This document shows, piece by piece, positions 1-64,000 of a DNA stretch of 64,000 nucleotides. Numbering within the stretch: position 1 is the stretch's first letter; every line of letters starts with the position of its first letter. The notes under the pieces are model-generated. The model was not told the origin of the DNA, ran no database searches, and worked only from the letters and a program-made list of their open reading frames with translations. Origin of the DNA: an uncultured Myxococcales bacterium (GTDB lineage: Bacteria > Myxococcota_A > UBA9042 > DTJE01); assembly GCA_903936705.1 (NCBI GenBank), contig CAIZWN010000075.1:1-64000 (forward strand), written 5' to 3'. The translations under genes and the position numbers were made by a program.

Positions 1-1370
1 ATGATCTCCGAGGACCCGAATGAAGGATACTCCGGGTTCTGGACGACACTGCGCGAAAACACCTCGCTGTCGGTCCGGAACACCGGCATCAGCGCTACGC
101 TGTCGACTGCCATGGTCTTGCCGGCGTCATCAACGGCATTCTCGATCTGGTGGGCGATCTTGTTCAAAGGGTCTGCCAGGATGGTCAGACCATCCGTGTT
201 GGTTGTCGTGGCGGGAACGACAACCACTCGCGTCATGACACCATTCTCAAGCGCCACGTACGCACGGACACCGCGATCTTCTGCAGGCACGGCGGTGGCG
301 TCCGGGTCAACACCCAGCGTCACCATGACTATTGCCTTGGCAGGGGCCGACATCAGCAGGTCACTAATCCCAAGGTGCTGGTACAACAGATTGCCCGACC
401 CATCCATTCCAACAACAGGAGCGTTCACGTCAATACGATTCAAGGCATCGTCAAAGACGGCAACCGATGCCGGGCGCGCAAGCGGAACGTAGACGAATTT
501 CTTGTCGGGCGTCGCGACAGGGGCACCCAGAATCAGGGACCCCTGCTGGGTAGCACCCTGGGTCGGGCAGCCAGGCAGGGCAACCCCGTCTTCCTCGGCA
601 GGCAAATCCATTGCCTTCACGAAAAGCCCGCCTGCATCGGAAACCGACTTGGCCAGGTCGATGCGCGCAATGGAATCCCCAGTCGCACCAGCCAATGCCA
701 CCCAGGCCACCGTGCCATCAGGTCCCACCGAGAATGCCCTCGGTGCAGATGGAAGTGGCCATGTTCGTTCGCCGGTCCGTGGCTGGGTCGTCTGGGAACG
801 GGATTCAAGAGGAAAGGCCGCAATTCCAACAAGAGAGCTGCAGTTGTATGAAAGCACTACCGACAATACCGGTTCGCCGCCACCGGACGGCACTATCGGG
901 GAAACGACCATGTCGATTGGCACACATGGCAACGGCGCACGCTGTGGCACAAAACCTTGAGTCTTCTCGCTGGGCTTCAACCAGGCCAGGGCTGGTCCGC
1001 CCGAGGCATCGTCAACCGACAGTGTGACCAGAACCAGATCTGAACCCGGCGTAGCCCGAACCTGAATCGGCCGGCCATCCAACGACAGTGGCGTGAATCC
1101 AGGCTCGAAAGGATCGGCGTCAAAATGACGGCCAGACGGCGCTGACGCAATCGATAGCCCACCAGCATCGCCGTCCACGACCCAGGTGGTAACATCGACG
1201 TCGGAATCATCGCACTTCGACCGCTCTACCGGTATCCCTGTGGTATCCGCGCACGTCACTGCCATGGATAAGGGGAGGCGCACAATGCGAGTGGGGTCGT
1301 TGGTGGTACTGGAACATGCGGGAACACCCAGAACGGCGAATACCGCCGCGAATACAACGAATCTATTCAC
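1..1370 (-). CDS. Lipoprotein of unknown function (3' end outside window)
   Basis: The frame is open from a GTG codon at 1370 to the window edge (456 codons, no stop), so the C-terminus is missing. The product begins with a short basic segment and a hydrophobic stretch ending in a lipobox (GVPAC, Cys at residue 19), which predicts a lipid-anchored envelope protein. The GTG overlaps the TGA of the upstream gene (GTGA, 1367-1370), so the two are probably translationally coupled. The body has no motif I can assign. Segments such as KFVYVPLARPASVAVFDD resemble strands of a beta-propeller, the fold suggested for its partner, but this is weak. Third codon positions are GC-rich as in neighbouring genes, which supports a real gene. 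Confidence 0.85.
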   Translation of the reverse strand, partial: MNRFVVFAAVFAVLGVPACSSTTNDPTRIVRLPLSMAVTCADTTGIPVERSKCDDSDVDVTTWVVDGDAGGLSIASAPSGRHFDADPFEPGFTPLSLDGRPIQVRATPGSDLVLVTLSVDDASGGPALAWLKPSEKTQGFVPQRAPLPCVPIDMVVSPIVPSGGGEPVLSVVLSYNCSSLVGIAAFPLESRSQTTQPRTGERTWPLPSAPRAFSVGPDGTVAWVALAGATGDSIARIDLAKSVSDAGGLFVKAMDLPAEEDGVALPGCPTQGATQQGSLILGAPVATPDKKFVYVPLARPASVAVFDDALNRIDVNAPVVGMDGSGNLLYQHLGISDLLMSAPAKAIVMVTLGVDPDATAVPAEDRGVRAYVALENGVMTRVVVVPATTTNTDGLTILADPLNKIAHQIENAVDDAGKTMAVDSVALMPVFRTDSEVFSRSVVQNPEYPSFGSSEI

Positions 1371-2593
1371 GGCAGCCTCTTGATTTCCTTGTGATATTCA
1401 GGATCATCCGGGTTCAGGGCGACAACGCTTACCTTTTGTTCCTCGAAGTCTGCAACGAAGGCCCTTTCAGCAGCGATTGCCACCCCATACGGTCCCTGTC
1501 CTACAGGAATGCGATCGACCACTGCGGGAATGGCCGGGTCAACCACATAAAGCGAGTCACCCGCAAAATCGGTCACGTAGACAAGCTCTGTGCCGCCGGT
1601 CGGAGCGTACACGGCGACACCGGACGGCAAACCGGCCAGCGCCACGAAAGTCCTGAGAACCGGTCGCCCATCGGCGGGAACATCAAAAATTGCCAGCGAG
1701 GGGGGCGAGCGGAAGGCCGCGTATAAAACGGTAGCGTGGGCAGACAAGACCATGCCTCGGAAGTAGTCCCCCGACGCTGCCGACTGTGCGACAACGATCG
1801 GATCCTGGGCCAACGCCTTCCATTTTCCGTTCTGGTAGCCTGCTGCCATGACGTGCAGTTCGCTCTTGCCCCTGTTGCTGGCCAGAAGGACGCGCTGCGT
1901 GTCAGACAGCTTCAATTCGATCATGGTGTGCAAACCTGCATCGAACACCTGGTAGTCCTGGTAGACGGGCATCTCACCATCGCGAATGGAAAAAACCAGA
2001 ATCACCCCGTCCTGCAGGCTGCCTACGTACAGCGGCCGCTCGATGCCGGCTGGACGGTCGCCATCGGCAGGCACTGTAATCGGAGCCCCTATTGCAATCG
2101 CGAAAGGGTCCCTGGTATCGACCGAATCACCATCGGCATTCTTTGCCAGGCCCTCCAGCTTGATGCTGCGTTCAGATCCGCAACGGCGACGCCCGTCAGA
2201 CAAGACCGCCCCGCACGAGAGCACAGCCTTCCCGTTCTGGTCACGGGACAAATCGATAACCGCAAGGGTGCTGCCGTCACGTATCGGCAGGATCATCCTG
2301 GTCGGCTTGCCGTCATTCAGCTCGAAGACCGGGTCGCCGGCAAACGATCCTACCTCGACGCCAGATGCGCCCAGAATGGTCAGGTCAGTCGCATCAATGG
2401 GGGTTACCCAGCCGTACTGCCACCTGCTGTCGAAGTTCGTCGAAACTACGTAAACGGTGTCCCCTGCCGGGTCGGCAACCAACTGGGTTGGATACGAGAA
2501 CTTCGAAGTGTCCGGCACCTCGCCGCGGACCTGGTTGCACGCAGCCATGACCACCATGGCCAACAGCGCCAGACGCCTCAAGATCCGTTCCAT
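1367..2593 (-). CDS. Lipoprotein with YVTN-like beta-propeller repeats
   Basis: This 408-residue protein starts at the ATG at 2593, which follows a GAGGTGG ribosome site; an in-frame start at 2638 would put an unlikely extension before the signal. Residues 1-19 form a lipoprotein signal (lipobox VMAAC, Cys19). Repeated hydrophobic strands with Asp turns (GDTVYVVS, LVYVTDFAGDSLYVVDP, RAFVADFEEQKVSVVALN) are typical of YVTN/NHL-like beta-propellers, which usually act as extracellular binding or scaffold domains. It lies 84 bp downstream of ppdK and overlaps the next lipoprotein by 4 bp. The ligand is unknown. The lipoprotein call is strong; the propeller call is moderate. Confidence 0.85.
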   Translation of the reverse strand: MERILRRLALLAMVVMAACNQVRGEVPDTSKFSYPTQLVADPAGDTVYVVSTNFDSRWQYGWVTPIDATDLTILGASGVEVGSFAGDPVFELNDGKPTRMILPIRDGSTLAVIDLSRDQNGKAVLSCGAVLSDGRRRCGSERSIKLEGLAKNADGDSVDTRDPFAIAIGAPITVPADGDRPAGIERPLYVGSLQDGVILVFSIRDGEMPVYQDYQVFDAGLHTMIELKLSDTQRVLLASNRGKSELHVMAAGYQNGKWKALAQDPIVVAQSAASGDYFRGMVLSAHATVLYAAFRSPPSLAIFDVPADGRPVLRTFVALAGLPSGVAVYAPTGGTELVYVTDFAGDSLYVVDPAIPAVVDRIPVGQGPYGVAIAAERAFVADFEEQKVSVVALNPDDPEYHKEIKRLP

Positions 2594-2677
2594 TCCCACC
2601 TCGTGACGGGCGCTATGGCCCGCCAGGGAACGGGTCACCGACCGACCTGCAATCGATCGGCAACCCAGGACTGCACC

Positions 2678-5431
2678 CTACCCTTCCTTCGCGCCGCCCA
2701 ACGCCGCCTGCGCGGCAGCAACACGCGCGACTGGAACCCGGTAGGGAGAACAGGATACATAGTTCAAACCAATATTATGGCACTTCGTAATCGAGTGCGG
2801 CTCGCCGCCGTGCTCGCCGCAAATACCGAGCTTGATGTTCGGCCGTGTCGTGCGGCCGCGTTCTACGGCCAGACGCACCAGTTCGGCGATGCCATCGTCG
2901 AGGCTGACGAATGGGTCCACCTTCAGGATGCCCTTGTCGTTCGACAGGTAGACGGGCATGAACTTGCCGTAATCGTCACGGCTCATGCCGAAGCCCATCT
3001 GGGTCAGATCGTTGGTGCCGAAACTGAAGAACTCGGCTACCTCGGCGATGCTGGCTGCCATGACGGCGGCCCGCGGTACCTCGATCATGGTGCCTACCAG
3101 ATAGTCGACCTTGACGCCCTTTTCAGCAAACACCTTTTCGGCGGTCAAGCGGACGATCGCTTCCTGGTGCTTCAGTTCGTTCACGTGACCGACCAGCGGA
3201 ATCATGATCTCGGGATGGACGTCACGACCTTCCATCTTGAGGTCGCATGCCGCTTCCAGGATGGCGCGAGCCTGCATCTCGGTGATTTCGGGATACGTGA
3301 TCCCAAGGCGACACCCGCGATGGCCCAGCATCGGATTGAACTCGTGCAAATCCTCGATGCGCTTCTTGATATGAGCAAGAGGAATGCCGGTCTTCTCGGC
3401 GAATTCGACCTGCTTCTTCTCGTCCTGCGGCAGGAACTCGTGCAGCGGAGGGTCGATTGTCCGGATGGTTACCGGGCGGCCTTCCATTGCCTTGAAAATG
3501 CCGTAGAAGTCCGAGCGCTGCAGGGGCAGCAACTCGTCCAGCGCCTTGCGGCGATCGACTTCCGTCTCGGCCATGATCATCTTGCGCATCGACGTGATGC
3601 GATCACCCTCGAAGAACATATGTTCCGTACGGCACAGGCCGATGCCCTCGGCGCCGAAGGCGACGGCCAAGGCAGCCTCGCCCGGGGCGTCGGCGTTCGT
3701 GCGGACACCCAGAGTGCGGTACTTGTCGGCCAGCGTCATCAGGCGTGCGAAACGCCTGTAGTCGGGCGCGTCTTCAGCCTTCAGCGTCTTGTCCTTCAGG
3801 ACCTGCAGAACCTCGGATGGCGCCGTTTTGATTGCACCCAGGAACACCTCGCCGGACGAACCGTCCAAAGACAGCCAGTCGCCTTCCTTGGCAAGGTGCG
3901 GCCCGACCTTCAACGTCCGAGCCTTGTAGTCGACTTCCAGCACGCCACATCCGGCTACGCAGACCTTGCCGCGCTGCCTGGCGACCAGCGCAGCGTGAGA
4001 CGTCATGCCGCCCCGGCACGTCAGGATGCCCTCGGCCTGCTCCATGCCCTTGATGTCCTCGGGTGATGTCTCGATGCGCACCAGAATCGTCTGGCCCAGA
4101 ACCTTCTTGCCATGCTTGTCAGTCGTTGCCCATTCGTCACGCTTGGCCGCCATCTCGTCGCTGAAAAACACGATGCGACCCGATGCGGCACCGGGACCGG
4201 CGTTCAGACCCCTGGCGATCATTTGACCATCATCGACGGCCTTCTTGCGGGCAAAACGGTCGAAGATCGGCCTCAGCAGGTAGGTAACACCGTCGGCCTC
4301 GACGTGGTTCAGGACGTTTTCTTCGGATGTCAGGCCTTCATCCAGCATCTCGACGCCGATACGAATAGCGGCTAGAGGCGTGGACTTGCCGTCGCGGCAC
4401 TGCAGGAAATACAGCTTGCCGTTCTCGATTGTGAATTCGAGGTCCTGCATCCAACCGTAGTGTTTCTCAAGCGTTATCTTGGAATCCAGCAACTCGTGAT
4501 AGGCGTGGGCCATCACGTTTTCGAGTTCAGCTATCTTCAATGGCGTCCGGATGCCGGCGACGACATCCTCGCCCTGGGCGTTCATCAGGAATTCACCGAT
4601 GAATTCGTTCTCACCCGTGCCTGGGTCACGCGTAAAGCAGACTCCCGTGCCCGAGTCGAGACCCATGTTGCCGAAGACCATGGTCTGGATGTTGACTGCC
4701 GTGCCCCAGACATCCGGAATGCGATACAGCTTGCGATACTCGATAGCGCGCTCGTTCGTCCAGGAATCGAAAACGGAATTGATCGACAGCTTCAACTGTG
4801 TCCACGGATCCGTCGGGAACGGCTTGCCGGTGAACTTCAGGACGATTTCCTTCTGCAGTCGCACAACCTCTGCCAGTTCGGCCTCGCCCAGATCGGTGTC
4901 CAGCTTCTTGCCGGCCTTGTGCTTGACCGCCTCAAGGATCTCCTCGAAGGGGTCGTGTTCGCCCTTTTTCGCCTTCATGCCCAGGACGACGTCTCCGAAC
5001 ATCTTGATGAAGCGGCGGTAGGAATCCAGGGCAAAACGGCGGTTGCCGGTCAGCTTTGCGATGCCTTCAAGGGTATCGTCGTTAAGGCCAAGATTCAGGA
5101 CCGTGTCCATCATGCCCGGCATCGACGCGCGAGCGCCCGAACGGACCGACACCAGCAGCGGGTTGGCCACGTTGCCCAAACCCTTGCCAGTGGTTGTCTC
5201 CAGCCACTTCACGGCGTCTAGAATCTGTTCCTCGAGCCCTGCAGCCCACGTGTTTCCATTCTGGAAGTAGTTGACGCAGGTTTCAGTTGTGATGGTGAAA
5301 CCGGGAGGAACAGCCAGGCCGATTTTGCACATTTCGGCAAGGTTGCCGCCTTTTCCGCCCAGGAGGTTACGCAACTCACGACTGCCTTCGGCCAAGTCTT
5401 TCGAGAACTTGTAGACGTACTTCGCACCCAT
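2678..5431 (-). CDS. ppdK: Pyruvate, phosphate dikinase
   Basis: The enzyme interconverts pyruvate, ATP and phosphate with phosphoenolpyruvate, AMP and pyrophosphate in the cytoplasm. The start chosen is the ATG at 5431 (917 residues) because GAGGTGA lies just upstream and the protein then begins with the family's N-terminal nucleotide-binding segment (LLGGKGGNLAEM, about residues 23-34). The phosphorylated histidine is in GGMTSHAALVARQ (His479). The C-terminal pyruvate-binding barrel shows GIGLCRTEHMFFEG and the GICGEHGGEP region that carries the catalytic Cys. It starts 4 bp after the glyS stop, so glyQ-glyS-ppdK is one transcription unit; I recall the same order in several deltaproteobacteria. 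Upstream in-frame codons reach 5719 but lie inside glyS and are not used. Confidence 0.97.
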   Translation of the reverse strand: MGAKYVYKFSKDLAEGSRELRNLLGGKGGNLAEMCKIGLAVPPGFTITTETCVNYFQNGNTWAAGLEEQILDAVKWLETTTGKGLGNVANPLLVSVRSGARASMPGMMDTVLNLGLNDDTLEGIAKLTGNRRFALDSYRRFIKMFGDVVLGMKAKKGEHDPFEEILEAVKHKAGKKLDTDLGEAELAEVVRLQKEIVLKFTGKPFPTDPWTQLKLSINSVFDSWTNERAIEYRKLYRIPDVWGTAVNIQTMVFGNMGLDSGTGVCFTRDPGTGENEFIGEFLMNAQGEDVVAGIRTPLKIAELENVMAHAYHELLDSKITLEKHYGWMQDLEFTIENGKLYFLQCRDGKSTPLAAIRIGVEMLDEGLTSEENVLNHVEADGVTYLLRPIFDRFARKKAVDDGQMIARGLNAGPGAASGRIVFFSDEMAAKRDEWATTDKHGKKVLGQTILVRIETSPEDIKGMEQAEGILTCRGGMTSHAALVARQRGKVCVAGCGVLEVDYKARTLKVGPHLAKEGDWLSLDGSSGEVFLGAIKTAPSEVLQVLKDKTLKAEDAPDYRRFARLMTLADKYRTLGVRTNADAPGEAALAVAFGAEGIGLCRTEHMFFEGDRITSMRKMIMAETEVDRRKALDELLPLQRSDFYGIFKAMEGRPVTIRTIDPPLHEFLPQDEKKQVEFAEKTGIPLAHIKKRIEDLHEFNPMLGHRGCRLGITYPEITEMQARAILEAACDLKMEGRDVHPEIMIPLVGHVNELKHQEAIVRLTAEKVFAEKGVKVDYLVGTMIEVPRAAVMAASIAEVAEFFSFGTNDLTQMGFGMSRDDYGKFMPVYLSNDKGILKVDPFVSLDDGIAELVRLAVERGRTTRPNIKLGICGEHGGEPHSITKCHNIGLNYVSCSPYRVPVARVAAAQAALGGAKEG

Positions 5432-5435
5432 CACG

Positions 5436-7583
5436 TCACCTCGTTGAAATTCTGCCGAATTCGGCAAACCAATCGAAGAGTGCCTGAACGCGCTGAAGCA
5501 GTGCAAGCCGCGCCAGCCGCAGGCCCTCGTCGGCCTCGATGAGTACGGGTACCCCGTCACGTCCGGTCCCGAAGAACCGCGACAGGGGATCCCGGAAGGA
5601 ATAGAGAGCCGCCAGGAGCGGGCCATACGACCCTGACTCCCTGGCCTGATGGTAGGCTCCCAGAGCACCGATGCGCGTGGATTCGACGGCCTTTTCAAGG
5701 TCGTGCGCCAGCGCATCACCGTGGTCGTCGTCGGTGGTCAGCAACCCGGCAGCCCGCGCATCGTCGCGCCAGCCAGGGACTTTCTCGTCGGCCTGCTTCA
5801 GCAGATTGCCGACTCGCTTGAACACGTTGTCAAGGAAGTCACGAAAGTCCGATGTTCCGCCTGCGAACTCGGCCAGGGCCCGTGCGCGAATCGCCAGATC
5901 GCCGGGTGCGCCGGACGACAGCAGTGGCACGATGGCGTTGGCGAAGTCGGTTGGAACGTCGAAGTCCTCGGCCAGGATGCCGCGAAACCGATCCTCGAAA
6001 AATGCGCACAACTGCGGGATGAGGTCAGCGGACTTCTCATCCTGGATTTGGGCCAGAAGGCTACCCATCGAAATGCTTTGCAATTCGGGACGCCCCATGC
6101 AGATTCGCAGCAGGCCAATCGCTGCCCTGCGCAATGCCAGCGGGTCCCTTGAGCCGGTCGGGATGGAACCTGCCTTGAAACAACGGTAGATGCTGTCGAG
6201 ACGGTCCGAAACGGCCAGGATGGCGCCGGCAGCGGTCGATGGAATCGCGTCACCCGAGAATCGTGGAAGGTAGTGTTCACGTATGGCAGTGGCGACCGGA
6301 GTCTCGGGATCACCCTGCGGCCTGGCGTAATAGGCACCCATGATTCCTTGCAACTCGGGAAACTCGCCAACCATCGCAGACATCAGGTCGGCCTTTGCCA
6401 GGTCGGCGGCCTCACCGGCAGTCGCCCGGGTACTATCATCAACGCCGGAAGCGATATCGCACAACCTTCTGGCCAGGTCGCGCACCCATGTCGACTTGAC
6501 GGCCATGTCGCCGACACCCTTCAGGAAAAGGCGCTCGGGCAGGCGGGCCCGCATCGCTTCAAGCCCGTGCTTGCGGTCCACCTCGTGGAAAAAGCGGGCA
6601 TCGAACAGGCGAGCTGCCAGCACTCGCTGGTTGCCGCGCGCCACAACGGCCATATCCCTGGCCTTGGTGTTGCTGACTACGCCGAAGGACGGCATCAGGC
6701 GCCCCTGGTCATCCTCCATCGCGAAAAAACGCTGATGCGAGCCCATCGCGGTCACAAGGACCTCGCGGGGAAGGCGCAGGAAGTCCTCGTCGAACCTGGC
6801 GATCGCGAACACCGGCGACTCGACCAGATTTGCGACTTCGTTCAGCAGCCCCTCGTTCTTCAGGAAACGGCACCCGTTGGCGACCTCGGCAGCATCCATT
6901 GCAGCAACAATGGTCGATCTGCGAATTGACGACACCGGTTCCACACCACGCGACCGCAGAGTGCTTTCGTACGCCGATGGTTCAGGCAGTTCAACAGCGT
7001 CCGGAAACAGGAACCGGTGACCCCGAGTGGAACGCCCCGATCCGATCCCGGCGAACTCGAACGGCACCACATCGGAACCAAGCAGGCACACTATCCAATG
7101 GATGGGGCGCACAAACGGACCGATCGACGAACCCCATCGCATTGACTTGGGAAAGGCCACCCGGGCCAGAATCGCAGGAAGCGAGTCGGAAAGGACCAAG
7201 GCTGTTGGGCGCCCCAACACCATCTTCCGGACGGCGACCACTTCTCCCTTGGGACCTGTGACGCGCACAAGGTCTGCCACTGCCACGCCACGCGAACGGG
7301 CAAACCCCTCGACTACCTTCGTCGGAGCGCCTTGGCTATCAAAGGCTGCACTGACCGCCGGGCCGGTGATGACCTCCTCACGATCCGCCTGGACCGATGG
7401 GATTCCCGCAAGCCTTACCGCAAGGCGGCGCGGCGTCGCGAAAAGCTCGACCCCGTTGGCAACCAGCCCCGCTGACGAAAGCGCCTCGGTCAGCAGGCGG
7501 CCAAGATCCGCAACACCGTTATCCAGCATGCGAGCCGGAATCTCCTCGGTGCCGATCTCCAGAAGGAGGTCTCTGGTCTCCAT
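5436..7583 (-). CDS. glyS: Glycine--tRNA ligase beta subunit
   Basis: This is the beta subunit of the alpha2beta2 glycyl-tRNA synthetase, which charges tRNA-Gly. The 715-residue length is normal for the family. The N-terminus (METRDLLLEIGTEEIPARML) is the classic start of GlyS, so the ATG at 7583 is preferred over one 11 codons upstream; GGAGG lies about 12 bp before it. RDPLALRRAAIGLLRI marks the HD-like central region, and the last roughly 120 residues fit the helical DALR anticodon-binding domain. It follows glyQ by 57 bp and precedes ppdK by 4 bp. The separate alpha and beta genes are the usual bacterial arrangement. No damage is visible. Confidence 0.97.
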   Translation of the reverse strand: METRDLLLEIGTEEIPARMLDNGVADLGRLLTEALSSAGLVANGVELFATPRRLAVRLAGIPSVQADREEVITGPAVSAAFDSQGAPTKVVEGFARSRGVAVADLVRVTGPKGEVVAVRKMVLGRPTALVLSDSLPAILARVAFPKSMRWGSSIGPFVRPIHWIVCLLGSDVVPFEFAGIGSGRSTRGHRFLFPDAVELPEPSAYESTLRSRGVEPVSSIRRSTIVAAMDAAEVANGCRFLKNEGLLNEVANLVESPVFAIARFDEDFLRLPREVLVTAMGSHQRFFAMEDDQGRLMPSFGVVSNTKARDMAVVARGNQRVLAARLFDARFFHEVDRKHGLEAMRARLPERLFLKGVGDMAVKSTWVRDLARRLCDIASGVDDSTRATAGEAADLAKADLMSAMVGEFPELQGIMGAYYARPQGDPETPVATAIREHYLPRFSGDAIPSTAAGAILAVSDRLDSIYRCFKAGSIPTGSRDPLALRRAAIGLLRICMGRPELQSISMGSLLAQIQDEKSADLIPQLCAFFEDRFRGILAEDFDVPTDFANAIVPLLSSGAPGDLAIRARALAEFAGGTSDFRDFLDNVFKRVGNLLKQADEKVPGWRDDARAAGLLTTDDDHGDALAHDLEKAVESTRIGALGAYHQARESGSYGPLLAALYSFRDPLSRFFGTGRDGVPVLIEADEGLRLARLALLQRVQALFDWFAEFGRISTR

Positions 7584-7640
7584 AACGTCCTTGTCCTCCG
7601 GGCCGCAGCAAAACAAGTCGCCGCGGGAGGGGTCGCAAGA

Positions 7641-8492
7641 TCAGGCCCCGTCTGGACCTTCCAGATATGCCTTTGCGCAGCCGCGAGCAAGCGCCCTGAC
7701 GCGCCCGATATACGACTGGCGTTCGGTCACCGAGATGGCGCTGCGCGCGTCCAGGACGTTGAAGGCATGCGAACACTTCATGCAGTAGTCGTAGGCCGGC
7801 AAAGCCTGGTCATCCATGCCCAGCAGGCGCTGGCACTCGGCCTCGTAGCGGTTGAACAGGTCGAAATGCATCGGAACGTCAGCCCGCTCGAAGTTGTACT
7901 TGCTGAACTCGACCTCGGAACGGTGGTGAACGTCACCGTACTTGACGCCGTGTCCCCATTCCAGGTCATAGACGTTGTCGATGCCTGACAGGTACATCGT
8001 GATGCGTTCCAGGCCGTAGGTAAGTTCAGCCGTAACCGGATTCAGATCATAGCCACCGCACTGCTGGAAGTACGTAAACTGCGTGACTTCCATGCCATCC
8101 ACCCAGACTTCCCATCCCAACCCCCAGGCGCCCAGGGTTGGAGACTCCCAGTCGTCCTCGACGAACCGGATGTCGTGTTCGCGAGGGTCGATGCCCAGTG
8201 CGTAAAGGCTCTCGAGATACAGTTCCTGCACATTCAGCGGGGCCGGCTTCAGAACCACCTGGAACTGGTAGTAGTGCTGAAGGCGGAATGGGTTGTCGCC
8301 ATATCGACCATCGGTGGGACGTCGAGAAGGTTCAACATAGGCGCAGTTCCACGGCTTGGGGCCAAGGCAGCGCAGAAACGTCTTGGGATTGAAGGTCCCG
8401 GCGCCCTTTTCAAGATCGTACGGCTGGGTGATCAGGCAGCCCCGCTGGGCCCAGAACTGTTGCAGCCTGAGAATCACGTCCTGGAACGTCAT
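7641..8492 (-). CDS. glyQ: Glycine--tRNA ligase alpha subunit
   Basis: This is the catalytic alpha subunit of heterotetrameric glycyl-tRNA synthetase, 283 residues. The start [19 protein letters not shown] and the block [19 protein letters not shown] are near-invariant in Gly[21 protein letters not shown] and TYFQQCGG contain the class II adenylate-forming site. The gene heads the glyQ-glyS-ppdK unit. A sigma70-like promoter lies 25-53 bp upstream. Identification is secure from motif identity alone. Confidence 0.98.
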
Positions 8493-8516
8493 TGGTGCCT
8501 CCCTCGGGGCGGCGCA

Positions 8517-8545
8517 AAGTTATCAGAGGATGGCAGTAGGCGCAA
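8517..8545 (-). promoter_or_regulatory. Predicted promoter of glyQ-glyS-ppdK
   Basis: On the minus strand a -35 box TTGCGC (8540-8545) is separated by 17 bp from a -10 box TAACTT (8517-8522), preceded by TGA. Transcription would begin about 15 bp before the glyQ start region. This is a pattern match only. Confidence 0.5.
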
Positions 8546-8573
8546 GGGAGAGCCATGAGAAGCCTACCCAATT

Positions 8574-9656
8574 TCAGGGCGCCGGTTCAGGTCCCGGATC
8601 GACACCGGCAAGAGTTGCAGCAGCCCACAGTCCGGCAGGCGTCTTCGGACAATCGACCGCGAGACTGGATAGCCGCGACACGAATGCCGCCTGATCGCCG
8701 GACGCCTTTGCTGCGGTGGCAGCGCGAAGGCGTGCCAGAGGCGCACGCGAGTCTTTCGGGTAGGTCCCGACGAAAAGGTCGTACCACTCGGCCACAACCA
8801 AGCCGGCATCCCCTGCCCGAACGGCGACCTCGGCGCGCAGGAATGCAGCATCTGGGTAAATCGAAAGGCTGTAGGATCCCAAAAGGAAAGACCATTCGCG
8901 CTGCGACAACAACTTCTCCAACAAGTCGGCAGCCTCGGAAGTACGACCAAGTTCCAATGCCTGTCTGGCAGCTGCCAACATCGCGTCGTTTGCCTGTGGA
9001 GAACGTCCGTGAACGTCGACAATCCTGCGGTACAAGGCCAGCGCTCTCAATCGGGCTGCCTGCGAGATATCCGGGGCCGATTCGATCAACCTGGCAGCCT
9101 GGAACAACAGGTAGGGAGACACGCCGCGAGCCGGAACGGAAAGGTACAAGCGCCTCAGAGCCTCGATGGCGGCCTCGTCCCCTCCCGAGGCGCGGCGAAG
9201 GTCTCGCAGTTCATCAGCAGCTTTCCTGGCCGCGATCTCGTCAGGGAATGAGGTCACAACCCGTTCAAGAACCCTGCCGGCAACGGCAAGATCTCCCCTG
9301 CGCAATGCCTGACCCGCGACGACCATCAGGCCGTCGGCCGACGCCTCTGGAACGGCGGCGCAGCTGCGGCCAACTGTCGCCAGTACATCCAAGGCCTCCT
9401 CGGGCCGCAATTGGCCGTCGATTGCCTTGCCCAAAGCCAGCAAGGCAGCACACCGCTCGGCAAGGGGAATGTCCGCCCTTGTAACGAACTCCCGCGCCAA
9501 CGCTTCGCCAACGGGATACTGCCGATTTCCGACGGCCGTCTCGACCGCAACAAGGGCATCGACACGGGCCCGAACGACGGGATCCCCGCCGCAACCCAAC
9601 GCAGCAGCCTCGATAACGACCAGCAGGATCAAAGCAGTTTGACGAACCACTACCAC
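8574..9656 (-). CDS. TPR-like lipoprotein
   Basis: This 360-residue protein has a lipoprotein signal (lipobox AALGC, Cys22), so it is probably anchored in an envelope membrane. The rest is almost wholly alpha-helical with degenerate TPR-like pairs (for example AARQALELGRTSEAADLLEKL and AGRVLERVVTSFPDEIAARKAAD), which suggests a scaffold. It starts at a GTG at 9656 that shares one base with the xseB stop (TAGTG), with AAGGA 6 bp before it, so it is translated with xseB. It ends 29 bp before the glyQ promoter. It is longer than BamD and lacks BamD-specific features that I can recognise. The function is unknown. Confidence 0.8.
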   Translation of the reverse strand: MVVVRQTALILLVVIEAAALGCGGDPVVRARVDALVAVETAVGNRQYPVGEALAREFVTRADIPLAERCAALLALGKAIDGQLRPEEALDVLATVGRSCAAVPEASADGLMVVAGQALRRGDLAVAGRVLERVVTSFPDEIAARKAADELRDLRRASGGDEAAIEALRRLYLSVPARGVSPYLLFQAARLIESAPDISQAARLRALALYRRIVDVHGRSPQANDAMLAAARQALELGRTSEAADLLEKLLSQREWSFLLGSYSLSIYPDAAFLRAEVAVRAGDAGLVVAEWYDLFVGTYPKDSRAPLARLRAATAAKASGDQAAFVSRLSSLAVDCPKTPAGLWAAATLAGVDPGPEPAP

Positions 9657-9916
9657 TACCTGTCCTTCAGAAACTCCTCGGCATCAATCTCCCGTGCTAC
9701 CAGCCCGTCGGGCGTAGCCATCAGGACTTCCAGCCGGGACTGTGCGCCGTCCAGTACGCACCTGGCGGCCTTCAGCAACTCGGCCCCCCGGGCATAAAGC
9801 CCGATCGACTCCTCCAGTGGAAGATTGCCCCGCTCCAAACGCTCGACTGCCAGCGCCAATTCCTTCAACAGGGTCTCGAAATCCATCGATTCGACAGGCA
9901 TTGGAGTATCGGCCAC
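9656..9916 (-). CDS. xseB: Exodeoxyribonuclease VII small subunit
   Basis: XseB is the small subunit of exonuclease VII, which degrades single-stranded DNA in both directions. The family core is clear: FETLLKELALAVERLERG, then LPLEESIGLYARGAELL, then a coiled-coil helix. I place the start at the GTG at 9916 (86 residues) because a GAGG site lies 6 bp upstream and the length matches the family; an ATG 11 codons further upstream lacks a site. The large subunit gene xseA is not in the window. The gene shares one base with the following lipoprotein. Confidence 0.9.
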   Translation of the reverse strand: MADTPMPVESMDFETLLKELALAVERLERGNLPLEESIGLYARGAELLKAARCVLDGAQSRLEVLMATPDGLVAREIDAEEFLKDR

Positions 9917-10207
9917 AAGGCACCTCGCAATAAAACGGCAGGTTCGCAAATCTCGAAAAGAACGATATCGCAGGAAGCGGCGGCCGGGAAGACCAAACGA
10001 CTTTGCGACTTCCTGCCGAACCCGATCTTCTTGTTATCAGGAACTGAATGCCTGACATTCCTCGATTGTCAGTCGGCCAAGCTTATAACCAGCATCACCA
10101 GCCAACCAAGGCTCGCGGCCACTGGAGTTCCGGATTACGACCCTTGGCTTGCCACCTAGCTTTGGAGTAAGATGTTCCGGTTGATTGTTGGCGCCGAAGG
10201 AGGCCGG
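9917..10207. other. Divergent intergenic region
   Basis: This 291-bp gap separates xseB (minus) from the sensor gene at 10208 (plus). It carries a plus-strand promoter candidate (separate entry). On the minus strand a weak pair, TTCCCG then 17 bp then TATCGT, lies about 50 bp before xseB. I see no small ORF with coding character. Confidence 0.4.
10144..10173 (+). promoter_or_regulatory. Predicted promoter of the membrane sensor gene
   Basis: TTGGCT (10144-10149), an 18-bp spacer, and TAAGAT (10168-10173) lie 35 bp before the ATG at 10208. This is a pattern match only. Confidence 0.45.
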
Positions 10208-11872
10208 ATGTTTCGAACCCGAACAGTGGCACTGTCCTTGATTGTCGGCATCCTTCTTGTGCTGCTTGCATGGCTGGTCGTCAGAGGTCTTGAACATCAG
10301 GCCCGCAAGGACGCGGTTGACCGCCTTGGTGCCTTGCGCCCAGGCATTGCACGCGGCATCGAACAACGCGCAACGGGACAGGCATTTGTCGCCGCCGCCA
10401 TCGCGGACAGCCCGCTTTCGGTGGCACTGGACGTCCTGGACGACTTCCGATCTGACATGGCAGCTGCAGTTGCCGGAGCCAACAAGGCCGCAGCCGGACT
10501 GCCACCTAGAGAGGCTATCGAGCAACGCCAGAAGTATGTGTCAGCGTTCAAGCGTGGGGGTGAGCCCCTGGTGGACGTCGTTGTCGATAGAATGGCCGAC
10601 ATGATTCACGACCGCTGGGGCGACAGCAGGTTCAGCTCCGATGGACGTCCTGGCTTCATGGCAGCCGAGCGGGCGCGCCTGGTGCAATGTCTGTCGATCG
10701 ATATACGCCAGTGCTTCTGGGACTATTCGTACGTCACATTATTGGAAGTTCTAGGTTCCGTATCCAAATCATGGAAACTGCCGGTTGGGCACAGGGTGAT
10801 TGTCACGGACGCCCGTGGCGTTGGCCTGGCCGACAGCGAAAACGACAAGTGGTCCGATTCTCAGGAATTTGCGGTTTCCAACGAACTGGCGCGCCTGGCG
10901 CGTTCCAGCGGCCAGCCTCAACGCGACCTCATGCTGCTTGATGGCACCTGGCACCTGGCAACTGCGTTGCCGGTGGTTTCGGGCTCGCGCGTTGTTGGGA
11001 CCGTCGTGGTGGCAGACCCGTTCAATCGCTGGATGGCAAAGGAAGACAGCGATGCACTTGGGGTTCCCGTGATATTCACGATCGGCGACAAGGTTGTGGA
11101 CACAGCTGCCCCTCCTGATGTCGCCAAGATGCTGGCGCGGGCAACCGATTCGGTGCCGGGATGGCTGGCAGTCGCATTCCAGTTGCCAGGAGTGCCCCAG
11201 GGCCGCGATTTCCGGATCATTGCAACCACCGATATTGCGAAGCGCCTGGAACAGTTCGCCAATGCGCGACTGCTGCTGCTGGCTCTTGGCCTGCTGATCG
11301 CCATTGGCGGAGCCCTGTGCTTGTTCTGGGTGGTGCTTAGATACGACCGCGACATCGAGTCGCTGTATCAGGGAGTCCACGAGATCATCAGCGGGAACTT
11401 CGACTACACATTCCCGGTAGACCAGAAGGACGACATCCTTCGGAACCTGGGAAACACTTTGAACTTGATGGGCATGGTCATCCAGGGCCGGTCTACCGAT
11501 GTTGACGAATCGGGCCCCGACGCCTGGACAGGCAAGAAATCGTGGGAGTCCGTTGATTTTGCTGCTGATACCGTCGAAAAATCAATCGAGGCTGAATCGA
11601 CTGAAGCTGATTTCGAATCTGGAAACTTCGACGTGGCTGCGCTGGCCAGCCTGCCGGCCGAGACCTATTACAAGAACCTCTTCGCCGAGTTCATGGCGGC
11701 CAGACGTGCCGCTGGTGTGGCCGATGAAGGCATAACCCAGCAGACCTTCATGGTCCGGGTCGTTCACCTCGAACAGAAGATGAAGAAGCGTTTCGGCGTC
11801 TCAATGGTCAGATTTGTCGTTTCCACAAAGGATGGAGAGGTCATTCTGATTCCAGTGCGAATCCGCGGCTAA
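10208..11872 (+). CDS. Membrane sensor protein with HAMP-like and MXAN_5187-like C-terminal domains
   Basis: The ATG at 10208 is preceded by AAGGAGG, giving 554 residues. A hydrophobic helix at residues 7-26 and a second at about 353-378 bracket a roughly 320-residue extracytoplasmic region with the look of a Cache-type sensor (an inference from layout). A HAMP-like segment (IESLYQGVHEIISGNFDYTF) follows the second helix. An acidic linker leads to a C-terminal domain of about 70 residues (YYKNLFAEFMAARRAAGV through to VRFVVSTKDGEVILIPV). This resembles, from memory, the C-terminal domain of the Myxococcus protein MXAN_5187 and its relatives. There is no kinase, GGDEF or methyl-accepting domain, so how a signal would pass inward is unknown. 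It has its own promoter and no operon partner. Confidence 0.75.
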   Translation: MFRTRTVALSLIVGILLVLLAWLVVRGLEHQARKDAVDRLGALRPGIARGIEQRATGQAFVAAAIADSPLSVALDVLDDFRSDMAAAVAGANKAAAGLPPREAIEQRQKYVSAFKRGGEPLVDVVVDRMADMIHDRWGDSRFSSDGRPGFMAAERARLVQCLSIDIRQCFWDYSYVTLLEVLGSVSKSWKLPVGHRVIVTDARGVGLADSENDKWSDSQEFAVSNELARLARSSGQPQRDLMLLDGTWHLATALPVVSGSRVVGTVVVADPFNRWMAKEDSDALGVPVIFTIGDKVVDTAAPPDVAKMLARATDSVPGWLAVAFQLPGVPQGRDFRIIATTDIAKRLEQFANARLLLLALGLLIAIGGALCLFWVVLRYDRDIESLYQGVHEIISGNFDYTFPVDQKDDILRNLGNTLNLMGMVIQGRSTDVDESGPDAWTGKKSWESVDFAADTVEKSIEAESTEADFESGNFDVAALASLPAETYYKNLFAEFMAARRAAGVADEGITQQTFMVRVVHLEQKMKKRFGVSMVRFVVSTKDGEVILIPVRIRG

Positions 11873-11905
11873 CTATCAGCTTCGTCCACTGAATGTCCTG
11901 CCAAC

Positions 11906-11927
11906 AACAACTGATCAACAACTGATC
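11906..11927. repeat. 11-bp tandem duplication
   Basis: AACAACTGATC occurs twice head to tail (11906-11916 and 11917-11927), just after the sensor gene and before a second 11-bp repeat set. Confidence 0.8.
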
Positions 11928-11940
11928 CCCAGCTAGCCCC

Positions 11941-11973
11941 TTGTTCGCCCCTTGCTCGCCCCAAGCTCGCCCC
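11941..11973. repeat. Three tandem 11-bp TTGCTCGCCCC-like units
   Basis: Three consecutive 11-bp units share the core CTCGCCCC or TTCGCCCC (11941-11951, 11952-11962, 11963-11973). A decayed fourth unit follows. They lie immediately left of the palindromic element. Confidence 0.8.
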
Positions 11974-11998
11974 CTGCTCCCCCTCCACCAAAGCCCGC

Positions 11999-12156
11999 GG
12001 GCCGGTTCCGGGGGTGCCCCGGAGGGAGCCGTCGGAGGCGCGGCCCACCATACGGGGGAAATCAACGATCGGGCCGCGCCGAGACAGCAGGAGGCCGGTG
12101 GGGGCAAAGCCCCCGCCGGAACTCCGATCCCGGAGGGGCACCCCCGGAACCGGCCC
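11999..12156. repeat. Nested palindromic element with 22-bp terminal inverted repeats
   Basis: The outer arms 11999-12020 and 12135-12156 are perfect 22-bp inverted repeats. Inside lie two further perfect stems: 12037-12046 pairs with 12071-12080 (10 bp), and 12095-12105 pairs with 12109-12119 around an AAA loop. The 158-bp block lies between two convergent genes and contains no credible ORF. It has the shape of a MITE- or REP-type element, or of a structured RNA or bidirectional terminator. I saw no second copy in this window. The rest of the 406-bp gap (11873-12278) holds only the tandem repeats listed separately. Confidence 0.8.
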
Positions 12157-12278
12157 CCCAGAGCGTCACGCCACACAAAATCGGCACCAGAAGGCGAACC
12201 AACGCGATGGCTTGTACGAGGCATCAACCTAAAAAAACGCGGACGCCAAGCTGAACCATGCAGCAGTTAAAGGAGGAA

Positions 12279-15200
12279 CTACGAAGCTTCAATAGCGATG
12301 CCCAGTGCCCGCCGGAGTACGAAGTGGTCCTCGGACAATGCGTACAGCACCACTTCCCCAATCCGGTCCTTCTGAGTCATGCCCGAGAACGAAGCGTCTT
12401 CGGCACGCAGAATGTTGAAGACGGTCTGTACGTTGCCGCTGACCAGCAGGCCGGATCGCAACGCGGTTACCTCGACTGCACGGAAGAAGTCCTCGAACAT
12501 CTGCCCGAAGTCCATCGACGGATCTCGCGACATCAATTCATCAATCAGCTTTGCCAACTGGTTCTTCTGCTGCTGGGGCATGCGTCGTTGAATCAGGCTG
12601 ACCAGTTGCTGCACGATTTCCGCGCCAGTCGAAATCTGCGTAGCTGGCTTGCAGTATTTCAGGGCTGAAGCCAGGAACACCTTGAGCTCGGTCAGGTTCT
12701 TCACCGCCGCCAGGAAGTGCATCGGGTTCAGGTATGCCAACTGCCGACCGATGTAGAAAGCAACCTCGCGCTCGTCGTGCCCGGTCAACATGTCGGAACC
12801 GACGATCAGGGCCGGAGGCACCAGGAATTCCAGCTTCAGGCCGGAAGGATTATCATCCCGGTAAACCTTGTGCACCATCGGGCCGAGGGCCTTCGAAACC
12901 GCCTTGTATGTATTGACGAACAGAAGCTTCAGGTCGAGGTCTATCTCGTCCTTCTTCTTCAGACCAACGTCCTTCAGTTCCTTCGAACCCAGCTCGCTGC
13001 CGATGCCCTGGTACATGACCTGCAGAATGCGGCCCAGCAGCGTGTTCTCGTCCTTGGAAACCAGGTGCGCCTCCCAGCGCAACGAATCGATCGTGCCCTT
13101 GAACCAGGGAAGGCCTGGCTCAAGGTTGCCCTCGAAGAACTCGCGTTCCTCCGGATCGGCCTGACCGAGTGCGATCAGCACTGAAGCCGTCATGAACGCC
13201 TTGTCGAACTCCTTCATCTGAAGGAACAAACGCCGCATCGCCTTGTACGAAGGCACAACTTCCGGAGAGAAAGGACCACTGGCTACGATTGCGCGGTAGG
13301 AATCTATGGCCTTGTCCGCCTGGTCGCCGCTGACGGCGTACAACTGCGCAAGAATCTCGTGGGTACGTCGCTCGCCGGGCTTGATCTTGGCAGCCATGCT
13401 GAAAGCCGAAACTGCATAATCGACACGCTTCAGGCGCGAACGGTAGATCTCGCCCAGCGCCGCATACAGCCGGTACTCCAATTCGGGGGTGTTACGGCCC
13501 TTCAGACGCTCCAGCATCAAGCGATAGTTCTCGGCCTCGTTTTCCCAGTCCTTGTTTGCCGTCAGGATCTCGTCGATAGCCCTGAATGCATCCAGGAAGT
13601 CCGGGTCGGCATCGAGAGCCAGGTTCAAATACTCGATGGCCCGAGCGTCATCCCCAAGCTTCTCGTGATAGATGGCGCCCATTCTGACGTAATGCCTGGC
13701 CCGCTTCTCGGCGCTGTCCTCGGCCTGCGCCAAACGCTCCAGAACGAACAATGCATCCTCGATTGCCCCGGCTGCCACGTGAAGGTCGAACAGTCGCAAC
13801 AGGGCGACCTTCGCCTTCGGGTTGATCTCCAAGGCCTCCTTGTAGGCCGCCGTTGCCCCGTAGACGTTCCCCATCTTCTCGCGATAGATGTCTCCGCACT
13901 CCAGCAAAACGCTGAAGCGCTCGAACTGGTCGGCCTTGGCCAGTGCCTGGGCCTGCTTGTAGCGAATAACGGCCGGCCAATCCTCGCGCCGCTCGGCGAT
14001 AGCAACCTGCAAATCGACCGCACGCGCCTGGCTGGGCGCCAGCATCAGAACCGTATCCAGGTTCTCGACTGCATCATCCAGCTCGCCCAGTTCAAGAGCC
14101 ACCTCGGCCAGCGAGAACGCAACAGATACCTTCTCGGAATCGTCGAAAGTCTCGCCACCCAGCGCCAAACCCTTCTTGAAATGATCCTTCGCAAGCTGCC
14201 ACAAGGACTTGCGCTGGTACAGCCTGGCCAGACCGATCGCCGTCAGGGCATGATCGGCGCGCTGCTTGACTGCCACCTGGTACTCGCGGAACGCTCTTTC
14301 AAAATCAAGCAGCCGTTCTGCACAAAGACCCATCTGGAAGTGGATTTCGGCCGAGCGCGACACGTCCTGTGTCACATCGGGCGACTTCAGCAGCATTTCC
14401 AGCAACGGCTCGGCCTTTTCCCAGCGCTCGGCTGAAACGTAGGCCTGGGCCAGCAGCAGAGCCACCTGTGGCAGCATCGGGTCGAGTTCCAGGGCTCGCT
14501 CGAAATGCTGAATCGCCCGCTGACGATCCTTCAGACGGTTCATGAAGACTTCGCCGGCAGCAGCCCGGAATCGGGCCTTCGTCTCGTCGCCAACGGCAGC
14601 AGCCTCCTGGCGCAACCAAACGTCCGCGACCTTCTCCCAGTCCTCCAATTCACCGTAGATGGCTCGAAGCCTCTCGGCGGCGTCATCACTCCCAGGGTCC
14701 ATGCGCAGCACGTCGCCCAGCAGCTTGATGGCGCGTTCGGGGTTCTCGAGACGCTGGTGAACGATTGTCGCCGCCCTCAACATCAGGCCGGCAAACTCTC
14801 GCGTGGAGTCGATGTGCTCCTTCCAGCGCAGGATGGTGGAAACCTCGTCCTCCCACGCTTCCATCGACTCGAACAGGCGTGCCAGATCAGCATATGCAGG
14901 CGCGTCGGTCGGGTCGATATCAACAATTCGCTGGAAGACAGACACCGCCGAATTCATGTCGCCGATGCGTTTTTCGTAAACATCAGCAACTCGGCGCAGG
15001 TCTCGAACCTTGCGAACCGCATCCTGCTCACGACCAATCCGGCCCTCGAGCAGGTTGACCAGTTCGTTCCAGTCCTCGGTCTCGGTCAGCAAACGGATGC
15101 ACGTCTCAAAGGCGTCCTCGTCCTCGGGGTCCAGGTCCATGATCTGCTGCCAGTAGGACAGCGCACGGGCCTTGTCGTCCAGCGCGGCTTCAAACAGCAG

Positions 15201-18200
15201 AGCCAGACGGTTGCAGAACAGCAGCCTGTCCTGCGAACTGCTTGAAAGGTCCAGCAGCCGCTCGTAGACCGCTGCAAGCCCATTCCAGTCCTCCTGGGCG
15301 CCATACAGTGATTGCAAATGATCAAGCGCGACCGAATGGGTCGCCTCGAGGGACAGTACATCCTCCCAGGCGCCTATTGCCTTGACTACATCGACAACCT
15401 TATCCTCGAGAACAGTCGCAATACGAACCCGCAACAAGACTTCATTGGCTGGGGCAACCGAGGCCAGACGACCCAGCACGCCAAGCAGTTCGTTCCACTC
15501 CCCGCGGGAATCGTGCAGCGAGGTAAGCGCCTCGAGTGCTTCCTGGCACGACTCGTCGAATTCAAGAGCCTTGACGTAGGCAGCCATTGCGCGGCTTCCA
15601 TCAAGGGTGGACAGCACACGGCCGGCCTGCAACTGGAAGGTCACCTTCTCAAGATAATCCGGGGTCAGTTCGGTTCGCGCATCGAGTGTCCTGACCAGTT
15701 CCTCCTTTCGATCCAGCCGCTGGTACAGGCCAGTCAGGGCAACCAACGCAGCTTCGTTATCCGACCATTTGCCGATCACACGCTCGTAGGAAGTGACGGC
15801 CACCGCAGGCAGCCCAAGCTTCTCGGCCTGAATCTCGCCGACACGCAACAGGTGTTCAAGCAGCAGGGAATCCGGCATGCGATCCAGGAACTCGACAACG
15901 GAATCGACATAATCACGCCAGTTCTGCAAGGTCTGACCCAGTCGCCACAAGTCGGCCAGCGATGTCTCGTCTCCGGGGGAAACGTCGCAGGCCTTGACCA
16001 GGATGTAGAACGCGGAATCCAGATCGCCCTTCCGCCCCTCGAAAACGCGAGCCAGTTCCTGAAGGTTTGAAACCCGATCGTCCTGGTCCGTCAGGATGCC
16101 GTCCCGCCGCAGCAGCACATCGGTCAGGCGATCCCACGCCTCCATACGGCTGTACAGTGCCTGTAGACGCTGGCTGACGTCCAGATTCGAGGAATCGAAA
16201 CCGGCGACTTCCTCGAGAGTAGTCGCGGCCGAAGCCGGGTCCTTCAACCTGTCACTCTCGATTTCAGCGGCGCGAATCAGCAGTTCAGCCATCTTTTCAG
16301 GGCCGGCAGCCTGTCGTGCTCGACGCTTCACTATTGCGACGCACTCGGGCAGCCGCCCGGTGTCCTCGTAAAGCCGATCAAGGGATTCCAGGGCAACAGG
16401 CGACGTTGAATCCATATCCAGCACGCGGTTCCACCACGCGATGGCCTTCTCGTTGCGACCAAGCTCATCGGTCAGAAGGCGAGCGTGTTCCTCGCACAGC
16501 GCCTTCAGATCGTTGCCAACGATGCGACCGCTGTCGGCCAGGCGTTCCAGAACGCCCGACAGGGCCTCCATATCGCCGGATTCACGATACAACCGACGTA
16601 AAGCCTGGAGTCCTTCCAGATCCTCCGGCAGGACGACCAGCAGCCGACGCCATGCCTGCTGGGCCTGGAATGCATCGGCCAGTTCCAGCTCGGCTGCCTT
16701 CGCAACCTGTCGCAGCAGATCGGTCTGACGATCGGGCTTTGCGTCCGAAATCGATATCTCGCGCTCGCATGAGTCCACGAAGGATGTCCAATCCTTGCGA
16801 GCCGAGTACAGGCGTTGCAGCTCCATCAGGGACTCGCAATCGTCGGCGACGACACGCGAGACCTCGTCCCACAGGGCCAAAGCAGCATCCCCGTCCTGCA
16901 GGCTCTGCTCGGCAATCCGCGCCATCCGACGCTGGATGACCGCCCTGTCGCTGCCGTTCGGCGCGATGTCGGCCAGTGTTCCAAGAACCTTGTACAAGGC
17001 CTTGTGCTCGTCCCGTACGTCATGCAATTCGGCCAGGGCCTCCAAGGCACCCCGGTGCATCTCGTCAAACTTGAGAACGCCGGCAAAGGCCTCGACGGCG
17101 CCATCCAGATCGTTCAGCTTGTCCCGCAGCAAGGCACCAGCGCGCATACCAAAGCCGATCTTGTCGTCGTCGTAGTCGCTGGTCGTGGCCTCGCGCTCGA
17201 GTATGCCCAGCAAATCAGCCCAGCGCGCCGACGACTGGTACAATTCGTCAAGCGATGAAAGCGCCTTCCGATCGGCCCCATCAACGTCCAGAATCCAGCG
17301 GCACACGGCCTCGGCTCGTTGCCGATCGTCCAGCCGTTCGCGTGCAACATCGACCGCCTTGTGCCACAGGTGGATCCGCCTCTCGTCCTCCTCGGCCGCC
17401 GAGGCTGAGGTCAGAAGAATATCCAGCAGGGCCGCCCATGCCTGTGCCTCGGCAGCCAGAACCTCTATCTGGATCAACAGTGATTCGTCGGACGAATCCA
17501 GCGCCAGCGCCTTCCCGAACCAGCCTATCGCGACATCCGGCCGAACCAGTTTGTCCAGTTCGACTTCGCCAAGCTTCAACAGCACCAACTTTCGCTCGCC
17601 GGCATCCGTCAAGGCAGCCAGAACCGACTCGTACACTGTTGCCAATTCCGTCCACGAAGAAGTCTCTCGGTAGATCGGCTCGATTACCTCGAGGATCTCG
17701 GCCCTCATCTTGCCGGCGTCAAACATCCTGCGAAGTTCGTTTACTGCCACCGTGTGGGCGGGCAGAAGATACAGCACCTCGCAACGGGCCTCGAACGCGT
17801 CCTTGACCTTGCCAAGCTGATCCTCGTTGACGGCGGCAAGCCGCAACAGGAAGGCAACCTTGCCGGAGGGATCCTGCTCGGCGTCGCCCTCGGCCCTGAG
17901 TACGCGGGCCAGGTCCTTCCACTGTTCCATCTGGACGTACAAAGCGTCCAGCGCCGACAGGGCATCCCGATTGTCCGTGAAATCCTCGATCACACCTTCA
18001 AGAGTCAGGGCAGCCGACTCGAGATCGCGAATCCGATCCCTCTGGACCTCGGCAGCGCGCAAACGCAAGGCCAGGGCAGCAGGGCTACCCTCGATGACCT
18101 TGGCGCCTTCCAACAGCAGGTCGGGCAGGTTCTCCCACATGTCGTGAGCCGACGCGAGTCCCTCGACCAGGTTCAGCGCTTCATGGTTCAACGGATCACA

Positions 18201-21200
18201 GGTAAAGGCCTTGCCAAAGCACTCGAACCCGGTGAGAGCGCGGCCCATCCGCTGTTCCGCGATCTCGCCCATCGTCAACAGGTTGGCGACCTTCTTGGCA
18301 ACGTCTTCCTCGCGATTGGTCATCACCTCGTAAACGACGTACAGACGTTCCCATTGGCCACGCTCGGACAATACAGGCGCCAGAACGTGGAAGGCCTGCT
18401 CGGCGGCCTCGTCCTTCCGGACCATGCCCTCGAGGGCATCAACCGAATCCAGGTCCTCCGGGAATTCAATCAGCAGCGTATCGTAGGTATCAACGGCCTT
18501 GATCGGGTCCGAAAGCTCCCGCTCAAGCAGTCGACCCATACGGTAGCGAACGGTCAAGGCGACAGGGCCGGTCACCAGCCCAAGCAACTTGTCCAGGACG
18601 CCGTACAGGTTCCACCAGTCCTCGCTGGCGACGTAGAGCTTGTCCAACGTCTGCAGAGCGTCGACGTCCGTCGGAACCAGGGAGTGGACCTCCAGGAACG
18701 TCTCGATTGCTTCGGCAGTCGCTCCAAGACGCAGGTGCTGTGCAAGTCCCTTTTTCTTGAGGGCCTCGACTCGGTCCGCGTCCCCGCTGGCGTGAGCCGC
18801 CTTGCGACCCAGCACATCGACCAGATCCTCCCACTTCTCGGCAGCCTCGAACAGCACTTCAAGCGCGTCAATGGCGGGCTGATTACCTGGCTCCAGTTCA
18901 AGAACGGCCGAGTACGAGCCAACAGCCAGTTCCGGCTGGTCCAGGCGTGCTGCCTGGAGACCACCGGCCTGAATCAGCAAGGCAACCCTGGCATCAACGT
19001 CCGACAGCAGGCTCGATTTCCTGAGCAGCAACGACACCAGAGGGGCGATCTCGTCATCTTCGCGATGCAACGAGATCAGGGCGTCCAGGGCGTCCAGGTC
19101 CCCTTCGTCCATCGACAGAATCTCGGCTAGATGCTGCTTGGCCAGGCCGCGGTCCAGCCCACCCTCGCTGACAACCCGTGCGATCGTGCGATGGGTATCC
19201 ATCCGGCGTTCCGGATCCCCGATCTCGAACACCTTCTCGCAAATGACGTTTACAGCCTCGGACAGGGCATCGCGCAGACGACCGATCCGCAGAACCTCGT
19301 CCACCAGAACCTTACGGTCGGGAGCGGCCCTGAACGATCGCGCACAGACCTCGAATGCGCGAGTTCTGTCGCCGATACGCTCCTCGAGGATTCTGGCCAT
19401 GGTGTCGTAATGGCATAGACGTGTATCCAGGTCCCCAGCCGCCTCGGCCAGTACCTCGTAGACCACCACCAGTTTCTCGTCGTCCCTGCGCGCTTCGTAG
19501 GCAGGAAGCAGGATTCCCGCGATGGACACCCTGACCTCGGGGTTCTTGAACAAGCGCTCGAGCTGCTTGATCGCATCGTCGTTGGTGGGTTCGCGCACGG
19601 AAATCGTGCGGTAGACGTCGACCGCGCCAGGCACGTCATCCAGCTTGTCCTCACGAACCTCGGCAAGCCGCAGCTGCAGCCACGTCCTCTCGCCGTCGGT
19701 CTCGGACAGCCGGGCGCGTTCAACAAGAACCTGGGCCAGATCAAACCAGCGCCCGGCCTGGATGTAAAGGCTGTCCAACTGCCGGAATGCCGCGGTCGAT
19801 TCGGGTTCGAATTCAAGGATCTGCCTTACTGCCGAAATCGCACCTTCGACGTCATCAAGATGTTCCGAAAGCTCGGTAGCAACCTTGAATGCATAGGCTA
19901 TCTTTTCGCCGACGTAGGGGGAAACCTCGAAGCGGCGCCGGTAGATCTTCAACAACTCCGGATGATCGCCCTGTTCCTCATGGATTGTTTCCAGTGCCTC
20001 AAGAGCATCGCCGTTGGACTGGTCCAGCTCCAGCACTTCCTGGAAGACCTTGCGGGCCTGCTCGACGTTGCCCAGGCGATCCCACGCGATACGCGCCAGC
20101 CGCAATGCCAAGGCCACACGGCTTTCTGGATTGCCGATGGCAGCAACAGCCTTCTCGTACAGGGCAGAAAGCTCGCGCCAGCCATCCACATCACCGGCAG
20201 TGGATTCGATTGCGTCCCAGCACTTCGAGTCGTCCGGCGACACCGCCAGGATGCGGGCCAGGCAGCGGAATCGGCGCGAAGGATCGACCACCGACCAAGC
20301 GTAAAGTTCGTCCAGTCGCCACAGAAGACCAACCGTATCCAGAGATTCGCCACGCTTGGACAGATCGATTTCCAGTAGATCGGCAAGATCGGCCCAACGG
20401 CGGGCCACCTCGAAGGGCCCCTTCAAAAGATCGATGATATCCAACTGGAGTTCATCGATACCAAGCAGATCCTCAAGGAATTCAAGGGAATCGGCATGAC
20501 CTGGCACCAGAACCAGGGCTCTTGCAAAACTATCGACCGCAGCCTTGGACGGCCCGTCGAGTGCGCAGGACAACATGCCGATTCGAGCCTCCAGATCGGC
20601 CCGAACCTGTACGGTCCCATCCGAGGCAGCAACCTGACGGATCAACAGGTCACGCAACGCCGGGAACATCTTTTCGCCCAGCAGAAGCTGGCCCAGTTCC
20701 TGGTATGCCTTGGTCTCGCCGGGCTGGTCGCCAAGAATCTCCTCGTACATGTCGATGGCTGGAGCGACCCGCTCGAGCTTTCCGTAAAGGATGCGAGCTA
20801 CCTCGAAGCGCACCTCATGTTTCGAGCCCGTCCTGCGCTCGAGATTAAGACGCTTGCGAAGCACGTCAATCAGCGAATCCCAACGCTCGAACTGGCGGTA
20901 CAAACCCTCCAGGGCATGGATCGCCTCGCGGTTTCCCGGATCAAGGTCAAGTGCTTTCTGGAAGGCGGCCTGCGCCGCCTCGGCGTTGCGAATGTACTCG
21001 GAATGAATCTCGCCCACACGCAGGTAGGTGCGTACCTTGCGAACTTCGTCGTCCAGCAGTTCGGCGGCCTGCTCTAGAACTGCAGCGTAGACCTCCCAGT
21101 TCTCGGAGGGACCGGCAAGGCGCTCCAGGTCATCACGAAGCTGGTCGTCCTTGAGGTCCTCCTTGAACGCCTCCAGGTACCAGAAGAATGCCTTTTCCAG

Positions 21201-23021
21201 ATTCGAGAGATGTCTCTCGTACATCTGGGCCGCCTCGATCATCAGACGCCGGCGTTCAACCGGACTGGACGTCCCGGCAATGGCAACGTCGTAAACCGGC
21301 GGAAGGCGCCGCCAGTCGGAAGCGCCTCGATAAAGAGCGATCAATTCCGTAGCAGCCTGCAAATCGTCGTTGAAGATCGTCAGAACCTGCTCGAGGTTCT
21401 TCACGGCGCGGGCAGGCTGGGCCAGTTCATCACGCCACAACCCGGCAAGCTTTACCAGCAGGACCCGCTTTTCGAGAGGTTCGGTCACCGAAGCCATTTG
21501 GCTCTCAAGGGTCCTGGCCAGTTCGTCAGCCGTGCCAAACTTCCTGAGGAACCACTCGAGATCATCCCATCGGTGTTCGGCCAGATACCTGGCCCTCAGT
21601 TCACGACGAGCACGATCGTGGGACGGACTGACGTCCAGAATGCGCCGCCATGTCTGAAGCGCCGCGGACGCATCGTTCAGCTTGGCTGCGTAAAGTCCGG
21701 CAAGCTTCTCAAGCACGGCGACCCGGTCGGTATCGTTTGTCGCCAGTTCGTACCGAACCTGAAGGATCTCGCACTGCTTGTCGACCAATTTCTCGCGCTC
21801 GTACAGGCCCTCCAGGTTCTTAAGTGCCTCCTGGTGCCGCGGGTCGATCTGCAGCACCATCTCCCACAGCGATATCGCCAGAGGGAATTTGCGCAGCCGT
21901 TCCGCCGCGGTAATTGCCAGGTCCATGTACACGGCGGCGCGGGCCCCGCCGTCGGAAATTCGCTCGGCCTCGACGCGCCGCAGGCGAATCAAACTCTCGA
22001 AATCGCGCCGTTTCTCGTACAGGTCCTTGAGCTTGTCGACAATATCCTGGCGATCAGGAGCCAGTTCGTGAATCTGCTCGTATGCCTTCAGAGCCTCAAG
22101 CGCGTTGGAGAAGCGCGTCTCCATCAGCTCGGCCTGAACCTCCCGCAAACGAATGCGTTCGGCAGTGTCGGTCGCGGCATCGATCTTGCGGACCAGGACC
22201 TTGGCATAGTCGGGCCAGCGACCTGCGGCCTCGAAACGGGCCAGCAGTGCGTCAATGGCATCTGCATTCGATGGGTCGATATCCAGCATCATCTGGTAGG
22301 TGGCCAGCACCTTTGGCTCGGCCTTCATCTTGTCGCCATAGATCGCGATCATCTTTTGCAGAAGATCGATCTTGCCGGCAACGTCATCATCGGAGACGGT
22401 CTTCAGGCGCTCCTTGTACAGATCCCCCAGCGATGGCCAGCGCTCCAGCCGCGTGTACAGACGCTCCAGTTCGGTATCGCTCTCGGCATCGCCCGGGACT
22501 GCCTGGGCCAGAGCCTGCCAATAGGAAAGCTCCTTGCTGGGGTTCTCGAATTCACGGGCAGTCCGTGCCAAAAGGCGTCGCATATCGATCTGCGTCAGCC
22601 CACCCTGTTCCGCAGCTTCGCCAAGGAACTGTTCCAGACGCAGCCAATTGCCTCGGCTGGCGTAAAAGACCCGGTAGAAATCGCGCCATTCCCCGCCGTT
22701 CGCACCTGAACCGCCTACGGCCCGCATGAAGAACTCGGCACGAACCAAGTCGTTCAGTCGCTTCCACGCCAGAAGACCGGCCTGCCACGCAGCCGTGCGT
22801 CCCAGATCGGATTCCCGATGCCGACGGAAAATGCCGTCCAATGCCTTCAGCAGGACCTCTATCTGGCCCGTATCCGATACACCCGAAGCCAGTTCGTCCA
22901 GCAAAGCCGCAGCCGCACCCTCCCCCCCTTCACCGAGAGCAGCCTGCAGGGCTTCCTCGATCCTGGTGGCGGCGGCGTTGGGTTCGTTCTGGATAGTAGC
23001 CAGCAGTTCCGTGACTTCCAT
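12279..23021 (-). CDS. Giant TPR-repeat protein, GltI/AgmK-like candidate
   Basis: This 3,580-residue protein is almost entirely helical repeats. The start is the ATG at 23021, with GGAGAG about 8 bp upstream. The unit is close to 72 residues (two TPRs): a stretch like LYxxxxxWxxLxxVYERxL, then RLAxLxExxLxDxxxAxxxW, then a turn like LDPxDxxA. By length this gives about 45 copies. There is no signal peptide or membrane helix, so it should be cytoplasmic. The last 250-300 residues are not TPR (separate finding). Myxococcus xanthus AgmK/GltI, a gliding-motility protein of similar size and design, is the best analogue I know; a GltJ-like gene lies 15 kb away. Homology is unproven. The gene is intact despite its length. 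Confidence 0.85.
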   Translation of the reverse strand: MEVTELLATIQNEPNAAATRIEEALQAALGEGGEGAAAALLDELASGVSDTGQIEVLLKALDGIFRRHRESDLGRTAAWQAGLLAWKRLNDLVRAEFFMRAVGGSGANGGEWRDFYRVFYASRGNWLRLEQFLGEAAEQGGLTQIDMRRLLARTAREFENPSKELSYWQALAQAVPGDAESDTELERLYTRLERWPSLGDLYKERLKTVSDDDVAGKIDLLQKMIAIYGDKMKAEPKVLATYQMMLDIDPSNADAIDALLARFEAAGRWPDYAKVLVRKIDAATDTAERIRLREVQAELMETRFSNALEALKAYEQIHELAPDRQDIVDKLKDLYEKRRDFESLIRLRRVEAERISDGGARAAVYMDLAITAAERLRKFPLAISLWEMVLQIDPRHQEALKNLEGLYEREKLVDKQCEILQVRYELATNDTDRVAVLEKLAGLYAAKLNDASAALQTWRRILDVSPSHDRARRELRARYLAEHRWDDLEWFLRKFGTADELARTLESQMASVTEPLEKRVLLVKLAGLWRDELAQPARAVKNLEQVLTIFNDDLQAATELIALYRGASDWRRLPPVYDVAIAGTSSPVERRRLMIEAAQMYERHLSNLEKAFFWYLEAFKEDLKDDQLRDDLERLAGPSENWEVYAAVLEQAAELLDDEVRKVRTYLRVGEIHSEYIRNAEAAQAAFQKALDLDPGNREAIHALEGLYRQFERWDSLIDVLRKRLNLERRTGSKHEVRFEVARILYGKLERVAPAIDMYEEILGDQPGETKAYQELGQLLLGEKMFPALRDLLIRQVAASDGTVQVRADLEARIGMLSCALDGPSKAAVDSFARALVLVPGHADSLEFLEDLLGIDELQLDIIDLLKGPFEVARRWADLADLLEIDLSKRGESLDTVGLLWRLDELYAWSVVDPSRRFRCLARILAVSPDDSKCWDAIESTAGDVDGWRELSALYEKAVAAIGNPESRVALALRLARIAWDRLGNVEQARKVFQEVLELDQSNGDALEALETIHEEQGDHPELLKIYRRRFEVSPYVGEKIAYAFKVATELSEHLDDVEGAISAVRQILEFEPESTAAFRQLDSLYIQAGRWFDLAQVLVERARLSETDGERTWLQLRLAEVREDKLDDVPGAVDVYRTISVREPTNDDAIKQLERLFKNPEVRVSIAGILLPAYEARRDDEKLVVVYEVLAEAAGDLDTRLCHYDTMARILEERIGDRTRAFEVCARSFRAAPDRKVLVDEVLRIGRLRDALSEAVNVICEKVFEIGDPERRMDTHRTIARVVSEGGLDRGLAKQHLAEILSMDEGDLDALDALISLHREDDEIAPLVSLLLRKSSLLSDVDARVALLIQAGGLQAARLDQPELAVGSYSAVLELEPGNQPAIDALEVLFEAAEKWEDLVDVLGRKAAHASGDADRVEALKKKGLAQHLRLGATAEAIETFLEVHSLVPTDVDALQTLDKLYVASEDWWNLYGVLDKLLGLVTGPVALTVRYRMGRLLERELSDPIKAVDTYDTLLIEFPEDLDSVDALEGMVRKDEAAEQAFHVLAPVLSERGQWERLYVVYEVMTNREEDVAKKVANLLTMGEIAEQRMGRALTGFECFGKAFTCDPLNHEALNLVEGLASAHDMWENLPDLLLEGAKVIEGSPAALALRLRAAEVQRDRIRDLESAALTLEGVIEDFTDNRDALSALDALYVQMEQWKDLARVLRAEGDAEQDPSGKVAFLLRLAAVNEDQLGKVKDAFEARCEVLYLLPAHTVAVNELRRMFDAGKMRAEILEVIEPIYRETSSWTELATVYESVLAALTDAGERKLVLLKLGEVELDKLVRPDVAIGWFGKALALDSSDESLLIQIEVLAAEAQAWAALLDILLTSASAAEEDERRIHLWHKAVDVARERLDDRQRAEAVCRWILDVDGADRKALSSLDELYQSSARWADLLGILEREATTSDYDDDKIGFGMRAGALLRDKLNDLDGAVEAFAGVLKFDEMHRGALEALAELHDVRDEHKALYKVLGTLADIAPNGSDRAVIQRRMARIAEQSLQDGDAALALWDEVSRVVADDCESLMELQRLYSARKDWTSFVDSCEREISISDAKPDRQTDLLRQVAKAAELELADAFQAQQAWRRLLVVLPEDLEGLQALRRLYRESGDMEALSGVLERLADSGRIVGNDLKALCEEHARLLTDELGRNEKAIAWWNRVLDMDSTSPVALESLDRLYEDTGRLPECVAIVKRRARQAAGPEKMAELLIRAAEIESDRLKDPASAATTLEEVAGFDSSNLDVSQRLQALYSRMEAWDRLTDVLLRRDGILTDQDDRVSNLQELARVFEGRKGDLDSAFYILVKACDVSPGDETSLADLWRLGQTLQNWRDYVDSVVEFLDRMPDSLLLEHLLRVGEIQAEKLGLPAVAVTSYERVIGKWSDNEAALVALTGLYQRLDRKEELVRTLDARTELTPDYLEKVTFQLQAGRVLSTLDGSRAMAAYVKALEFDESCQEALEALTSLHDSRGEWNELLGVLGRLASVAPANEVLLRVRIATVLEDKVVDVVKAIGAWEDVLSLEATHSVALDHLQSLYGAQEDWNGLAAVYERLLDLSSSSQDRLLFCNRLALLFEAALDDKARALSYWQQIMDLDPEDEDAFETCIRLLTETEDWNELVNLLEGRIGREQDAVRKVRDLRRVADVYEKRIGDMNSAVSVFQRIVDIDPTDAPAYADLARLFESMEAWEDEVSTILRWKEHIDSTREFAGLMLRAATIVHQRLENPERAIKLLGDVLRMDPGSDDAAERLRAIYGELEDWEKVADVWLRQEAAAVGDETKARFRAAAGEVFMNRLKDRQRAIQHFERALELDPMLPQVALLLAQAYVSAERWEKAEPLLEMLLKSPDVTQDVSRSAEIHFQMGLCAERLLDFERAFREYQVAVKQRADHALTAIGLARLYQRKSLWQLAKDHFKKGLALGGETFDDSEKVSVAFSLAEVALELGELDDAVENLDTVLMLAPSQARAVDLQVAIAERREDWPAVIRYKQAQALAKADQFERFSVLLECGDIYREKMGNVYGATAAYKEALEINPKAKVALLRLFDLHVAAGAIEDALFVLERLAQAEDSAEKRARHYVRMGAIYHEKLGDDARAIEYLNLALDADPDFLDAFRAIDEILTANKDWENEAENYRLMLERLKGRNTPELEYRLYAALGEIYRSRLKRVDYAVSAFSMAAKIKPGERRTHEILAQLYAVSGDQADKAIDSYRAIVASGPFSPEVVPSYKAMRRLFLQMKEFDKAFMTASVLIALGQADPEEREFFEGNLEPGLPWFKGTIDSLRWEAHLVSKDENTLLGRILQVMYQGIGSELGSKELKDVGLKKKDEIDLDLKLLFVNTYKAVSKALGPMVHKVYRDDNPSGLKLEFLVPPALIVGSDMLTGHDEREVAFYIGRQLAYLNPMHFLAAVKNLTELKVFLASALKYCKPATQISTGAEIVQQLVSLIQRRMPQQQKNQLAKLIDELMSRDPSMDFGQMFEDFFRAVEVTALRSGLLVSGNVQTVFNILRAEDASFSGMTQKDRIGEVVLYALSEDHFVLRRALGIAIEAS

Positions 23022-23066
23022 CGGTCTCTCCTTCGGCAGGCGGGCCAAGGGTCCTTACGTCGGTCC

Positions 23067-23095
23067 GATATAGCAGATCGGCAAAGTACGGGCAA
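23067..23095 (-). promoter_or_regulatory. Predicted promoter of the giant TPR gene
   Basis: On the minus strand TTGCCC (23090-23095), a 17-bp spacer and TATATC (23067-23072) lie about 45 bp before the start codon. This is one of the better sigma70-like matches in the window. Confidence 0.55.
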
Positions 23096-23188
23096 GGAGG
23101 AAGAGGAACCGATACTGGAACTGGTACAGCAACTCGTTTTACGGCTGGAGCATCAGGTGGTAGTGAACGGGGGGGCTGGAAGGGAATT

Positions 23189-25315
23189 TCAGGGAGCGAC
23201 CTGCACGCCAAGAACCGACTCGTCGCTGAAGAATGACAGGCCGCTGTCGGAATCGTACGAGAACACTACCAGCTTGAATTCATAAGCACCCTGGACGTCT
23301 GGAATGACCGTCAGAGCTGCCGGCCCAGGACCGGGGTTTGTAAAAATCTTGCTGGTGGCTGGTTTCGAGGAAATGAACCATGTGTAGCCGCTTATCGGAT
23401 CAATCGTGAACGTCCCTCCCGTGCTTGCGCTGCCGTCCAGAAGAAGCGGGCTGCCGGCCTTCGCGCCGACAACGGTACCCGGGTCGGCAACTGGCAGCGT
23501 GACGTCCTTCACGTTGACCCAGCCGATAAGATTCACCTTCTGCTGCGCGTCGCCACCAAGGAGCAAGTCGTAGTAGTTGATGTAGAGAATGCCATTCAGA
23601 ACAATGGCGTCTGAATTCTCGTCAACCTCAATCAGTGTGCCGTCAAACTCGACCGTCAGCGGCATCAAGGCACCGGGAGGCATCAACAAATCCGCACCTG
23701 TCGGGGGATTGACTACCCTGAAGCACTCGGGGTCGGTCCCTGGGTACATCGGACTGGCGACAAAGTCCCTCAACTCAAGGGTGTCGTTACCCTTGTTCAT
23801 CAAGATAACGGTCTTCGTAGCCTTCCTGGACGGCTCGGGGGCAAACATGACCATGGGCGCCGAGATCGGGGGCGCCACCTCGAGTTCGCCACGCTTGGTG
23901 CCGCCGCACAAGGACACGACCTCTTCTCCGGCAAATGGAGAGCTGTACGATATGACCAACTCGCCGATGGGCGCCGTCTTCTCTGGCGCAGTGTAGGTCA
24001 CCGCAACATTGACGGGGCCATTCTGCTGGGTCAGGCCGAACTGATTTTCGCTGAGTTCGGTACCAGTCACGGCACCACAAGCTTCTGGCTGACTGGCGCC
24101 CATCCGATACCATTTCACGGAATATGGATTTTCAGTGCCAACCGATATTCTGGTCGTCGGACGCTGGAGCTTGACAAGGCCTTCCGCAACATTAGACAAC
24201 TGCACCAGTTTGGTACATGAGGCCCCTGTCTCAAGCACCTGGGTGAAGTCCACGCATCCAACCAACCTGTCCGCGTATTCGACCTTCAATTGGCCGGCCT
24301 GGCTCTTGCCACTGAGTTCAATGAATGATTTCTGTGGAATACGACAAACGCCAGTCAGGCAAACGTACTCGCAGGGAGCTCCTTCCTCGCATTCGTATGC
24401 GGCGCAGTCCTCGTCGTTGGCGCACATGCAGTGGCCATTACCACAACGGTACGGGCAGGTCTTGCCTGCCTTGCCGCACAGCCCCTGGTCATTGGTGCAC
24501 GTCGAATCACCGGTGCATGAAACGCCCGTCTCGGCAACCTTGCCCCATTGGATGACCAGTTGGTTATCATCCGGGGGCTCAAACGGCCGGTATTCAACAG
24601 TCAGCGTAACCGGATCGTTCCCGGCACCCGAGTCGGTCGGGTCTACGATCGTGTCTCTCAATGGACGAACACCGATTATCGAATAGGCCGAGGAGGCTGT
24701 CAGGAAATCGATGCCTCCCAGCGCAAGCGCCTCGGTACCGCCGTTCGAGAGGACGATATCAACGGTATCGGAAGTCGTCGATGAAGCATTCAGGAAGACG
24801 TAGTTCGGAGGGTTGACCACCAACTCGGGAATCCTCTCCTCGGGAACGACCGAAAAGGTGAAAACCCCTCCAGGAAGCGAATTGTCGTTTGTGTATATTT
24901 TCAATGTTGTAGGAGTTTCCTCGGGATTCGCCCCTGGCACGAAATGGATCGCCATCTTGAAAACAGTGGGGTCGGTCGACTTGAAATCACCGGCGTTGAC
25001 CGTCCGTGGCCACGACAGTCCGGCAAGATTAGGCAAAACGGACATCTTGTTGTTGGTTGAAGTCTGTTCCACCTTCTGGATCACCAGATCTGCGTCGCCG
25101 GTATTGCCCAGGACGAAATCAATTCGACCGCCGCCGGGCCGAAACGCAAGGGTCGAAAGGTTGTTCACGGAAGTAACGGATGCCGACAGGGCACCAACTG
25201 CCGTGATGTTAACTTGCGGGGCCTTCGTTGTCTTAGCCGACGAACATCCTGACGCCATCGCACCAAGCGCTACGACAGACAAAATCCACAGAATGCACAG
25301 GCTGCGATTCTTCAT
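23189..25315 (-). CDS. ASH-type lipoprotein with Cys-rich insert and PKD-like end
   Basis: This is a 708-residue lipoprotein (lipobox ASGC). The ATG at 25315 follows AAGGAGA; an in-frame start 17 codons upstream is rejected because it would bury the signal. The N-terminal half has repeated Ig-like strands of the ASPM-SPD2-Hydin type (FVLGNTGDADLVIQKVE, VLSNGGTEALALGGIDF). A Cys-rich segment follows (CTGDSTCTNDQGLCGKAG and on to CLTGVC, more than a dozen Cys), then more ASH-like repeats. The C-terminal 100 residues look PKD-like (LLLDGSASTGGTFTIDPISG). It lies 35 bp after the related lipoprotein gene and is probably co-transcribed. A surface adhesive or structural role is likely; the ligand is unknown. 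Confidence 0.85.
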   Translation of the reverse strand: MKNRSLCILWILSVVALGAMASGCSSAKTTKAPQVNITAVGALSASVTSVNNLSTLAFRPGGGRIDFVLGNTGDADLVIQKVEQTSTNNKMSVLPNLAGLSWPRTVNAGDFKSTDPTVFKMAIHFVPGANPEETPTTLKIYTNDNSLPGGVFTFSVVPEERIPELVVNPPNYVFLNASSTTSDTVDIVLSNGGTEALALGGIDFLTASSAYSIIGVRPLRDTIVDPTDSGAGNDPVTLTVEYRPFEPPDDNQLVIQWGKVAETGVSCTGDSTCTNDQGLCGKAGKTCPYRCGNGHCMCANDEDCAAYECEEGAPCEYVCLTGVCRIPQKSFIELSGKSQAGQLKVEYADRLVGCVDFTQVLETGASCTKLVQLSNVAEGLVKLQRPTTRISVGTENPYSVKWYRMGASQPEACGAVTGTELSENQFGLTQQNGPVNVAVTYTAPEKTAPIGELVISYSSPFAGEEVVSLCGGTKRGELEVAPPISAPMVMFAPEPSRKATKTVILMNKGNDTLELRDFVASPMYPGTDPECFRVVNPPTGADLLMPPGALMPLTVEFDGTLIEVDENSDAIVLNGILYINYYDLLLGGDAQQKVNLIGWVNVKDVTLPVADPGTVVGAKAGSPLLLDGSASTGGTFTIDPISGYTWFISSKPATSKIFTNPGPGPAALTVIPDVQGAYEFKLVVFSYDSDSGLSFFSDESVLGVQVAP

Positions 25316-25350
25316 CGGACGATCTCCTTGGTAGGTGCGAAGGACTGGTG

Positions 25351-27450
25351 TCACTTGGCGCTGCATGGGTTGTCACCAACGACGATAAACGCAGGGTTCA
25401 TGTAGTTCGGGGTAATCTTCAGGCTCTTGTCGGGGTTTTCCACCGCCGTGACAATCCCCTGGGGCCACGTGATGGTCGCCGCCTCCCACATGTCGCAGCG
25501 TTTCATCGACCTGCCCATGGCCTCGAGGTCCCGGTCAAACACCATTTCGCCGTTGACATAACACTTCAGGCGCGGGTAGCTGATGCCGAATCCGTGGTCC
25601 GACCAGTAGTGGACACCAACCCGGTACACGCGATTCCTGACTGGCATCTTGAGGTTGACGTTCTCGGGACCGGCTCCATCGGTGTCATCGCGGTCCAGCG
25701 AAGGATTGTCACCGACATTCGGATCAACAGATTCCCACTCGGGAGTCTTGTTGTACCAGAACACGTCGTAGGGAATGTCAAACCAGCCGTCAGGCTTCCC
25801 GTCGCCATCAAGGTCCGGCCCTGTGGCAAATGGATGAAGGAAGTGCAGGTCCATGTCGGCACCGGCGTCAGGCCCGCTGTTCTGCTGGTCGCTGTCACCA
25901 GGGGTGATCCAGGTAACCTCGCAGTGGATACCGTCGTCTGGCGTGACGGTGACCGTCTTGCAAACGGTAGTCTTGCACTGCAAGTCGTTGGAACAGAAGC
26001 TGTCATCGCAGACGTCCAGGCAGTACTTGTATTTACCGCCAACGTTTACGGCGTGGGTCGGCTTCTCGAAGGCGGAATTGGGCAGCAGTGGAAACTTGTT
26101 TTCAGACGGTTGATCGACGGTCCAGGTATAGCTCGTGATCGATCCCGAAGAAGGCTGGCTGTTCTCGCCGTGAAGGTGGATGGTGTCCTGGGGCTTGGCA
26201 TCCTCGCCTTCCTCGATAACTATGACTGGCGTGGGACAAGCAACATCGACACCGAAGCCCGACAACGGGATATCCTGGGTAACGTAGCAAGTGTTGCTGG
26301 TAACCACGACTACTGCCGTGTCCAGGATTACCAAGCCGGTTGAAGGCTCGATGGGATTCTTGGAATCAGGGCGATAGATCACCAGGAACTTGACCGAGCT
26401 GTTGATTTCGACAGTCGCCGGCGCAGTGAGCGTTGGGGCAACGCCCCCGGGGAAATCAGTGAAATCCAGCGAGAAATCAGGACTGCCCACAGGGGTCTTG
26501 AACTCGATGCCGGAGATCACAAGCGCCTGTGTGCCGTTCGACTTGATTTCAAACTCTATCGCGGCACCATCTCCAATCTTCTTGCCGCCGTACTCCATCA
26601 ACAACGGCGAAAGCTCGATGCCGGGCCCACTGGAGTTACCCACCAACCTGACGGATCGGTTGCCGTCAACCGAGCCTGTCTCGTTGGAGTGAAAGCTAAG
26701 CGTGGCCTCGGCCGACATGCAGTCCGGCGGGGCAAAGGTACCGGTCCAGGCTGTGCCTGAGTTGTCCTCGATGACCAGGGGAGGATCCAGAATGACCTTT
26801 TCGCCAGTATCGCTGCCCGTTAGGATCGTGCCATCACCCAGATCGACCGTAAAACTGGGAGAGCCTTCCAGCTGAATCGAATCAATGACCAGGCGGCAAG
26901 ATCCAGTGTTCGTCAACTGGATATCCTCGGTCTTCGACATCGACTCGATGGTGACCAACTCGAAATCCACCGAGGCCTGGATGCCAAGAACCGGCACGCA
27001 AGGCCTGGCTTTGATGACGATCGTAAGGCTTTGATCCGCATTGCTTTGATTGTTGTCATTCCGGATGGTTACCGTAGCTATACGCTCAAGGGCATCCCCG
27101 TACGTCGCATACTTGATCCGGAACTCGTAGGACTGCCGATTTCCCAGGTCCTCGCCACGCGGATCCAGCTTGACGGGAAGATCAAGCGCCTCAAGCTTGA
27201 AAGCTTTACCACCATCAGACGCAGCCTCGTTCAGCACGATATCCGAGATATTCAACACACGACCTTCACCGGTATTCGTGATCGTAACCACGTAGTCCGA
27301 CGACAAGCTGCCATCGATATCCGGGTTTCGTCCAGGAGGAGTGATCTCAATCTTCGAATTGACGTTCACCTTCCCCTGCGAATCCTTGCATGCCATCGGC
27401 GCGGCAAGCAGTAGCAGGGCAAGGGCCAGACTCGACGAACGCAACGACAT
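25351..27450 (-). CDS. ASH-type surface lipoprotein (paralogue of the gene at 41532)
   Basis: This 699-residue lipoprotein (lipobox PMAC, Cys21) starts at an ATG preceded by GGAGGATCC. Ig-like ASH repeats fill the first two thirds (VTITNTGEGRVLNISDIVL, FEIKSNGTQALVISGIEF). A PKD-like segment follows (LHGENSQPSSGSITSYTWTV). The last 170 residues form a module with ADMDLHFLHPFA, DRDDTDGAGPENVNL and YRVGVHYWSDHGFGISYP. The same module ends the protein at 41532-43649 (DVDLHVVHP, DRDDQEGAGPENF, YRIGVFYYNDKGFGNSYP), so the two are paralogues. I know this module from Myxococcota surface proteins without a defined function. It heads a two-gene unit with the next lipoprotein. Confidence 0.85.
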   Translation of the reverse strand: MSLRSSSLALALLLLAAPMACKDSQGKVNVNSKIEITPPGRNPDIDGSLSSDYVVTITNTGEGRVLNISDIVLNEAASDGGKAFKLEALDLPVKLDPRGEDLGNRQSYEFRIKYATYGDALERIATVTIRNDNNQSNADQSLTIVIKARPCVPVLGIQASVDFELVTIESMSKTEDIQLTNTGSCRLVIDSIQLEGSPSFTVDLGDGTILTGSDTGEKVILDPPLVIEDNSGTAWTGTFAPPDCMSAEATLSFHSNETGSVDGNRSVRLVGNSSGPGIELSPLLMEYGGKKIGDGAAIEFEIKSNGTQALVISGIEFKTPVGSPDFSLDFTDFPGGVAPTLTAPATVEINSSVKFLVIYRPDSKNPIEPSTGLVILDTAVVVVTSNTCYVTQDIPLSGFGVDVACPTPVIVIEEGEDAKPQDTIHLHGENSQPSSGSITSYTWTVDQPSENKFPLLPNSAFEKPTHAVNVGGKYKYCLDVCDDSFCSNDLQCKTTVCKTVTVTPDDGIHCEVTWITPGDSDQQNSGPDAGADMDLHFLHPFATGPDLDGDGKPDGWFDIPYDVFWYNKTPEWESVDPNVGDNPSLDRDDTDGAGPENVNLKMPVRNRVYRVGVHYWSDHGFGISYPRLKCYVNGEMVFDRDLEAMGRSMKRCDMWEAATITWPQGIVTAVENPDKSLKITPNYMNPAFIVVGDNPCSAK

Positions 27451-27570
27451 CGGCGGATCCTCCGTGGGGAGACTCCAGGAACGGCCAATTATCCGGTTCG
27501 CTCAAGGGGGTGTCAAGCCGCCCGCCAACGAACCGTCCCAGCCTGACAACTTCTGCTGCAACCCAGGGAC

Positions 27571-27601
27571 TTGCCATAGGACTCCTGCGGCGGGATAGAA
27601 T
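27571..27601 (+). promoter_or_regulatory. Possible promoter giving a leaderless transcript
   Basis: TTGCCA (27571-27576) and TAGAAT (27596-27601) are 19 bp apart. Transcription would start at about 27608, which is the GTG start codon of the next gene. No ribosome site precedes that codon, consistent with a leaderless mRNA. Confidence 0.35.
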
Positions 27602-27607
27602 GCACAC

Positions 27608-29326
27608 GTGGTAGCCAATAACCTCCCCACTCGGAAGTCCCGATTCGACCTGCTGCCCTGGCTGATCGTCGCAGTGACCGCCACCCTCCCCTTCATTTCC
27701 TCGCTGGACACCCCGCTGCTGGGTGACGACATCATGGCGGTGGTCAACAGTCCGAACGTCCAGGGGAAGGTGGATATATCCCGCATATTCACGACCAATT
27801 CCTGGGGCAGCGTTGAATACTATCGTCACATTCCAAACTTTCGACCCCTGTCCGTCCTGACTCTTGCCGTCACCAGGGCACTTGCAGGGACCGACCCTCT
27901 GCCATACAAGACAACGAATTTGTTGTTGCATCTGGTGGCTACGCTTCTTTTGCTGCACCTTCTTGGACGCGTTGGAATCCCCCCCCCGGTTGCAACCCTT
28001 GCCACGATGGTCTTTGCGGTTCATCCCATTCATGCAGAAGCCCTGCTGTTCGCGGTAAATCGCGAAGAGATTCTGGCGGCCATATTTCTTCTTTTGATGC
28101 TTGGACTTGCGATAGATCGCAGCGGCTTGATACCGGCTGATCGGCGCAAACGCTGGACGCCAGCTTCCTTGGTGTTGCTTGGGCTGGTATTCGCGATGGC
28201 CGTTCTTTCGAAGGAATCCGGTGCCACCGGCCTGATCGTAGTGCCGCTGCTGCTGGTGACATGGCCTCGCGGGAAATCGCGGTTTCGGGCAGCCTTCATG
28301 CCACTTGCTGTCCTGATGGTAGTTTTCGTTGGCTACATAGGGCTGCGATTCATGGCACTGGGACACCTGACGGCCGGCTTCATTCCCTTCCAGGACAATC
28401 CTCTTGTCCTGGCCGACACGGGCCCCCGACTTGCAAGTGCCATGGCTCTGGTGGCCGAGGCCGCAACATTGCTTGTCGCACCACTCAACCTTTCAATCGA
28501 CTACAGTTGGAACGTCCTTGGCATGCCGATCGACGGTTTCCCAGCAAGGTCGATTGTGGGTTCCCTGCTGGTTCTTGCGACCATCGTCGCGTGCTTGCTA
28601 GCCGTCGGTCGCCGCCCGGTGGTTGCACTTGGGCTGGGCATACTGGTTGTGACTTACGGGCTCGTTTCGAACATTGTCTTTCTGAACTCGATGATCTTTG
28701 GCGAGCGCCTGCTTTACCTGCCATCGGTGGGAGCGACAGTGGCCCTTGCCGGGGGGCTCGAACTTGTGCAGGTTCGTGCCGGCACGACCCACCGCTTGTT
28801 CAGACTGGCCGTTGTGACCGTTCTGGCTGCCTGGGTGATGATGATGGGAACAAGATCGTTCCTGCGATCACAAGACTACCGAACGGCTACCGAACTGCTG
28901 AGGTCCTCCCTCGCGCAGCGTCCCGGCAGCACACGTTTGCTGGTCAACCTGGGCGTCGAGCTTACCGGTACCAACCGTCATGCCGAGGCCACTGCCCTGT
29001 TCAGTCAGGCGCTGGAAATCGACCCTCTGGATGCCGAGGCAAACCACAATCTCGGCGTGATGATGGCGGAACAAGGTCGGCCCGGCGAGGCGGCAGCGTT
29101 GTTCCAGCGGGCTATTCAGGCGCGGCCTGGTTTCCCGAAGGCACTTGGTGCAATGTGCCTGGTGCTTGAATCCACAGGAAGGGACGAGGCCGCTCTGGAA
29201 TGGTGCTTGAAGGCCGCGAAGCGCGGTGCCAAGGTCGAATGCGCCCTTCTGCGCCTGGACTCAAGCGGCCAGTGCAGGTCATCGGATCTTGGAGACTCAT
29301 CGGACGATGGCAAGGAGGCAAGATGA
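27608..29326 (+). CDS. TMTC-like membrane O-mannosyltransferase with TPR tail
   Basis: This 572-residue protein has about ten membrane helices followed by TPRs (about residues 430-540: LLVNLGVELTGTNRHAEATA, NHNLGVMMAEQGRPGEAAA). The first loop has acidic residues after helix 1 (LLGDDI) and NFRPLSVLTLA; the second helix region has NLLLHLVATLLLLHLL; HPIHAEALLFAVNREEILAA follows. This layout matches the GT-C fold TMTC family, which in animals transfers mannose from a lipid carrier to Ser/Thr. Bacterial members are usually of unknown substrate. The start is GTG with no ribosome site, possibly leaderless. The stop overlaps the next start (ATGA), so it is coupled to the Svf1-like gene. A paralogue lies at 50958. 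Confidence 0.75.
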   Translation: MVANNLPTRKSRFDLLPWLIVAVTATLPFISSLDTPLLGDDIMAVVNSPNVQGKVDISRIFTTNSWGSVEYYRHIPNFRPLSVLTLAVTRALAGTDPLPYKTTNLLLHLVATLLLLHLLGRVGIPPPVATLATMVFAVHPIHAEALLFAVNREEILAAIFLLLMLGLAIDRSGLIPADRRKRWTPASLVLLGLVFAMAVLSKESGATGLIVVPLLLVTWPRGKSRFRAAFMPLAVLMVVFVGYIGLRFMALGHLTAGFIPFQDNPLVLADTGPRLASAMALVAEAATLLVAPLNLSIDYSWNVLGMPIDGFPARSIVGSLLVLATIVACLLAVGRRPVVALGLGILVVTYGLVSNIVFLNSMIFGERLLYLPSVGATVALAGGLELVQVRAGTTHRLFRLAVVTVLAAWVMMMGTRSFLRSQDYRTATELLRSSLAQRPGSTRLLVNLGVELTGTNRHAEATALFSQALEIDPLDAEANHNLGVMMAEQGRPGEAAALFQRAIQARPGFPKALGAMCLVLESTGRDEAALEWCLKAAKRGAKVECALLRLDSSGQCRSSDLGDSSDDGKEAR

Positions 29327-30438
29327 ACGCAAGGCTGGTTTTCCGTTTCCTGGCCACGATCGTCCTTGTTGTCCCGTCGCAGGTTGCCGCTGATCCTTTG
29401 ACGTCCTTTCAGGGACCTCCGGTGCCCGTGACACTGGGCGACATCCAACCACACAACGCCGCGCCCGAGAACAGGGGCAACGAGTTCTACAGCGAATGGT
29501 GGTCGTTCGTGTTCAGGCTTGATGGCGGTTACAGCGCCTATGTGCAATTCCTGGTCTCGAACATGGGAGCCGGCGACGACAAGGCCGCGGTATCCTCCGA
29601 CTTCAAGCCACCAACCGGAGATCAAGTCAGGGACCGATCCGATTTTGAGGCCGGCAAATGGACCTCATCCAAGGACCAGTTCGAATTGCATTTTGGCCCC
29701 AACGTGCTGGGCGGCCCGATTGACGGCCTGACAATCCATGTCGAGAACGAGTCGTTCACAGCCGACTACAAACTGACCAACATCATCGCTCCCTGGAAGC
29801 CGGGAAATGGAAAGGTGCAATACGGAAAGTCGCCAGGCTCGTACTACCAGTTCCAGGCGATGGCGCCAGTGGCGCACGTCGAAGGAACCGTGACGCTTGC
29901 CGACGATGGCAGCGTTCACAAGGTCAAGGGGCTGGTCTACGCGGACCATTCGGTCGCCAGCATCGGCATGCACCAGCAAGCACGCAGGTGGGCACGGTTT
30001 CGCAGCCTTGGCGAAAAGACGACGTTTCTTCTGTCGGACATTCAAGCCCCTGATGCATACGGCCAGACCCCCATTCGATTCGTGGCGCTGTTCCAGGACG
30101 GCAAGGTCGCCTTCCAATCGACCGACTTCGAGATACGGGGATCCGATTCGTTGGCCGATAACAAGAAGGCCGGTTACGACGCACCACGCCTGCTTGAGTT
30201 CCGATCGAAGGACGGGGCCGCCGCTACCTTCAGGGGGGCAGTCAGAGGGACCAATCTGACGGCTCGGGAGGATTTTCTTGAGCAGTCGAATGCCGCCACA
30301 CGATTCGTTGTCAGCAAGTTCGCAAAGCCGATCATGTACTATTTCGACGGTTCGTTCGCGGCCGAAAGCATTTCACCCGTAGGAAAGATCGACGCTCGCG
30401 GAAAAGGAACCTACTACTTCACCGTCGTCAACCCCTGA
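29323..30438 (+). CDS. Secreted Svf1/AttH-like lipocalin-fold protein
   Basis: The ATG at 29323 follows AAGGAGG and overlaps the previous stop. The 371-residue product has a signal peptide (cleavage probably after VAA, residue 23). The N-half reads [30 protein letters not shown]; the middle has [14 protein letters not shown] then HVEGTVTL; then [20 protein letters not shown] and [20 protein letters not shown]. This order resembles the two lipocalin domains of the yeast survival factor Svf1 and the related AttH/CrtC group, which bind or modify lipids. The resemblance is from memory. Coupling to a lipid-linked sugar transferase suggests a lipid-related role, but that is inference. It is the last gene of the two-gene unit. 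Confidence 0.6.
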
Positions 30439-30481
30439 CCACCCACAGCCAGGCTATTGCCGCCCTCGATTCTTCTGGGCG

Positions 30482-32164
30482 ATGATTCCGTGCCTGCAGA
30501 TGGCTTCGGGGGCATCCATGCGCGTGGTCGAGCCGATTACAGGAACAACGCTGCGATGCAAGGGATGGCAGCAGGAAGCAGCCTTGCGGATGCTGCACAA
30601 CAACCTGCACCCGGACGTAGCCGAGCGCCCCGAGGACCTTGTTGTGTACGGGGGCTCAGGCAAGGCAGCCAGGAACTGGGAATGTTTCGACCGCATTCGA
30701 CAATCGCTGCTTGACCTCGAGGACGACGAGACACTGCTGGTGCAGTCCGGGAAGGCAGTAGGCATCGCGAAGACGCACCCCGAGGCTCCCAGGGTGCTGA
30801 TCGCCAACTCCAACCTCGTGCCGGCCTTCGCCAACTGGAAGCACTTCCGTGAACTCGAGCGTGCCGGTTTAATGATGTACGGCCAGATGACCGCAGGGTC
30901 CTGGATATACATCGGGACGCAGGGCATTCTGCAGGGGACCTATGAGACTTTTGCTGCTGCCGCACGCAAGCACTTCGGTCGCGACCTGTCCGGGAAGATT
31001 GTTCTGTCCGCCGGACTCGGCGGCATGGGTGGGGCGCAGCCGCTTGCCGTGACCATGAACGGCGGCGTCTTCATCGGGGTCGAGGTCGATCGCTCTCGCA
31101 TCGAGCGTCGGATCGCTACTCGCTACCTTGACACATGGACTTCGTCGCTGGACGAGGCACTTTCGATGGCTGCCGAGGCCCGTAGTCGGAATCTTCCCCT
31201 TTCGATAGGTCTGCTGGGCAACGCGGCGACACTTTTCGCCGAGATTCTTCGGCGCGGCGACCTGCCTGATCTGGTGACCGACCAGACCTCGGCACACGAC
31301 CTGCTGGGCGGTTACGTTCCCGATCAGGTGTCATACGTCGACGCTCTGAGGCTGCGCCAGGATGACCCTGAAAGGTACCAAACGCTGGCTGCCGATTCGG
31401 TGGCACGGCACGTCACGGCAATGCTAGGCTTCCTGCGATCCGGCGTGCCTGTCTTCGACTATGGCAACAATATTCGCACTCAGGCACATCTGGCTGGCGT
31501 GGCAGACGCCTATGCATTCCCCGGCTTTGTACCGGCCTATATCCGCCCGATGTTCTGCGAAGGGAAAGGACCCTTCAGATGGGTGGCTTTGTCGGGCGAC
31601 CCGGCAGATATCGCGGCAACTGACGACGCCGTTCTTTCGCTGTTTCCCGATGACGACGGCCTGCAAAGGTGGATTCGACTTGCCCGCCAGAAGGTGGCAT
31701 TCCAGGGTCTTCCTGCCAGGATCTGCTGGCTGGGATACGGGGATCGGGACCGCGCAGGGGCCGTGTTCAACGACATGGTGAGGACGGGCCGGGTCAAGGC
31801 TCCGATTGTTATCGGCCGTGACCACCTGGACTCGGGTTCCGTGGCATCGCCGTACCGCGAGACCGAGGCAATGAAGGATGGATCGGATTCCATCGCTGAC
31901 TGGCCTTTGTTGAACGCTTTGCTGAACACGGCGAACGGCGCCACCTGGGTGTCGATTCATCAGGGCGGTGGGGTCGGCATAGGATACTCGGTCCATGCTG
32001 GGATGGTGGTGGTAGCTGACGGTACCGCCGCCCAGGCGGCCCGCGTGCAGCGAGTGTTGAGGGGAGACCCGATGATGGGAGTGCTGCGTCATGCCGACGC
32101 CGGGTACCAAGAGGCCATCGACGCGGCCAGACGCGACGATATTCGCCTTCCGCACGACCCTTGA
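30482..32164 (+). CDS. hutU: Urocanate hydratase
   Basis: HutU converts urocanate to imidazolonepropionate in histidine breakdown, using NAD+ as a tightly bound electrophile. The 560-residue length is standard. Family blocks are clear: [57 protein letters not shown] and the PROSITE-type signature [16 protein letters not shown]. The start is uncertain: the ATG at 30482 has no ribosome site, while one at 30518 has a weak G-run before it and would still cover the whole family. No hutH, hutI or hutG is present here, so the pathway must be completed elsewhere. It converges on the MEMO gene with 12 bp between stops. Confidence 0.96.
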
Positions 32165-32176
32165 GAAACCCGGGTA

Positions 32177-33028
32177 TCAATGGATCTGGAAGGATCGGAT
32201 GATGTCCAGTCGCCTATCGACGCTGATCAGCACGCCGGCGTATCCAACGACATTGCTGTCGTCACCGTTGACGTCGCCGCTGCACCCGTAGGCAGCAATT
32301 TCGGTCGATCGCCCACCCAGCGCACGGGCAGCAGAAAGCATCGCGACCGCAGGAACAAGACCGCACATGCTGACGTGGTGCTCGACGGCGGCAGCATAAA
32401 GCCCCCGAGGGTCCAGGGCGGTCAACCTTTCCAGAACCATCCTGTCCTTGCGGGCAGCAACCCGCCGTGGTTCATGGTGATTAAGGTCGCTGCTGGCCAC
32501 GATCAAGACAGGCTCGCCACAGTCTCGAACGATCTCGGCTACTACCGACCCGATCGACTCTGCAAGACTGCACGACATCGTTCGCAGACAGATTGCGGTC
32601 AAACGCAACGCAGGATTTCGCGACAACAGGAACGGCAACTGAACTTCTACACCGTGCTCTTCGGCGTGGGCCAGGTCGTCCAGCACAGCCTCGGGGCAGT
32701 TGTCGGCAATGCGCCTTGACATCTCTTCGTCCAGGGGAACATTGCCCATCGGGGTTACGAAAGGCCCATGCTTGGCAACCGCGACGCTTGCACCCAGGCC
32801 GGTATGGTTCGGGGAAAGTACAATCACCCGGTCTGGAACGATGGCGCGGGCATAGGTTGCGGCTGCGACTGCGCCCGAATAGGCCAATGCTGCGTGGGGC
32901 GACATCAGGCCGACGACCACCCGAGCCTTTACATCACTGAAGGCACCGTTCAGCAGGTCAAGTTCCGCCCGAAGTTCGATACCACAGTTCGGATAGAACC
33001 TTCCGGCGACGGCGGCACTCCTCGCCAT
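32177..33028 (-). CDS. MEMO1-family (AmmeMemoRadiSam system protein B-like) protein
   Basis: This 283-residue protein starts at an ATG with GGAGG 6 bp upstream, followed by the typical RSAAVAGRFYP. The set of putative metal or substrate residues is present: MSPHAALAYSG, ILSPNHTGLG, AEEHGVEVQLPFL, SSDLNHHEP and the Cys in HVSMCGLVPA. Members relate in fold to non-haem-iron dioxygenases; bacterial ones often sit beside an AMMECR1-domain protein and a radical SAM enzyme, neither of which is nearby here. The function is unknown. Longer in-frame extensions (to 33175) lack a ribosome site and run into non-coding sequence. Confidence 0.9.
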   Translation of the reverse strand: MARSAAVAGRFYPNCGIELRAELDLLNGAFSDVKARVVVGLMSPHAALAYSGAVAAATYARAIVPDRVIVLSPNHTGLGASVAVAKHGPFVTPMGNVPLDEEMSRRIADNCPEAVLDDLAHAEEHGVEVQLPFLLSRNPALRLTAICLRTMSCSLAESIGSVVAEIVRDCGEPVLIVASSDLNHHEPRRVAARKDRMVLERLTALDPRGLYAAAVEHHVSMCGLVPAVAMLSAARALGGRSTEIAAYGCSGDVNGDDSNVVGYAGVLISVDRRLDIIRSFQIH

Positions 33029-33140
33029 ACGTCCTCCAACCAGGATCGGACCGGACCAGCGGACCCTCCGCAAGACCTGTCCCGGCTTTTTGAAGGCCAG
33101 AAGATACCCGACCAACGCCCGCAATTCCAGAACAGTTGCG

Positions 33141-33290
33141 TCGTTTGCAAGCCTTGGGTGCGAAAAACAACGCAAACCATGATCGGCGGGCCAGTTTGAA
33201 GCGACTGTCCTCAGGCTTCGTAACTACTCGTTTGGTCAGCTGAAAGGGAGGGAGGCGAACCCCTTTGAATTCATGCCTACGGCAGATTTC
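33141..33290. repeat. Left copy of a diverged direct repeat (tRNA-Ser 3' region)
   Basis: This stretch aligns without gaps for its first 100 bp to 34388-34487 (offset 1,247 bp), including TCGTTTGC, GGCCAG and CGTAACTACT. It then continues, less perfectly, into the 3' half of the tRNA-Ser(CGA) gene. The pair brackets the lipoprotein gene at 33436-34350. Confidence 0.75.
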
Positions 33291-33328
33291 CGTCGCCGGG
33301 GCGTGCCAGAGACCGGACATCTACTTCC
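33240..33328 (-). pseudogene. Decayed tRNA-Ser copy
   Basis: Read on the minus strand, this has a tRNA-Ser-like D-arm start, an anticodon-arm remnant (GACGGAAATC, one base shorter than GACTCGAAATC of the intact gene), a long variable-arm remnant (CCGTAGGCAT, identical to the intact gene) and a T-arm (GGGGTTCGCCTCCC). The acceptor ends do not pair and the anticodon loop is short, so it should not function. I considered tRNA-Sec and rejected it (no TCA anticodon, no acceptor pairing). The rest of the gap 33029-33435 holds the repeat flank and the upstream region of the next gene. Confidence 0.65.
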
Positions 33329-33435
33329 GCTTATGACCCGGTCTTCCAGTCCGCTTGTTGCATCGTCCCACCTTCCTGGCGCCAGGGTTGGGGACGCGTG
33401 ATATCCTCCCCCGTCGCTTTCCCTAAGAGGAAACC

Positions 33436-34350
33436 ATGGCGTTGCTTGTATCGGGTGTTCGTCATTCCGGGTGGATGATTTCCGCCGTGGTCGTTTTCCT
33501 GGGCGGAATCGGCTGCCCGGCGAACAAGACCGGGTCGGCAACCGATATCCCGGGCACCGACGAGGGTACGGACGAGGGCGCGGACCAGGGCTCGGACGAG
33601 GGCTCGGACATCGCCAGCGCTGGCGCCTGCGTCGTCCTGTTCGGGCTGCCCAACGACCAGACGGGGCTCACGACCGACCAGTGCCGGCCGACCTGCGACT
33701 GCGAAGGAAAACGCTTCACCCCCCCGGTTTACACCGAGGAACAGATCCGGCGTATCGAGGCCCTAGTGCTGGTCGACCCGATGGCCACCCCCACCGAAGA
33801 TCCTTACGCGCACCCCGAACTTCACGTCCCGCAGCCTGGAACGGTGTGCGGACTCAGCCGGGAAATCGCGACACCAGATTCCTACCGGTTGCAAACCTTC
33901 GACAGCACAGCGGCGGCCCTTGCCGCAGGGGCCGTGGTTACCCACTTCGACGCCTGCGGACTCTGTTCGCCGCTGGTGAACCTGGCTGTCTATATGCGCC
34001 ACCCCGACTTGACGGCGCCGGTGCGCCAGTGCGGGATCAACGGGATGATCGCCGGCGAGGAGGAACACATGTCGTGCCTCATGGGCCTGGGCTTCGACGA
34101 GCCCTGCGCGCGCATCTGGTACTACAACACTCTGCATACCCAAGCGCAGTGCCAGGACATCTGCATGGAGTTGCTGGACAAGCCCTACAACGAGCCCGAC
34201 GGGACCCTGAACCAGTGCATGCTGTGCGACGAAGTTGAAAGCGGCGACGTGTTCAAGTCGGTGGCAGGCCGCAACCGCAGGAATACCGGCCTGCCGTCGT
34301 CCATGTGTCGTCCCTGCTCAGAAGTTCAGCCCGTCTACCACGTGTACTGA
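33436..34350 (+). CDS. Cys-rich lipoprotein resembling a microalgal protein family
   Basis: This 304-residue lipoprotein (lipobox GGIGC, Cys27) has AAGAGGAAACC before the ATG. An acidic repeat linker follows (DEGTDEGADQGSDEG, residues 41-57). The rest has 18 or so Cys, ordered as CGLCSPLVNLAVYMRHPDL, then RQCG, then CLMGLGFDEPCARIWYYNT, then CQDICM, then NQCMLCDE, and finally FKSVAGRNRRNTGLPSS. From memory, this series (CGxCS near Asp-Leu-x-Val-Tyr; CxxCDE; AGxNRRxxG) is found in secreted proteins of diatoms and green algae of unknown function. I know no bacterial function for it. It lies alone between tRNA-Ser repeats, which fits acquisition by transfer. Confidence 0.8.
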   Translation: MALLVSGVRHSGWMISAVVVFLGGIGCPANKTGSATDIPGTDEGTDEGADQGSDEGSDIASAGACVVLFGLPNDQTGLTTDQCRPTCDCEGKRFTPPVYTEEQIRRIEALVLVDPMATPTEDPYAHPELHVPQPGTVCGLSREIATPDSYRLQTFDSTAAALAAGAVVTHFDACGLCSPLVNLAVYMRHPDLTAPVRQCGINGMIAGEEEHMSCLMGLGFDEPCARIWYYNTLHTQAQCQDICMELLDKPYNEPDGTLNQCMLCDEVESGDVFKSVAGRNRRNTGLPSSMCRPCSEVQPVYHVY

Positions 34351-34387
34351 CACTTCTGCTGCCGTCCCTGATCGAGAAACTGCCGTA

Positions 34388-34537
34388 TCGTTTGCTACGT
34401 CCAGGGGTGCAAAACAAGGCAAATCATGCTCGTTCGGCCAGCCGGAATCGACTGCCCTGATGCCTCGTAACTACTTGTTTTATCAGCGGAGAGAGAGGGA
34501 GTCGAACCCCCGGTAAGCTATGCCTACGGCTGATTTC
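34388..34537. repeat. Right copy of the diverged direct repeat
   Basis: This is the counterpart of 33141-33290 and covers the 3' half of tRNA-Ser(CGA) plus about 100 bp downstream of it. Similarity is highest at CGTAACTACT and ATGCCTACGGC. Confidence 0.75.
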
Positions 34538-34572
34538 GAGTCAGCTGCCTTCGACCACTCGGCCATCTCTCC
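34487..34572 (-). tRNA. tRNA-Ser (anticodon CGA)
   Basis: The 86-nt gene has acceptor GGAGAGA paired with TCTCTCC, anticodon arm GCTGA-CTCGAAA-TCAGC (anticodon CGA, reads UCG), a long variable arm and T-loop TTCGACT. The discriminator base is G, as for Ser. The CCA end is not encoded. It lies 32 bp after tRNA-Ser(GGA) and is probably co-transcribed. Confidence 0.95.
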
Positions 34573-34604
34573 AGTACAAAAAGTGTCAATGAACAATCAA
34601 CCGG

Positions 34605-34691
34605 CGGAGAGAGGGGGATTCGAACCCCCGGTAACGTTGCCGCTACACACGATTTCCAGTCGTGCACCTTCGACCGCTCGGTCATCTCTCC
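34605..34691 (-). tRNA. tRNA-Ser (anticodon GGA)
   Basis: The 87-nt gene has acceptor GGAGAGA/TCTCTCC, anticodon arm CACGA-CTGGAAA-TCGTG (anticodon GGA, reads UCC and UCU), a long variable arm, T-loop TTCGAAT and discriminator G. CCA is not encoded. It lies 21 bp downstream of tadA on the same strand. Confidence 0.95.
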
Positions 34692-34712
34692 AAAGCCAAA
34701 GTCCGTGCCCGG

Positions 34713-35186
34713 TCAACCCGGTCGGACCCTGCGTTCCTCAAAGAACCTGGTCAGCAAGGCAGCGCCGGCCTCCGCCTGAACCCCACCGGTCACCCGGCAC
34801 TGGTGATTCAGTCGCGCGTCCGAGAGCAACGTGTAAAGGCTGCGAACTGCCCCCGCCCGCGGGTCGTCGCACCCGAACACCACCCTGGAAACACGCGCCA
34901 GCACGATGGCCCCGGCACACATCGGGCACGGTTCCATCGTGACGAACAAGGTCGCGTCCGCCAGGACTTGACGCCCAACCCGACCGTCACGCGCGGCCCG
35001 GACTGCCTCGCGGATCACCAACGCCTCGGCATGGGCGGTAGGATCCCCGGTAGCCTCGACCAGGTTGTGCCCACGAGCCAGCACACCTAGCCGCGAGACA
35101 ATCACGGCCCCGACAGGAACCTCGCCTTCGCGGTAAGCGGCCTGAGCCTCTTCCAGCGCAATGCCCATCGCCGCAAGGTCGTCCAT
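34713..35186 (-). CDS. tadA: tRNA-specific adenosine deaminase
   Basis: TadA converts A34 to inosine in tRNA-Arg(ACG). The 157-residue protein shows the cytidine-deaminase-like zinc site: TAHAEALVIREA (His ligand, catalytic Glu) and PCPMCAGA (two Cys ligands). The start MDDLAAMGIALEEAQAAY matches the family; a TTG start six codons upstream also exists. It reads into the two tRNA-Ser genes on the same strand, so a tadA-tRNA transcript is possible. The upstream gap (35187-35407) holds no gene. Confidence 0.96.
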   Translation of the reverse strand: MDDLAAMGIALEEAQAAYREGEVPVGAVIVSRLGVLARGHNLVEATGDPTAHAEALVIREAVRAARDGRVGRQVLADATLFVTMEPCPMCAGAIVLARVSRVVFGCDDPRAGAVRSLYTLLSDARLNHQCRVTGGVQAEAGAALLTRFFEERRVRPG

Positions 35187-35274
35187 CGCACACCCGGTTT
35201 CCAACGAGCCGGCAGTATTCTAGTCAGCTGGCCACTGTCGGTCAATATCCTCTTTCCCCGACCGTACGTGCCAA

Positions 35275-35308
35275 GGGAATTGGGCTGTCACACCCGATAT
35301 CAATTCCC
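35275..35308. repeat. Inverted repeat upstream of the DUF4388-like gene
   Basis: GGGAATTG (35275-35282) and CAATTCCC (35301-35308) form a perfect 8-bp dyad with an inner GGG/CCC pair. It sits 100 bp before the next gene, so it may be an operator or a terminator for neither gene. No T-run follows. Confidence 0.4.
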
Positions 35309-35407
35309 GGCATTAAGCCTTTTCCTGGGTATTCCACGGCATGCCAATTTCAACGCGATTCCGGGTAGACTAGTGCCGCCCAACCCCTGCGAACAGGAAC
35401 GGCAGCG

Positions 35408-36670
35408 ATGGAACCGGTTTCGATGGGCGGTCAACTGGTGAACTTCGGAGATCTACGCGATTTTCGAGTCACAGGGCCCGAGGCAGTCGAGGCCATCGAC
35501 AAGCTTGACGGGGCCGCATTCCTGACCTTCATGTCCTGGATAGCAATTCGAAAGGAAACCGGAACTCTGCTTCTTGAGGCCGCCGGCAAGCCACCAACGA
35601 CCCTGGGATTCTCGCAGGGCAGTCTGCTGGCTATCGAGTTGCAAGGCCATTCATTTCCCGACGATGTGGTCCGGTGGATGCAAGAACAGCGCATCATCGA
35701 TGCCACCCAACTGCAGGCCGCCCGTGCGGATCCATCGGGCAAGCCCATTCTGCAGGCCCTGTTCGAGCAGAAGGCCTGTACCTCCCGTGATCTCGTGGAT
35801 TCCATAAAGGCCACCAAGGAGCGGCTGCTTGAAGGGCTGGTCAGCGCTGGCAACTGGACGTTCAGCTGGCGCGGCGGTGCGGCGGTTCGAAGGACTGATC
35901 CTGTCGCCCTTGACTCGTTTGCTTACGTAGTCGGCGCAATGCGTCTGGCGACCCGCAGTTCCTACGCCACGGATCTGGACCCGTTGTTGCGCAATGTTGT
36001 TGGCCGGTATCCCTATGTGACCGAGGTACTTACACCCGCCCTGGCCGAGATCCTGTTGTCGGACAAGGAACGAAAGGTGATTGAGCTGGCGGCTGACGGC
36101 ACGACCACGCTGAAGGACGGCATCGCCATGAGCCTCCTCAGCCACACGCAGACGGACCGACTGTTCCTGATTGCCGGTTTTCTGGGTTTCGTCGAGTTCA
36201 GAACCCAGGGCCTGCCTAAGGGCGGCATCGAGACCCTCGAAAAGGAACTCAAATCGGCGCTGGAGCGTCTGAAGAACGAGGACCACTTCCTGCGCCTGGG
36301 AGTCCACTGGACCACGCACCCCAAGCACTACGCCGGCGCCTACCAGAAGATGACCGACCGATGGGGGCCAGCCAGCCGTACGCGACAGCACTCCCCTGTA
36401 TGCGCCGAACTTGCAGCAGCTATCCAGGCGTTGATGGACGAAGCCATCATGACAATCGAGACGAACGACAGCCGCGGCGAGTACCGCCTTCAACGCGTTG
36501 GCAAGGAAACAATCATTTTCGGCACCGATTTCCTTTACAAACAGGCTCATCTGGCGCTGTTTCGCGAGGAGTGGGATCTGGCGCAGGAGATCATCGAAAG
36601 CGCAATCGACATCCTTCCAAGACAGGAATTCCTGAAATTGAAGGAACAGATCATCAAGCACGTGAAATAG
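35408..36670 (+). CDS. DUF4388 (PATAN)-like protein with DnaJ-like C-terminal region
   Basis: This 420-residue soluble protein has an N-terminal part (about residues 30-170) with the DUF4388 pattern: LDGAAFLTFMSWIAIRKETG then LLLEAAGKPPTTLGFSQG, then a helical section ending FSWRGGAA. The C-terminal region has FLRLGVHWTTHPKHYAGAYQ, like the J-domain-derived segment seen in Myxococcota relatives (FLRLGV then K/AYxK), but without an HPD motif, followed by a short helical end. DUF4388 proteins in Myxococcota are often linked to signalling and motility. The function is unknown. It converges on the Cys-rich lipoprotein with 12 bp between stops. Confidence 0.7.
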   Translation: MEPVSMGGQLVNFGDLRDFRVTGPEAVEAIDKLDGAAFLTFMSWIAIRKETGTLLLEAAGKPPTTLGFSQGSLLAIELQGHSFPDDVVRWMQEQRIIDATQLQAARADPSGKPILQALFEQKACTSRDLVDSIKATKERLLEGLVSAGNWTFSWRGGAAVRRTDPVALDSFAYVVGAMRLATRSSYATDLDPLLRNVVGRYPYVTEVLTPALAEILLSDKERKVIELAADGTTTLKDGIAMSLLSHTQTDRLFLIAGFLGFVEFRTQGLPKGGIETLEKELKSALERLKNEDHFLRLGVHWTTHPKHYAGAYQKMTDRWGPASRTRQHSPVCAELAAAIQALMDEAIMTIETNDSRGEYRLQRVGKETIIFGTDFLYKQAHLALFREEWDLAQEIIESAIDILPRQEFLKLKEQIIKHVK

Positions 36671-36682
36671 CGCAGCCTTACG

Positions 36683-38224
36683 TCACACAACCGGGATACA
36701 GACAGGCAGGGAGCGGTTCGTGTCGCATCGCAGAACTGTCGGATCCAAGCAATCGGCATCCGACAGGCAACGCCGCATGCATATTTGCTGGGCGTCGAAG
36801 TCTCCGCATGTAGTCGGGAACGGGCAATGCCCCCCGCCAGTGAACTTGTCACACCCGAACGTGCAGTACCCAGACGCAGCTCCCTGCCCCTGCAGGCAGA
36901 ATCCCTGGCGACAATCGGAATTACCCTGGCACCTGGTTCCAATCTCGCCCTGAACCAGCATCGCGCAGGCATACCTGCCCGGATCCAGCAACGGGTCGCC
37001 GTATATGCAATCAACACCAGATTCCACGCCGCAATCGGCATTCTGGGTGCATCCAGCCATGCATCGACCCTTGCCTGTCAAGGTTCCAAAAACCAGGGTC
37101 TCAACGCAGTATGCCGGGTTGGGACACTGTATGGACGCCGAGCAGTCGGCACTGCAAAGGCCCAATGTCTTGTCCGAACCGTTCTGGCAAACCTGATTAA
37201 GGCCGCAGTCGTTGTCCAACTTGCACAGCCTGTCAGAATCGAAACTGCAACGTCCGGTAGCAATCACCTCGCATCGTCCGCTGGCGCACTCGGTCTCGTT
37301 CAGGCACGGTTTTCCAATCGCCGCACCCACTTCCGAGGATCCGCATACCAGAACCTCGGCAAATGTGGCTGCGTCCCTCTTCGTGACACAGGCCCGTGGC
37401 AGATTACCTGCAACCTGACAGTCTGCGCTGACGACACAGGACTTCAGACAGACCGATTCGCCTCCGAAAAGAACGCATGCAGCGCCGCCGGGGCACGGAC
37501 GGTCCTTGCACGACAACAAGGTGCAGTATCCACCAGGAAATGTCGCCAGACACCCGGCCTCGCCGGCACACTCGGAGGCCGAAAGGCACCCGTCGCCGGT
37601 CGCGCCTGGAACATCCACCTCGTGGCAGATGCTCTGCATGGCACCTGACGCGTCAGGCATCAGCTTGCATGCAAAACCGTCCCTGACACGACAGTCGGCG
37701 TCCGAGGCGCAAGACTGGATGCATACCGGCTGCTTCAGCGAAACACCCATGCACAAGGACCCGTCGGGGCACAGGACGCCAGTTGTCCCGTCACCGCAGT
37801 CCTTGATCGTGCAGTAACCCTTCTTGCTCCACCCAAGACATGTGGTTGAAAAGCCCTCCATCTCGCATTGGGTGGTGATATTGCAGGGCTTGCCAACCAG
37901 CCCTCCCGGCCACGACACATCGTAGGACACATCGAGCAGGGTGTCGTCGATGACTTCCGAATCGGGATCAACACCATCGCCATGGGCGTCAGGAATCTCG
38001 CCAACCGTATCCGGTTGGCTGCCATCGGGATGGACAATCTCGGGCAGGACCAGATCCCCCTGTTCGCCAAAATCATCAACGGCCTTGCAGGTGTTTCCGT
38101 ACTTCACCGTCCCGGCAGGACATTTCAAACCGGAGTCGCATGCCGCCTGGGGCAGGGAAACAAGCGAAAGCAGAACAACCCAGCAAAACAGTCCAAAAGC
38201 ACGGTGCGACCAGGAACAAGTCAC
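36683..38224 (-). CDS. Cys-rich repeat lipoprotein
   Basis: I place the start at the GTG at 38224 (513 residues): AGGGGG lies 7 bp upstream and the signal then has normal length (lipobox PQAAC, Cys29). A TTG at 38257 has no site. After an Asp-rich linker the protein carries about 50 Cys in repeats like CASDADCRV, CVVSADCQVAG, CTQNADCGVESG, CQGNSDCRQGFC and CLSDADC, with GYCT and GKPC spacers. Such repeats are common on secreted proteins of Myxococcota and Bradymonadota and probably form disulphide-linked small modules. The ligand is unknown. It is divergent from the AgmX/GltJ-like gene. Confidence 0.85.
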   Translation of the reverse strand: MTCSWSHRAFGLFCWVVLLSLVSLPQAACDSGLKCPAGTVKYGNTCKAVDDFGEQGDLVLPEIVHPDGSQPDTVGEIPDAHGDGVDPDSEVIDDTLLDVSYDVSWPGGLVGKPCNITTQCEMEGFSTTCLGWSKKGYCTIKDCGDGTTGVLCPDGSLCMGVSLKQPVCIQSCASDADCRVRDGFACKLMPDASGAMQSICHEVDVPGATGDGCLSASECAGEAGCLATFPGGYCTLLSCKDRPCPGGAACVLFGGESVCLKSCVVSADCQVAGNLPRACVTKRDAATFAEVLVCGSSEVGAAIGKPCLNETECASGRCEVIATGRCSFDSDRLCKLDNDCGLNQVCQNGSDKTLGLCSADCSASIQCPNPAYCVETLVFGTLTGKGRCMAGCTQNADCGVESGVDCIYGDPLLDPGRYACAMLVQGEIGTRCQGNSDCRQGFCLQGQGAASGYCTFGCDKFTGGGHCPFPTTCGDFDAQQICMRRCLSDADCLDPTVLRCDTNRSLPVCIPVV

Positions 38225-38372
38225 GTCCACACCCCCTGATGCCCGAAAAGACGGCAATCAATCTACTCGGAGCCGCGGAAAATGTTGCGTTCTAGACGAG
38301 CGAAAGTCAATCAACTCATGATGACGTCAATTACGACTGGACGGACAGCGATGCACGCGCGCGCCAGGTTCC

Positions 38373-38401
38373 TTGTGCCGACACCGGGGCTCTGGTAACA
38401 T
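38373..38401 (+). promoter_or_regulatory. Predicted promoter of the AgmX/GltJ-like gene
   Basis: TTGTGC (38373-38378), a 17-bp spacer ending TGG, and TAACAT (38396-38401) are followed by CCCCGC. The box lies 62 bp before the ATG. Confidence 0.55.
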
Positions 38402-38463
38402 CCCCGCACCATTCGGGCAGGCCGATCGTCGGCTGCCATCGGGAACAACTACAGGACGTAGAG

Positions 38464-40695
38464 ATGGTCTTCAGTTGTGCCGGTTGCCAAGCCCGCTACC
38501 GCATTGACGAAAAGCTTTTCGAAGGAAAGGTTCTCAAGTTTTCCTGCCGGAAGTGCGGGCAGGCGCATCTTCTGCGAGATCCCGCGCTGGGCGGGTCGGT
38601 CGTAACCGTATTGCATGAGGGCGAGGCCTCGGGTGCCGGGGCGCTGCCGGCCGCGCCCCAGAATGCCCCGGTCGCACGTCCGACTTTGTCGATGCCCACA
38701 ATTGCGCCTGCCCAGGTGCAGGAAAGGCGCTATACAGCCCCGGTGCCATCGCCGGCACAAACCGTCCCGACGGCGCGCCCCGATCCCTTCCGAATTCCTA
38801 CGACCGCCACAAGAACCTTACCCGCCGTACCGGGTCACGACGTTGCAGCTGCATCTGCCGTGCGCCGGGACGATACCTGGTTCGCCATCAGGCAGGGACA
38901 ACGGCTTGGGCCATTCACCAGGGACGGCCTCAAGGAACAAATGCTGGCCGGCGCGCTGCACGAGCGTTCCTTCGTCTGGCGGCCCACGATGGCGTCATGG
39001 ATCCGGATGCACCTCGTTGCCGAACTTGGCGAGATGCTGGCCGGCTACCGCGCCGAATGCCGCGAACGACAATTGGCTGGCGAGCCACCACCGGTACCGG
39101 CCGAAGCCTCGGCGTCGGCCGAGATCCCGAATTTTCCACATGTTTCGCCAAATGCTGATGTCAAGGCATCGCACCCGCCTTTTGTCCCGCAGAGACCTGC
39201 TGCCAAATCTGCCGAGCCGTTTCAGGATGAGGATGACGGTCCTCCGCCGCTGCCTGCCCCCGCCGCTGCTACGGCGGCATCACATCCGGTGCCGCCGGTG
39301 CTGGCGCCATTCCGGCAGGCCCCGGTCGATCATCCATCAGCTTCGTCCCTTCCTCCACCTATTCCGGTGCCTGCCAGGATGCCGGTCGTGCCAGAGGTTC
39401 CACGGCCTGCTGCGCGACCAACTGTGCCACCCCAGGCGCCGCCCGCGACACCTCCGTCACCGCCGGTTGCGTTGCCGCAGCAGGCTGCACCTTTGCCACC
39501 AGCACCCGCGCAACCTGCGATTCCGTGGCCGGCACCCCATTCAGGGACTTCGCCTTCCACTGGACCAGTCATTGCCCCGCCATCGCAAGGTAACCGCGCT
39601 GACGAACTATTCCTGGATCTTTCGCATCCGACGATCGACCTTAGACGAGCCCTTGAGGTCCAGCCAGACGAACCGCCGCTGCTTGCACGCCAACGTCGGA
39701 CACCCAGCCGGCCCTTGGCCATGCCGTCCACGCCCAAGCCGATTGTCCGGCCTGACGACTCGCCTCTGTTTCCGGACGCCTATGTTGCCTCCGAGGCGGC
39801 GTGGCCCACCTTTCCGCAGCAGGGAACGATAGCCGAGATCCGCCCGTCATCGCAGGTCCTGGCTCGTCCGGAACCGTCCCATGACCCGCATATGGGCGTT
39901 CGCGAATTCAGCGTCATGATTCGGCAGCTTGGAAAGAACGTCCACCACCGGAATCTATTGAAGGCAGCCATTGCAGGTGGCATTGCCATTCTGCTGATCG
40001 GCGGGTTGTCCGCGTATCTGATTTTTTGGGGAAATGACGACGATGCCGGTTCGGTATCGGAGATCACTTCCAACGAGCCGATGACCCGGTACGAAACTCC
40101 GACGAAGATACCCAAGGTCCAGAAGGAATTGCCCAAGGCGTCAATTCTTGAGAATGTCGATTATCCGACACGTTCATCGGCGCCGCGTGCAAAGGCCCAA
40201 CTGGATGAAGGCCTGGCGCTTGGAACAGGCAGTTATGCCGAGGCTCCGTACACTCCCCCTCCTCCAGCCATAATGGCACCTCCAAAGCTGGCACAGATCG
40301 ACCCGTCACTTCGCGCCGATTCGCAGCGCTATGGCAGCCTGCTGGGCACCGCCGCGCTGATGCGTGAGGAAGCGCCGACGGACGCACGACCCAAGACTCT
40401 GACCCAGATGCCCAAGAGCACTCTCAATCCCCAGGTCATGAACGATTTCCTCGAAAAGAAGCACAAGAGATTTATCGAGTGCAAGGGCGCAATGAAGAAT
40501 CCCCCCGAGATTCCGGTGAAGGTCTCGCTGTCCTTCGATATCGGGGCCGACGGACGCGTAGGCAATATCCAGGTCATTCCCAAGGATGGCCTCCGCGATG
40601 GCAGCCTGATGACCTGCCTTAGAAATGTCGTTCTTGAATGGGCTTTCCCTGTGCAGGACGAGACTACCACCTACCGGACGACTCTTTCCCTTTGA
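38464..40695 (+). CDS. AgmX/GltJ-like protein: zinc ribbon, GYF, TM helix, TonB-like C-terminal domain
   Basis: This is a 743-residue single-pass protein. Domains in order: an MJ0042-type zinc ribbon (Cys5, Cys8, Cys28, Cys31); a Pro/Ala-rich linker; a GYF_2 domain (about residues 139-188, WFAIRQGQRLGPFTRDGLKE to WRPTMASW); a long Pro-rich section; a membrane helix (about 501-523); and a C-terminal domain of about 95 residues ending RNVVLEWAFPVQDETTTYRT, which matches the AgmX/PglI family. Myxococcus GltJ/AgmX has this architecture: its cytoplasmic zinc ribbon and GYF contact MglA and AglZ at focal adhesions, and the periplasmic end is TonB-like. Several such proteins may exist per genome, so orthology is uncertain. 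The two genes downstream follow closely. Confidence 0.8.
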   Translation: MVFSCAGCQARYRIDEKLFEGKVLKFSCRKCGQAHLLRDPALGGSVVTVLHEGEASGAGALPAAPQNAPVARPTLSMPTIAPAQVQERRYTAPVPSPAQTVPTARPDPFRIPTTATRTLPAVPGHDVAAASAVRRDDTWFAIRQGQRLGPFTRDGLKEQMLAGALHERSFVWRPTMASWIRMHLVAELGEMLAGYRAECRERQLAGEPPPVPAEASASAEIPNFPHVSPNADVKASHPPFVPQRPAAKSAEPFQDEDDGPPPLPAPAAATAASHPVPPVLAPFRQAPVDHPSASSLPPPIPVPARMPVVPEVPRPAARPTVPPQAPPATPPSPPVALPQQAAPLPPAPAQPAIPWPAPHSGTSPSTGPVIAPPSQGNRADELFLDLSHPTIDLRRALEVQPDEPPLLARQRRTPSRPLAMPSTPKPIVRPDDSPLFPDAYVASEAAWPTFPQQGTIAEIRPSSQVLARPEPSHDPHMGVREFSVMIRQLGKNVHHRNLLKAAIAGGIAILLIGGLSAYLIFWGNDDDAGSVSEITSNEPMTRYETPTKIPKVQKELPKASILENVDYPTRSSAPRAKAQLDEGLALGTGSYAEAPYTPPPPAIMAPPKLAQIDPSLRADSQRYGSLLGTAALMREEAPTDARPKTLTQMPKSTLNPQVMNDFLEKKHKRFIECKGAMKNPPEIPVKVSLSFDIGADGRVGNIQVIPKDGLRDGSLMTCLRNVVLEWAFPVQDETTTYRTTLSL

Positions 40696-40715
40696 CGGTA
40701 TTGCCAGGAGGAGTC

Positions 40716-41297
40716 ATGCGAAACCTCGCGGCCCTGCTTTCGGCCATGATCGTCCTTGCTTGCCCGATCTTGTCGCATGCCGGACACAACCAGCGTCGGG
40801 TTATTGAATTTCTTGGGTATTCCGCCGAGGGAACAGGGTTCCTGGTAAAGGTCGTCGACGCCGATACCGGTCCGGCGCTTTCCATGCGCTCGACTGCCAC
40901 AGGGAAGGCCGAAAAGACGATTCCCCTGGACGATCCCCAGTCCCAGAAGGCGGCTATCGACGGTGCGATGCGTTCCTTCCGCATCACGGATCCTGGCCTG
41001 GATTCCCAGCAGTCCCCTGATGGCAAATACACGATTCTGCTGGTCCCGAAGGGGATGAAGTTCGAGGTGCGCGTGATGAGGGGCGAGCGCAGGGCCGTTC
41101 TGAAGGTCCTGGATGCGAAGCCGGGTCCCGATGGCCCCCAGAAGCTGAACCTGAAGTCCGTTTTCTGGTCGAAAGACGGCCGCCGCATCGTTGTCATCAT
41201 GCATCGAACATTGCGAGGCGAGAATGGCGTAGACGCCGATGAGGCACACGCCTTTGATTTCCTTCCCGGCGAACTTAGATTCGAGGGTGGTACATGA
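40716..41297 (+). CDS. Secreted protein of unknown function
   Basis: This 193-residue protein starts at the ATG at 40716, 6 bp after a GGAGGAG site and 20 bp past the GltJ-like stop. An earlier in-frame start (40638) lies inside that gene and is rejected. It has a signal peptide (MRNLAALLSAMIVLACPILSHA). The mature part has strands such as YTILLVPKGMKFEVRVMRG and VFWSKDGRRIVVIMHRTLRG, suggesting a single WD40/PD40-like or beta fold, but I assign no family. Its stop overlaps the start of the next small gene (ATGA). Co-transcription with the GltJ-like gene is likely from spacing. Confidence 0.7.
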   Translation: MRNLAALLSAMIVLACPILSHAGHNQRRVIEFLGYSAEGTGFLVKVVDADTGPALSMRSTATGKAEKTIPLDDPQSQKAAIDGAMRSFRITDPGLDSQQSPDGKYTILLVPKGMKFEVRVMRGERRAVLKVLDAKPGPDGPQKLNLKSVFWSKDGRRIVVIMHRTLRGENGVDADEAHAFDFLPGELRFEGGT

Positions 41298-41452
41298 TCC
41301 AGCGTCAGCGTAGTGGCCAGAAGCCTCCTGCTCCCAGGGCCATGCTTTTGAGGGCACTGGTACTGACGGCGGTACTTGCCGTCCTTGTTCTGTACCAGCA
41401 GCGCGCGGGCCTCGGGGCGACGGGCTGCCTGGCGGTTTTCGGACTGGACTGA
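41294..41452 (+). CDS. 52-residue single-pass membrane peptide
   Basis: The ATG overlaps the previous TGA (ATGA), typical of translational coupling. The product has a basic N-terminus, one hydrophobic helix (about residues 17-33, MLLRALVLTAVLAVLVL) and a short tail with one Cys. It is a candidate small protein that standard length cut-offs would miss. The family is unknown. Overlap and helix support it; short length limits confidence. Confidence 0.5.
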   Translation: MIQRQRSGQKPPAPRAMLLRALVLTAVLAVLVLYQQRAGLGATGCLAVFGLD

Positions 41453-41471
41453 TGGCCGGCTGATACTTCAG

Positions 41472-41500
41472 TTGGAACCGCCCGTCCATTCGGATATCAT
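41472..41500 (+). promoter_or_regulatory. Predicted promoter of the lipoprotein pair at 41532
   Basis: TTGGAA (41472-41477), a 17-bp spacer and TATCAT (41495-41500), followed by TCCCGCGG, lie 31 bp before the ATG. Confidence 0.5.
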
Positions 41501-41531
41501 TCCCGCGGCCATGCCGGTGAGGTTGAACGCG

Positions 41532-43649
41532 ATGACCAGCTTTTTCCGTCTGCTGTCCGTTTCCATGGCCCTGCTTTTCGCCGCCTCCAACTGCGGCGGA
41601 GGCAAGGCATCGCGGCTACCAAAGCTGGAGATCGATCCGTCCGAAACCGATGCCGAGATTGACTCGTCCTACCCGTTGACCGTCCGCAACACTGGCGACA
41701 AGGAACTGACGCTGACGGCCCGGCCGGTTCTTCTGAACGTCAAGGGATGTGAAGGTGAAGACACCGCGATCACAAACCCGTTCACTTTGACACTGCCGGA
41801 GGGGCTTGCGTTTCCCGTTCAAATCTCCCCGCAAAGCGGAGTTACAGTTGCCGGTATGCCCAGCCAGGTTGTGCTGACGGTGGCCTATACCCCGATTCCC
41901 ACTCCCAAGGAGTGCCAGCGCGAGGCCAGTCTTACCATTCACAGCAACGACCCCAACCATCCAACACTTGTAGTCAACCTGCGCGTCGTGAGGGCTGAAC
42001 CAAATATCGAGGCTGACCCGCCCGTCGTCGATTTGGGGTTCGTGCTGGAAGGCAAGGGAACCGAGGGCGTCGTCAACCTGTTGAATACCGGGCTTGGGGA
42101 TCTGTTCCTGTCCAAGATCACGTTCGTCGGCCAGCTGGGGTTCTCGATGCAGTGGAGGTGCGATCTTGTGGACGGCGGAACGTCCGAGGAGTGGACGGCC
42201 ATAGGAGACGTGGCCCAGACGATTGGCAGCGACCTCTGCAAACCGATATTGATCCCCAGAAACGAGGTGTTCCAGGTTCCGGTCAAGTACCAGGCTTCAA
42301 GTCCGGACAAGGCCGAGGCCACCCTGATTGTCGAATCGAACGACCCCGACTACAAGGCTGGGGAGGGGCTGGAGGTTCTGGTGCATGCCAATTGGGGCGG
42401 CCCCAGGCTGTGCGTCATTCCTACCCCGATAGACCTGGGTTCTGTGGTCGTGCCGGCAGGCTTCGGGTCGATGGAAGTGGTTCTGGAGTCGTGCGGCGAT
42501 GAGGAAGTGCAGGTTTCGGCTGTCGGTTTTTCAGACGACACCCACAAGGATTTCCAGCTCGACGCCCAGCCGCTGGGCCAGATCAGCGCATCGACCCCCC
42601 TGAAGCTGGCACCCGGCCAGAAGTCCAAGGCGTTCTACGTCAAGTGCGTACCTGAATCACTGAACCTGGACCAGGATGGGAAACTGGTGGTCGATACAGG
42701 TACCCTGGTGGTGCAGAATTCCTCTCCGACCGAGCTGGTCAAGGTACCAATGAGCTGCCTGCCCTCGAAGCTGGAGTGCGTAGAATGCAATTTCGAGGTG
42801 CGAGCCGGCAGCAAGAAGGGAGAGATTCTGCAGGACGGCGCGTCCATCATTCCGCAGCAGAAGCTGTACTTCAAGGACACGTCCTACGACAAGTCGACTG
42901 TCAATAATGGCATCGCCAGCCGCAAGTGGACGCCAACTCAGCCCGAGGACTCGGTCTCGGTCTTCCTGCCGAACGACGTCGCCAGCGAGGTGATCTTCCA
43001 GCCGAATATCGTTGGCGATTATGTGATTACCCTGGATGTCGAGAACAGGCAGGGCTGCGCCGACACATGCAGCTTCAACGTGAAGGTCGAACCGCCGGAA
43101 GGCTGCCACGTGGAATTGACGTGGAGTACCCCTGGGGATCCCGACCAGACCGATGAGTGCCTGGGTTGCGGATCGGACGTGGACCTTCACGTGGTGCACC
43201 CGTTGGCCACCGGTAATATGCAGGACCCATCAGGAGAGACCTACGGCTACTGCGACCCGTTGTACGATTGCAACTGGATGATGCCCCATCCTGTGTGGGA
43301 TGTGGTTCACGCTTCAGACCCAAAGCACCAGCCCAATTTGGACCGCGATGATCAGGAAGGGGCTGGCCCCGAAAACTTCACGTACAGCGTCCCCGAAACT
43401 GACAAGTGCTATCGAATCGGTGTGTTCTATTACAACGACAAAGGATTTGGCAACTCCTACCCAACCGTCAGGGTCTACATCAACAGTTCCACCCCCGTCT
43501 ACGAAAGGACCGCCACGAAGGGCTTTGGCATGTCCTCGATGTGGGACGTTGGCGAGGTTTGCTGTACTGACGTCGCGCAGCCTTTCATCGAGTTCAAGCA
43601 GGACAACGGCGACCCGGTCATCGTCAAGAATTACAAGGATTGCATTTAG
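41532..43649 (+). CDS. ASH-type surface lipoprotein (paralogue of 25351-27450)
   Basis: The ATG at 41532 gives 705 residues with a signal ending at LLFAASNC; the residue before the Cys is Asn, unusual for a lipobox, so lipidation is probable but not certain. The body is a run of ASH/Hydin-like Ig repeats (PLTVRNTGDKELTLTARPV, VVNLLNTGLGDLFLSKITF, TLIVESNDPDYKAGEGLEVL), with a Cys-rich join, a PKD-like segment (KLYFKDTSYDKSTVNNGIAS) and the shared C-terminal module (GCGSDVDLHVVHPLA, DRDDQEGAGPENF, YRIGVFYYNDKGFGNSYP). It is followed by another lipoprotein 15 bp on. A role as a cell-surface filament or adhesin component is inferred. Confidence 0.85.
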   Translation: MTSFFRLLSVSMALLFAASNCGGGKASRLPKLEIDPSETDAEIDSSYPLTVRNTGDKELTLTARPVLLNVKGCEGEDTAITNPFTLTLPEGLAFPVQISPQSGVTVAGMPSQVVLTVAYTPIPTPKECQREASLTIHSNDPNHPTLVVNLRVVRAEPNIEADPPVVDLGFVLEGKGTEGVVNLLNTGLGDLFLSKITFVGQLGFSMQWRCDLVDGGTSEEWTAIGDVAQTIGSDLCKPILIPRNEVFQVPVKYQASSPDKAEATLIVESNDPDYKAGEGLEVLVHANWGGPRLCVIPTPIDLGSVVVPAGFGSMEVVLESCGDEEVQVSAVGFSDDTHKDFQLDAQPLGQISASTPLKLAPGQKSKAFYVKCVPESLNLDQDGKLVVDTGTLVVQNSSPTELVKVPMSCLPSKLECVECNFEVRAGSKKGEILQDGASIIPQQKLYFKDTSYDKSTVNNGIASRKWTPTQPEDSVSVFLPNDVASEVIFQPNIVGDYVITLDVENRQGCADTCSFNVKVEPPEGCHVELTWSTPGDPDQTDECLGCGSDVDLHVVHPLATGNMQDPSGETYGYCDPLYDCNWMMPHPVWDVVHASDPKHQPNLDRDDQEGAGPENFTYSVPETDKCYRIGVFYYNDKGFGNSYPTVRVYINSSTPVYERTATKGFGMSSMWDVGEVCCTDVAQPFIEFKQDNGDPVIVKNYKDCI

Positions 43650-43664
43650 TTGGGGAAGTTGCGA

Positions 43665-44618
43665 ATGGGCCTCCTCCGATTCGCTGGTGCTATCGCCATA
43701 GCCTCGTGTCTTCTGATTGTCGCTGCATGCGGCGGAAATGACGGCACCTTCCACTCGAGTGACGACGGGACATCGGACGTCCCCCTGGTAATCAGGCCAG
43801 ACCATGGCGGCAGGGACACTGGTTACCGCGATCAGGGCGTGGATTCACCCGGTTCATGGGATGTCACAACAGACCTTGAAGCAACCGGTGCAGACCAATC
43901 TGGTCAGGATCTCGGCGAAGACCCAGGTGCGTGGGATCCGGGCGATGACCCGGGCGATTTTGATTACGGCGGGACCGATCCTGGTTGCCAAAAGGACTGC
44001 ACCAACAAGCAATGCGGGTCGGACGGGTGCGGCGGTTCGTGTGGAAAGTGCGCAGTCAACAGCAGTTGCGTCATCAACCAGCAATGCCAGTGTCTGCCCA
44101 CTTGCGGCCAGAGCTCTTGCGGTGACGACGGGTGCGGAGGAACCTGCGGCGTATGCGCGGCAGACAGGCCTTGCACCGATGAAACCATTCGCAAATGTTC
44201 CAGTATCGGCCCCGTCACAAGAACCACCAACATCGACTGCACCGACGAGGCCCAGGCGCTGGGCGCCAACAATGGAGATACACTAAACAACAACAGCGAT
44301 GTGCTGGACATCTACCCTGCCGAGTGCGGGTCGATGAATACCCCAGGTCCGGAGCGGGTGTTCAAGTTCGTGGCCGATCAGTCGGGGACCGTGACCTTCA
44401 CCCTCGCCGGCCATCCAGCGTACCTGGACATCTACCTTCTGGGCGCAGCCAGCGGCACGGCTTCATGCACCCAGTACTCGCATGATTCGATCCAGTTCCA
44501 GGCTGCGCAGGGCGCCACCTACTGGATCGTCGTTGACGCCAGCCAGAACAACTCGCAGCTCGGTCCGACGCTTGCCATCGATTGTTCCTGGTATCCGCCA
44601 CCTGCCTCAGACCCGTGA
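43665..44618 (+). CDS. Lipoprotein with CGxDGCGGxCG motifs and PPC-like domain
   Basis: This 317-residue lipoprotein (lipobox IVAACGG) starts at the ATG at 43665, not at a TTG five codons upstream. After an Asp/Gly-rich linker of about 80 residues come two Cys modules of the form CGSDGCGGSCGKC and CGDDGCGGTCGVC, a pattern I know from Myxococcota and related surface proteins. The C-terminal 120 residues (VFKFVADQSGTVTFTLAG, YLDIYLLGAASGTASC, GATYWIVVDASQN) fit a bacterial pre-peptidase C-terminal (PPC) fold. It follows the ASH lipoprotein closely and probably shares its promoter. It converges on tkt with 28 bp between them. Confidence 0.85.
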   Translation: MGLLRFAGAIAIASCLLIVAACGGNDGTFHSSDDGTSDVPLVIRPDHGGRDTGYRDQGVDSPGSWDVTTDLEATGADQSGQDLGEDPGAWDPGDDPGDFDYGGTDPGCQKDCTNKQCGSDGCGGSCGKCAVNSSCVINQQCQCLPTCGQSSCGDDGCGGTCGVCAADRPCTDETIRKCSSIGPVTRTTNIDCTDEAQALGANNGDTLNNNSDVLDIYPAECGSMNTPGPERVFKFVADQSGTVTFTLAGHPAYLDIYLLGAASGTASCTQYSHDSIQFQAAQGATYWIVVDASQNNSQLGPTLAIDCSWYPPPASDP

Positions 44619-44646
44619 ATCCAGGATTGCCGCCTGATTGCGAATG

Positions 44647-46683
44647 CTAGCGAGTCGAATTCCACCAGGACACAAGCCGATCGCCGATCGCCTGCGAAGT
44701 GAAGCCGAATTCCTCGTTCAGCACGTTGGCCGGGCCGCAGGCGCCGAAGTGGTCAAGGCCGAGGACCGTGCCGTTGCTTCCGGCCAACTGCCACCAACCT
44801 ACGGACGAACCGGCCTCGACGACGGCCACCGGAATCCCCTTGGGAAGAATGGACAGCCTGTATTCAACGTCCTGCGCGCGGAAGCGCTCCAGCGACGGCA
44901 TTGAAACGATGCGAATCCGGATGCCGGCATCCGCCTCGACCGCTGCAGCAGCCTCCATGCAGGAAGCGACCTCGCTGCCAGTCGCGACAACGATCAAGTC
45001 GGGCTGATTTCCGGCGGCGCAGTCCCGCACAACGCTGGCACCACGAAGGGCAGCATCAATGCCATTGCCGGACGGCCGATCAAAGGCCGGAACAGCCTGG
45101 CGAGTCGTCACGATGCAGGTAGGCCCGTGGTCACGGGCCAGCGCGTACGACCATGCCGCGGCAACCTCGACTGGGTCGGCTGGCCTGAACACGGTCATCC
45201 CCGGAATCGAACGCAGCATCCACAAGTGCTCGATGGGCTGATGAGTAGGACCGTCCTCGCCTACATGGAACGAGTCGTGGCTGAACACAAAGATCGACGG
45301 GATCTCCATCAGGGCAGCAAGGCGCAAAGCCGGACGCAGGTAGTCACAAAAGACCAGGAACGTCGATCCATAGACCCTGAACGATCCCTGAAGGGTCATG
45401 CCATTGACGGCAGCGCCCATCGCATGCTCGCGAATGCCAAAATGCAGCGTCCGGCCCGCGAAATCGCCGCGAACGACGCTTCCGCCGCCATCGATCCAGG
45501 TCATGTTTGACGGGCCCAGATCGGCCGAACCGCCGACAAGACTGGGCAGGCAACCGGCAGCCGCCTGAAGCGCGCGTGACGCCTGGTTGCGCGTAGCCTT
45601 GCCAGCGTCCTTGGACGCAGCCACAAGCAGAAGGGACGCCAGGTCGTCGGGAGTCTCGGTGGAATTCATCGAATCAAGATTGGCAGCAAGGTCCGGGTGC
45701 GCAGTCCTCCATGCATCGAAATCCCGCTCCCACGACAACCGACGAGCAACGCAGGCATCCTTCACCTGCGCGAAGTACGCACGCACATCGTCGGGGACCA
45801 GGAATGTCGGTTCAAGCGGCCAATCCAGCTTCACCTTGGTCAGGCGCACTTCCTCGGCCCCGAGAGGCGCACCGTGGCTTGCTTCCGAACCTTCGCGCGT
45901 GGCGGCGCCATGGGCGATGACCGTCCTGGCTATCACCAGCGAAGGACGATTGACTTCGGCCGCCGCAATATCCAGGGCCATTTCAACGCCGGCTGCGTCA
46001 TACCCGTCAACCGACTGCACGTGCCAGCCCATCGCGGCAAAGCGGGCCGCGATATCCTCGCCCTGCGAAAGGTCTGTCGCACCCTCGATGGTTATCCGGT
46101 TCGAATCGTAGACGACAATCAGATTGCCAAGCCCAAGATTTCCGGCCAGCGACGCAGCCTCGTAGGTGATGCCTTCCATCATGTCGCCATCGCTGGACAG
46201 CACGTAGACGCGATAATCACCCGGCAGCGCAGGCCCGTCCGATCCCATGCGCGCAGAAAGCATCCTTCCGGACAGGGCCATGCCCACCGCGGTTGCAAAC
46301 CCCTGCCCCAGCGGGCCTGTGGTGGTCTCTACCCCGGGGCACACGCCGCGCTCGGGGTGTCCCGCGGCCCGTGAATGCCGCTGCCGAAAGCGCTTCAGTT
46401 CGTCCAACCTCAAGTCGTAGCCGGTAAGGTGAAGCATCGAGTACAGCAGCATCGAGGCATGCCCGACGGACAGGACGAACCGGTCGCGACCCGGCCAGTC
46501 GGGATGCGTCGGATCGAATCGCATGGCCCGCGTCCACAACACCAGCGCCAGATCGGCGGCGCCCATGGGAGTGCCCGGATGGCCGGATTTCGACAACTCG
46601 ATCGCATCGACCGCCAGCATCTGGATGGTGCGCACGATTTTGCCGCGCAATTCGGCGTCAGGAATCTGGGCCAGATCGGCCAT
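44647..46683 (-). CDS. tkt: Transketolase
   Basis: The enzyme transfers two-carbon units between sugar phosphates (pentose phosphate pathway) using thiamine diphosphate. The 678-residue length is standard. Features: SGHPGTPMGAADLALVLW near the N-terminus, TGPLGQGFATAVGMA, the cofactor motif SSDGDMMEGITYEAASLAG with Asn in DSNRITIEG, and the catalytic-site blocks FGIREHAMGAAVNGM and THDSFHVGEDGPTHQPIEHL (here HDSFHVGEDGPTHQPIEHL). The ATG follows GGAGG. It is the last gene of an HDAC-panB-panC-tkt run on the minus strand. Confidence 0.97.
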   Translation of the reverse strand: MADLAQIPDAELRGKIVRTIQMLAVDAIELSKSGHPGTPMGAADLALVLWTRAMRFDPTHPDWPGRDRFVLSVGHASMLLYSMLHLTGYDLRLDELKRFRQRHSRAAGHPERGVCPGVETTTGPLGQGFATAVGMALSGRMLSARMGSDGPALPGDYRVYVLSSDGDMMEGITYEAASLAGNLGLGNLIVVYDSNRITIEGATDLSQGEDIAARFAAMGWHVQSVDGYDAAGVEMALDIAAAEVNRPSLVIARTVIAHGAATREGSEASHGAPLGAEEVRLTKVKLDWPLEPTFLVPDDVRAYFAQVKDACVARRLSWERDFDAWRTAHPDLAANLDSMNSTETPDDLASLLLVAASKDAGKATRNQASRALQAAAGCLPSLVGGSADLGPSNMTWIDGGGSVVRGDFAGRTLHFGIREHAMGAAVNGMTLQGSFRVYGSTFLVFCDYLRPALRLAALMEIPSIFVFSHDSFHVGEDGPTHQPIEHLWMLRSIPGMTVFRPADPVEVAAAWSYALARDHGPTCIVTTRQAVPAFDRPSGNGIDAALRGASVVRDCAAGNQPDLIVVATGSEVASCMEAAAAVEADAGIRIRIVSMPSLERFRAQDVEYRLSILPKGIPVAVVEAGSSVGWWQLAGSNGTVLGLDHFGACGPANVLNEEFGFTSQAIGDRLVSWWNSTR

Positions 46684-46707
46684 TGCAAATACCTCCGGGG
46701 GCCACGC

Positions 46708-47583
46708 CTACGGCGCGGGATGGGCGGTCTGGGGTATCGCACCCGGAACCGCGATCAGATTGTCGATGAGGCGGGTGACTCCCAGTCGCACCGCCGCTAT
46801 CACCAGCACCAGATGATCTACGTTGGAAACATCGTCCAGGGTGTCGGGGTCGCACATGTTCAGGTATTCCACTGTAAATCCAGCAGACTCAAGGGCGCTG
46901 CGGCCCTCGGCAATCAGTTGGGCCGAGTCGGTCGCACCCAAAGCGACCTTGGCGCCAACCGATCGCAGTGTGGCGTACAGCGCCGGGGCAATAGCCCGAT
47001 CGCCTGGCGACAGATAGCGATTCCTGGACGACATGGCCAACCCGTCAGTCTCACGAACAGTCGGATGCCGCAGAATCCGAACGCCAAGGTCCAGGTCGGC
47101 AGCCATTCGCTCGATGACTCGCACCTGCTGGAAATCCTTGAGTCCGAACACCGCAATGTCGGGACGGACGACTCCGAAAAGCTTGGCCACAACCAAGGCA
47201 ACCCCCCCGAAATGACAGGTGCGGGACAAACCGCACAAGTGGTTCGGCAATCGCGCCAGTTCAACCGACGTCTGAAAGCCGGAAGGATACATTCCCGAAA
47301 CCGATGGTACCCACACAGCATCGACCTTCAGTCCGGCCAGAGATCGCAGGTCGGTGTCCAGGTCGCGCGGATAGCGATCGAAGTCCTCGGATGGACCGAA
47401 CTGCGTCGGGTTCACAAAGATGCTGACGACAACACGCGACGCCTCGCGTGACGCCGCGGTAACAAGCGCCAGATGGCCCTCGTGCAACGCCCCCATCGTC
47501 GGAACAAGGGCAACGGTCTCCCCCGACATCTGCCAGTGACGGGACAGTTGCCGCATTTCAGGCGCGCTGTGAACGACGTTCAA
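46708..47583 (-). CDS. panC: Pantothenate synthetase
   Basis: PanC joins pantoate and beta-alanine with ATP. The start codon is TTG, supported by AGGAGGGCC 3-8 bp upstream. ATP-site motifs PTMGALHEGHLALV and SSRNRYLSP are intact, as is FVNPTQFGPSEDFDRYPR. Two usually conserved spots differ: the common RPGHF is RTCHF here and GEKD is GLKD (the Lys and the later Gln are kept). The 291-residue length is normal. It lies 18 bp after panB and 24 bp before tkt. Confidence 0.95.
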   Translation of the reverse strand: MNVVHSAPEMRQLSRHWQMSGETVALVPTMGALHEGHLALVTAASREASRVVVSIFVNPTQFGPSEDFDRYPRDLDTDLRSLAGLKVDAVWVPSVSGMYPSGFQTSVELARLPNHLCGLSRTCHFGGVALVVAKLFGVVRPDIAVFGLKDFQQVRVIERMAADLDLGVRILRHPTVRETDGLAMSSRNRYLSPGDRAIAPALYATLRSVGAKVALGATDSAQLIAEGRSALESAGFTVEYLNMCDPDTLDDVSNVDHLVLVIAAVRLGVTRLIDNLIAVPGAIPQTAHPAP

Positions 47584-47601
47584 ATGGCCCTCCTGACGGA
47601 A

Positions 47602-48402
47602 TCAAAACGAATGGGCGTCGTCCGGGAAAGTCCCCTCGCGAACCTCGCGGGAATAGGCTGACAGTGCGTCCCTGACACGGACTGACAGCCGATCGTACTT
47701 TTTCAGGAACGTAGGCGCGAAGCCGTCGTCCAGTCCCAGCAGATCGTACAACACAAGCACCTGACCGTCGCAGTTGGACGAGGCCCCGATGCCGATGGTC
47801 GGAACCGGCACCGCCTGGGTAATCCGCAGCGCCAGTTCAGCCGGTATGGATTCGAGCACCATGGAATAGACTCCAGCCTCGACCAGACAGCGCGCATCGG
47901 CCATCAGTCGCTCGGCCGCCGAATCCGATCTCCCCTGGACCTTGAAACCACCGAACTGATGCACCGATTGAGGGGTCAACCCAAGATGACCCATTACAGG
48001 AATCCCGGCATCAACAATCCGGCGGATTGCAGGCGCCGAGCGCTCGCCGCCTTCAAGCTTGACGGCATGGGCGCCACCCTCCACCACAAGACGCCCGGCA
48101 TTTCGCAGTGCCTCGTCGTCGTTGACCTGGTAGGAAAGAAAGGGCATGTCGGCTACCAGGTGGCTTGCGGTCAGCCCGCGCGCAACGCAGCGAGTGTGGT
48201 AGATGACGTCATCCAGGCTTACGGGAAGCGTGCTTTGTTGCCCCTGGATCACCATGCCCAGCGAATCGCCTACCAGGACAAGGTCGATACCAACGGACTC
48301 CAGAAGTTTTGCAAAAGTGGCGTCATAACACGTAACCATGACCAGTTTCGGCCCCCGCTTGCGGGCCAGAATCTCGGGTGCGGTCAGTGCCTTGGAAGCC
48401 AT
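47602..48402 (-). CDS. panB: 3-methyl-2-oxobutanoate hydroxymethyltransferase
   Basis: PanB makes ketopantoate from alpha-ketoisovalerate and methylene-tetrahydrofolate. The 266-residue protein from the ATG at 48402 (AGGGG upstream) starts at the family's usual position. It shows MVTCYDATFAKLLESVGID, LVGDSLGMVIQGQQSTLPV (metal Asp), AVKLEGGERSAPAIRRIV, PVMGHLGLTPQSVHQFGGF and GIGASSNCDGQVLVLYD. A longer in-frame version reaching 48582 overlaps the gene upstream and is not used. It is paired with panC; panD and panE are not in the window. Confidence 0.97.
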   Translation of the reverse strand: MASKALTAPEILARKRGPKLVMVTCYDATFAKLLESVGIDLVLVGDSLGMVIQGQQSTLPVSLDDVIYHTRCVARGLTASHLVADMPFLSYQVNDDEALRNAGRLVVEGGAHAVKLEGGERSAPAIRRIVDAGIPVMGHLGLTPQSVHQFGGFKVQGRSDSAAERLMADARCLVEAGVYSMVLESIPAELALRITQAVPVPTIGIGASSNCDGQVLVLYDLLGLDDGFAPTFLKKYDRLSVRVRDALSAYSREVREGTFPDDAHSF

Positions 48403-48466
48403 CGAAGCCCCTGTTGAATGACGCGGGAAAGAGCGTATCGCAACGCAGTGCTGGCGACAAGGCTCC

Positions 48467-49504
48467 CTATATATCGAAATGTTGTCGGTAGACAGGCAGA
48501 TGGCGCAGCGCGTCACCCATGGGCAGATCGTCCAGGATGCCCTTGATCGCGGGAACCTTCTGCGTGGACGCCATGGCACCAAGACAAGCCATCACGCCGT
48601 CCCTGAGGCCAACGATGCTGTAACCGCCCTCCAGCAGCATGACCAACCTGCCACCGCACAGCCTGTCGGCAGCAGCCCGCAGATGAGAAGCGATGCGCGA
48701 GAAGCCCTGCGCCGTCACATCCATGCTTCCAAGGACGTCACCTGCAAAGATGTCAAACCCTGCCGACACGATAATCATCTGCGGCTTGAAGCGTTCCAGA
48801 AGGCGCACCACCAATCCACCGTAAATCGCATCGAATTCGGGATCCCCGTGACCCGGCGCAAGAGGGATGTTGACGTTGCAGCCCACGCCCTTCCCTTCCC
48901 CGGTCTCGTCGGCCGCACCCGTGCCTGGGTAGCCCGGTGACTGATGAGTGGAAATTACCAGCACCGAGGGGTCCTTGTAGAAGATGGACTGTGTCCCGTT
49001 GCCGTGATGCACGTCGAAATCCACAATTGCGACCCGATCAAGGCGCAGGCTGTCCCGGGCAAACCTGGCAACGATGGCCGCGTTGTTGAAAAGACAAAAC
49101 CCCATTGCCCTCGAGGCATCTGCATGGTGGCCTGGCGGCCGCACCAGTGCGAAACCATTTGACACCTCGCCGACCGCGACAGCCTCCGAAAGCGCAATGG
49201 CGGCACCAGCTGCATGCATGGCGGCCTCGAAGGACCGGGGACCAGCAGTCGTGTCCAGGTCCAGGGCCACCGTGCGCCCCGCCGTCGACATGATGCGACG
49301 GTAGTGTTCGGGCGTGTGGACGGCGGTTATCTCGGCGGGAAGCGCCCGGCGACCGTCAAGCATCCTTACGCCCAGGTCACGAACATCGGAGGTCATCATC
49401 ATCTCCAGAAGGACCTGCAGACGTTTGGGAGTTTCTGGATGATGACGACCCATGTCGTGAGCCAGGCACGCAGGGTCCACGACCACGCCAGTCCGGAACG
49501 CCAT
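48467..49504 (-). CDS. Histone deacetylase-like amidohydrolase
   Basis: This 345-residue protein of the arginase/HDAC superfamily probably removes acetyl or similar acyl groups from small amines or lysines; the substrate is unknown. The zinc site is complete: VDFDVHHGNGTQ (Asp, His) and SAGFDIFAGD (Asp). The catalytic His-His is in RPPGHHADASRAMGFCLFNN. The start MAFRTGVVVDPACLAHDMGRHHPE follows GGAGGAAACC. It begins the minus-strand run with panB, 64 bp upstream of it, and is divergent from the Skp-like gene. A role in protein deacetylation is possible but unproven. Confidence 0.93.
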   Translation of the reverse strand: MAFRTGVVVDPACLAHDMGRHHPETPKRLQVLLEMMMTSDVRDLGVRMLDGRRALPAEITAVHTPEHYRRIMSTAGRTVALDLDTTAGPRSFEAAMHAAGAAIALSEAVAVGEVSNGFALVRPPGHHADASRAMGFCLFNNAAIVARFARDSLRLDRVAIVDFDVHHGNGTQSIFYKDPSVLVISTHQSPGYPGTGAADETGEGKGVGCNVNIPLAPGHGDPEFDAIYGGLVVRLLERFKPQMIIVSAGFDIFAGDVLGSMDVTAQGFSRIASHLRAAADRLCGGRLVMLLEGGYSIVGLRDGVMACLGAMASTQKVPAIKGILDDLPMGDALRHLPVYRQHFDI

Positions 49505-49652
49505 GGTTTCCTCCGGTTGTCGCTTTCTGAACGAGGATCATTGTCCGCCCGCGCCTCTGGCCCCGTCAAGGGCAGGTGGGAATGAACGGCACGACTGCGT
49601 GTTGGCGGATGAACGCGCGCTACAACTGCCATGGCGAAGGTAGCTGCTGCGG

Positions 49653-49681
49653 TTGACTTGGATTCGGGTTTCGCGGAAAAT
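49653..49681 (+). promoter_or_regulatory. Predicted promoter overlapping a short dyad (Skp-like gene)
   Basis: TTGACT (49653-49658), a 17-bp spacer and GAAAAT (49676-49681) lie 35 bp before the ATG. A perfect dyad CGCGGA-AAA-TCCGCG (49672-49686) overlaps the -10 box and could be an operator. Confidence 0.4.
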
Positions 49682-49715
49682 CCGCGTGCCCTTGATAGGA
49701 TGCCGGAGGAATTTG

Positions 49716-50234
49716 ATGAGACTGACGACGATCGTGGGATGTGTCGCTGTGTTGGGAATGCTGGCCTCTGCGCCTGCGAAGGCCCAGACCTTGAAAATCG
49801 GCTACGTCGATCTGCAGGAAGCACTTTCCGGCACCACCGATGGCAAGGCAATCAAGGTCAAGCTGGAACGCCTGCTGAAGGACAAGCAGCGCGAGTTCGA
49901 CAAGATGCAGGAGGACGTCAAGCTGATCAAGGACGAGATCGAGACACAGGGCGCCATGATGAAGGACGACCTGCGGAACAAGAAGATCCAGGAATACCAG
50001 AAGCGGATGGCCGAGCTTCAGGAATTCTACATGGGTAACCAGAAGGAACTGGCCGACGAGGAGGCCAAGCTTACGAAGCCTCTGCTGGACAGATTCGAAA
50101 AGGTCCTGAAGCAGATCGGAAAATCCGAAAACTACACATTGATTCTGCCTTCGGCGGCTGTCGTTTATGGCCAGCCATCCCTTGACCTTACGGCCCGACT
50201 GGTGACCATGATCAATTCCGGAGCCGGAAAATAG
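49716..50234 (+). CDS. Skp/OmpH-family periplasmic chaperone
   Basis: This 172-residue protein starts at the ATG at 49716 after GGAGGAATTTG and has a signal peptide (cleavage after APAKA, residue 23). The mature N-terminus LKIGYVDLQEAL is the family's signature start. A long charged coiled coil follows (about residues 55-125, rich in Lys and Glu), then a short beta C-terminus (YTLILPSAAVVYGQP). Skp holds unfolded outer-membrane proteins as a trimer in the periplasm. It lacks the usual bamA neighbour. The rhomboid-like gene follows 55 bp later. Confidence 0.9.
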   Translation: MRLTTIVGCVAVLGMLASAPAKAQTLKIGYVDLQEALSGTTDGKAIKVKLERLLKDKQREFDKMQEDVKLIKDEIETQGAMMKDDLRNKKIQEYQKRMAELQEFYMGNQKELADEEAKLTKPLLDRFEKVLKQIGKSENYTLILPSAAVVYGQPSLDLTARLVTMINSGAGK

Positions 50235-50289
50235 GCATTCCATCAGCCCGACGGGCCAACTGCCCGTCCGGCCTTGAACCCGGAGGTCC

Positions 50290-50961
50290 ATGCGCGGTGG
50301 GCTGATCACGTCCGTCCGGCGCTGGTATCAGGGCCTTCCACCAGCCACAGCGGCAATTCTCGCGGGCCTCGCTGGCTCGTACCTTGTTCTTGTCGCAATC
50401 CGCATTGCCTCGATTGAAACTTTTGACATGGTTATCGGCTGGCTGACCCTGGTTCCGGGATCGGCATGGCAGCGTCCATGGACGATATTGACGATGATCC
50501 TGGTCCACTTCGATCCGTTCCATGCCCTGTTCAATTTGCTGTCGATCGCATCGATGGGCCCGTGGATCGAACGAACCATCGGACGCCAACGATATCTGCA
50601 ACTGCTGCTGGCCTGCGTCGTCACAGGTTCAATACTGACCGTCGGAATCTACTGGCCGACAGGATCGATGAGGCCGGTATTTGGCGCCACCGGCGCTGCC
50701 TTGGGTCTTATGACCGCATTCTCGCTGCTGTTTCCCGAGGCTGAACTCCGGTTTTGGTTTGCCGCGCCTTTGAAGGCAAAGAATCTCGTCTGGTTGATCG
50801 TTGGAATGGAAACAATCTTCCTGCTGGGTGGCATGTCAATTGACGTACCCGTCCACTTCGGCGGCATGGTGGCGGCCTGGGCATTTCTGCGCAAGCCCTG
50901 GAAGCCAGCCTATATCCGGCGCATTGCCCTTAAGCTTCGCCGACTGAGGGGAAACCGGTGA
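50290..50961 (+). CDS. Rhomboid-like membrane protein with Thr at the catalytic Ser position
   Basis: This 223-residue protein has about six membrane helices. The second-helix block HFDPFHALFNLLSIASMGPWIER matches rhomboids (His, Asn and Gly positions). The fourth-helix block is FGATGAALGL, where active rhomboids have GxSG; codon 3 of the motif is ACC (Thr). The last-helix His is present (VPVHFGGMVAAW). It is therefore either a pseudoprotease or a Thr-dependent variant. GGAGGTCC precedes the ATG. The stop overlaps the next start (GTGA), so it is coupled to the TMTC-like gene. Confidence 0.85.
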   Translation: MRGGLITSVRRWYQGLPPATAAILAGLAGSYLVLVAIRIASIETFDMVIGWLTLVPGSAWQRPWTILTMILVHFDPFHALFNLLSIASMGPWIERTIGRQRYLQLLLACVVTGSILTVGIYWPTGSMRPVFGATGAALGLMTAFSLLFPEAELRFWFAAPLKAKNLVWLIVGMETIFLLGGMSIDVPVHFGGMVAAWAFLRKPWKPAYIRRIALKLRRLRGNR

Positions 50962-52535
50962 GCCGGCGCACTCTCCCCGCGATCGCCTTGATTGTCCTGG
51001 TTACCGCAGTCGCCTATGCACGCACGTTTGACAACTGGTTTGCCTGGGATGACGGATATATCGTCCTGGACAACCCCGCGATTCAGGACCTTGCAAACAT
51101 CCCGAACCTGTTCGTAAAACCTTGGGCCGCTGGAACCACCAACGACCTTGGCGCCCGCCAGAACGCACCCTACTTCCGGCCGCTGGCACTGGCCTCGATG
51201 GCGCTTGACTGGGCTATTGCCGGTCCCGATCCCGTCGTTTTTCATGCTACCAACCTACTGCTGCACCTGGCATCTGCGCTGTTTTTTTGGGGTTGGTTGC
51301 GTCGCCTTCTGGGCCGCGGCAAGGACGATCCGGGTCCAGCCGGTGACCGGGGGCCTTTGCTGGCCTTGATCGGAGCGCTGTTGTGGGCGGTCCATCCGGT
51401 TCATTCCGAGGCTGTGGACGTTGTTACCTACCGCACCACGCTGCTTTCCGGGCTTGCGATGTTCGCCAGCCTTCGCCTTCTTACTCCGGCGGCACGCCTT
51501 GATCGTTTCGGCACGACCGAGACCACGGCAGCAGCAATCGCAGCAGGGGCTGCCTGTTTTGCAGCGGGCCTGCTGGCAAAGGAGACGACGTTAATCCTGC
51601 CGGCGCTGCTTATCATTTTCGACACTATCCTGGGCCGGATGTCATGGCGGCGGGTTGCCACGGTCTATGTCCCGCTGGTCGCAGTTGCAGCGGCATGGTG
51701 GGTAGTCCGGTCCGGCATCACCGGCGCGAATATTTATACATGGTTCGATGGGCTTACCGCATGGCAAACGACCTTGATGGTACCCAGGATTTTCTTCCTG
51801 TACGTCCGTCTGGCGCTGCTGCCATGGCCCCTTTGTCCCTTCTACGACTGGAATGTCCTTGGCGCGCCTGAGTCGGTGCTGGAGCCTGACATATTTGTAG
51901 GCGCTTTGCTGATGTTGACCATGGCCGCAGCAATACCGCTGCTGGCCCGTCGCGTCCCCCTGGCCGCTTTTGGACTGGCCTGGGCGTTTACTGCCCTGCT
52001 GCCTGTCTCGCACCTGATGCCATTTTTTGACGCCGCAGGTGACCGTTTTCTTTATGTTCCACTGGCTGGCTGGATCATCGCCATCCTGGGTATCGCCGCA
52101 GCTCTGCCTGCAACCCCAGTCCTTCGTGGAATTGGATTGTTTCTGCCCATGGTTGCCATCGTTTCATTCGGTATCGTCACCACTATTCGAACGGGCGATT
52201 GGCATGACAGCGAGACCGTACTAAAGGCCTCGATTCGCGACTTCCCTGAATCGGTGTCCGCGCACCTTGGGCTGGGGAGGCTGTATCTTGAAAGCCACCG
52301 TTCAGTTGAGGCGATTCCCGAACTGAGGGCGGCTGCTCTTGGCGCGCCCTCGCTGGCAATAGCAGTTGCGTTGCTGGCAGTGGCCGAGGGTCGTTCCGGG
52401 GACATCGCGGAAGCGAGACGCACGTTGAGGGATGCTCCCATGCCCGAACATGGATTGCCTTCGGCTGTCGAGATTGCCAGGTCGGAACTTGGACAGGCTG
52501 GAGAGTTCGAACTCATGCGCAGGATGGGTCTGTAG
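50958..52535 (+). CDS. TMTC-like membrane O-mannosyltransferase (second copy)
   Basis: This 525-residue multi-span protein is a paralogue of 27608-29326. The first loop carries the double acidic motif FAWDDGYIVLDNP; PYFRPLALASMALDW and NLLLHLASALFFW follow; HPVHSEAVDVVTYRTTLLSG matches the HPIHAEA block of the other copy. A short C-terminal TPR-like tail (SAHLGLGRLYLESHRSVEA) ends the protein. The family uses polyprenyl-phosphate mannose or a similar donor and acts on the outer membrane face. The GTG start overlaps the rhomboid-like stop. The carbamoyltransferase that follows suggests a shared sugar or surface-modification job, which is inference. Confidence 0.75.
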   Translation: MSRRTLPAIALIVLVTAVAYARTFDNWFAWDDGYIVLDNPAIQDLANIPNLFVKPWAAGTTNDLGARQNAPYFRPLALASMALDWAIAGPDPVVFHATNLLLHLASALFFWGWLRRLLGRGKDDPGPAGDRGPLLALIGALLWAVHPVHSEAVDVVTYRTTLLSGLAMFASLRLLTPAARLDRFGTTETTAAAIAAGAACFAAGLLAKETTLILPALLIIFDTILGRMSWRRVATVYVPLVAVAAAWWVVRSGITGANIYTWFDGLTAWQTTLMVPRIFFLYVRLALLPWPLCPFYDWNVLGAPESVLEPDIFVGALLMLTMAAAIPLLARRVPLAAFGLAWAFTALLPVSHLMPFFDAAGDRFLYVPLAGWIIAILGIAAALPATPVLRGIGLFLPMVAIVSFGIVTTIRTGDWHDSETVLKASIRDFPESVSAHLGLGRLYLESHRSVEAIPELRAAALGAPSLAIAVALLAVAEGRSGDIAEARRTLRDAPMPEHGLPSAVEIARSELGQAGEFELMRRMGL

Positions 52536-52567
52536 GATATGATTGTCGTTCTTTCGTGGAGGCTGAC

Positions 52568-54268
52568 GTGAACGTCCTCGGAATCAATTTCAGCAACGAC
52601 GCATCCGCCTCCCTGGTCGTCGATGGCCGCGTCGTTATGGCCGTACAGGAAGAGCGCTTTGCGCGCGTGAAGCACTTCGCCGGGTTTCCCGAGAACGCGA
52701 TCAGCGCATGCCTGAAGGCTGGCAAGGTCAGCATGGAGGAAGTCGACACCGTCGCATTCTTCTGGAACCCAGGCATCCATGCCGCTACGCCCAACTGGCG
52801 TATCAGCAGCACGCCACGACATCACCTGGAATTTTTCCATGACGTGCCCAACCACTTGCTGCCACGCGTTGGCGCCCCGCCCGAAGTTTCCGAGCAGATA
52901 TTCCACCTGGCTGGCGGCAAGCGGATGCGCATCGTTTACGTGACGCACCACCTGGCCCACGCCGCCGCGGCACTGCTGTCGTCGCCGCATGACGAGGCCA
53001 CAATCCTTACCGTGGATGGTTATGGCGAGCGCGACACATCGGTCATCTGGAAGGCAAAAGGCACGACGTTCCAGCGCGTCTGGACGCAGGAATTTCCACA
53101 CTCGCTGGGCGGGTATTATGCCGCCGTCTCGCAGTACCTCGGCTTCAAGCCGAACAGCGGCGAGGGCAAGGCGATGGGCCTGGCTTCCTACGGACAGCCG
53201 ATATACGCAGACGAATTCCGGAAGATGTTGCGGCTGACGCCAGAGGGTTTCGAACTCGATTTGTCGTACTTCAGCTTCTTTGTCGAGCGCCCGGTCCGCT
53301 ACTCGCAGAAGATGGTGGATCTGCTGGGGCAGCCGCGCGTGCCTGAATCGCCCATCACGAAACGTCACGAGGATCTTGCTGCATCGATGCAGGCCGTGTT
53401 CGAGGAAGCGATCCTGCATCTGGCAGCGCTGGCGAAACGGATCACGGGCGCAACCGTCCTGTGCATGTCGGGCGGGGCGACATTGAACTGCAGCGCCAAC
53501 GGCCGTTTGATCAAGACTGGCCTGTTCGAGAAGTATTTCTTTCAGCCTGCGTGCAGCGACGCCGGCGCAGGGTTGGGGGCAGCGCAGTACGTCACCCATG
53601 TTTTGGAGGGTGTCCCCCGCGGGACGCCAACGATGCTGCTGGACTACCTGGGACCTAGACACTCAATGGACGAGGTCCGCGTCACGCTGGAAAAAGGCGG
53701 CATCCCTTTCCACACACCGGCCGACGCCTGGGAGACTGCCGGAAAGCTGCTGGCGAAGGGTTATATCGGCTCGGTGTTCCAGGGAGCCGCCGAATTCGGC
53801 CCACGCGCGCTGGGCAACCGCAGCACACTGTCGGACCCGCGACCGGCCGCCATGAAGGACCGCCTGAATGCGTCCGTGAAGTTCAGGGAGGGCTTCAGGC
53901 CTTTTGCGCCATCGATCCAGGCACATCGCGCATCGGAATACTTCGAAGGCTGCGATTTCAGTCCCTTCATGCTGCGGGTGCACGCGACGCGCCCCGAAAA
54001 AATTGCCGAGGCGCGTTCGGTCACCCACGTCGATGGTGGCGCCCGCGTCCAGACTGTCCAGCGTGCGGACAACCAGCGCTATTTCGATCTTATCGAATCC
54101 TTCCGAAAGGAAACTGGAACGCCTATGGTTCTGAACACTTCCTTCAACATTCGCGGCGAGCCAATCGTCAATTCCCCTGCGGATGCGGTCAAGTGCTATC
54201 TGACGACCGGCATGGACTTTCTTGTCATGGAAGATGTCTTGCTGGTCAAGGACACTTCGATCCTGTAG
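52568..54268 (+). CDS. Carbamoyltransferase (NodU/CmcH family)
   Basis: These enzymes transfer a carbamoyl group to a hydroxyl of a sugar or antibiotic via carbamoyl-AMP. The GTG at 52568 has GGAGG 6 bp upstream, giving 566 residues that begin at the family's usual NVLGINFSNDASASLVVDG. The N-domain has HHLAHAAAALLSSP and TVDGYGERDTS. The C-domain (YrdC-like fold) shows GAAEFGPRALGNRSTLSDPR and LNTSFNIRGEPIVNSPADA. It lies 32 bp after the TMTC-like gene. The acceptor is unknown; a surface glycan or a glycolipid is plausible. mutS starts 12 bp after its stop. Confidence 0.93.
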   Translation: MNVLGINFSNDASASLVVDGRVVMAVQEERFARVKHFAGFPENAISACLKAGKVSMEEVDTVAFFWNPGIHAATPNWRISSTPRHHLEFFHDVPNHLLPRVGAPPEVSEQIFHLAGGKRMRIVYVTHHLAHAAAALLSSPHDEATILTVDGYGERDTSVIWKAKGTTFQRVWTQEFPHSLGGYYAAVSQYLGFKPNSGEGKAMGLASYGQPIYADEFRKMLRLTPEGFELDLSYFSFFVERPVRYSQKMVDLLGQPRVPESPITKRHEDLAASMQAVFEEAILHLAALAKRITGATVLCMSGGATLNCSANGRLIKTGLFEKYFFQPACSDAGAGLGAAQYVTHVLEGVPRGTPTMLLDYLGPRHSMDEVRVTLEKGGIPFHTPADAWETAGKLLAKGYIGSVFQGAAEFGPRALGNRSTLSDPRPAAMKDRLNASVKFREGFRPFAPSIQAHRASEYFEGCDFSPFMLRVHATRPEKIAEARSVTHVDGGARVQTVQRADNQRYFDLIESFRKETGTPMVLNTSFNIRGEPIVNSPADAVKCYLTTGMDFLVMEDVLLVKDTSIL

Positions 54269-54280
54269 CATCGCTACGCC

Positions 54281-56914
54281 ATGCCGGGCGAAACCTCTCC
54301 ATCGATGCAGCAGTACCTGGCCGCGAAAGCCGATCACCCAGACTGCGTCGTCCTGTTTCGAATGGGAGACTTCTACGAGACGTTCTTCGAGGACGCCGTC
54401 GAGGTCAGCCGCCTGCTTGACCTGACGCTGACTTCCCGCAACAGGGACGATCCGAACCCGATACCAATGGCGGGCGTTCCATACCATGCGGTATCCGGAT
54501 ACATCTCGCGCCTGATCGAGGCCGGCCGTCGCGTCGCCATCTGCGAACAGATGGAGGACCCCAGGCAGGCCAAGGGGATCGTTCGACGCGAGGTCGTGCG
54601 GGTCATCACCCCTGGCGTCCTGCTGGATTCGGAACTTGGTGATTCCCGTCGTGCAAATCATTTGGCGTGCGTCCTGAAAGACGCGCGAGGATTCGCCATC
54701 GCGGCGCTTGACGCCTCTACGGGCGCGCTGACCGGCGCCTTTGCCACATCAATGGCCGACCTGCGAACCGCACTGGGCCGCCTGGACCTGCGCGAGGTGC
54801 TTGTCCAGCGTGAATCCGCGGACCCGGAGATGGACACCCTGCTGGCAGGGATCGGAAGCGCCATGCGCACGCCTTTAGGCGCTGACGACATGGACCCGGC
54901 ACGGCTTCCGACAGTGATTGCTGCCCTGCTGCCCGATGCCGCCTCCCCGGAATCGCTGCGCTGCGCCGCCGCAGCACTGTTGACGTACCTCGGCCGTACG
55001 CATCCGTTGCTGTGTTCAACGGTGAGGCCATTCGCATCCATGGCACTTGGCAGCACAATGACCCTGCCGGCCACTACCGTGCGAAACCTGGAACTGCTGT
55101 CGACGGTCCTTGGAGATCGCACTTCAGGCTCGTTGCTGTCGTACCTGGACAAGACGCTTACCTCGATGGGCGGTCGACTGATTCGGGCATGGCTTCTGGC
55201 CCCGCTGGTAGAACCAGTGGCTATTTTTGAGAGGCTCGACCGCGTCCAGGGGCTGGTTGACCAGCCTGTCGTCCGCGCTGCGGTTCGGGATGCCCTGGCT
55301 GGTATTTCGGACGTGGAACGAGTTCTTACGAGGTTGGCCGCCCAGGCAGCCTCGGCCCGCGATCTGAACGCGATGGCCAGAGGCGTTCGGGCACTTCAGG
55401 CTTCAGCCGCGGCCCTTGATGCTTGTGGCGTCAGGGCCCTTTCTGGTCTTGCCGACGTCCCGTCGGTCGTTGCAGACATTGCGACTGGAATCGAGGCCAC
55501 TTTCGTTCCCGATCCGCCGGCTACCATCAAGGACGGGGGCATGGTCCGTCGAACCGTATCACTGGAACTGGACGAGGCCCGCGACATGGCTGGAAACGGC
55601 CGGCAGTACATCGCGAACTACGAGTCGGGCGAGCGAGAGCGGACCGGAATTCCGTCGCTGCGCATCAGGCACAATCGCGTTTTTGGTTTCACGATCGAGG
55701 TGACCCGCTCACAGACGACGCGCGTCCCGCCCGAGTATCAGCGACGCCAGACGCTGGCGGGGGCCGAACGCTACACGACAGTCGAACTCCAGCGACTTCA
55801 GGACCAGGTCGCAACCTCGGACGAGAGGTCGAAGGAGCTGGAGTACCAGCACTTCGAGACATGGCGCGGCGTTGTGCTGGATGCACGCCAGTCGTTCCAG
55901 GCGGTTGCCGATGCCTTGTCCCGCATCGATGTCATTGCCACCCTGGCTGAACTGGCAGCGACCCATTCGTGGTGCAGGCCGATTGTCGATGAGGGACGCG
56001 GCCTGATGCTGCGGGAGGCTCGCCACCCGATCGTCGAAGCATCCCTGCCTGCCGGCTCCTTCGTGCCGAACGACTTCGAAATGAATGGAGTATCAACGAC
56101 GCTATCGCTGCTGACCGGCCCCAACATGGCCGGCAAATCAACGGTGATGCGCCAGATAGCAATTTCAGTCCTGCTGGCCCAGATGGGTTCGTACGTCCCG
56201 GCCAAGGAGGCCCGTATCGGGGTGGTCGACGCCATCTGGACGCGCGTCGGGGCGATGGATGACCTGGCATCGGGGCGCAGCACATTCATGGTCGAGATGT
56301 CCGAGGCCTCGGAGGTCCTGGCACGGGCAACCGACCGCAGCCTGGTGGTCCTGGACGAGATAGGCCGAGGCACTTCGACGTTCGATGGAGTTGCCATAGC
56401 CTGGGCCGTTGCCGAACATGTCCAGAACCGGATCGGATGTCGCACGTTGTTTGCCACCCACTACCACGAGCTTACCGATCTGGTACGTTCCGTGCCGCGA
56501 ACCAGGAACCAGTCGATGGCCGTCAAGGAGTGGGGCGGAGAGGTATTGTTCCTGCGAAAGTTGGTGGACGGTCCGGCCAGCAAGTCTTACGGTATCCAGG
56601 TTGCCCGTCTGGCAGGAATGCCTGCCGAGGTTGTTGCACGGGCGCGGGAAGTGCTTTCGAACCTTGAGGCCGTGGAACTTGACGTGACCGGGCAGCCAGT
56701 AATAGGCAAGGCACGCAAGGGCGCCGCTGCACGTGCCGCACTTTCGGCGCAGTTGGACATGTTCGGTGCGGCAACCGAGCCGGCCCGACCAGATCCGATA
56801 ATCACCAGACTTGCCGGATTGACACCGGATAGGATTGCACCTATCGAAGCCTTGCAGATTCTGTCGGACCTCGTGGCCAAGGCATCTGCGCAGATTACGA
56901 ACAGGGGTGGTTGA
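54281..56914 (+). CDS. mutS: DNA mismatch repair protein MutS
   Basis: MutS recognises mismatches and recruits MutL. The 877-residue protein carries the mismatch-reading motif GDFYETFFEDA (Phe31-Tyr-Glu33), the clamp region, Walker A GPNMAGKST (from residue 613), the Walker B segment VVLDEIGRGTSTFDG and the C-terminal signature TLFATHYHEL. The start has no clear ribosome site; it lies 12 bp after the carbamoyltransferase stop, and a TAGCAT box at 54266-54271 would allow a leaderless start, which is speculative. mutL is not in the window. Confidence 0.97.
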   Translation: MPGETSPSMQQYLAAKADHPDCVVLFRMGDFYETFFEDAVEVSRLLDLTLTSRNRDDPNPIPMAGVPYHAVSGYISRLIEAGRRVAICEQMEDPRQAKGIVRREVVRVITPGVLLDSELGDSRRANHLACVLKDARGFAIAALDASTGALTGAFATSMADLRTALGRLDLREVLVQRESADPEMDTLLAGIGSAMRTPLGADDMDPARLPTVIAALLPDAASPESLRCAAAALLTYLGRTHPLLCSTVRPFASMALGSTMTLPATTVRNLELLSTVLGDRTSGSLLSYLDKTLTSMGGRLIRAWLLAPLVEPVAIFERLDRVQGLVDQPVVRAAVRDALAGISDVERVLTRLAAQAASARDLNAMARGVRALQASAAALDACGVRALSGLADVPSVVADIATGIEATFVPDPPATIKDGGMVRRTVSLELDEARDMAGNGRQYIANYESGERERTGIPSLRIRHNRVFGFTIEVTRSQTTRVPPEYQRRQTLAGAERYTTVELQRLQDQVATSDERSKELEYQHFETWRGVVLDARQSFQAVADALSRIDVIATLAELAATHSWCRPIVDEGRGLMLREARHPIVEASLPAGSFVPNDFEMNGVSTTLSLLTGPNMAGKSTVMRQIAISVLLAQMGSYVPAKEARIGVVDAIWTRVGAMDDLASGRSTFMVEMSEASEVLARATDRSLVVLDEIGRGTSTFDGVAIAWAVAEHVQNRIGCRTLFATHYHELTDLVRSVPRTRNQSMAVKEWGGEVLFLRKLVDGPASKSYGIQVARLAGMPAEVVARAREVLSNLEAVELDVTGQPVIGKARKGAAARAALSAQLDMFGAATEPARPDPIITRLAGLTPDRIAPIEALQILSDLVAKASAQITNRGG

Positions 56915-56936
56915 CCCCCAGAGGAGGTATCCGGAC

Positions 56937-58061
56937 ATGCTGGCGTCTATCGAGGAGGCACTTGATCGCCTGCGACAAGGGCGGATGATAATCCTGGTCG
57001 ACGACGAGGATCGGGAGAACGAGGGAGACCTGGTTGCCGCAAGCTGTTTCATCACTTCGGAACAGGTCGCTTTCATGGCGCGCAAGGCACGCGGGCTGAT
57101 CTGCGCGGCGATCTCGGGCGAGCTGTGCGAGACCCTGGGCTTCGAGCCCATGACCCGCCATAACACCGCCCCATACGGTACGGCATTCACTATCAGCGTC
57201 GATGCGCGTCATGGGGTTCGCACGGGAATTTCTGCGGCCGACCGCGCGACGACGATTCGCCGAATGGTCGAACCGGGCGTCGGCCCGCTTGATTTCGTGT
57301 CACCTGGCTCGATCTTCCCCTTGCGCGCTGTTCCTGGCGGCGTGCTGGCGCGCACCGGTCAGACCGAAGGGTCCGTTGACATGGCCAGACTGGCCGGCCT
57401 GCCACCGGCGGGCGTCATTTGCGAGATTCTTCGCGACGACGGCACAATGATGCGCCTGCCCGAACTGCTGCAGTTCGGCGCCGAACACGACATGCCGGTT
57501 TGCAGCGTTGCTGACCTGGTGGCATTCCGACTGCGGACCGAACTGCTGGTGCACGAGGTGGCTCGTGCGGACCTGCCGACCGACTACGGCAATTTCACCG
57601 TCCGGGCATTCCAGACCGAATTCGACAGCCGTGCCCACCTGGCGCTGCTGTTGGGAGACATCGACCCGGATCAACCGATCCTCGTTCGGGTGCATCGAGC
57701 CAGTTTTCCAGGGGACACATTCGAGTTTCCTCCTGGAAACGGAAGGTCCAACGTGGAACACGCGCTGAAGAGGATATCAGAGGAGGGTTGTGGCATTTTC
57801 CTGTACCTGAATCGCGAGGAGGTCGGTTCGGACCTTCTGGCCTCGCTGGCCCGCGCCGGAACTGATGCCGATCCGGTCCACTCGCTGCCTGAGGCCGTTA
57901 GGCTGGAATCCAGAATGACCTTCCGTGACTTTGGACTGGGCGCGCAGATTCTGCGTTCACTGGGCGCCAAGCGCCTTCGCATTCTTACAAGCCATCCGAA
58001 ACGCTTTTCAGGCCTCAACGGCTTCGGCCTCGTTGCCGAGGAATTCCTTCCTCTGCCGTGA
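56937..58061 (+). CDS. ribB: DHBP synthase (RibB) fused to a degenerate GTP cyclohydrolase II domain
   Basis: The ATG at 56937 follows GAGGAGG, giving 374 residues. The first 205 residues are a normal RibB: MIILVDDEDRENEGDLVAAS, MTRHNTAPYGTAF, SVDARHGVRTGISAADRATT and TEGSVDMARLAGL, catalysing formation of the four-carbon unit of riboflavin. The second half aligns with RibA (VRVHRASFPGDTF, FRDFGLGAQILRSLG, RILTSHPKRF) but the zinc Cys block CLTGDVFGSLRCDCG is replaced by SFPGDTFEFPPGNG, and RQEGRGIGL by NREEVGSDL. GTP hydrolysis is therefore unlikely. This resembles the 'RibBX' type described in other bacteria; a separate active ribA should exist elsewhere. Confidence 0.93.
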   Translation: MLASIEEALDRLRQGRMIILVDDEDRENEGDLVAASCFITSEQVAFMARKARGLICAAISGELCETLGFEPMTRHNTAPYGTAFTISVDARHGVRTGISAADRATTIRRMVEPGVGPLDFVSPGSIFPLRAVPGGVLARTGQTEGSVDMARLAGLPPAGVICEILRDDGTMMRLPELLQFGAEHDMPVCSVADLVAFRLRTELLVHEVARADLPTDYGNFTVRAFQTEFDSRAHLALLLGDIDPDQPILVRVHRASFPGDTFEFPPGNGRSNVEHALKRISEEGCGIFLYLNREEVGSDLLASLARAGTDADPVHSLPEAVRLESRMTFRDFGLGAQILRSLGAKRLRILTSHPKRFSGLNGFGLVAEEFLPLP

Positions 58062-58174
58062 CCCTCCAACGTGTCGCGTAAACGTTGCCCTCGACATCGG
58101 TTTCGTCTAGAGTTGGCGAGCATCGTCATCGGCACGTGGCCGAAACATGGCGCAGTTCTGGCTGTAGGGGATGC

Positions 58175-59059
58175 ATGAACGACGATCGACCTACGCGTAT
58201 CACTACCGTCCGCCAGTTACTTTCGGGCACTGGACACGGTATGGAGTGTCTGGTCGAGATCTACGGCGCACATATCGGGCGAAAGACCGACTTGTTCGAG
58301 GACGTTCTTACCGTCGGCCGAGACCCCGATAATGGCATCATGCTGGACTCCGACTCGGTTTCCCGTCGCCACGCCCGTATCGAGCGAAGTGCCGACGCCC
58401 GCTTCATTGTTGATCTGAACAGCACCAACGGCACCTATGTAAACGATGTACCAGTGACGCCGCGTGCACCTTTGGAATCGGGCTGCTTCGTGAAGATCGG
58501 CGACACTATTTTCAAGTACCTGACCGGCGACAATGTCGAAGCTTCCTATTACGAGGAAATCTACCGGATGGCCGTCACTGACGGCTTGACGCAGACTGCC
58601 AACAAGCGGGCTTTGGACGACTTCCTGGACAAGGAGGTTTCGCGCGCCCGGCGCTATGGACGAAACCTGTCCGTCCTGATGATGGACATCGATCACTTCA
58701 AGGCCGTGAACGACACATTCGGACATTTGACGGGGGACTTGGTCCTCAGGGAACTGGCCGCAGTCATCCGCGCCAGAGTCCGACGGGAAGAGATGTTCGC
58801 CCGCTACGGCGGCGAGGAATTCGTGGTGGCTTTGCCCGAGACCGATTTGGGCGGGGCTCGCGAGATTGCCGAGACTCTAAGAAAGATGGTTGCCGATCAC
58901 CCGGTGCTGTTCGAGGGCCGCACCATCCGTATCACCGTCAGCATTGGCGTCGCCGAGTTCAAGCGCGAGATCCACAGAAGTCCATCAGACCTCCTCAGGG
59001 ATGCCGACAAGAATCTCTACCTTGCCAAGAACGGCGGGAGGAACTGCGTACATGGCTGA
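58175..59059 (+). CDS. FHA-domain diguanylate cyclase
   Basis: This 294-residue soluble protein joins an FHA phosphothreonine-binding domain (about residues 35-115: LTVGRDPDNGIM, SVSRRHARIE, NSTNGTYVN) to a GGDEF domain (about 135-290) that makes c-di-GMP. The active site is GGEEF (near residues 211-215) with Mg-binding MMDIDHFKAVNDTFGH. The inhibitory site (RxxD, five residues before) reads RREE, so feedback control may be weakened. Activity is probably tuned by a Ser/Thr kinase through the FHA domain. The ATG at 58175 follows TAGGGG. It overlaps the PilZ gene by 8 bp. Confidence 0.92.
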   Translation: MNDDRPTRITTVRQLLSGTGHGMECLVEIYGAHIGRKTDLFEDVLTVGRDPDNGIMLDSDSVSRRHARIERSADARFIVDLNSTNGTYVNDVPVTPRAPLESGCFVKIGDTIFKYLTGDNVEASYYEEIYRMAVTDGLTQTANKRALDDFLDKEVSRARRYGRNLSVLMMDIDHFKAVNDTFGHLTGDLVLRELAAVIRARVRREEMFARYGGEEFVVALPETDLGGAREIAETLRKMVADHPVLFEGRTIRITVSIGVAEFKREIHRSPSDLLRDADKNLYLAKNGGRNCVHG

Positions 59060-59630
59060 CAACAGCTACAACCCTTCGGCTGGCGATCCGGCACGCCCCC
59101 AGGTTCTCGTCGGATCCTTCTTCGACTGCCTAAGGACGCTGAAGGTGACCGAGGAGGAGGCGGCAAGTCCCTATGGCAAGGGAGACGCTCTGATTGCCGC
59201 AAAACTCAAGGAACTGAAGGGATATCGCGATGTGTTCATGAAGGCCCAGGCTCCGCGTCGCCCCAGGTTCAACATCATTGATCGCAAGGCTGACCCAGGG
59301 GCGATTGTGCCGGTCGAGATCCTGTTTTCGTCCGCCGTGCAATTCTACGAGGGTCTCGACTTGAGCCTTTCACGTCCAGGCCTGTTCATCAAGACCGACT
59401 CGTTGCTGGCAATCGACACGCTGCTTGAAGCTCGGTGTGTCATAGAGGACGAGGGTATCAATTTCAAGATGTCGGCAAAGGTCATCTGGCTGAACCCCCG
59501 AGAGACCCAGGGGCGGCCTGCCGGCATGGGCCTCAAGCTTTTCCGTCTGTCGACGATTCAGCGTCAGTTGCTCAGCGATTTCATGGTTGGCGATGTTCCA
59601 ACGTCGGCTTTGGCGAACCTCAGCGAGTAG
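59052..59630 (+). CDS. PilZ-domain protein (TIGR02266-like)
   Basis: This 192-residue soluble protein starts inside the last codons of the diguanylate cyclase gene. The C-terminal half (about residues 85-190) has the PilZ-like series PVEILFSSAVQFYEGLDLSLSRPGLFIKT, then ARCVIEDEG, then KMSAKVIWLNP, like the paralogous PilZ set of Myxococcus. The c-di-GMP contacts are incomplete: no clear RxxxR, and the D/NxSxxG motif reads SLSRPG. It could bind weakly or act only as a partner domain. Co-translation with the cyclase suggests a private signalling pair. Confidence 0.8.
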   Translation: MADNSYNPSAGDPARPQVLVGSFFDCLRTLKVTEEEAASPYGKGDALIAAKLKELKGYRDVFMKAQAPRRPRFNIIDRKADPGAIVPVEILFSSAVQFYEGLDLSLSRPGLFIKTDSLLAIDTLLEARCVIEDEGINFKMSAKVIWLNPRETQGRPAGMGLKLFRLSTIQRQLLSDFMVGDVPTSALANLSE

Positions 59631-59644
59631 TTCCTGGACTGAAC

Positions 59645-59694
59645 CTGCCAAAAAATCGCTGATTGGCTGGCTGGATGTTGTTTTTTCCTGGCAG
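59645..59694 (+). repeat. Imperfect inverted repeat after the PilZ gene
   Basis: CTGCCAAAAAA (59645-59655) and TTTTTTCCTGGCAG (59681-59694) pair with a 2-nt bulge. It may be a terminator for the cyclase-PilZ pair, but the stem is A/T-rich and the loop long. Confidence 0.35.
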
Positions 59695-59809
59695 TTCGTG
59701 TGGCGTTTCCATACAATCCTGGACGCCCCCCGGGGGCCCTCTGCCCTCGGAACTGCCGTAGCCATCTTTTGGACCAGGCTTTCGGGCAATCATCCGTCTG
59801 AGGTGCATG

Positions 59810-60133
59810 ATGAGGACTTTCGAGTTTGCGACTCCACATGGCCGGATCGGCATGCTGATCCTGGTTCCGGGAACCCCCCCCGAATACTACTGGAGCGGGC
59901 GAGGCGACGTTCCGCCCGAGGTTCGCGACTGTCTGACCCAGGGACTTTCGGACCCAGAGACCGGCGCTCGTGTCGCCGGCGACAAGGGCGAAGAGTTCCT
60001 GGAGGTCATGATGCTGGAATTCGCGCGGGGACGAAATCTTGCCGGACGCAAGAGCGCCCCGATCCGCGACCTTCCCCCGAATGCCCGCAAGGTTCCGTAC
60101 ACCCCCGGCGTCGCAGGTTGGTTCCGCTCGTAG
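59810..60133 (+). CDS. Small protein of unknown function
   Basis: This is a 107-residue soluble protein. The second of two adjacent ATGs (59810) is preferred because GAGG lies 6 bp before it. Third codon positions are strongly GC-rich, which supports a real gene. The sequence has ATPHGRIGMLILVPGTPPEYYWSG near the start and an acidic helix (GDKGEEFLEVMMLEFARG) in the middle, ending with a Pro-rich tail. No motif, signal or membrane helix is visible. It lies 58 bp before the TPR gene. I do not recognise the family. Confidence 0.65.
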   Translation: MRTFEFATPHGRIGMLILVPGTPPEYYWSGRGDVPPEVRDCLTQGLSDPETGARVAGDKGEEFLEVMMLEFARGRNLAGRKSAPIRDLPPNARKVPYTPGVAGWFRS

Positions 60134-60191
60134 TTCCGTGGTACAACCGGACCGGTTCGATGCCGGATTTGTATTGACCGGGGAGGGGTCG

Positions 60192-61091
60192 ATGAAGCGT
60201 TGGTGCGTGTTGTTGGCCGTCCTGGCCATGCCGTCGGAAGCACTTGCCCAGGGCGAGGCCGTTGACTGGTTCCGCCTCGGGGCACAGGAATTGGCTACCG
60301 GCGCGCTTGAAAAGGCCACCGAGGCCTATGAAAAGGGAGTTGCCGCCAAGCCAGACGCGCGGGAAGGCTGGTACAACCTTGGCATCGTCTATGGTCGGCG
60401 GCGACTTTTCCAGAAGGAATCGGAAGCATATCTCAAGGCGATTGAACTTGATCCGGCCTATGCAAACGCCCTGCACAACCTTGGATTGGCTTACCTGGAC
60501 CTGGGTCAAAAGGACAAGGCCATCGACGTGCTCAAGAAGATGGTCAACCTGCAACCCGATGCCGGTGACGCGTGGAACAATCTGGGTTTTGCCCAACTGG
60601 ACAAGGGTGATTTTGAGGCCGCCAGGAAGTCGTTTGCGCGATCCTGCGAGACCGCGCCGCTTTCCGCTGATCCCAGGTTCAACCTTGGCGTAAGCCTGAT
60701 GCGCGCAGCCGAGAAGGAGACGTCAACGGCACGTCGCGATCCGCTGTTGAAGGAAGCGCTGGCCGCCTTCGAGGAAGCGATTCGCCTGGATCCCGCAAAT
60801 TTTCGTGCCGCATTCAACCAGGGAGTCATACAAAACCGCCTTGGAAACGCTGACGCTTCTGTCGAGGCCTATCAGCGAACCTTGTCCATACGTCCCGAGT
60901 ATCCTCAGGCTCACTACAATCTGGCTGCCGTACTGTCGGCCCGTGGCCAACTCGAGGAAGCTCTGAAGGCCTGGGAGACTTATGTCAACGCCGGCCAGGG
61001 AGACAAGAACGAGAAGGCGTTTCTTGATAATGCCCGCAAGGAAATCAGCCGCCTCAAGAGTTTGCTGCCGCCGTCCGCTCAAACTCCTTGA
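60192..61091 (+). CDS. Periplasmic TPR protein
   Basis: This 299-residue protein starts at the ATG at 60192 after GGGAGGGG; earlier in-frame codons lie in the previous gene. The N-terminus is a signal peptide (cleavage likely after EALA, residue 19) without a lipobox, so it is periplasmic or secreted. About seven regular TPRs follow, for example GWYNLGIVYGRRRLFQKESEA, ALHNLGLAYLDLGQKDKAID, AWNNLGFAQLDKGDFEAARK and AHYNLAAVLSARGQLEEALK. It probably acts as a protein-protein scaffold. clpB follows 147 bp later. Confidence 0.85.
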   Translation: MKRWCVLLAVLAMPSEALAQGEAVDWFRLGAQELATGALEKATEAYEKGVAAKPDAREGWYNLGIVYGRRRLFQKESEAYLKAIELDPAYANALHNLGLAYLDLGQKDKAIDVLKKMVNLQPDAGDAWNNLGFAQLDKGDFEAARKSFARSCETAPLSADPRFNLGVSLMRAAEKETSTARRDPLLKEALAAFEEAIRLDPANFRAAFNQGVIQNRLGNADASVEAYQRTLSIRPEYPQAHYNLAAVLSARGQLEEALKAWETYVNAGQGDKNEKAFLDNARKEISRLKSLLPPSAQTP

Positions 61092-61238
61092 TCGCCCTCC
61101 CCTTCGCATCACGTCAGGTGGATTGCCACCAGATCGCAAGTCACGAACTGTGATGTTCCGTCAGATGTCCTGGATCGAATGCCCTTGCCGCCGTGTCGAC
61201 CAGTACACAAAGTTTCCTGGTGAAAAATGGAGTTGGTC

Positions 61239-63839
61239 ATGCGGTTCGACAACTTCACAACGAAAGCGCGGGAGGCGATGGACGCTGCTGCGCAAATGGC
61301 GACGACCAGCGACAATCCAGAAATGGAGGCCGAGCACCTGCTGACGGCGATCCTTGGCGACGCAGAAGGAGCGGTCCCGGCCGTTCTGCAAAGAATCGAG
61401 GCGGATCCCCGCCTGCTGAAACGGCAGGCAGAGGCTCTTCTGGCTCGGCTTCCCCAGGCGCAAGGCGGGCAGACGGTAATGGGTCGGCGGTTGGCGGCTG
61501 TCGTCTCCGAGGCCGAGAAAGAGGCGCGCTCGTTCAAGGACGACTATGTTGGCACCGAACACCTGTTCCTGGCGATGCTGTCGGCCAGGGATGGTGATGC
61601 ACCGGACCTGTTGCGAACTGCCGGCATCACGCGTGACCGATTCATGCTGGCGCTGAAGGACGTGCGCGGCGGAACCCGCGTCCTGGACCCGGAAGCCGAG
61701 GACCGATACCGGGTTCTTGAAAAGTACACAGTCGACCTTACGGCCAGGGCGCGCCAGGGAAAACTGGACCCGGTAATCGGCCGGGACGACGAGATACGGC
61801 GTGTGGTTCAGGTGCTTTCGAGGCGCCAGAAGAACAACCCGGTCCTTGTTGGCGAGGCCGGGGTTGGAAAGACGGCCATCGTAGAAGGACTGGCACAGCG
61901 CATCGTGAAGGGAGACGTTCCCGAGACCCTGAAGGACAAGCGATTGATGTCCCTGGACATGGGCTCGCTGATTGCCGGGACCAAGTACCGCGGGGAGTTC
62001 GAGGACCGACTGAAGGCCATCTTGAAGGAGATAGAACGGTCCGAGGGCGATATTGTCCTTTTCATCGACGAACTGCACACGCTGGTGGGCGCGGGAGCCG
62101 CCGAGGGCGCAATGGATGCGTCGAACATGCTGAAACCGGCGCTGGCACGCGGCACGCTGCACTGCGTTGGTGCGACAACACTGAAGGAGTACCGCAAGCA
62201 CATAGAGAAGGACGCTGCGCTGGAGCGGCGCTTTCAGCCGGTGATGGTTGGCGAGCCTTCTGTGGAGGATGCCATCAGCATCCTGCGTGGTCTTCGAGAA
62301 CGCTACGAGATCCATCACGGCGTCAGGATTCGCGATGCAGCGCTTGTGGCTGCTGCATCCCTGTCAAAGCGCTACCTGCCGGACCGACATCTTCCCGACA
62401 AGGCGATCGACCTGATTGACGAGGCGGCAAGCCGCCTGCGGATGGAGATTGACAGCGTGCCTGTGGAGGTCGATGACCTGGAACGCCGCATCGTGCAACT
62501 GGAAATCGAACGTCAGGGGCTTGCGCGTGAAGAGGGGCGAGTCACGGAGGATCGCCGGCAGGTCGTCGAGAAGGAAATGGCTGACCTGAAGGAGAAAGCC
62601 ACGGCACTGCGGTCGCACTGGAAGGAGGAAAAGGCGGCGGTCGGCGACATCCGCCAGGTCAAGGAGGACATCGACGCAGCCAGGCACGAACTGGAGGCTT
62701 CCGAGCGCCGCGGCGATTGGGATGCGGCGGCACGCTTTAAATACGGGCGCATCCCGGAACTGGCCAAGCGGCTGGAGACGCTGGACGCGCGCCTGGCCGA
62801 GACACAGAAGGACCGCCGAATGTTGAAGGAGGAGGTCGACGAGGAGGATATCGCCAAGGTCGTCTCGGCCTGGACCGGGATCCCGGTGTCGAAGATGCTG
62901 GAGGGGGAACAGCGCAAACTGCTGGCAATGGAGGACCGCCTGCGCCAGCGTGTGGTTCACCAGGACGAGGCAATCGAGGCAATCTCCAACGCTGTCAGGC
63001 GTTCGCGCGCGGGCCTTTCGGACGGCGCGCGCCCCATTGGCGCCTTCCTGTTCCTGGGACCAACCGGCGTTGGCAAGACGGAACTGGTCAAGGCACTGGC
63101 CGAGTTCAATTTTGACGACGAGACGGCGCTGGTCCGCCTGGACATGAGCGAGTACATGGAAAAGCACTCGGTAGCCAGGTTGATTGGCGCGCCTCCTGGG
63201 TACGTCGGCCACGACGAGGGTGGCCAGTTGACCGAGGCAGTAAGGCGGCGGCCCTACTCGGTAGTGCTCCTTGACGAGGTTGAGAAGGCGCACCCGGACG
63301 TCTTCAATGTGCTGCTGCAAGTGATGGACGACGGAAGGCTGACCGATGGAATGGGCCGCACCGTCGACTTCACGAACGCCCTTTTGGTCATGACGTCAAA
63401 CCTCGGCTCGCAGTTCTTCAACGATTCTGCCGAAAGGTACGAGGCTACTTCCGAGGAACGCTCACGCGTCAGGGCGCAAGTCATGGAGGCATTGAAGGCG
63501 GCGTTCAGGCCCGAGTTTCTTAACCGCCTGGACGAAGTCGTCCTGTTCAACCGCCTGGACCGAGCCGACATGGAGCGCATCGTTGACATCCAGATGGCGC
63601 GGGTCCTGCGCCGATTGGCCCAGCGTCAGTTGACATTGCGCCTGTCCGAGGCCGGACGCAGATATCTCGCAGAGCAGGGATGGGATCCGGTCTATGGCGC
63701 CAGACCGTTGAAACGTGCGATCGAACGGTACCTGCTGAATCCGCTTGCTGGCGAGATACTGAAGGGGAAGTTCAAGGAAGGCGCTATTGTCGTTGTTGAC
63801 GCTGGCCTGGAAGGACTTACGTTCAACCCGGCGGACTAG
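61239..63839 (+). CDS. clpB: ATP-dependent disaggregase ClpB
   Basis: ClpB hexamers pull proteins out of aggregates together with DnaK. The ATG at 61239 (866 residues, [14 protein letters not shown]) has GGAG 7 bp upstream; an ATG four codons earlier is less likely. In order: the N-domain, first AAA+ Walker A GEAGVGKT, the ClpB-specific coiled-coil middle domain (about residues 405-530, charged heptads), second Walker A GPTGVGKT, and the C-terminal domain ending [24 protein letters not shown] see no clear heat-shock promoter. The stop overlaps that of a convergent Cys-rich gene. Confidence 0.97.
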
Positions 63840-64000
63840 ATTCCCGCGATACACGTCCCCATGCGATCCGGGGCGCAAGCGCCACAAACGGGACACAGTT
63901 CGATACAACCGCATGCAACCGCGTCGCCGCAAACAAAACCCTTCGGGCAGTCATTATCGTTCCAGCAGCAGGAGGCATTCGCCGTGCACGCAGGCCCTGC
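63836..64000 (-). CDS. C-terminal part of a Cys-rich protein (5' end outside window)
   Basis: The minus-strand frame is open from the window edge to a TAG at 63836-63838, giving 54 residues with ten Cys (for example [18 protein letters not shown] and [16 protein letters not shown]). The pattern resembles the Cys modules of the lipoprotein at 36683. The stop codon overlaps the clpB stop by two bases on the opposite strand. Start, length and signal cannot be judged. A real gene is likely because Cys spacing is regular and codons are GC-rich at third positions. Confidence 0.65.

Follow-up and report, generated by a model that had tools for sequence, protein, structure and literature searches.

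The 64,000-nucleotide stretch analysed here (the window), from an uncultured Myxococcales bacterium, contains a gene for a 304-residue cysteine-rich lipoprotein. Its motifs raise two questions: what such a protein does, and whether its gene was acquired from a microalga. The original prediction had reported a lipobox, an acidic DEG linker and an ordered cysteine series (CGLCS, RQCG, CLMGLGFDEPC, CQDIC and CMLCDE, followed by AGRNRRNTG), and all of these elements are present, in this order, in the open reading frame (ORF), which is organized as follows.

33436–34350 (+): gene for the 304-residue Cys-rich lipoprotein; an ORF with homologs in 61 of 379 Myxococcota genomes and a pairwise omega of 0.11–0.26
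33436–33516 (+): predicted signal peptide with a relaxed lipobox, FLGGIGC, and predicted lipidated Cys27 (from sequence)
33517–33618 (+): variable linker with an acidic DEG repeat (33549–33609)
33619–33840 (+): N-terminal Cys extension with Cys65, Cys83, Cys87 and Cys89 (from alignments, including one of 60 rows)
33841–34347 (+): core domain with Cys138, 174, 177, 199, 214, 224, 239, 243, 261 and 264, all ten kept in the viral and divergent Bacteroidota forms

A hydrophobic stretch leads into the lipobox cysteine (VVVFLGGIGC, residues 18–27), as in lipoproteins, and the lipobox is not of the strictest form, since position −3 is a glycine. An automatic test for a lipobox and hydrophobicity is passed by 44 of 62 homologs, and several of the 18 that fail it have lipoboxes when inspected. 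The protein is probably lipid-anchored and surface-exposed. The DEG repeat consists of four copies with 12-nt spacing (direct-repeat analysis). Linker length and sequence differ among homologs, while the core stays fixed. Two Bacteroidota members (L156 and L157) have acidic repeats of their own in this region, MEMEME...PDPEPDPE and DTTDMTEEMD, and the acidic linkers of the Bacteroidota members are apparently a convergent tether. The N-terminal Cys extension is found in the lipoprotein forms and is missing from the short forms.

The core of the family spans ~240 residues and contains 16 cysteines (65, 83, 87, 89, 138, 174, 177, 199, 214, 224, 239, 243, 261, 264, 291 and 294). The motifs of the core domain are CGxCS, CxxCDE and AGRxRRxxG, together with CRPC and HxY; the window protein carries the ten core cysteines with CGxCS, CxxCDE and AGxxRR in the order typical of the family. 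In the 60-row alignment, at least 58 homologs agree at each of ~45 columns, and each of 16 Cys columns is retained by at least 53. With omega between 0.11 and 0.26 for pairs of related members, the family is under strong purifying selection. Given this selection, the near-invariant columns and the Cys columns, the observed motif series is far from chance.

The number of cysteines is even in 54 of the 60 members. Cys65 and Cys89 are lost jointly in three Myxococcota members, and Cys87 and Cys294 in two; one clade lacking Cys87 and Cys89 mostly retains Cys65 and Cys294, and a short Bacteroidota form lacks all six outer cysteines (65, 83, 87, 89, 291 and 294). The even count and the joint loss of cysteines that are distant from each other, near the N- and C-termini, are expected of structural disulfides. 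We infer from these patterns that the cysteines form disulfides and that the six outer ones sit together, fastening the additional N-terminal segment to the tail at the C-terminus, while the other ten would hold an older, helical core. The predicted pairs are 65–89 and 87–294. A set of polar residues, H170, S178, Y186, R197, T235, D265, E266, R281, R282 and R292, is kept from the bacterial members to the viral one described below.

This family of Cys-rich, putative surface lipoproteins is undescribed. Searches against Pfam, NCBIfam, PHROGs and PDB sequences gave no match above threshold, and literature searches for the motif or the family returned nothing relevant. A weak match to DUF2197 (PF09963) covering the CxxCDE region was rejected, as it scored 14 bits against a curated gathering cutoff of 22.2 and was seen in only one of 21 members. 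PDB sequence matches were dismissed as noise, and a match to a Pandoraea plasmid (E 0.4) was taken as chance, as it has no annotated same-strand gene and overlaps one on the opposite strand. The AlphaFold model of residues 62–304 (pLDDT 95.3, pTM 0.90) has a few short strands ahead of a helical bundle. Foldseek found no match to this model in the PDB (best E 0.63, TM 0.15) or in BFVD. The fold is thus confidently predicted and, as modeled, is without a counterpart among the solved structures or the viral models of these two databases.

Among bacteria, the family is found by profile search in 61 of 379 Myxococcota genomes (~16%; 60 by single-sequence search), nearly always as one intact copy, as in the window genome, and across at least 17 taxonomic families. 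As it is missing from ~84% of the sampled genomes, it is not a core family of the phylum. Broken or partial copies were also seen: L069 (in G045) is split into two frames, L119 (in G038) is a 47-residue remnant, and an N-terminal fragment lies at G093:C241:4682-4924. The GTDB contigs contain 20 loci, 19 in Myxococcota-type bins and one in Bacteroidota; several of the Myxococcota-type bins bear lake names, such as Erken. The family is present in 6 of 20 genomes of the Bacteroidota family to which the GTDB-contig member belongs; in another Bacteroidota order, 2 of 114 genomes encode a short form that is divergent and membrane-anchored. This short form (L056/L057, 330 residues; 32% identity) shares the ten core cysteines and the CDE/AGRTRR motifs with the window protein, and differs from it in having an N-terminal membrane segment and in lacking the six outer cysteines. 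Apart from alternative frames of the gene, the members show no conserved neighbourhood. Thus, with no conserved operon partner, no pathway can be read from the genomic context.

In the phylogenetic tree, the window protein clusters first with members of its own taxonomic family (98/94) and next with those of its class (97/97). Long-standing inheritance of the gene within Myxococcota is therefore probable. The Bacteroidota lipoprotein clade is nested among Myxococcota rows (98/95). Taxonomic labels are mixed across families, with 31 changes compared to a minimum of 17, so it is likely that the gene has moved between lineages of the phylum to some extent, or that old duplications were followed by losses.

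The gene lies beside a pair of tRNA genes, and its position between tRNA-Ser repeats had been taken to fit transfer. The features of this slot are as follows.

33141–33290: left copy of a 150-bp direct repeat, containing a decayed 3′ part of tRNA-Ser(CGA) and ~100 bp of flank; 74% identity to the right copy, spacing 1247
34388–34537: right copy of the 150-bp direct repeat, extending into the intact tRNA-Ser(CGA) (direct-repeat analysis)
34486–34572 (−): tRNA-Ser (CGA) (ARAGORN)
34603–34691 (−): tRNA-Ser (GGA) (ARAGORN)

The repeat does bracket the gene, but the two intact tRNA-Ser genes are both on the right, and the left side holds only a degenerate partial copy. As with elements that target tRNA genes, the insert is flanked by a direct repeat that includes the tRNA 3′ end (150 bp, 74%). 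The lipoprotein gene stands alone between the repeats, and no integrase is present in the bracketed segment. Eight of the ten relatives with the tadA locus, all from other genera, have a Memo-family gene ~12–123 bp from the tRNA-Ser pair, a gap that leaves no room for an insert. All three genomes of the window's own genus carry one lipoprotein-like gene in this slot, different in each: besides the gene studied here, G191 has a 511-residue ORF with a carboxypeptidase-regulatory-like match, and G060 a 632-residue ORF. The G191 copy of the Cys-rich family is on a different contig from the slot. From the Memo-family gene to tRNA-Ser(CGA), the slot extends over 33028–34486 in the window, and over L133:4482-6065 and L134:3784-5887. 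A genus-specific insertion slot beside the tRNA would be the simplest reading of this arrangement. Within the family, tRNA adjacency and flanking repeats were seen in the window genome only. Elsewhere in the window, a gene at 29287–30435 has a weak, below-cutoff match to an Svf1-like lipocalin C-terminal domain, and several relatives have it close to this locus as well.

According to the original prediction, the series CxxCDE followed by AGxNRRxxG, which the window protein carries as CMLCDE...AGRNRRNTG, marks secreted proteins of diatoms and green algae with no known function. A DNA pattern encoding CxxCDExxxGxxFxxxAGxxRR matches nearly every family locus exactly once. It has a single match in all of IMG/VR (2.9 million viral contigs); two further matches of a looser pattern are chance (~10 bits or less), and scans of IMG/VR by single sequence or by profile, using back-translated peptides, gave no matches. 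The one viral member encodes 181 residues with an N-terminal membrane segment, at ~66.8–67.3 kb and near the end of contig IMGVR_UViG_3300020430_002235. With the bacterial profile it reaches 64.8 bits (E 8e-19); of 2000 shuffles with the cysteines kept in place, none exceeds 8.6 bits. Like the window protein, it has the ten core cysteines, CGxCS, WxxN, CxxCDE, GxxF, AGxxRR (as AGxNRR, in the literal form CAGLNRRR) and R292; W228, G270, F273 and G278 are retained as well, in addition to the conserved polar set. Unlike the window protein, to which it is ~30–35% identical, it has a transmembrane segment instead of a lipobox, lacks the N-terminal Cys extension and contains extra cysteines (CDExxCG, CAG). 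A model of the viral protein has a pLDDT of 63, too low for a structural comparison. The CxxCDE and AGxNRR-type motifs occur in the same order in the window protein, the viral homolog and, presumably, the algal proteins.

In the sampled parts of the viral contig, genes are dense and intronless, and they include thymidine kinase, YqaJ recombinase, a protein kinase, ankyrin repeats, an M16 peptidase, a BT1-family transporter and patatin. A search for the NCLDV capsid (PF04451) found none on the contig, and its control was equally silent. A gene of more than 2500 residues with EGF-like repeats adjoins the family homolog (L144:2-7669, −). The gene content of the contig is consistent with a protist-infecting giant virus.

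These results divide the proposed eukaryote link into two parts. The link itself is partly supported, because the motif series, including AG-x-NRR, is present in a significant homolog on a giant-virus-like contig; recent transfer from algae is the part without support. There is no sign of such an exchange, since the tree places the window protein with its own family and class, and the outcome that had been named as speaking against it, a broad bacterial distribution, is largely what we find (61 of 379 Myxococcota genomes and 6 of the 20 from a single Bacteroidota family). A recent gift from a microalga to the window bacterium is thus largely refuted and appears highly improbable: a homolog does exist in the eukaryotic sphere and the gene does occupy a lineage-specific slot by a tRNA gene, but the protein nests within its own Myxococcota relatives, the family is widespread in the phylum, and the viral homolog is only ~30–35% identical. 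We give about even chances to an ancient exchange between Myxococcota and eukaryotes, whichever way it went, with separate forms retained on the two sides thereafter and a giant virus taking its copy from a host. The split is deep with the same ten cysteines and motifs on both sides, the viral contig carries host-type genes (the BT1 transporter, protein kinase and M16 peptidase), and the presumed algal relatives would agree. Against this, the eukaryotic sphere is represented by a single sequence, and its position in the tree is unsure because of its very long branch. The family is probably old in Myxococcota, is shared with one Bacteroidota clade, and would have an ancient common origin with the eukaryotic-sphere version; the eukaryote link looks real but old. 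These two estimates concern origin and should not be weighed against those for function.

As to function, we tentatively favor, at less than even odds, a surface-displayed, disulfide-stabilized enzyme that acts on an extracellular anionic substrate. The lipid anchor and flexible acidic tether would display the disulfide-rich domain outside the cytoplasm, and the conserved polar residues may make up an active site or a ligand site, as opposed to a surface for adhesion. The conserved arginines suggest that the substrate is anionic (phosphorylated, sulfated or acidic), and it could belong to the surroundings, to prey or to neighbouring cells. The invariant polar set common to the bacterial members and the viral homolog argues for an enzyme; the same residues may instead be structural or constitute a binding site, and the patchy distribution in Myxococcota and the lack of a conserved operon partner also weigh against it. 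The main rival, which we regard as possible but rather unlikely, is a surface adhesin or receptor whose Cys-rich domain binds an algal, protist or bacterial ligand for attachment or predation, with no catalysis. An anchor with a tether would suit such a protein, as would the large, surface-type EGF-repeat gene next to the viral homolog. However, adhesins usually diversify, and this core keeps ~45 near-invariant columns at an omega of 0.11–0.26. The repeated CxxC/CxC pairs and the invariant CGxCS motif would also be compatible with a metal- or redox-active envelope protein, in which CxxC pairs bind metal or exchange thiols and disulfides. We consider this improbable, as the even cysteine number in 54 of 60 members and the joint loss of distant N- and C-terminal cysteines speak against it, and neither fold nor sequence searches of the PDB gave a thioredoxin-like match.

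If the favored enzyme reading is combined with the ancient exchange, the family would represent an extracellular enzyme domain of new fold, common to surface-living or predatory bacteria, microalgae or other protists, and the giant viruses of these, and exchanged anciently among them; this combination is doubtful at present. The family is a good target for structure determination, because it joins enzyme-like conservation and a fold without a solved counterpart with members of both bacterial and eukaryote-virus-like type. It also opens to testing the question of which extracellular domains are common to surface-living bacteria and protists or protist viruses, and which way these domains have moved.
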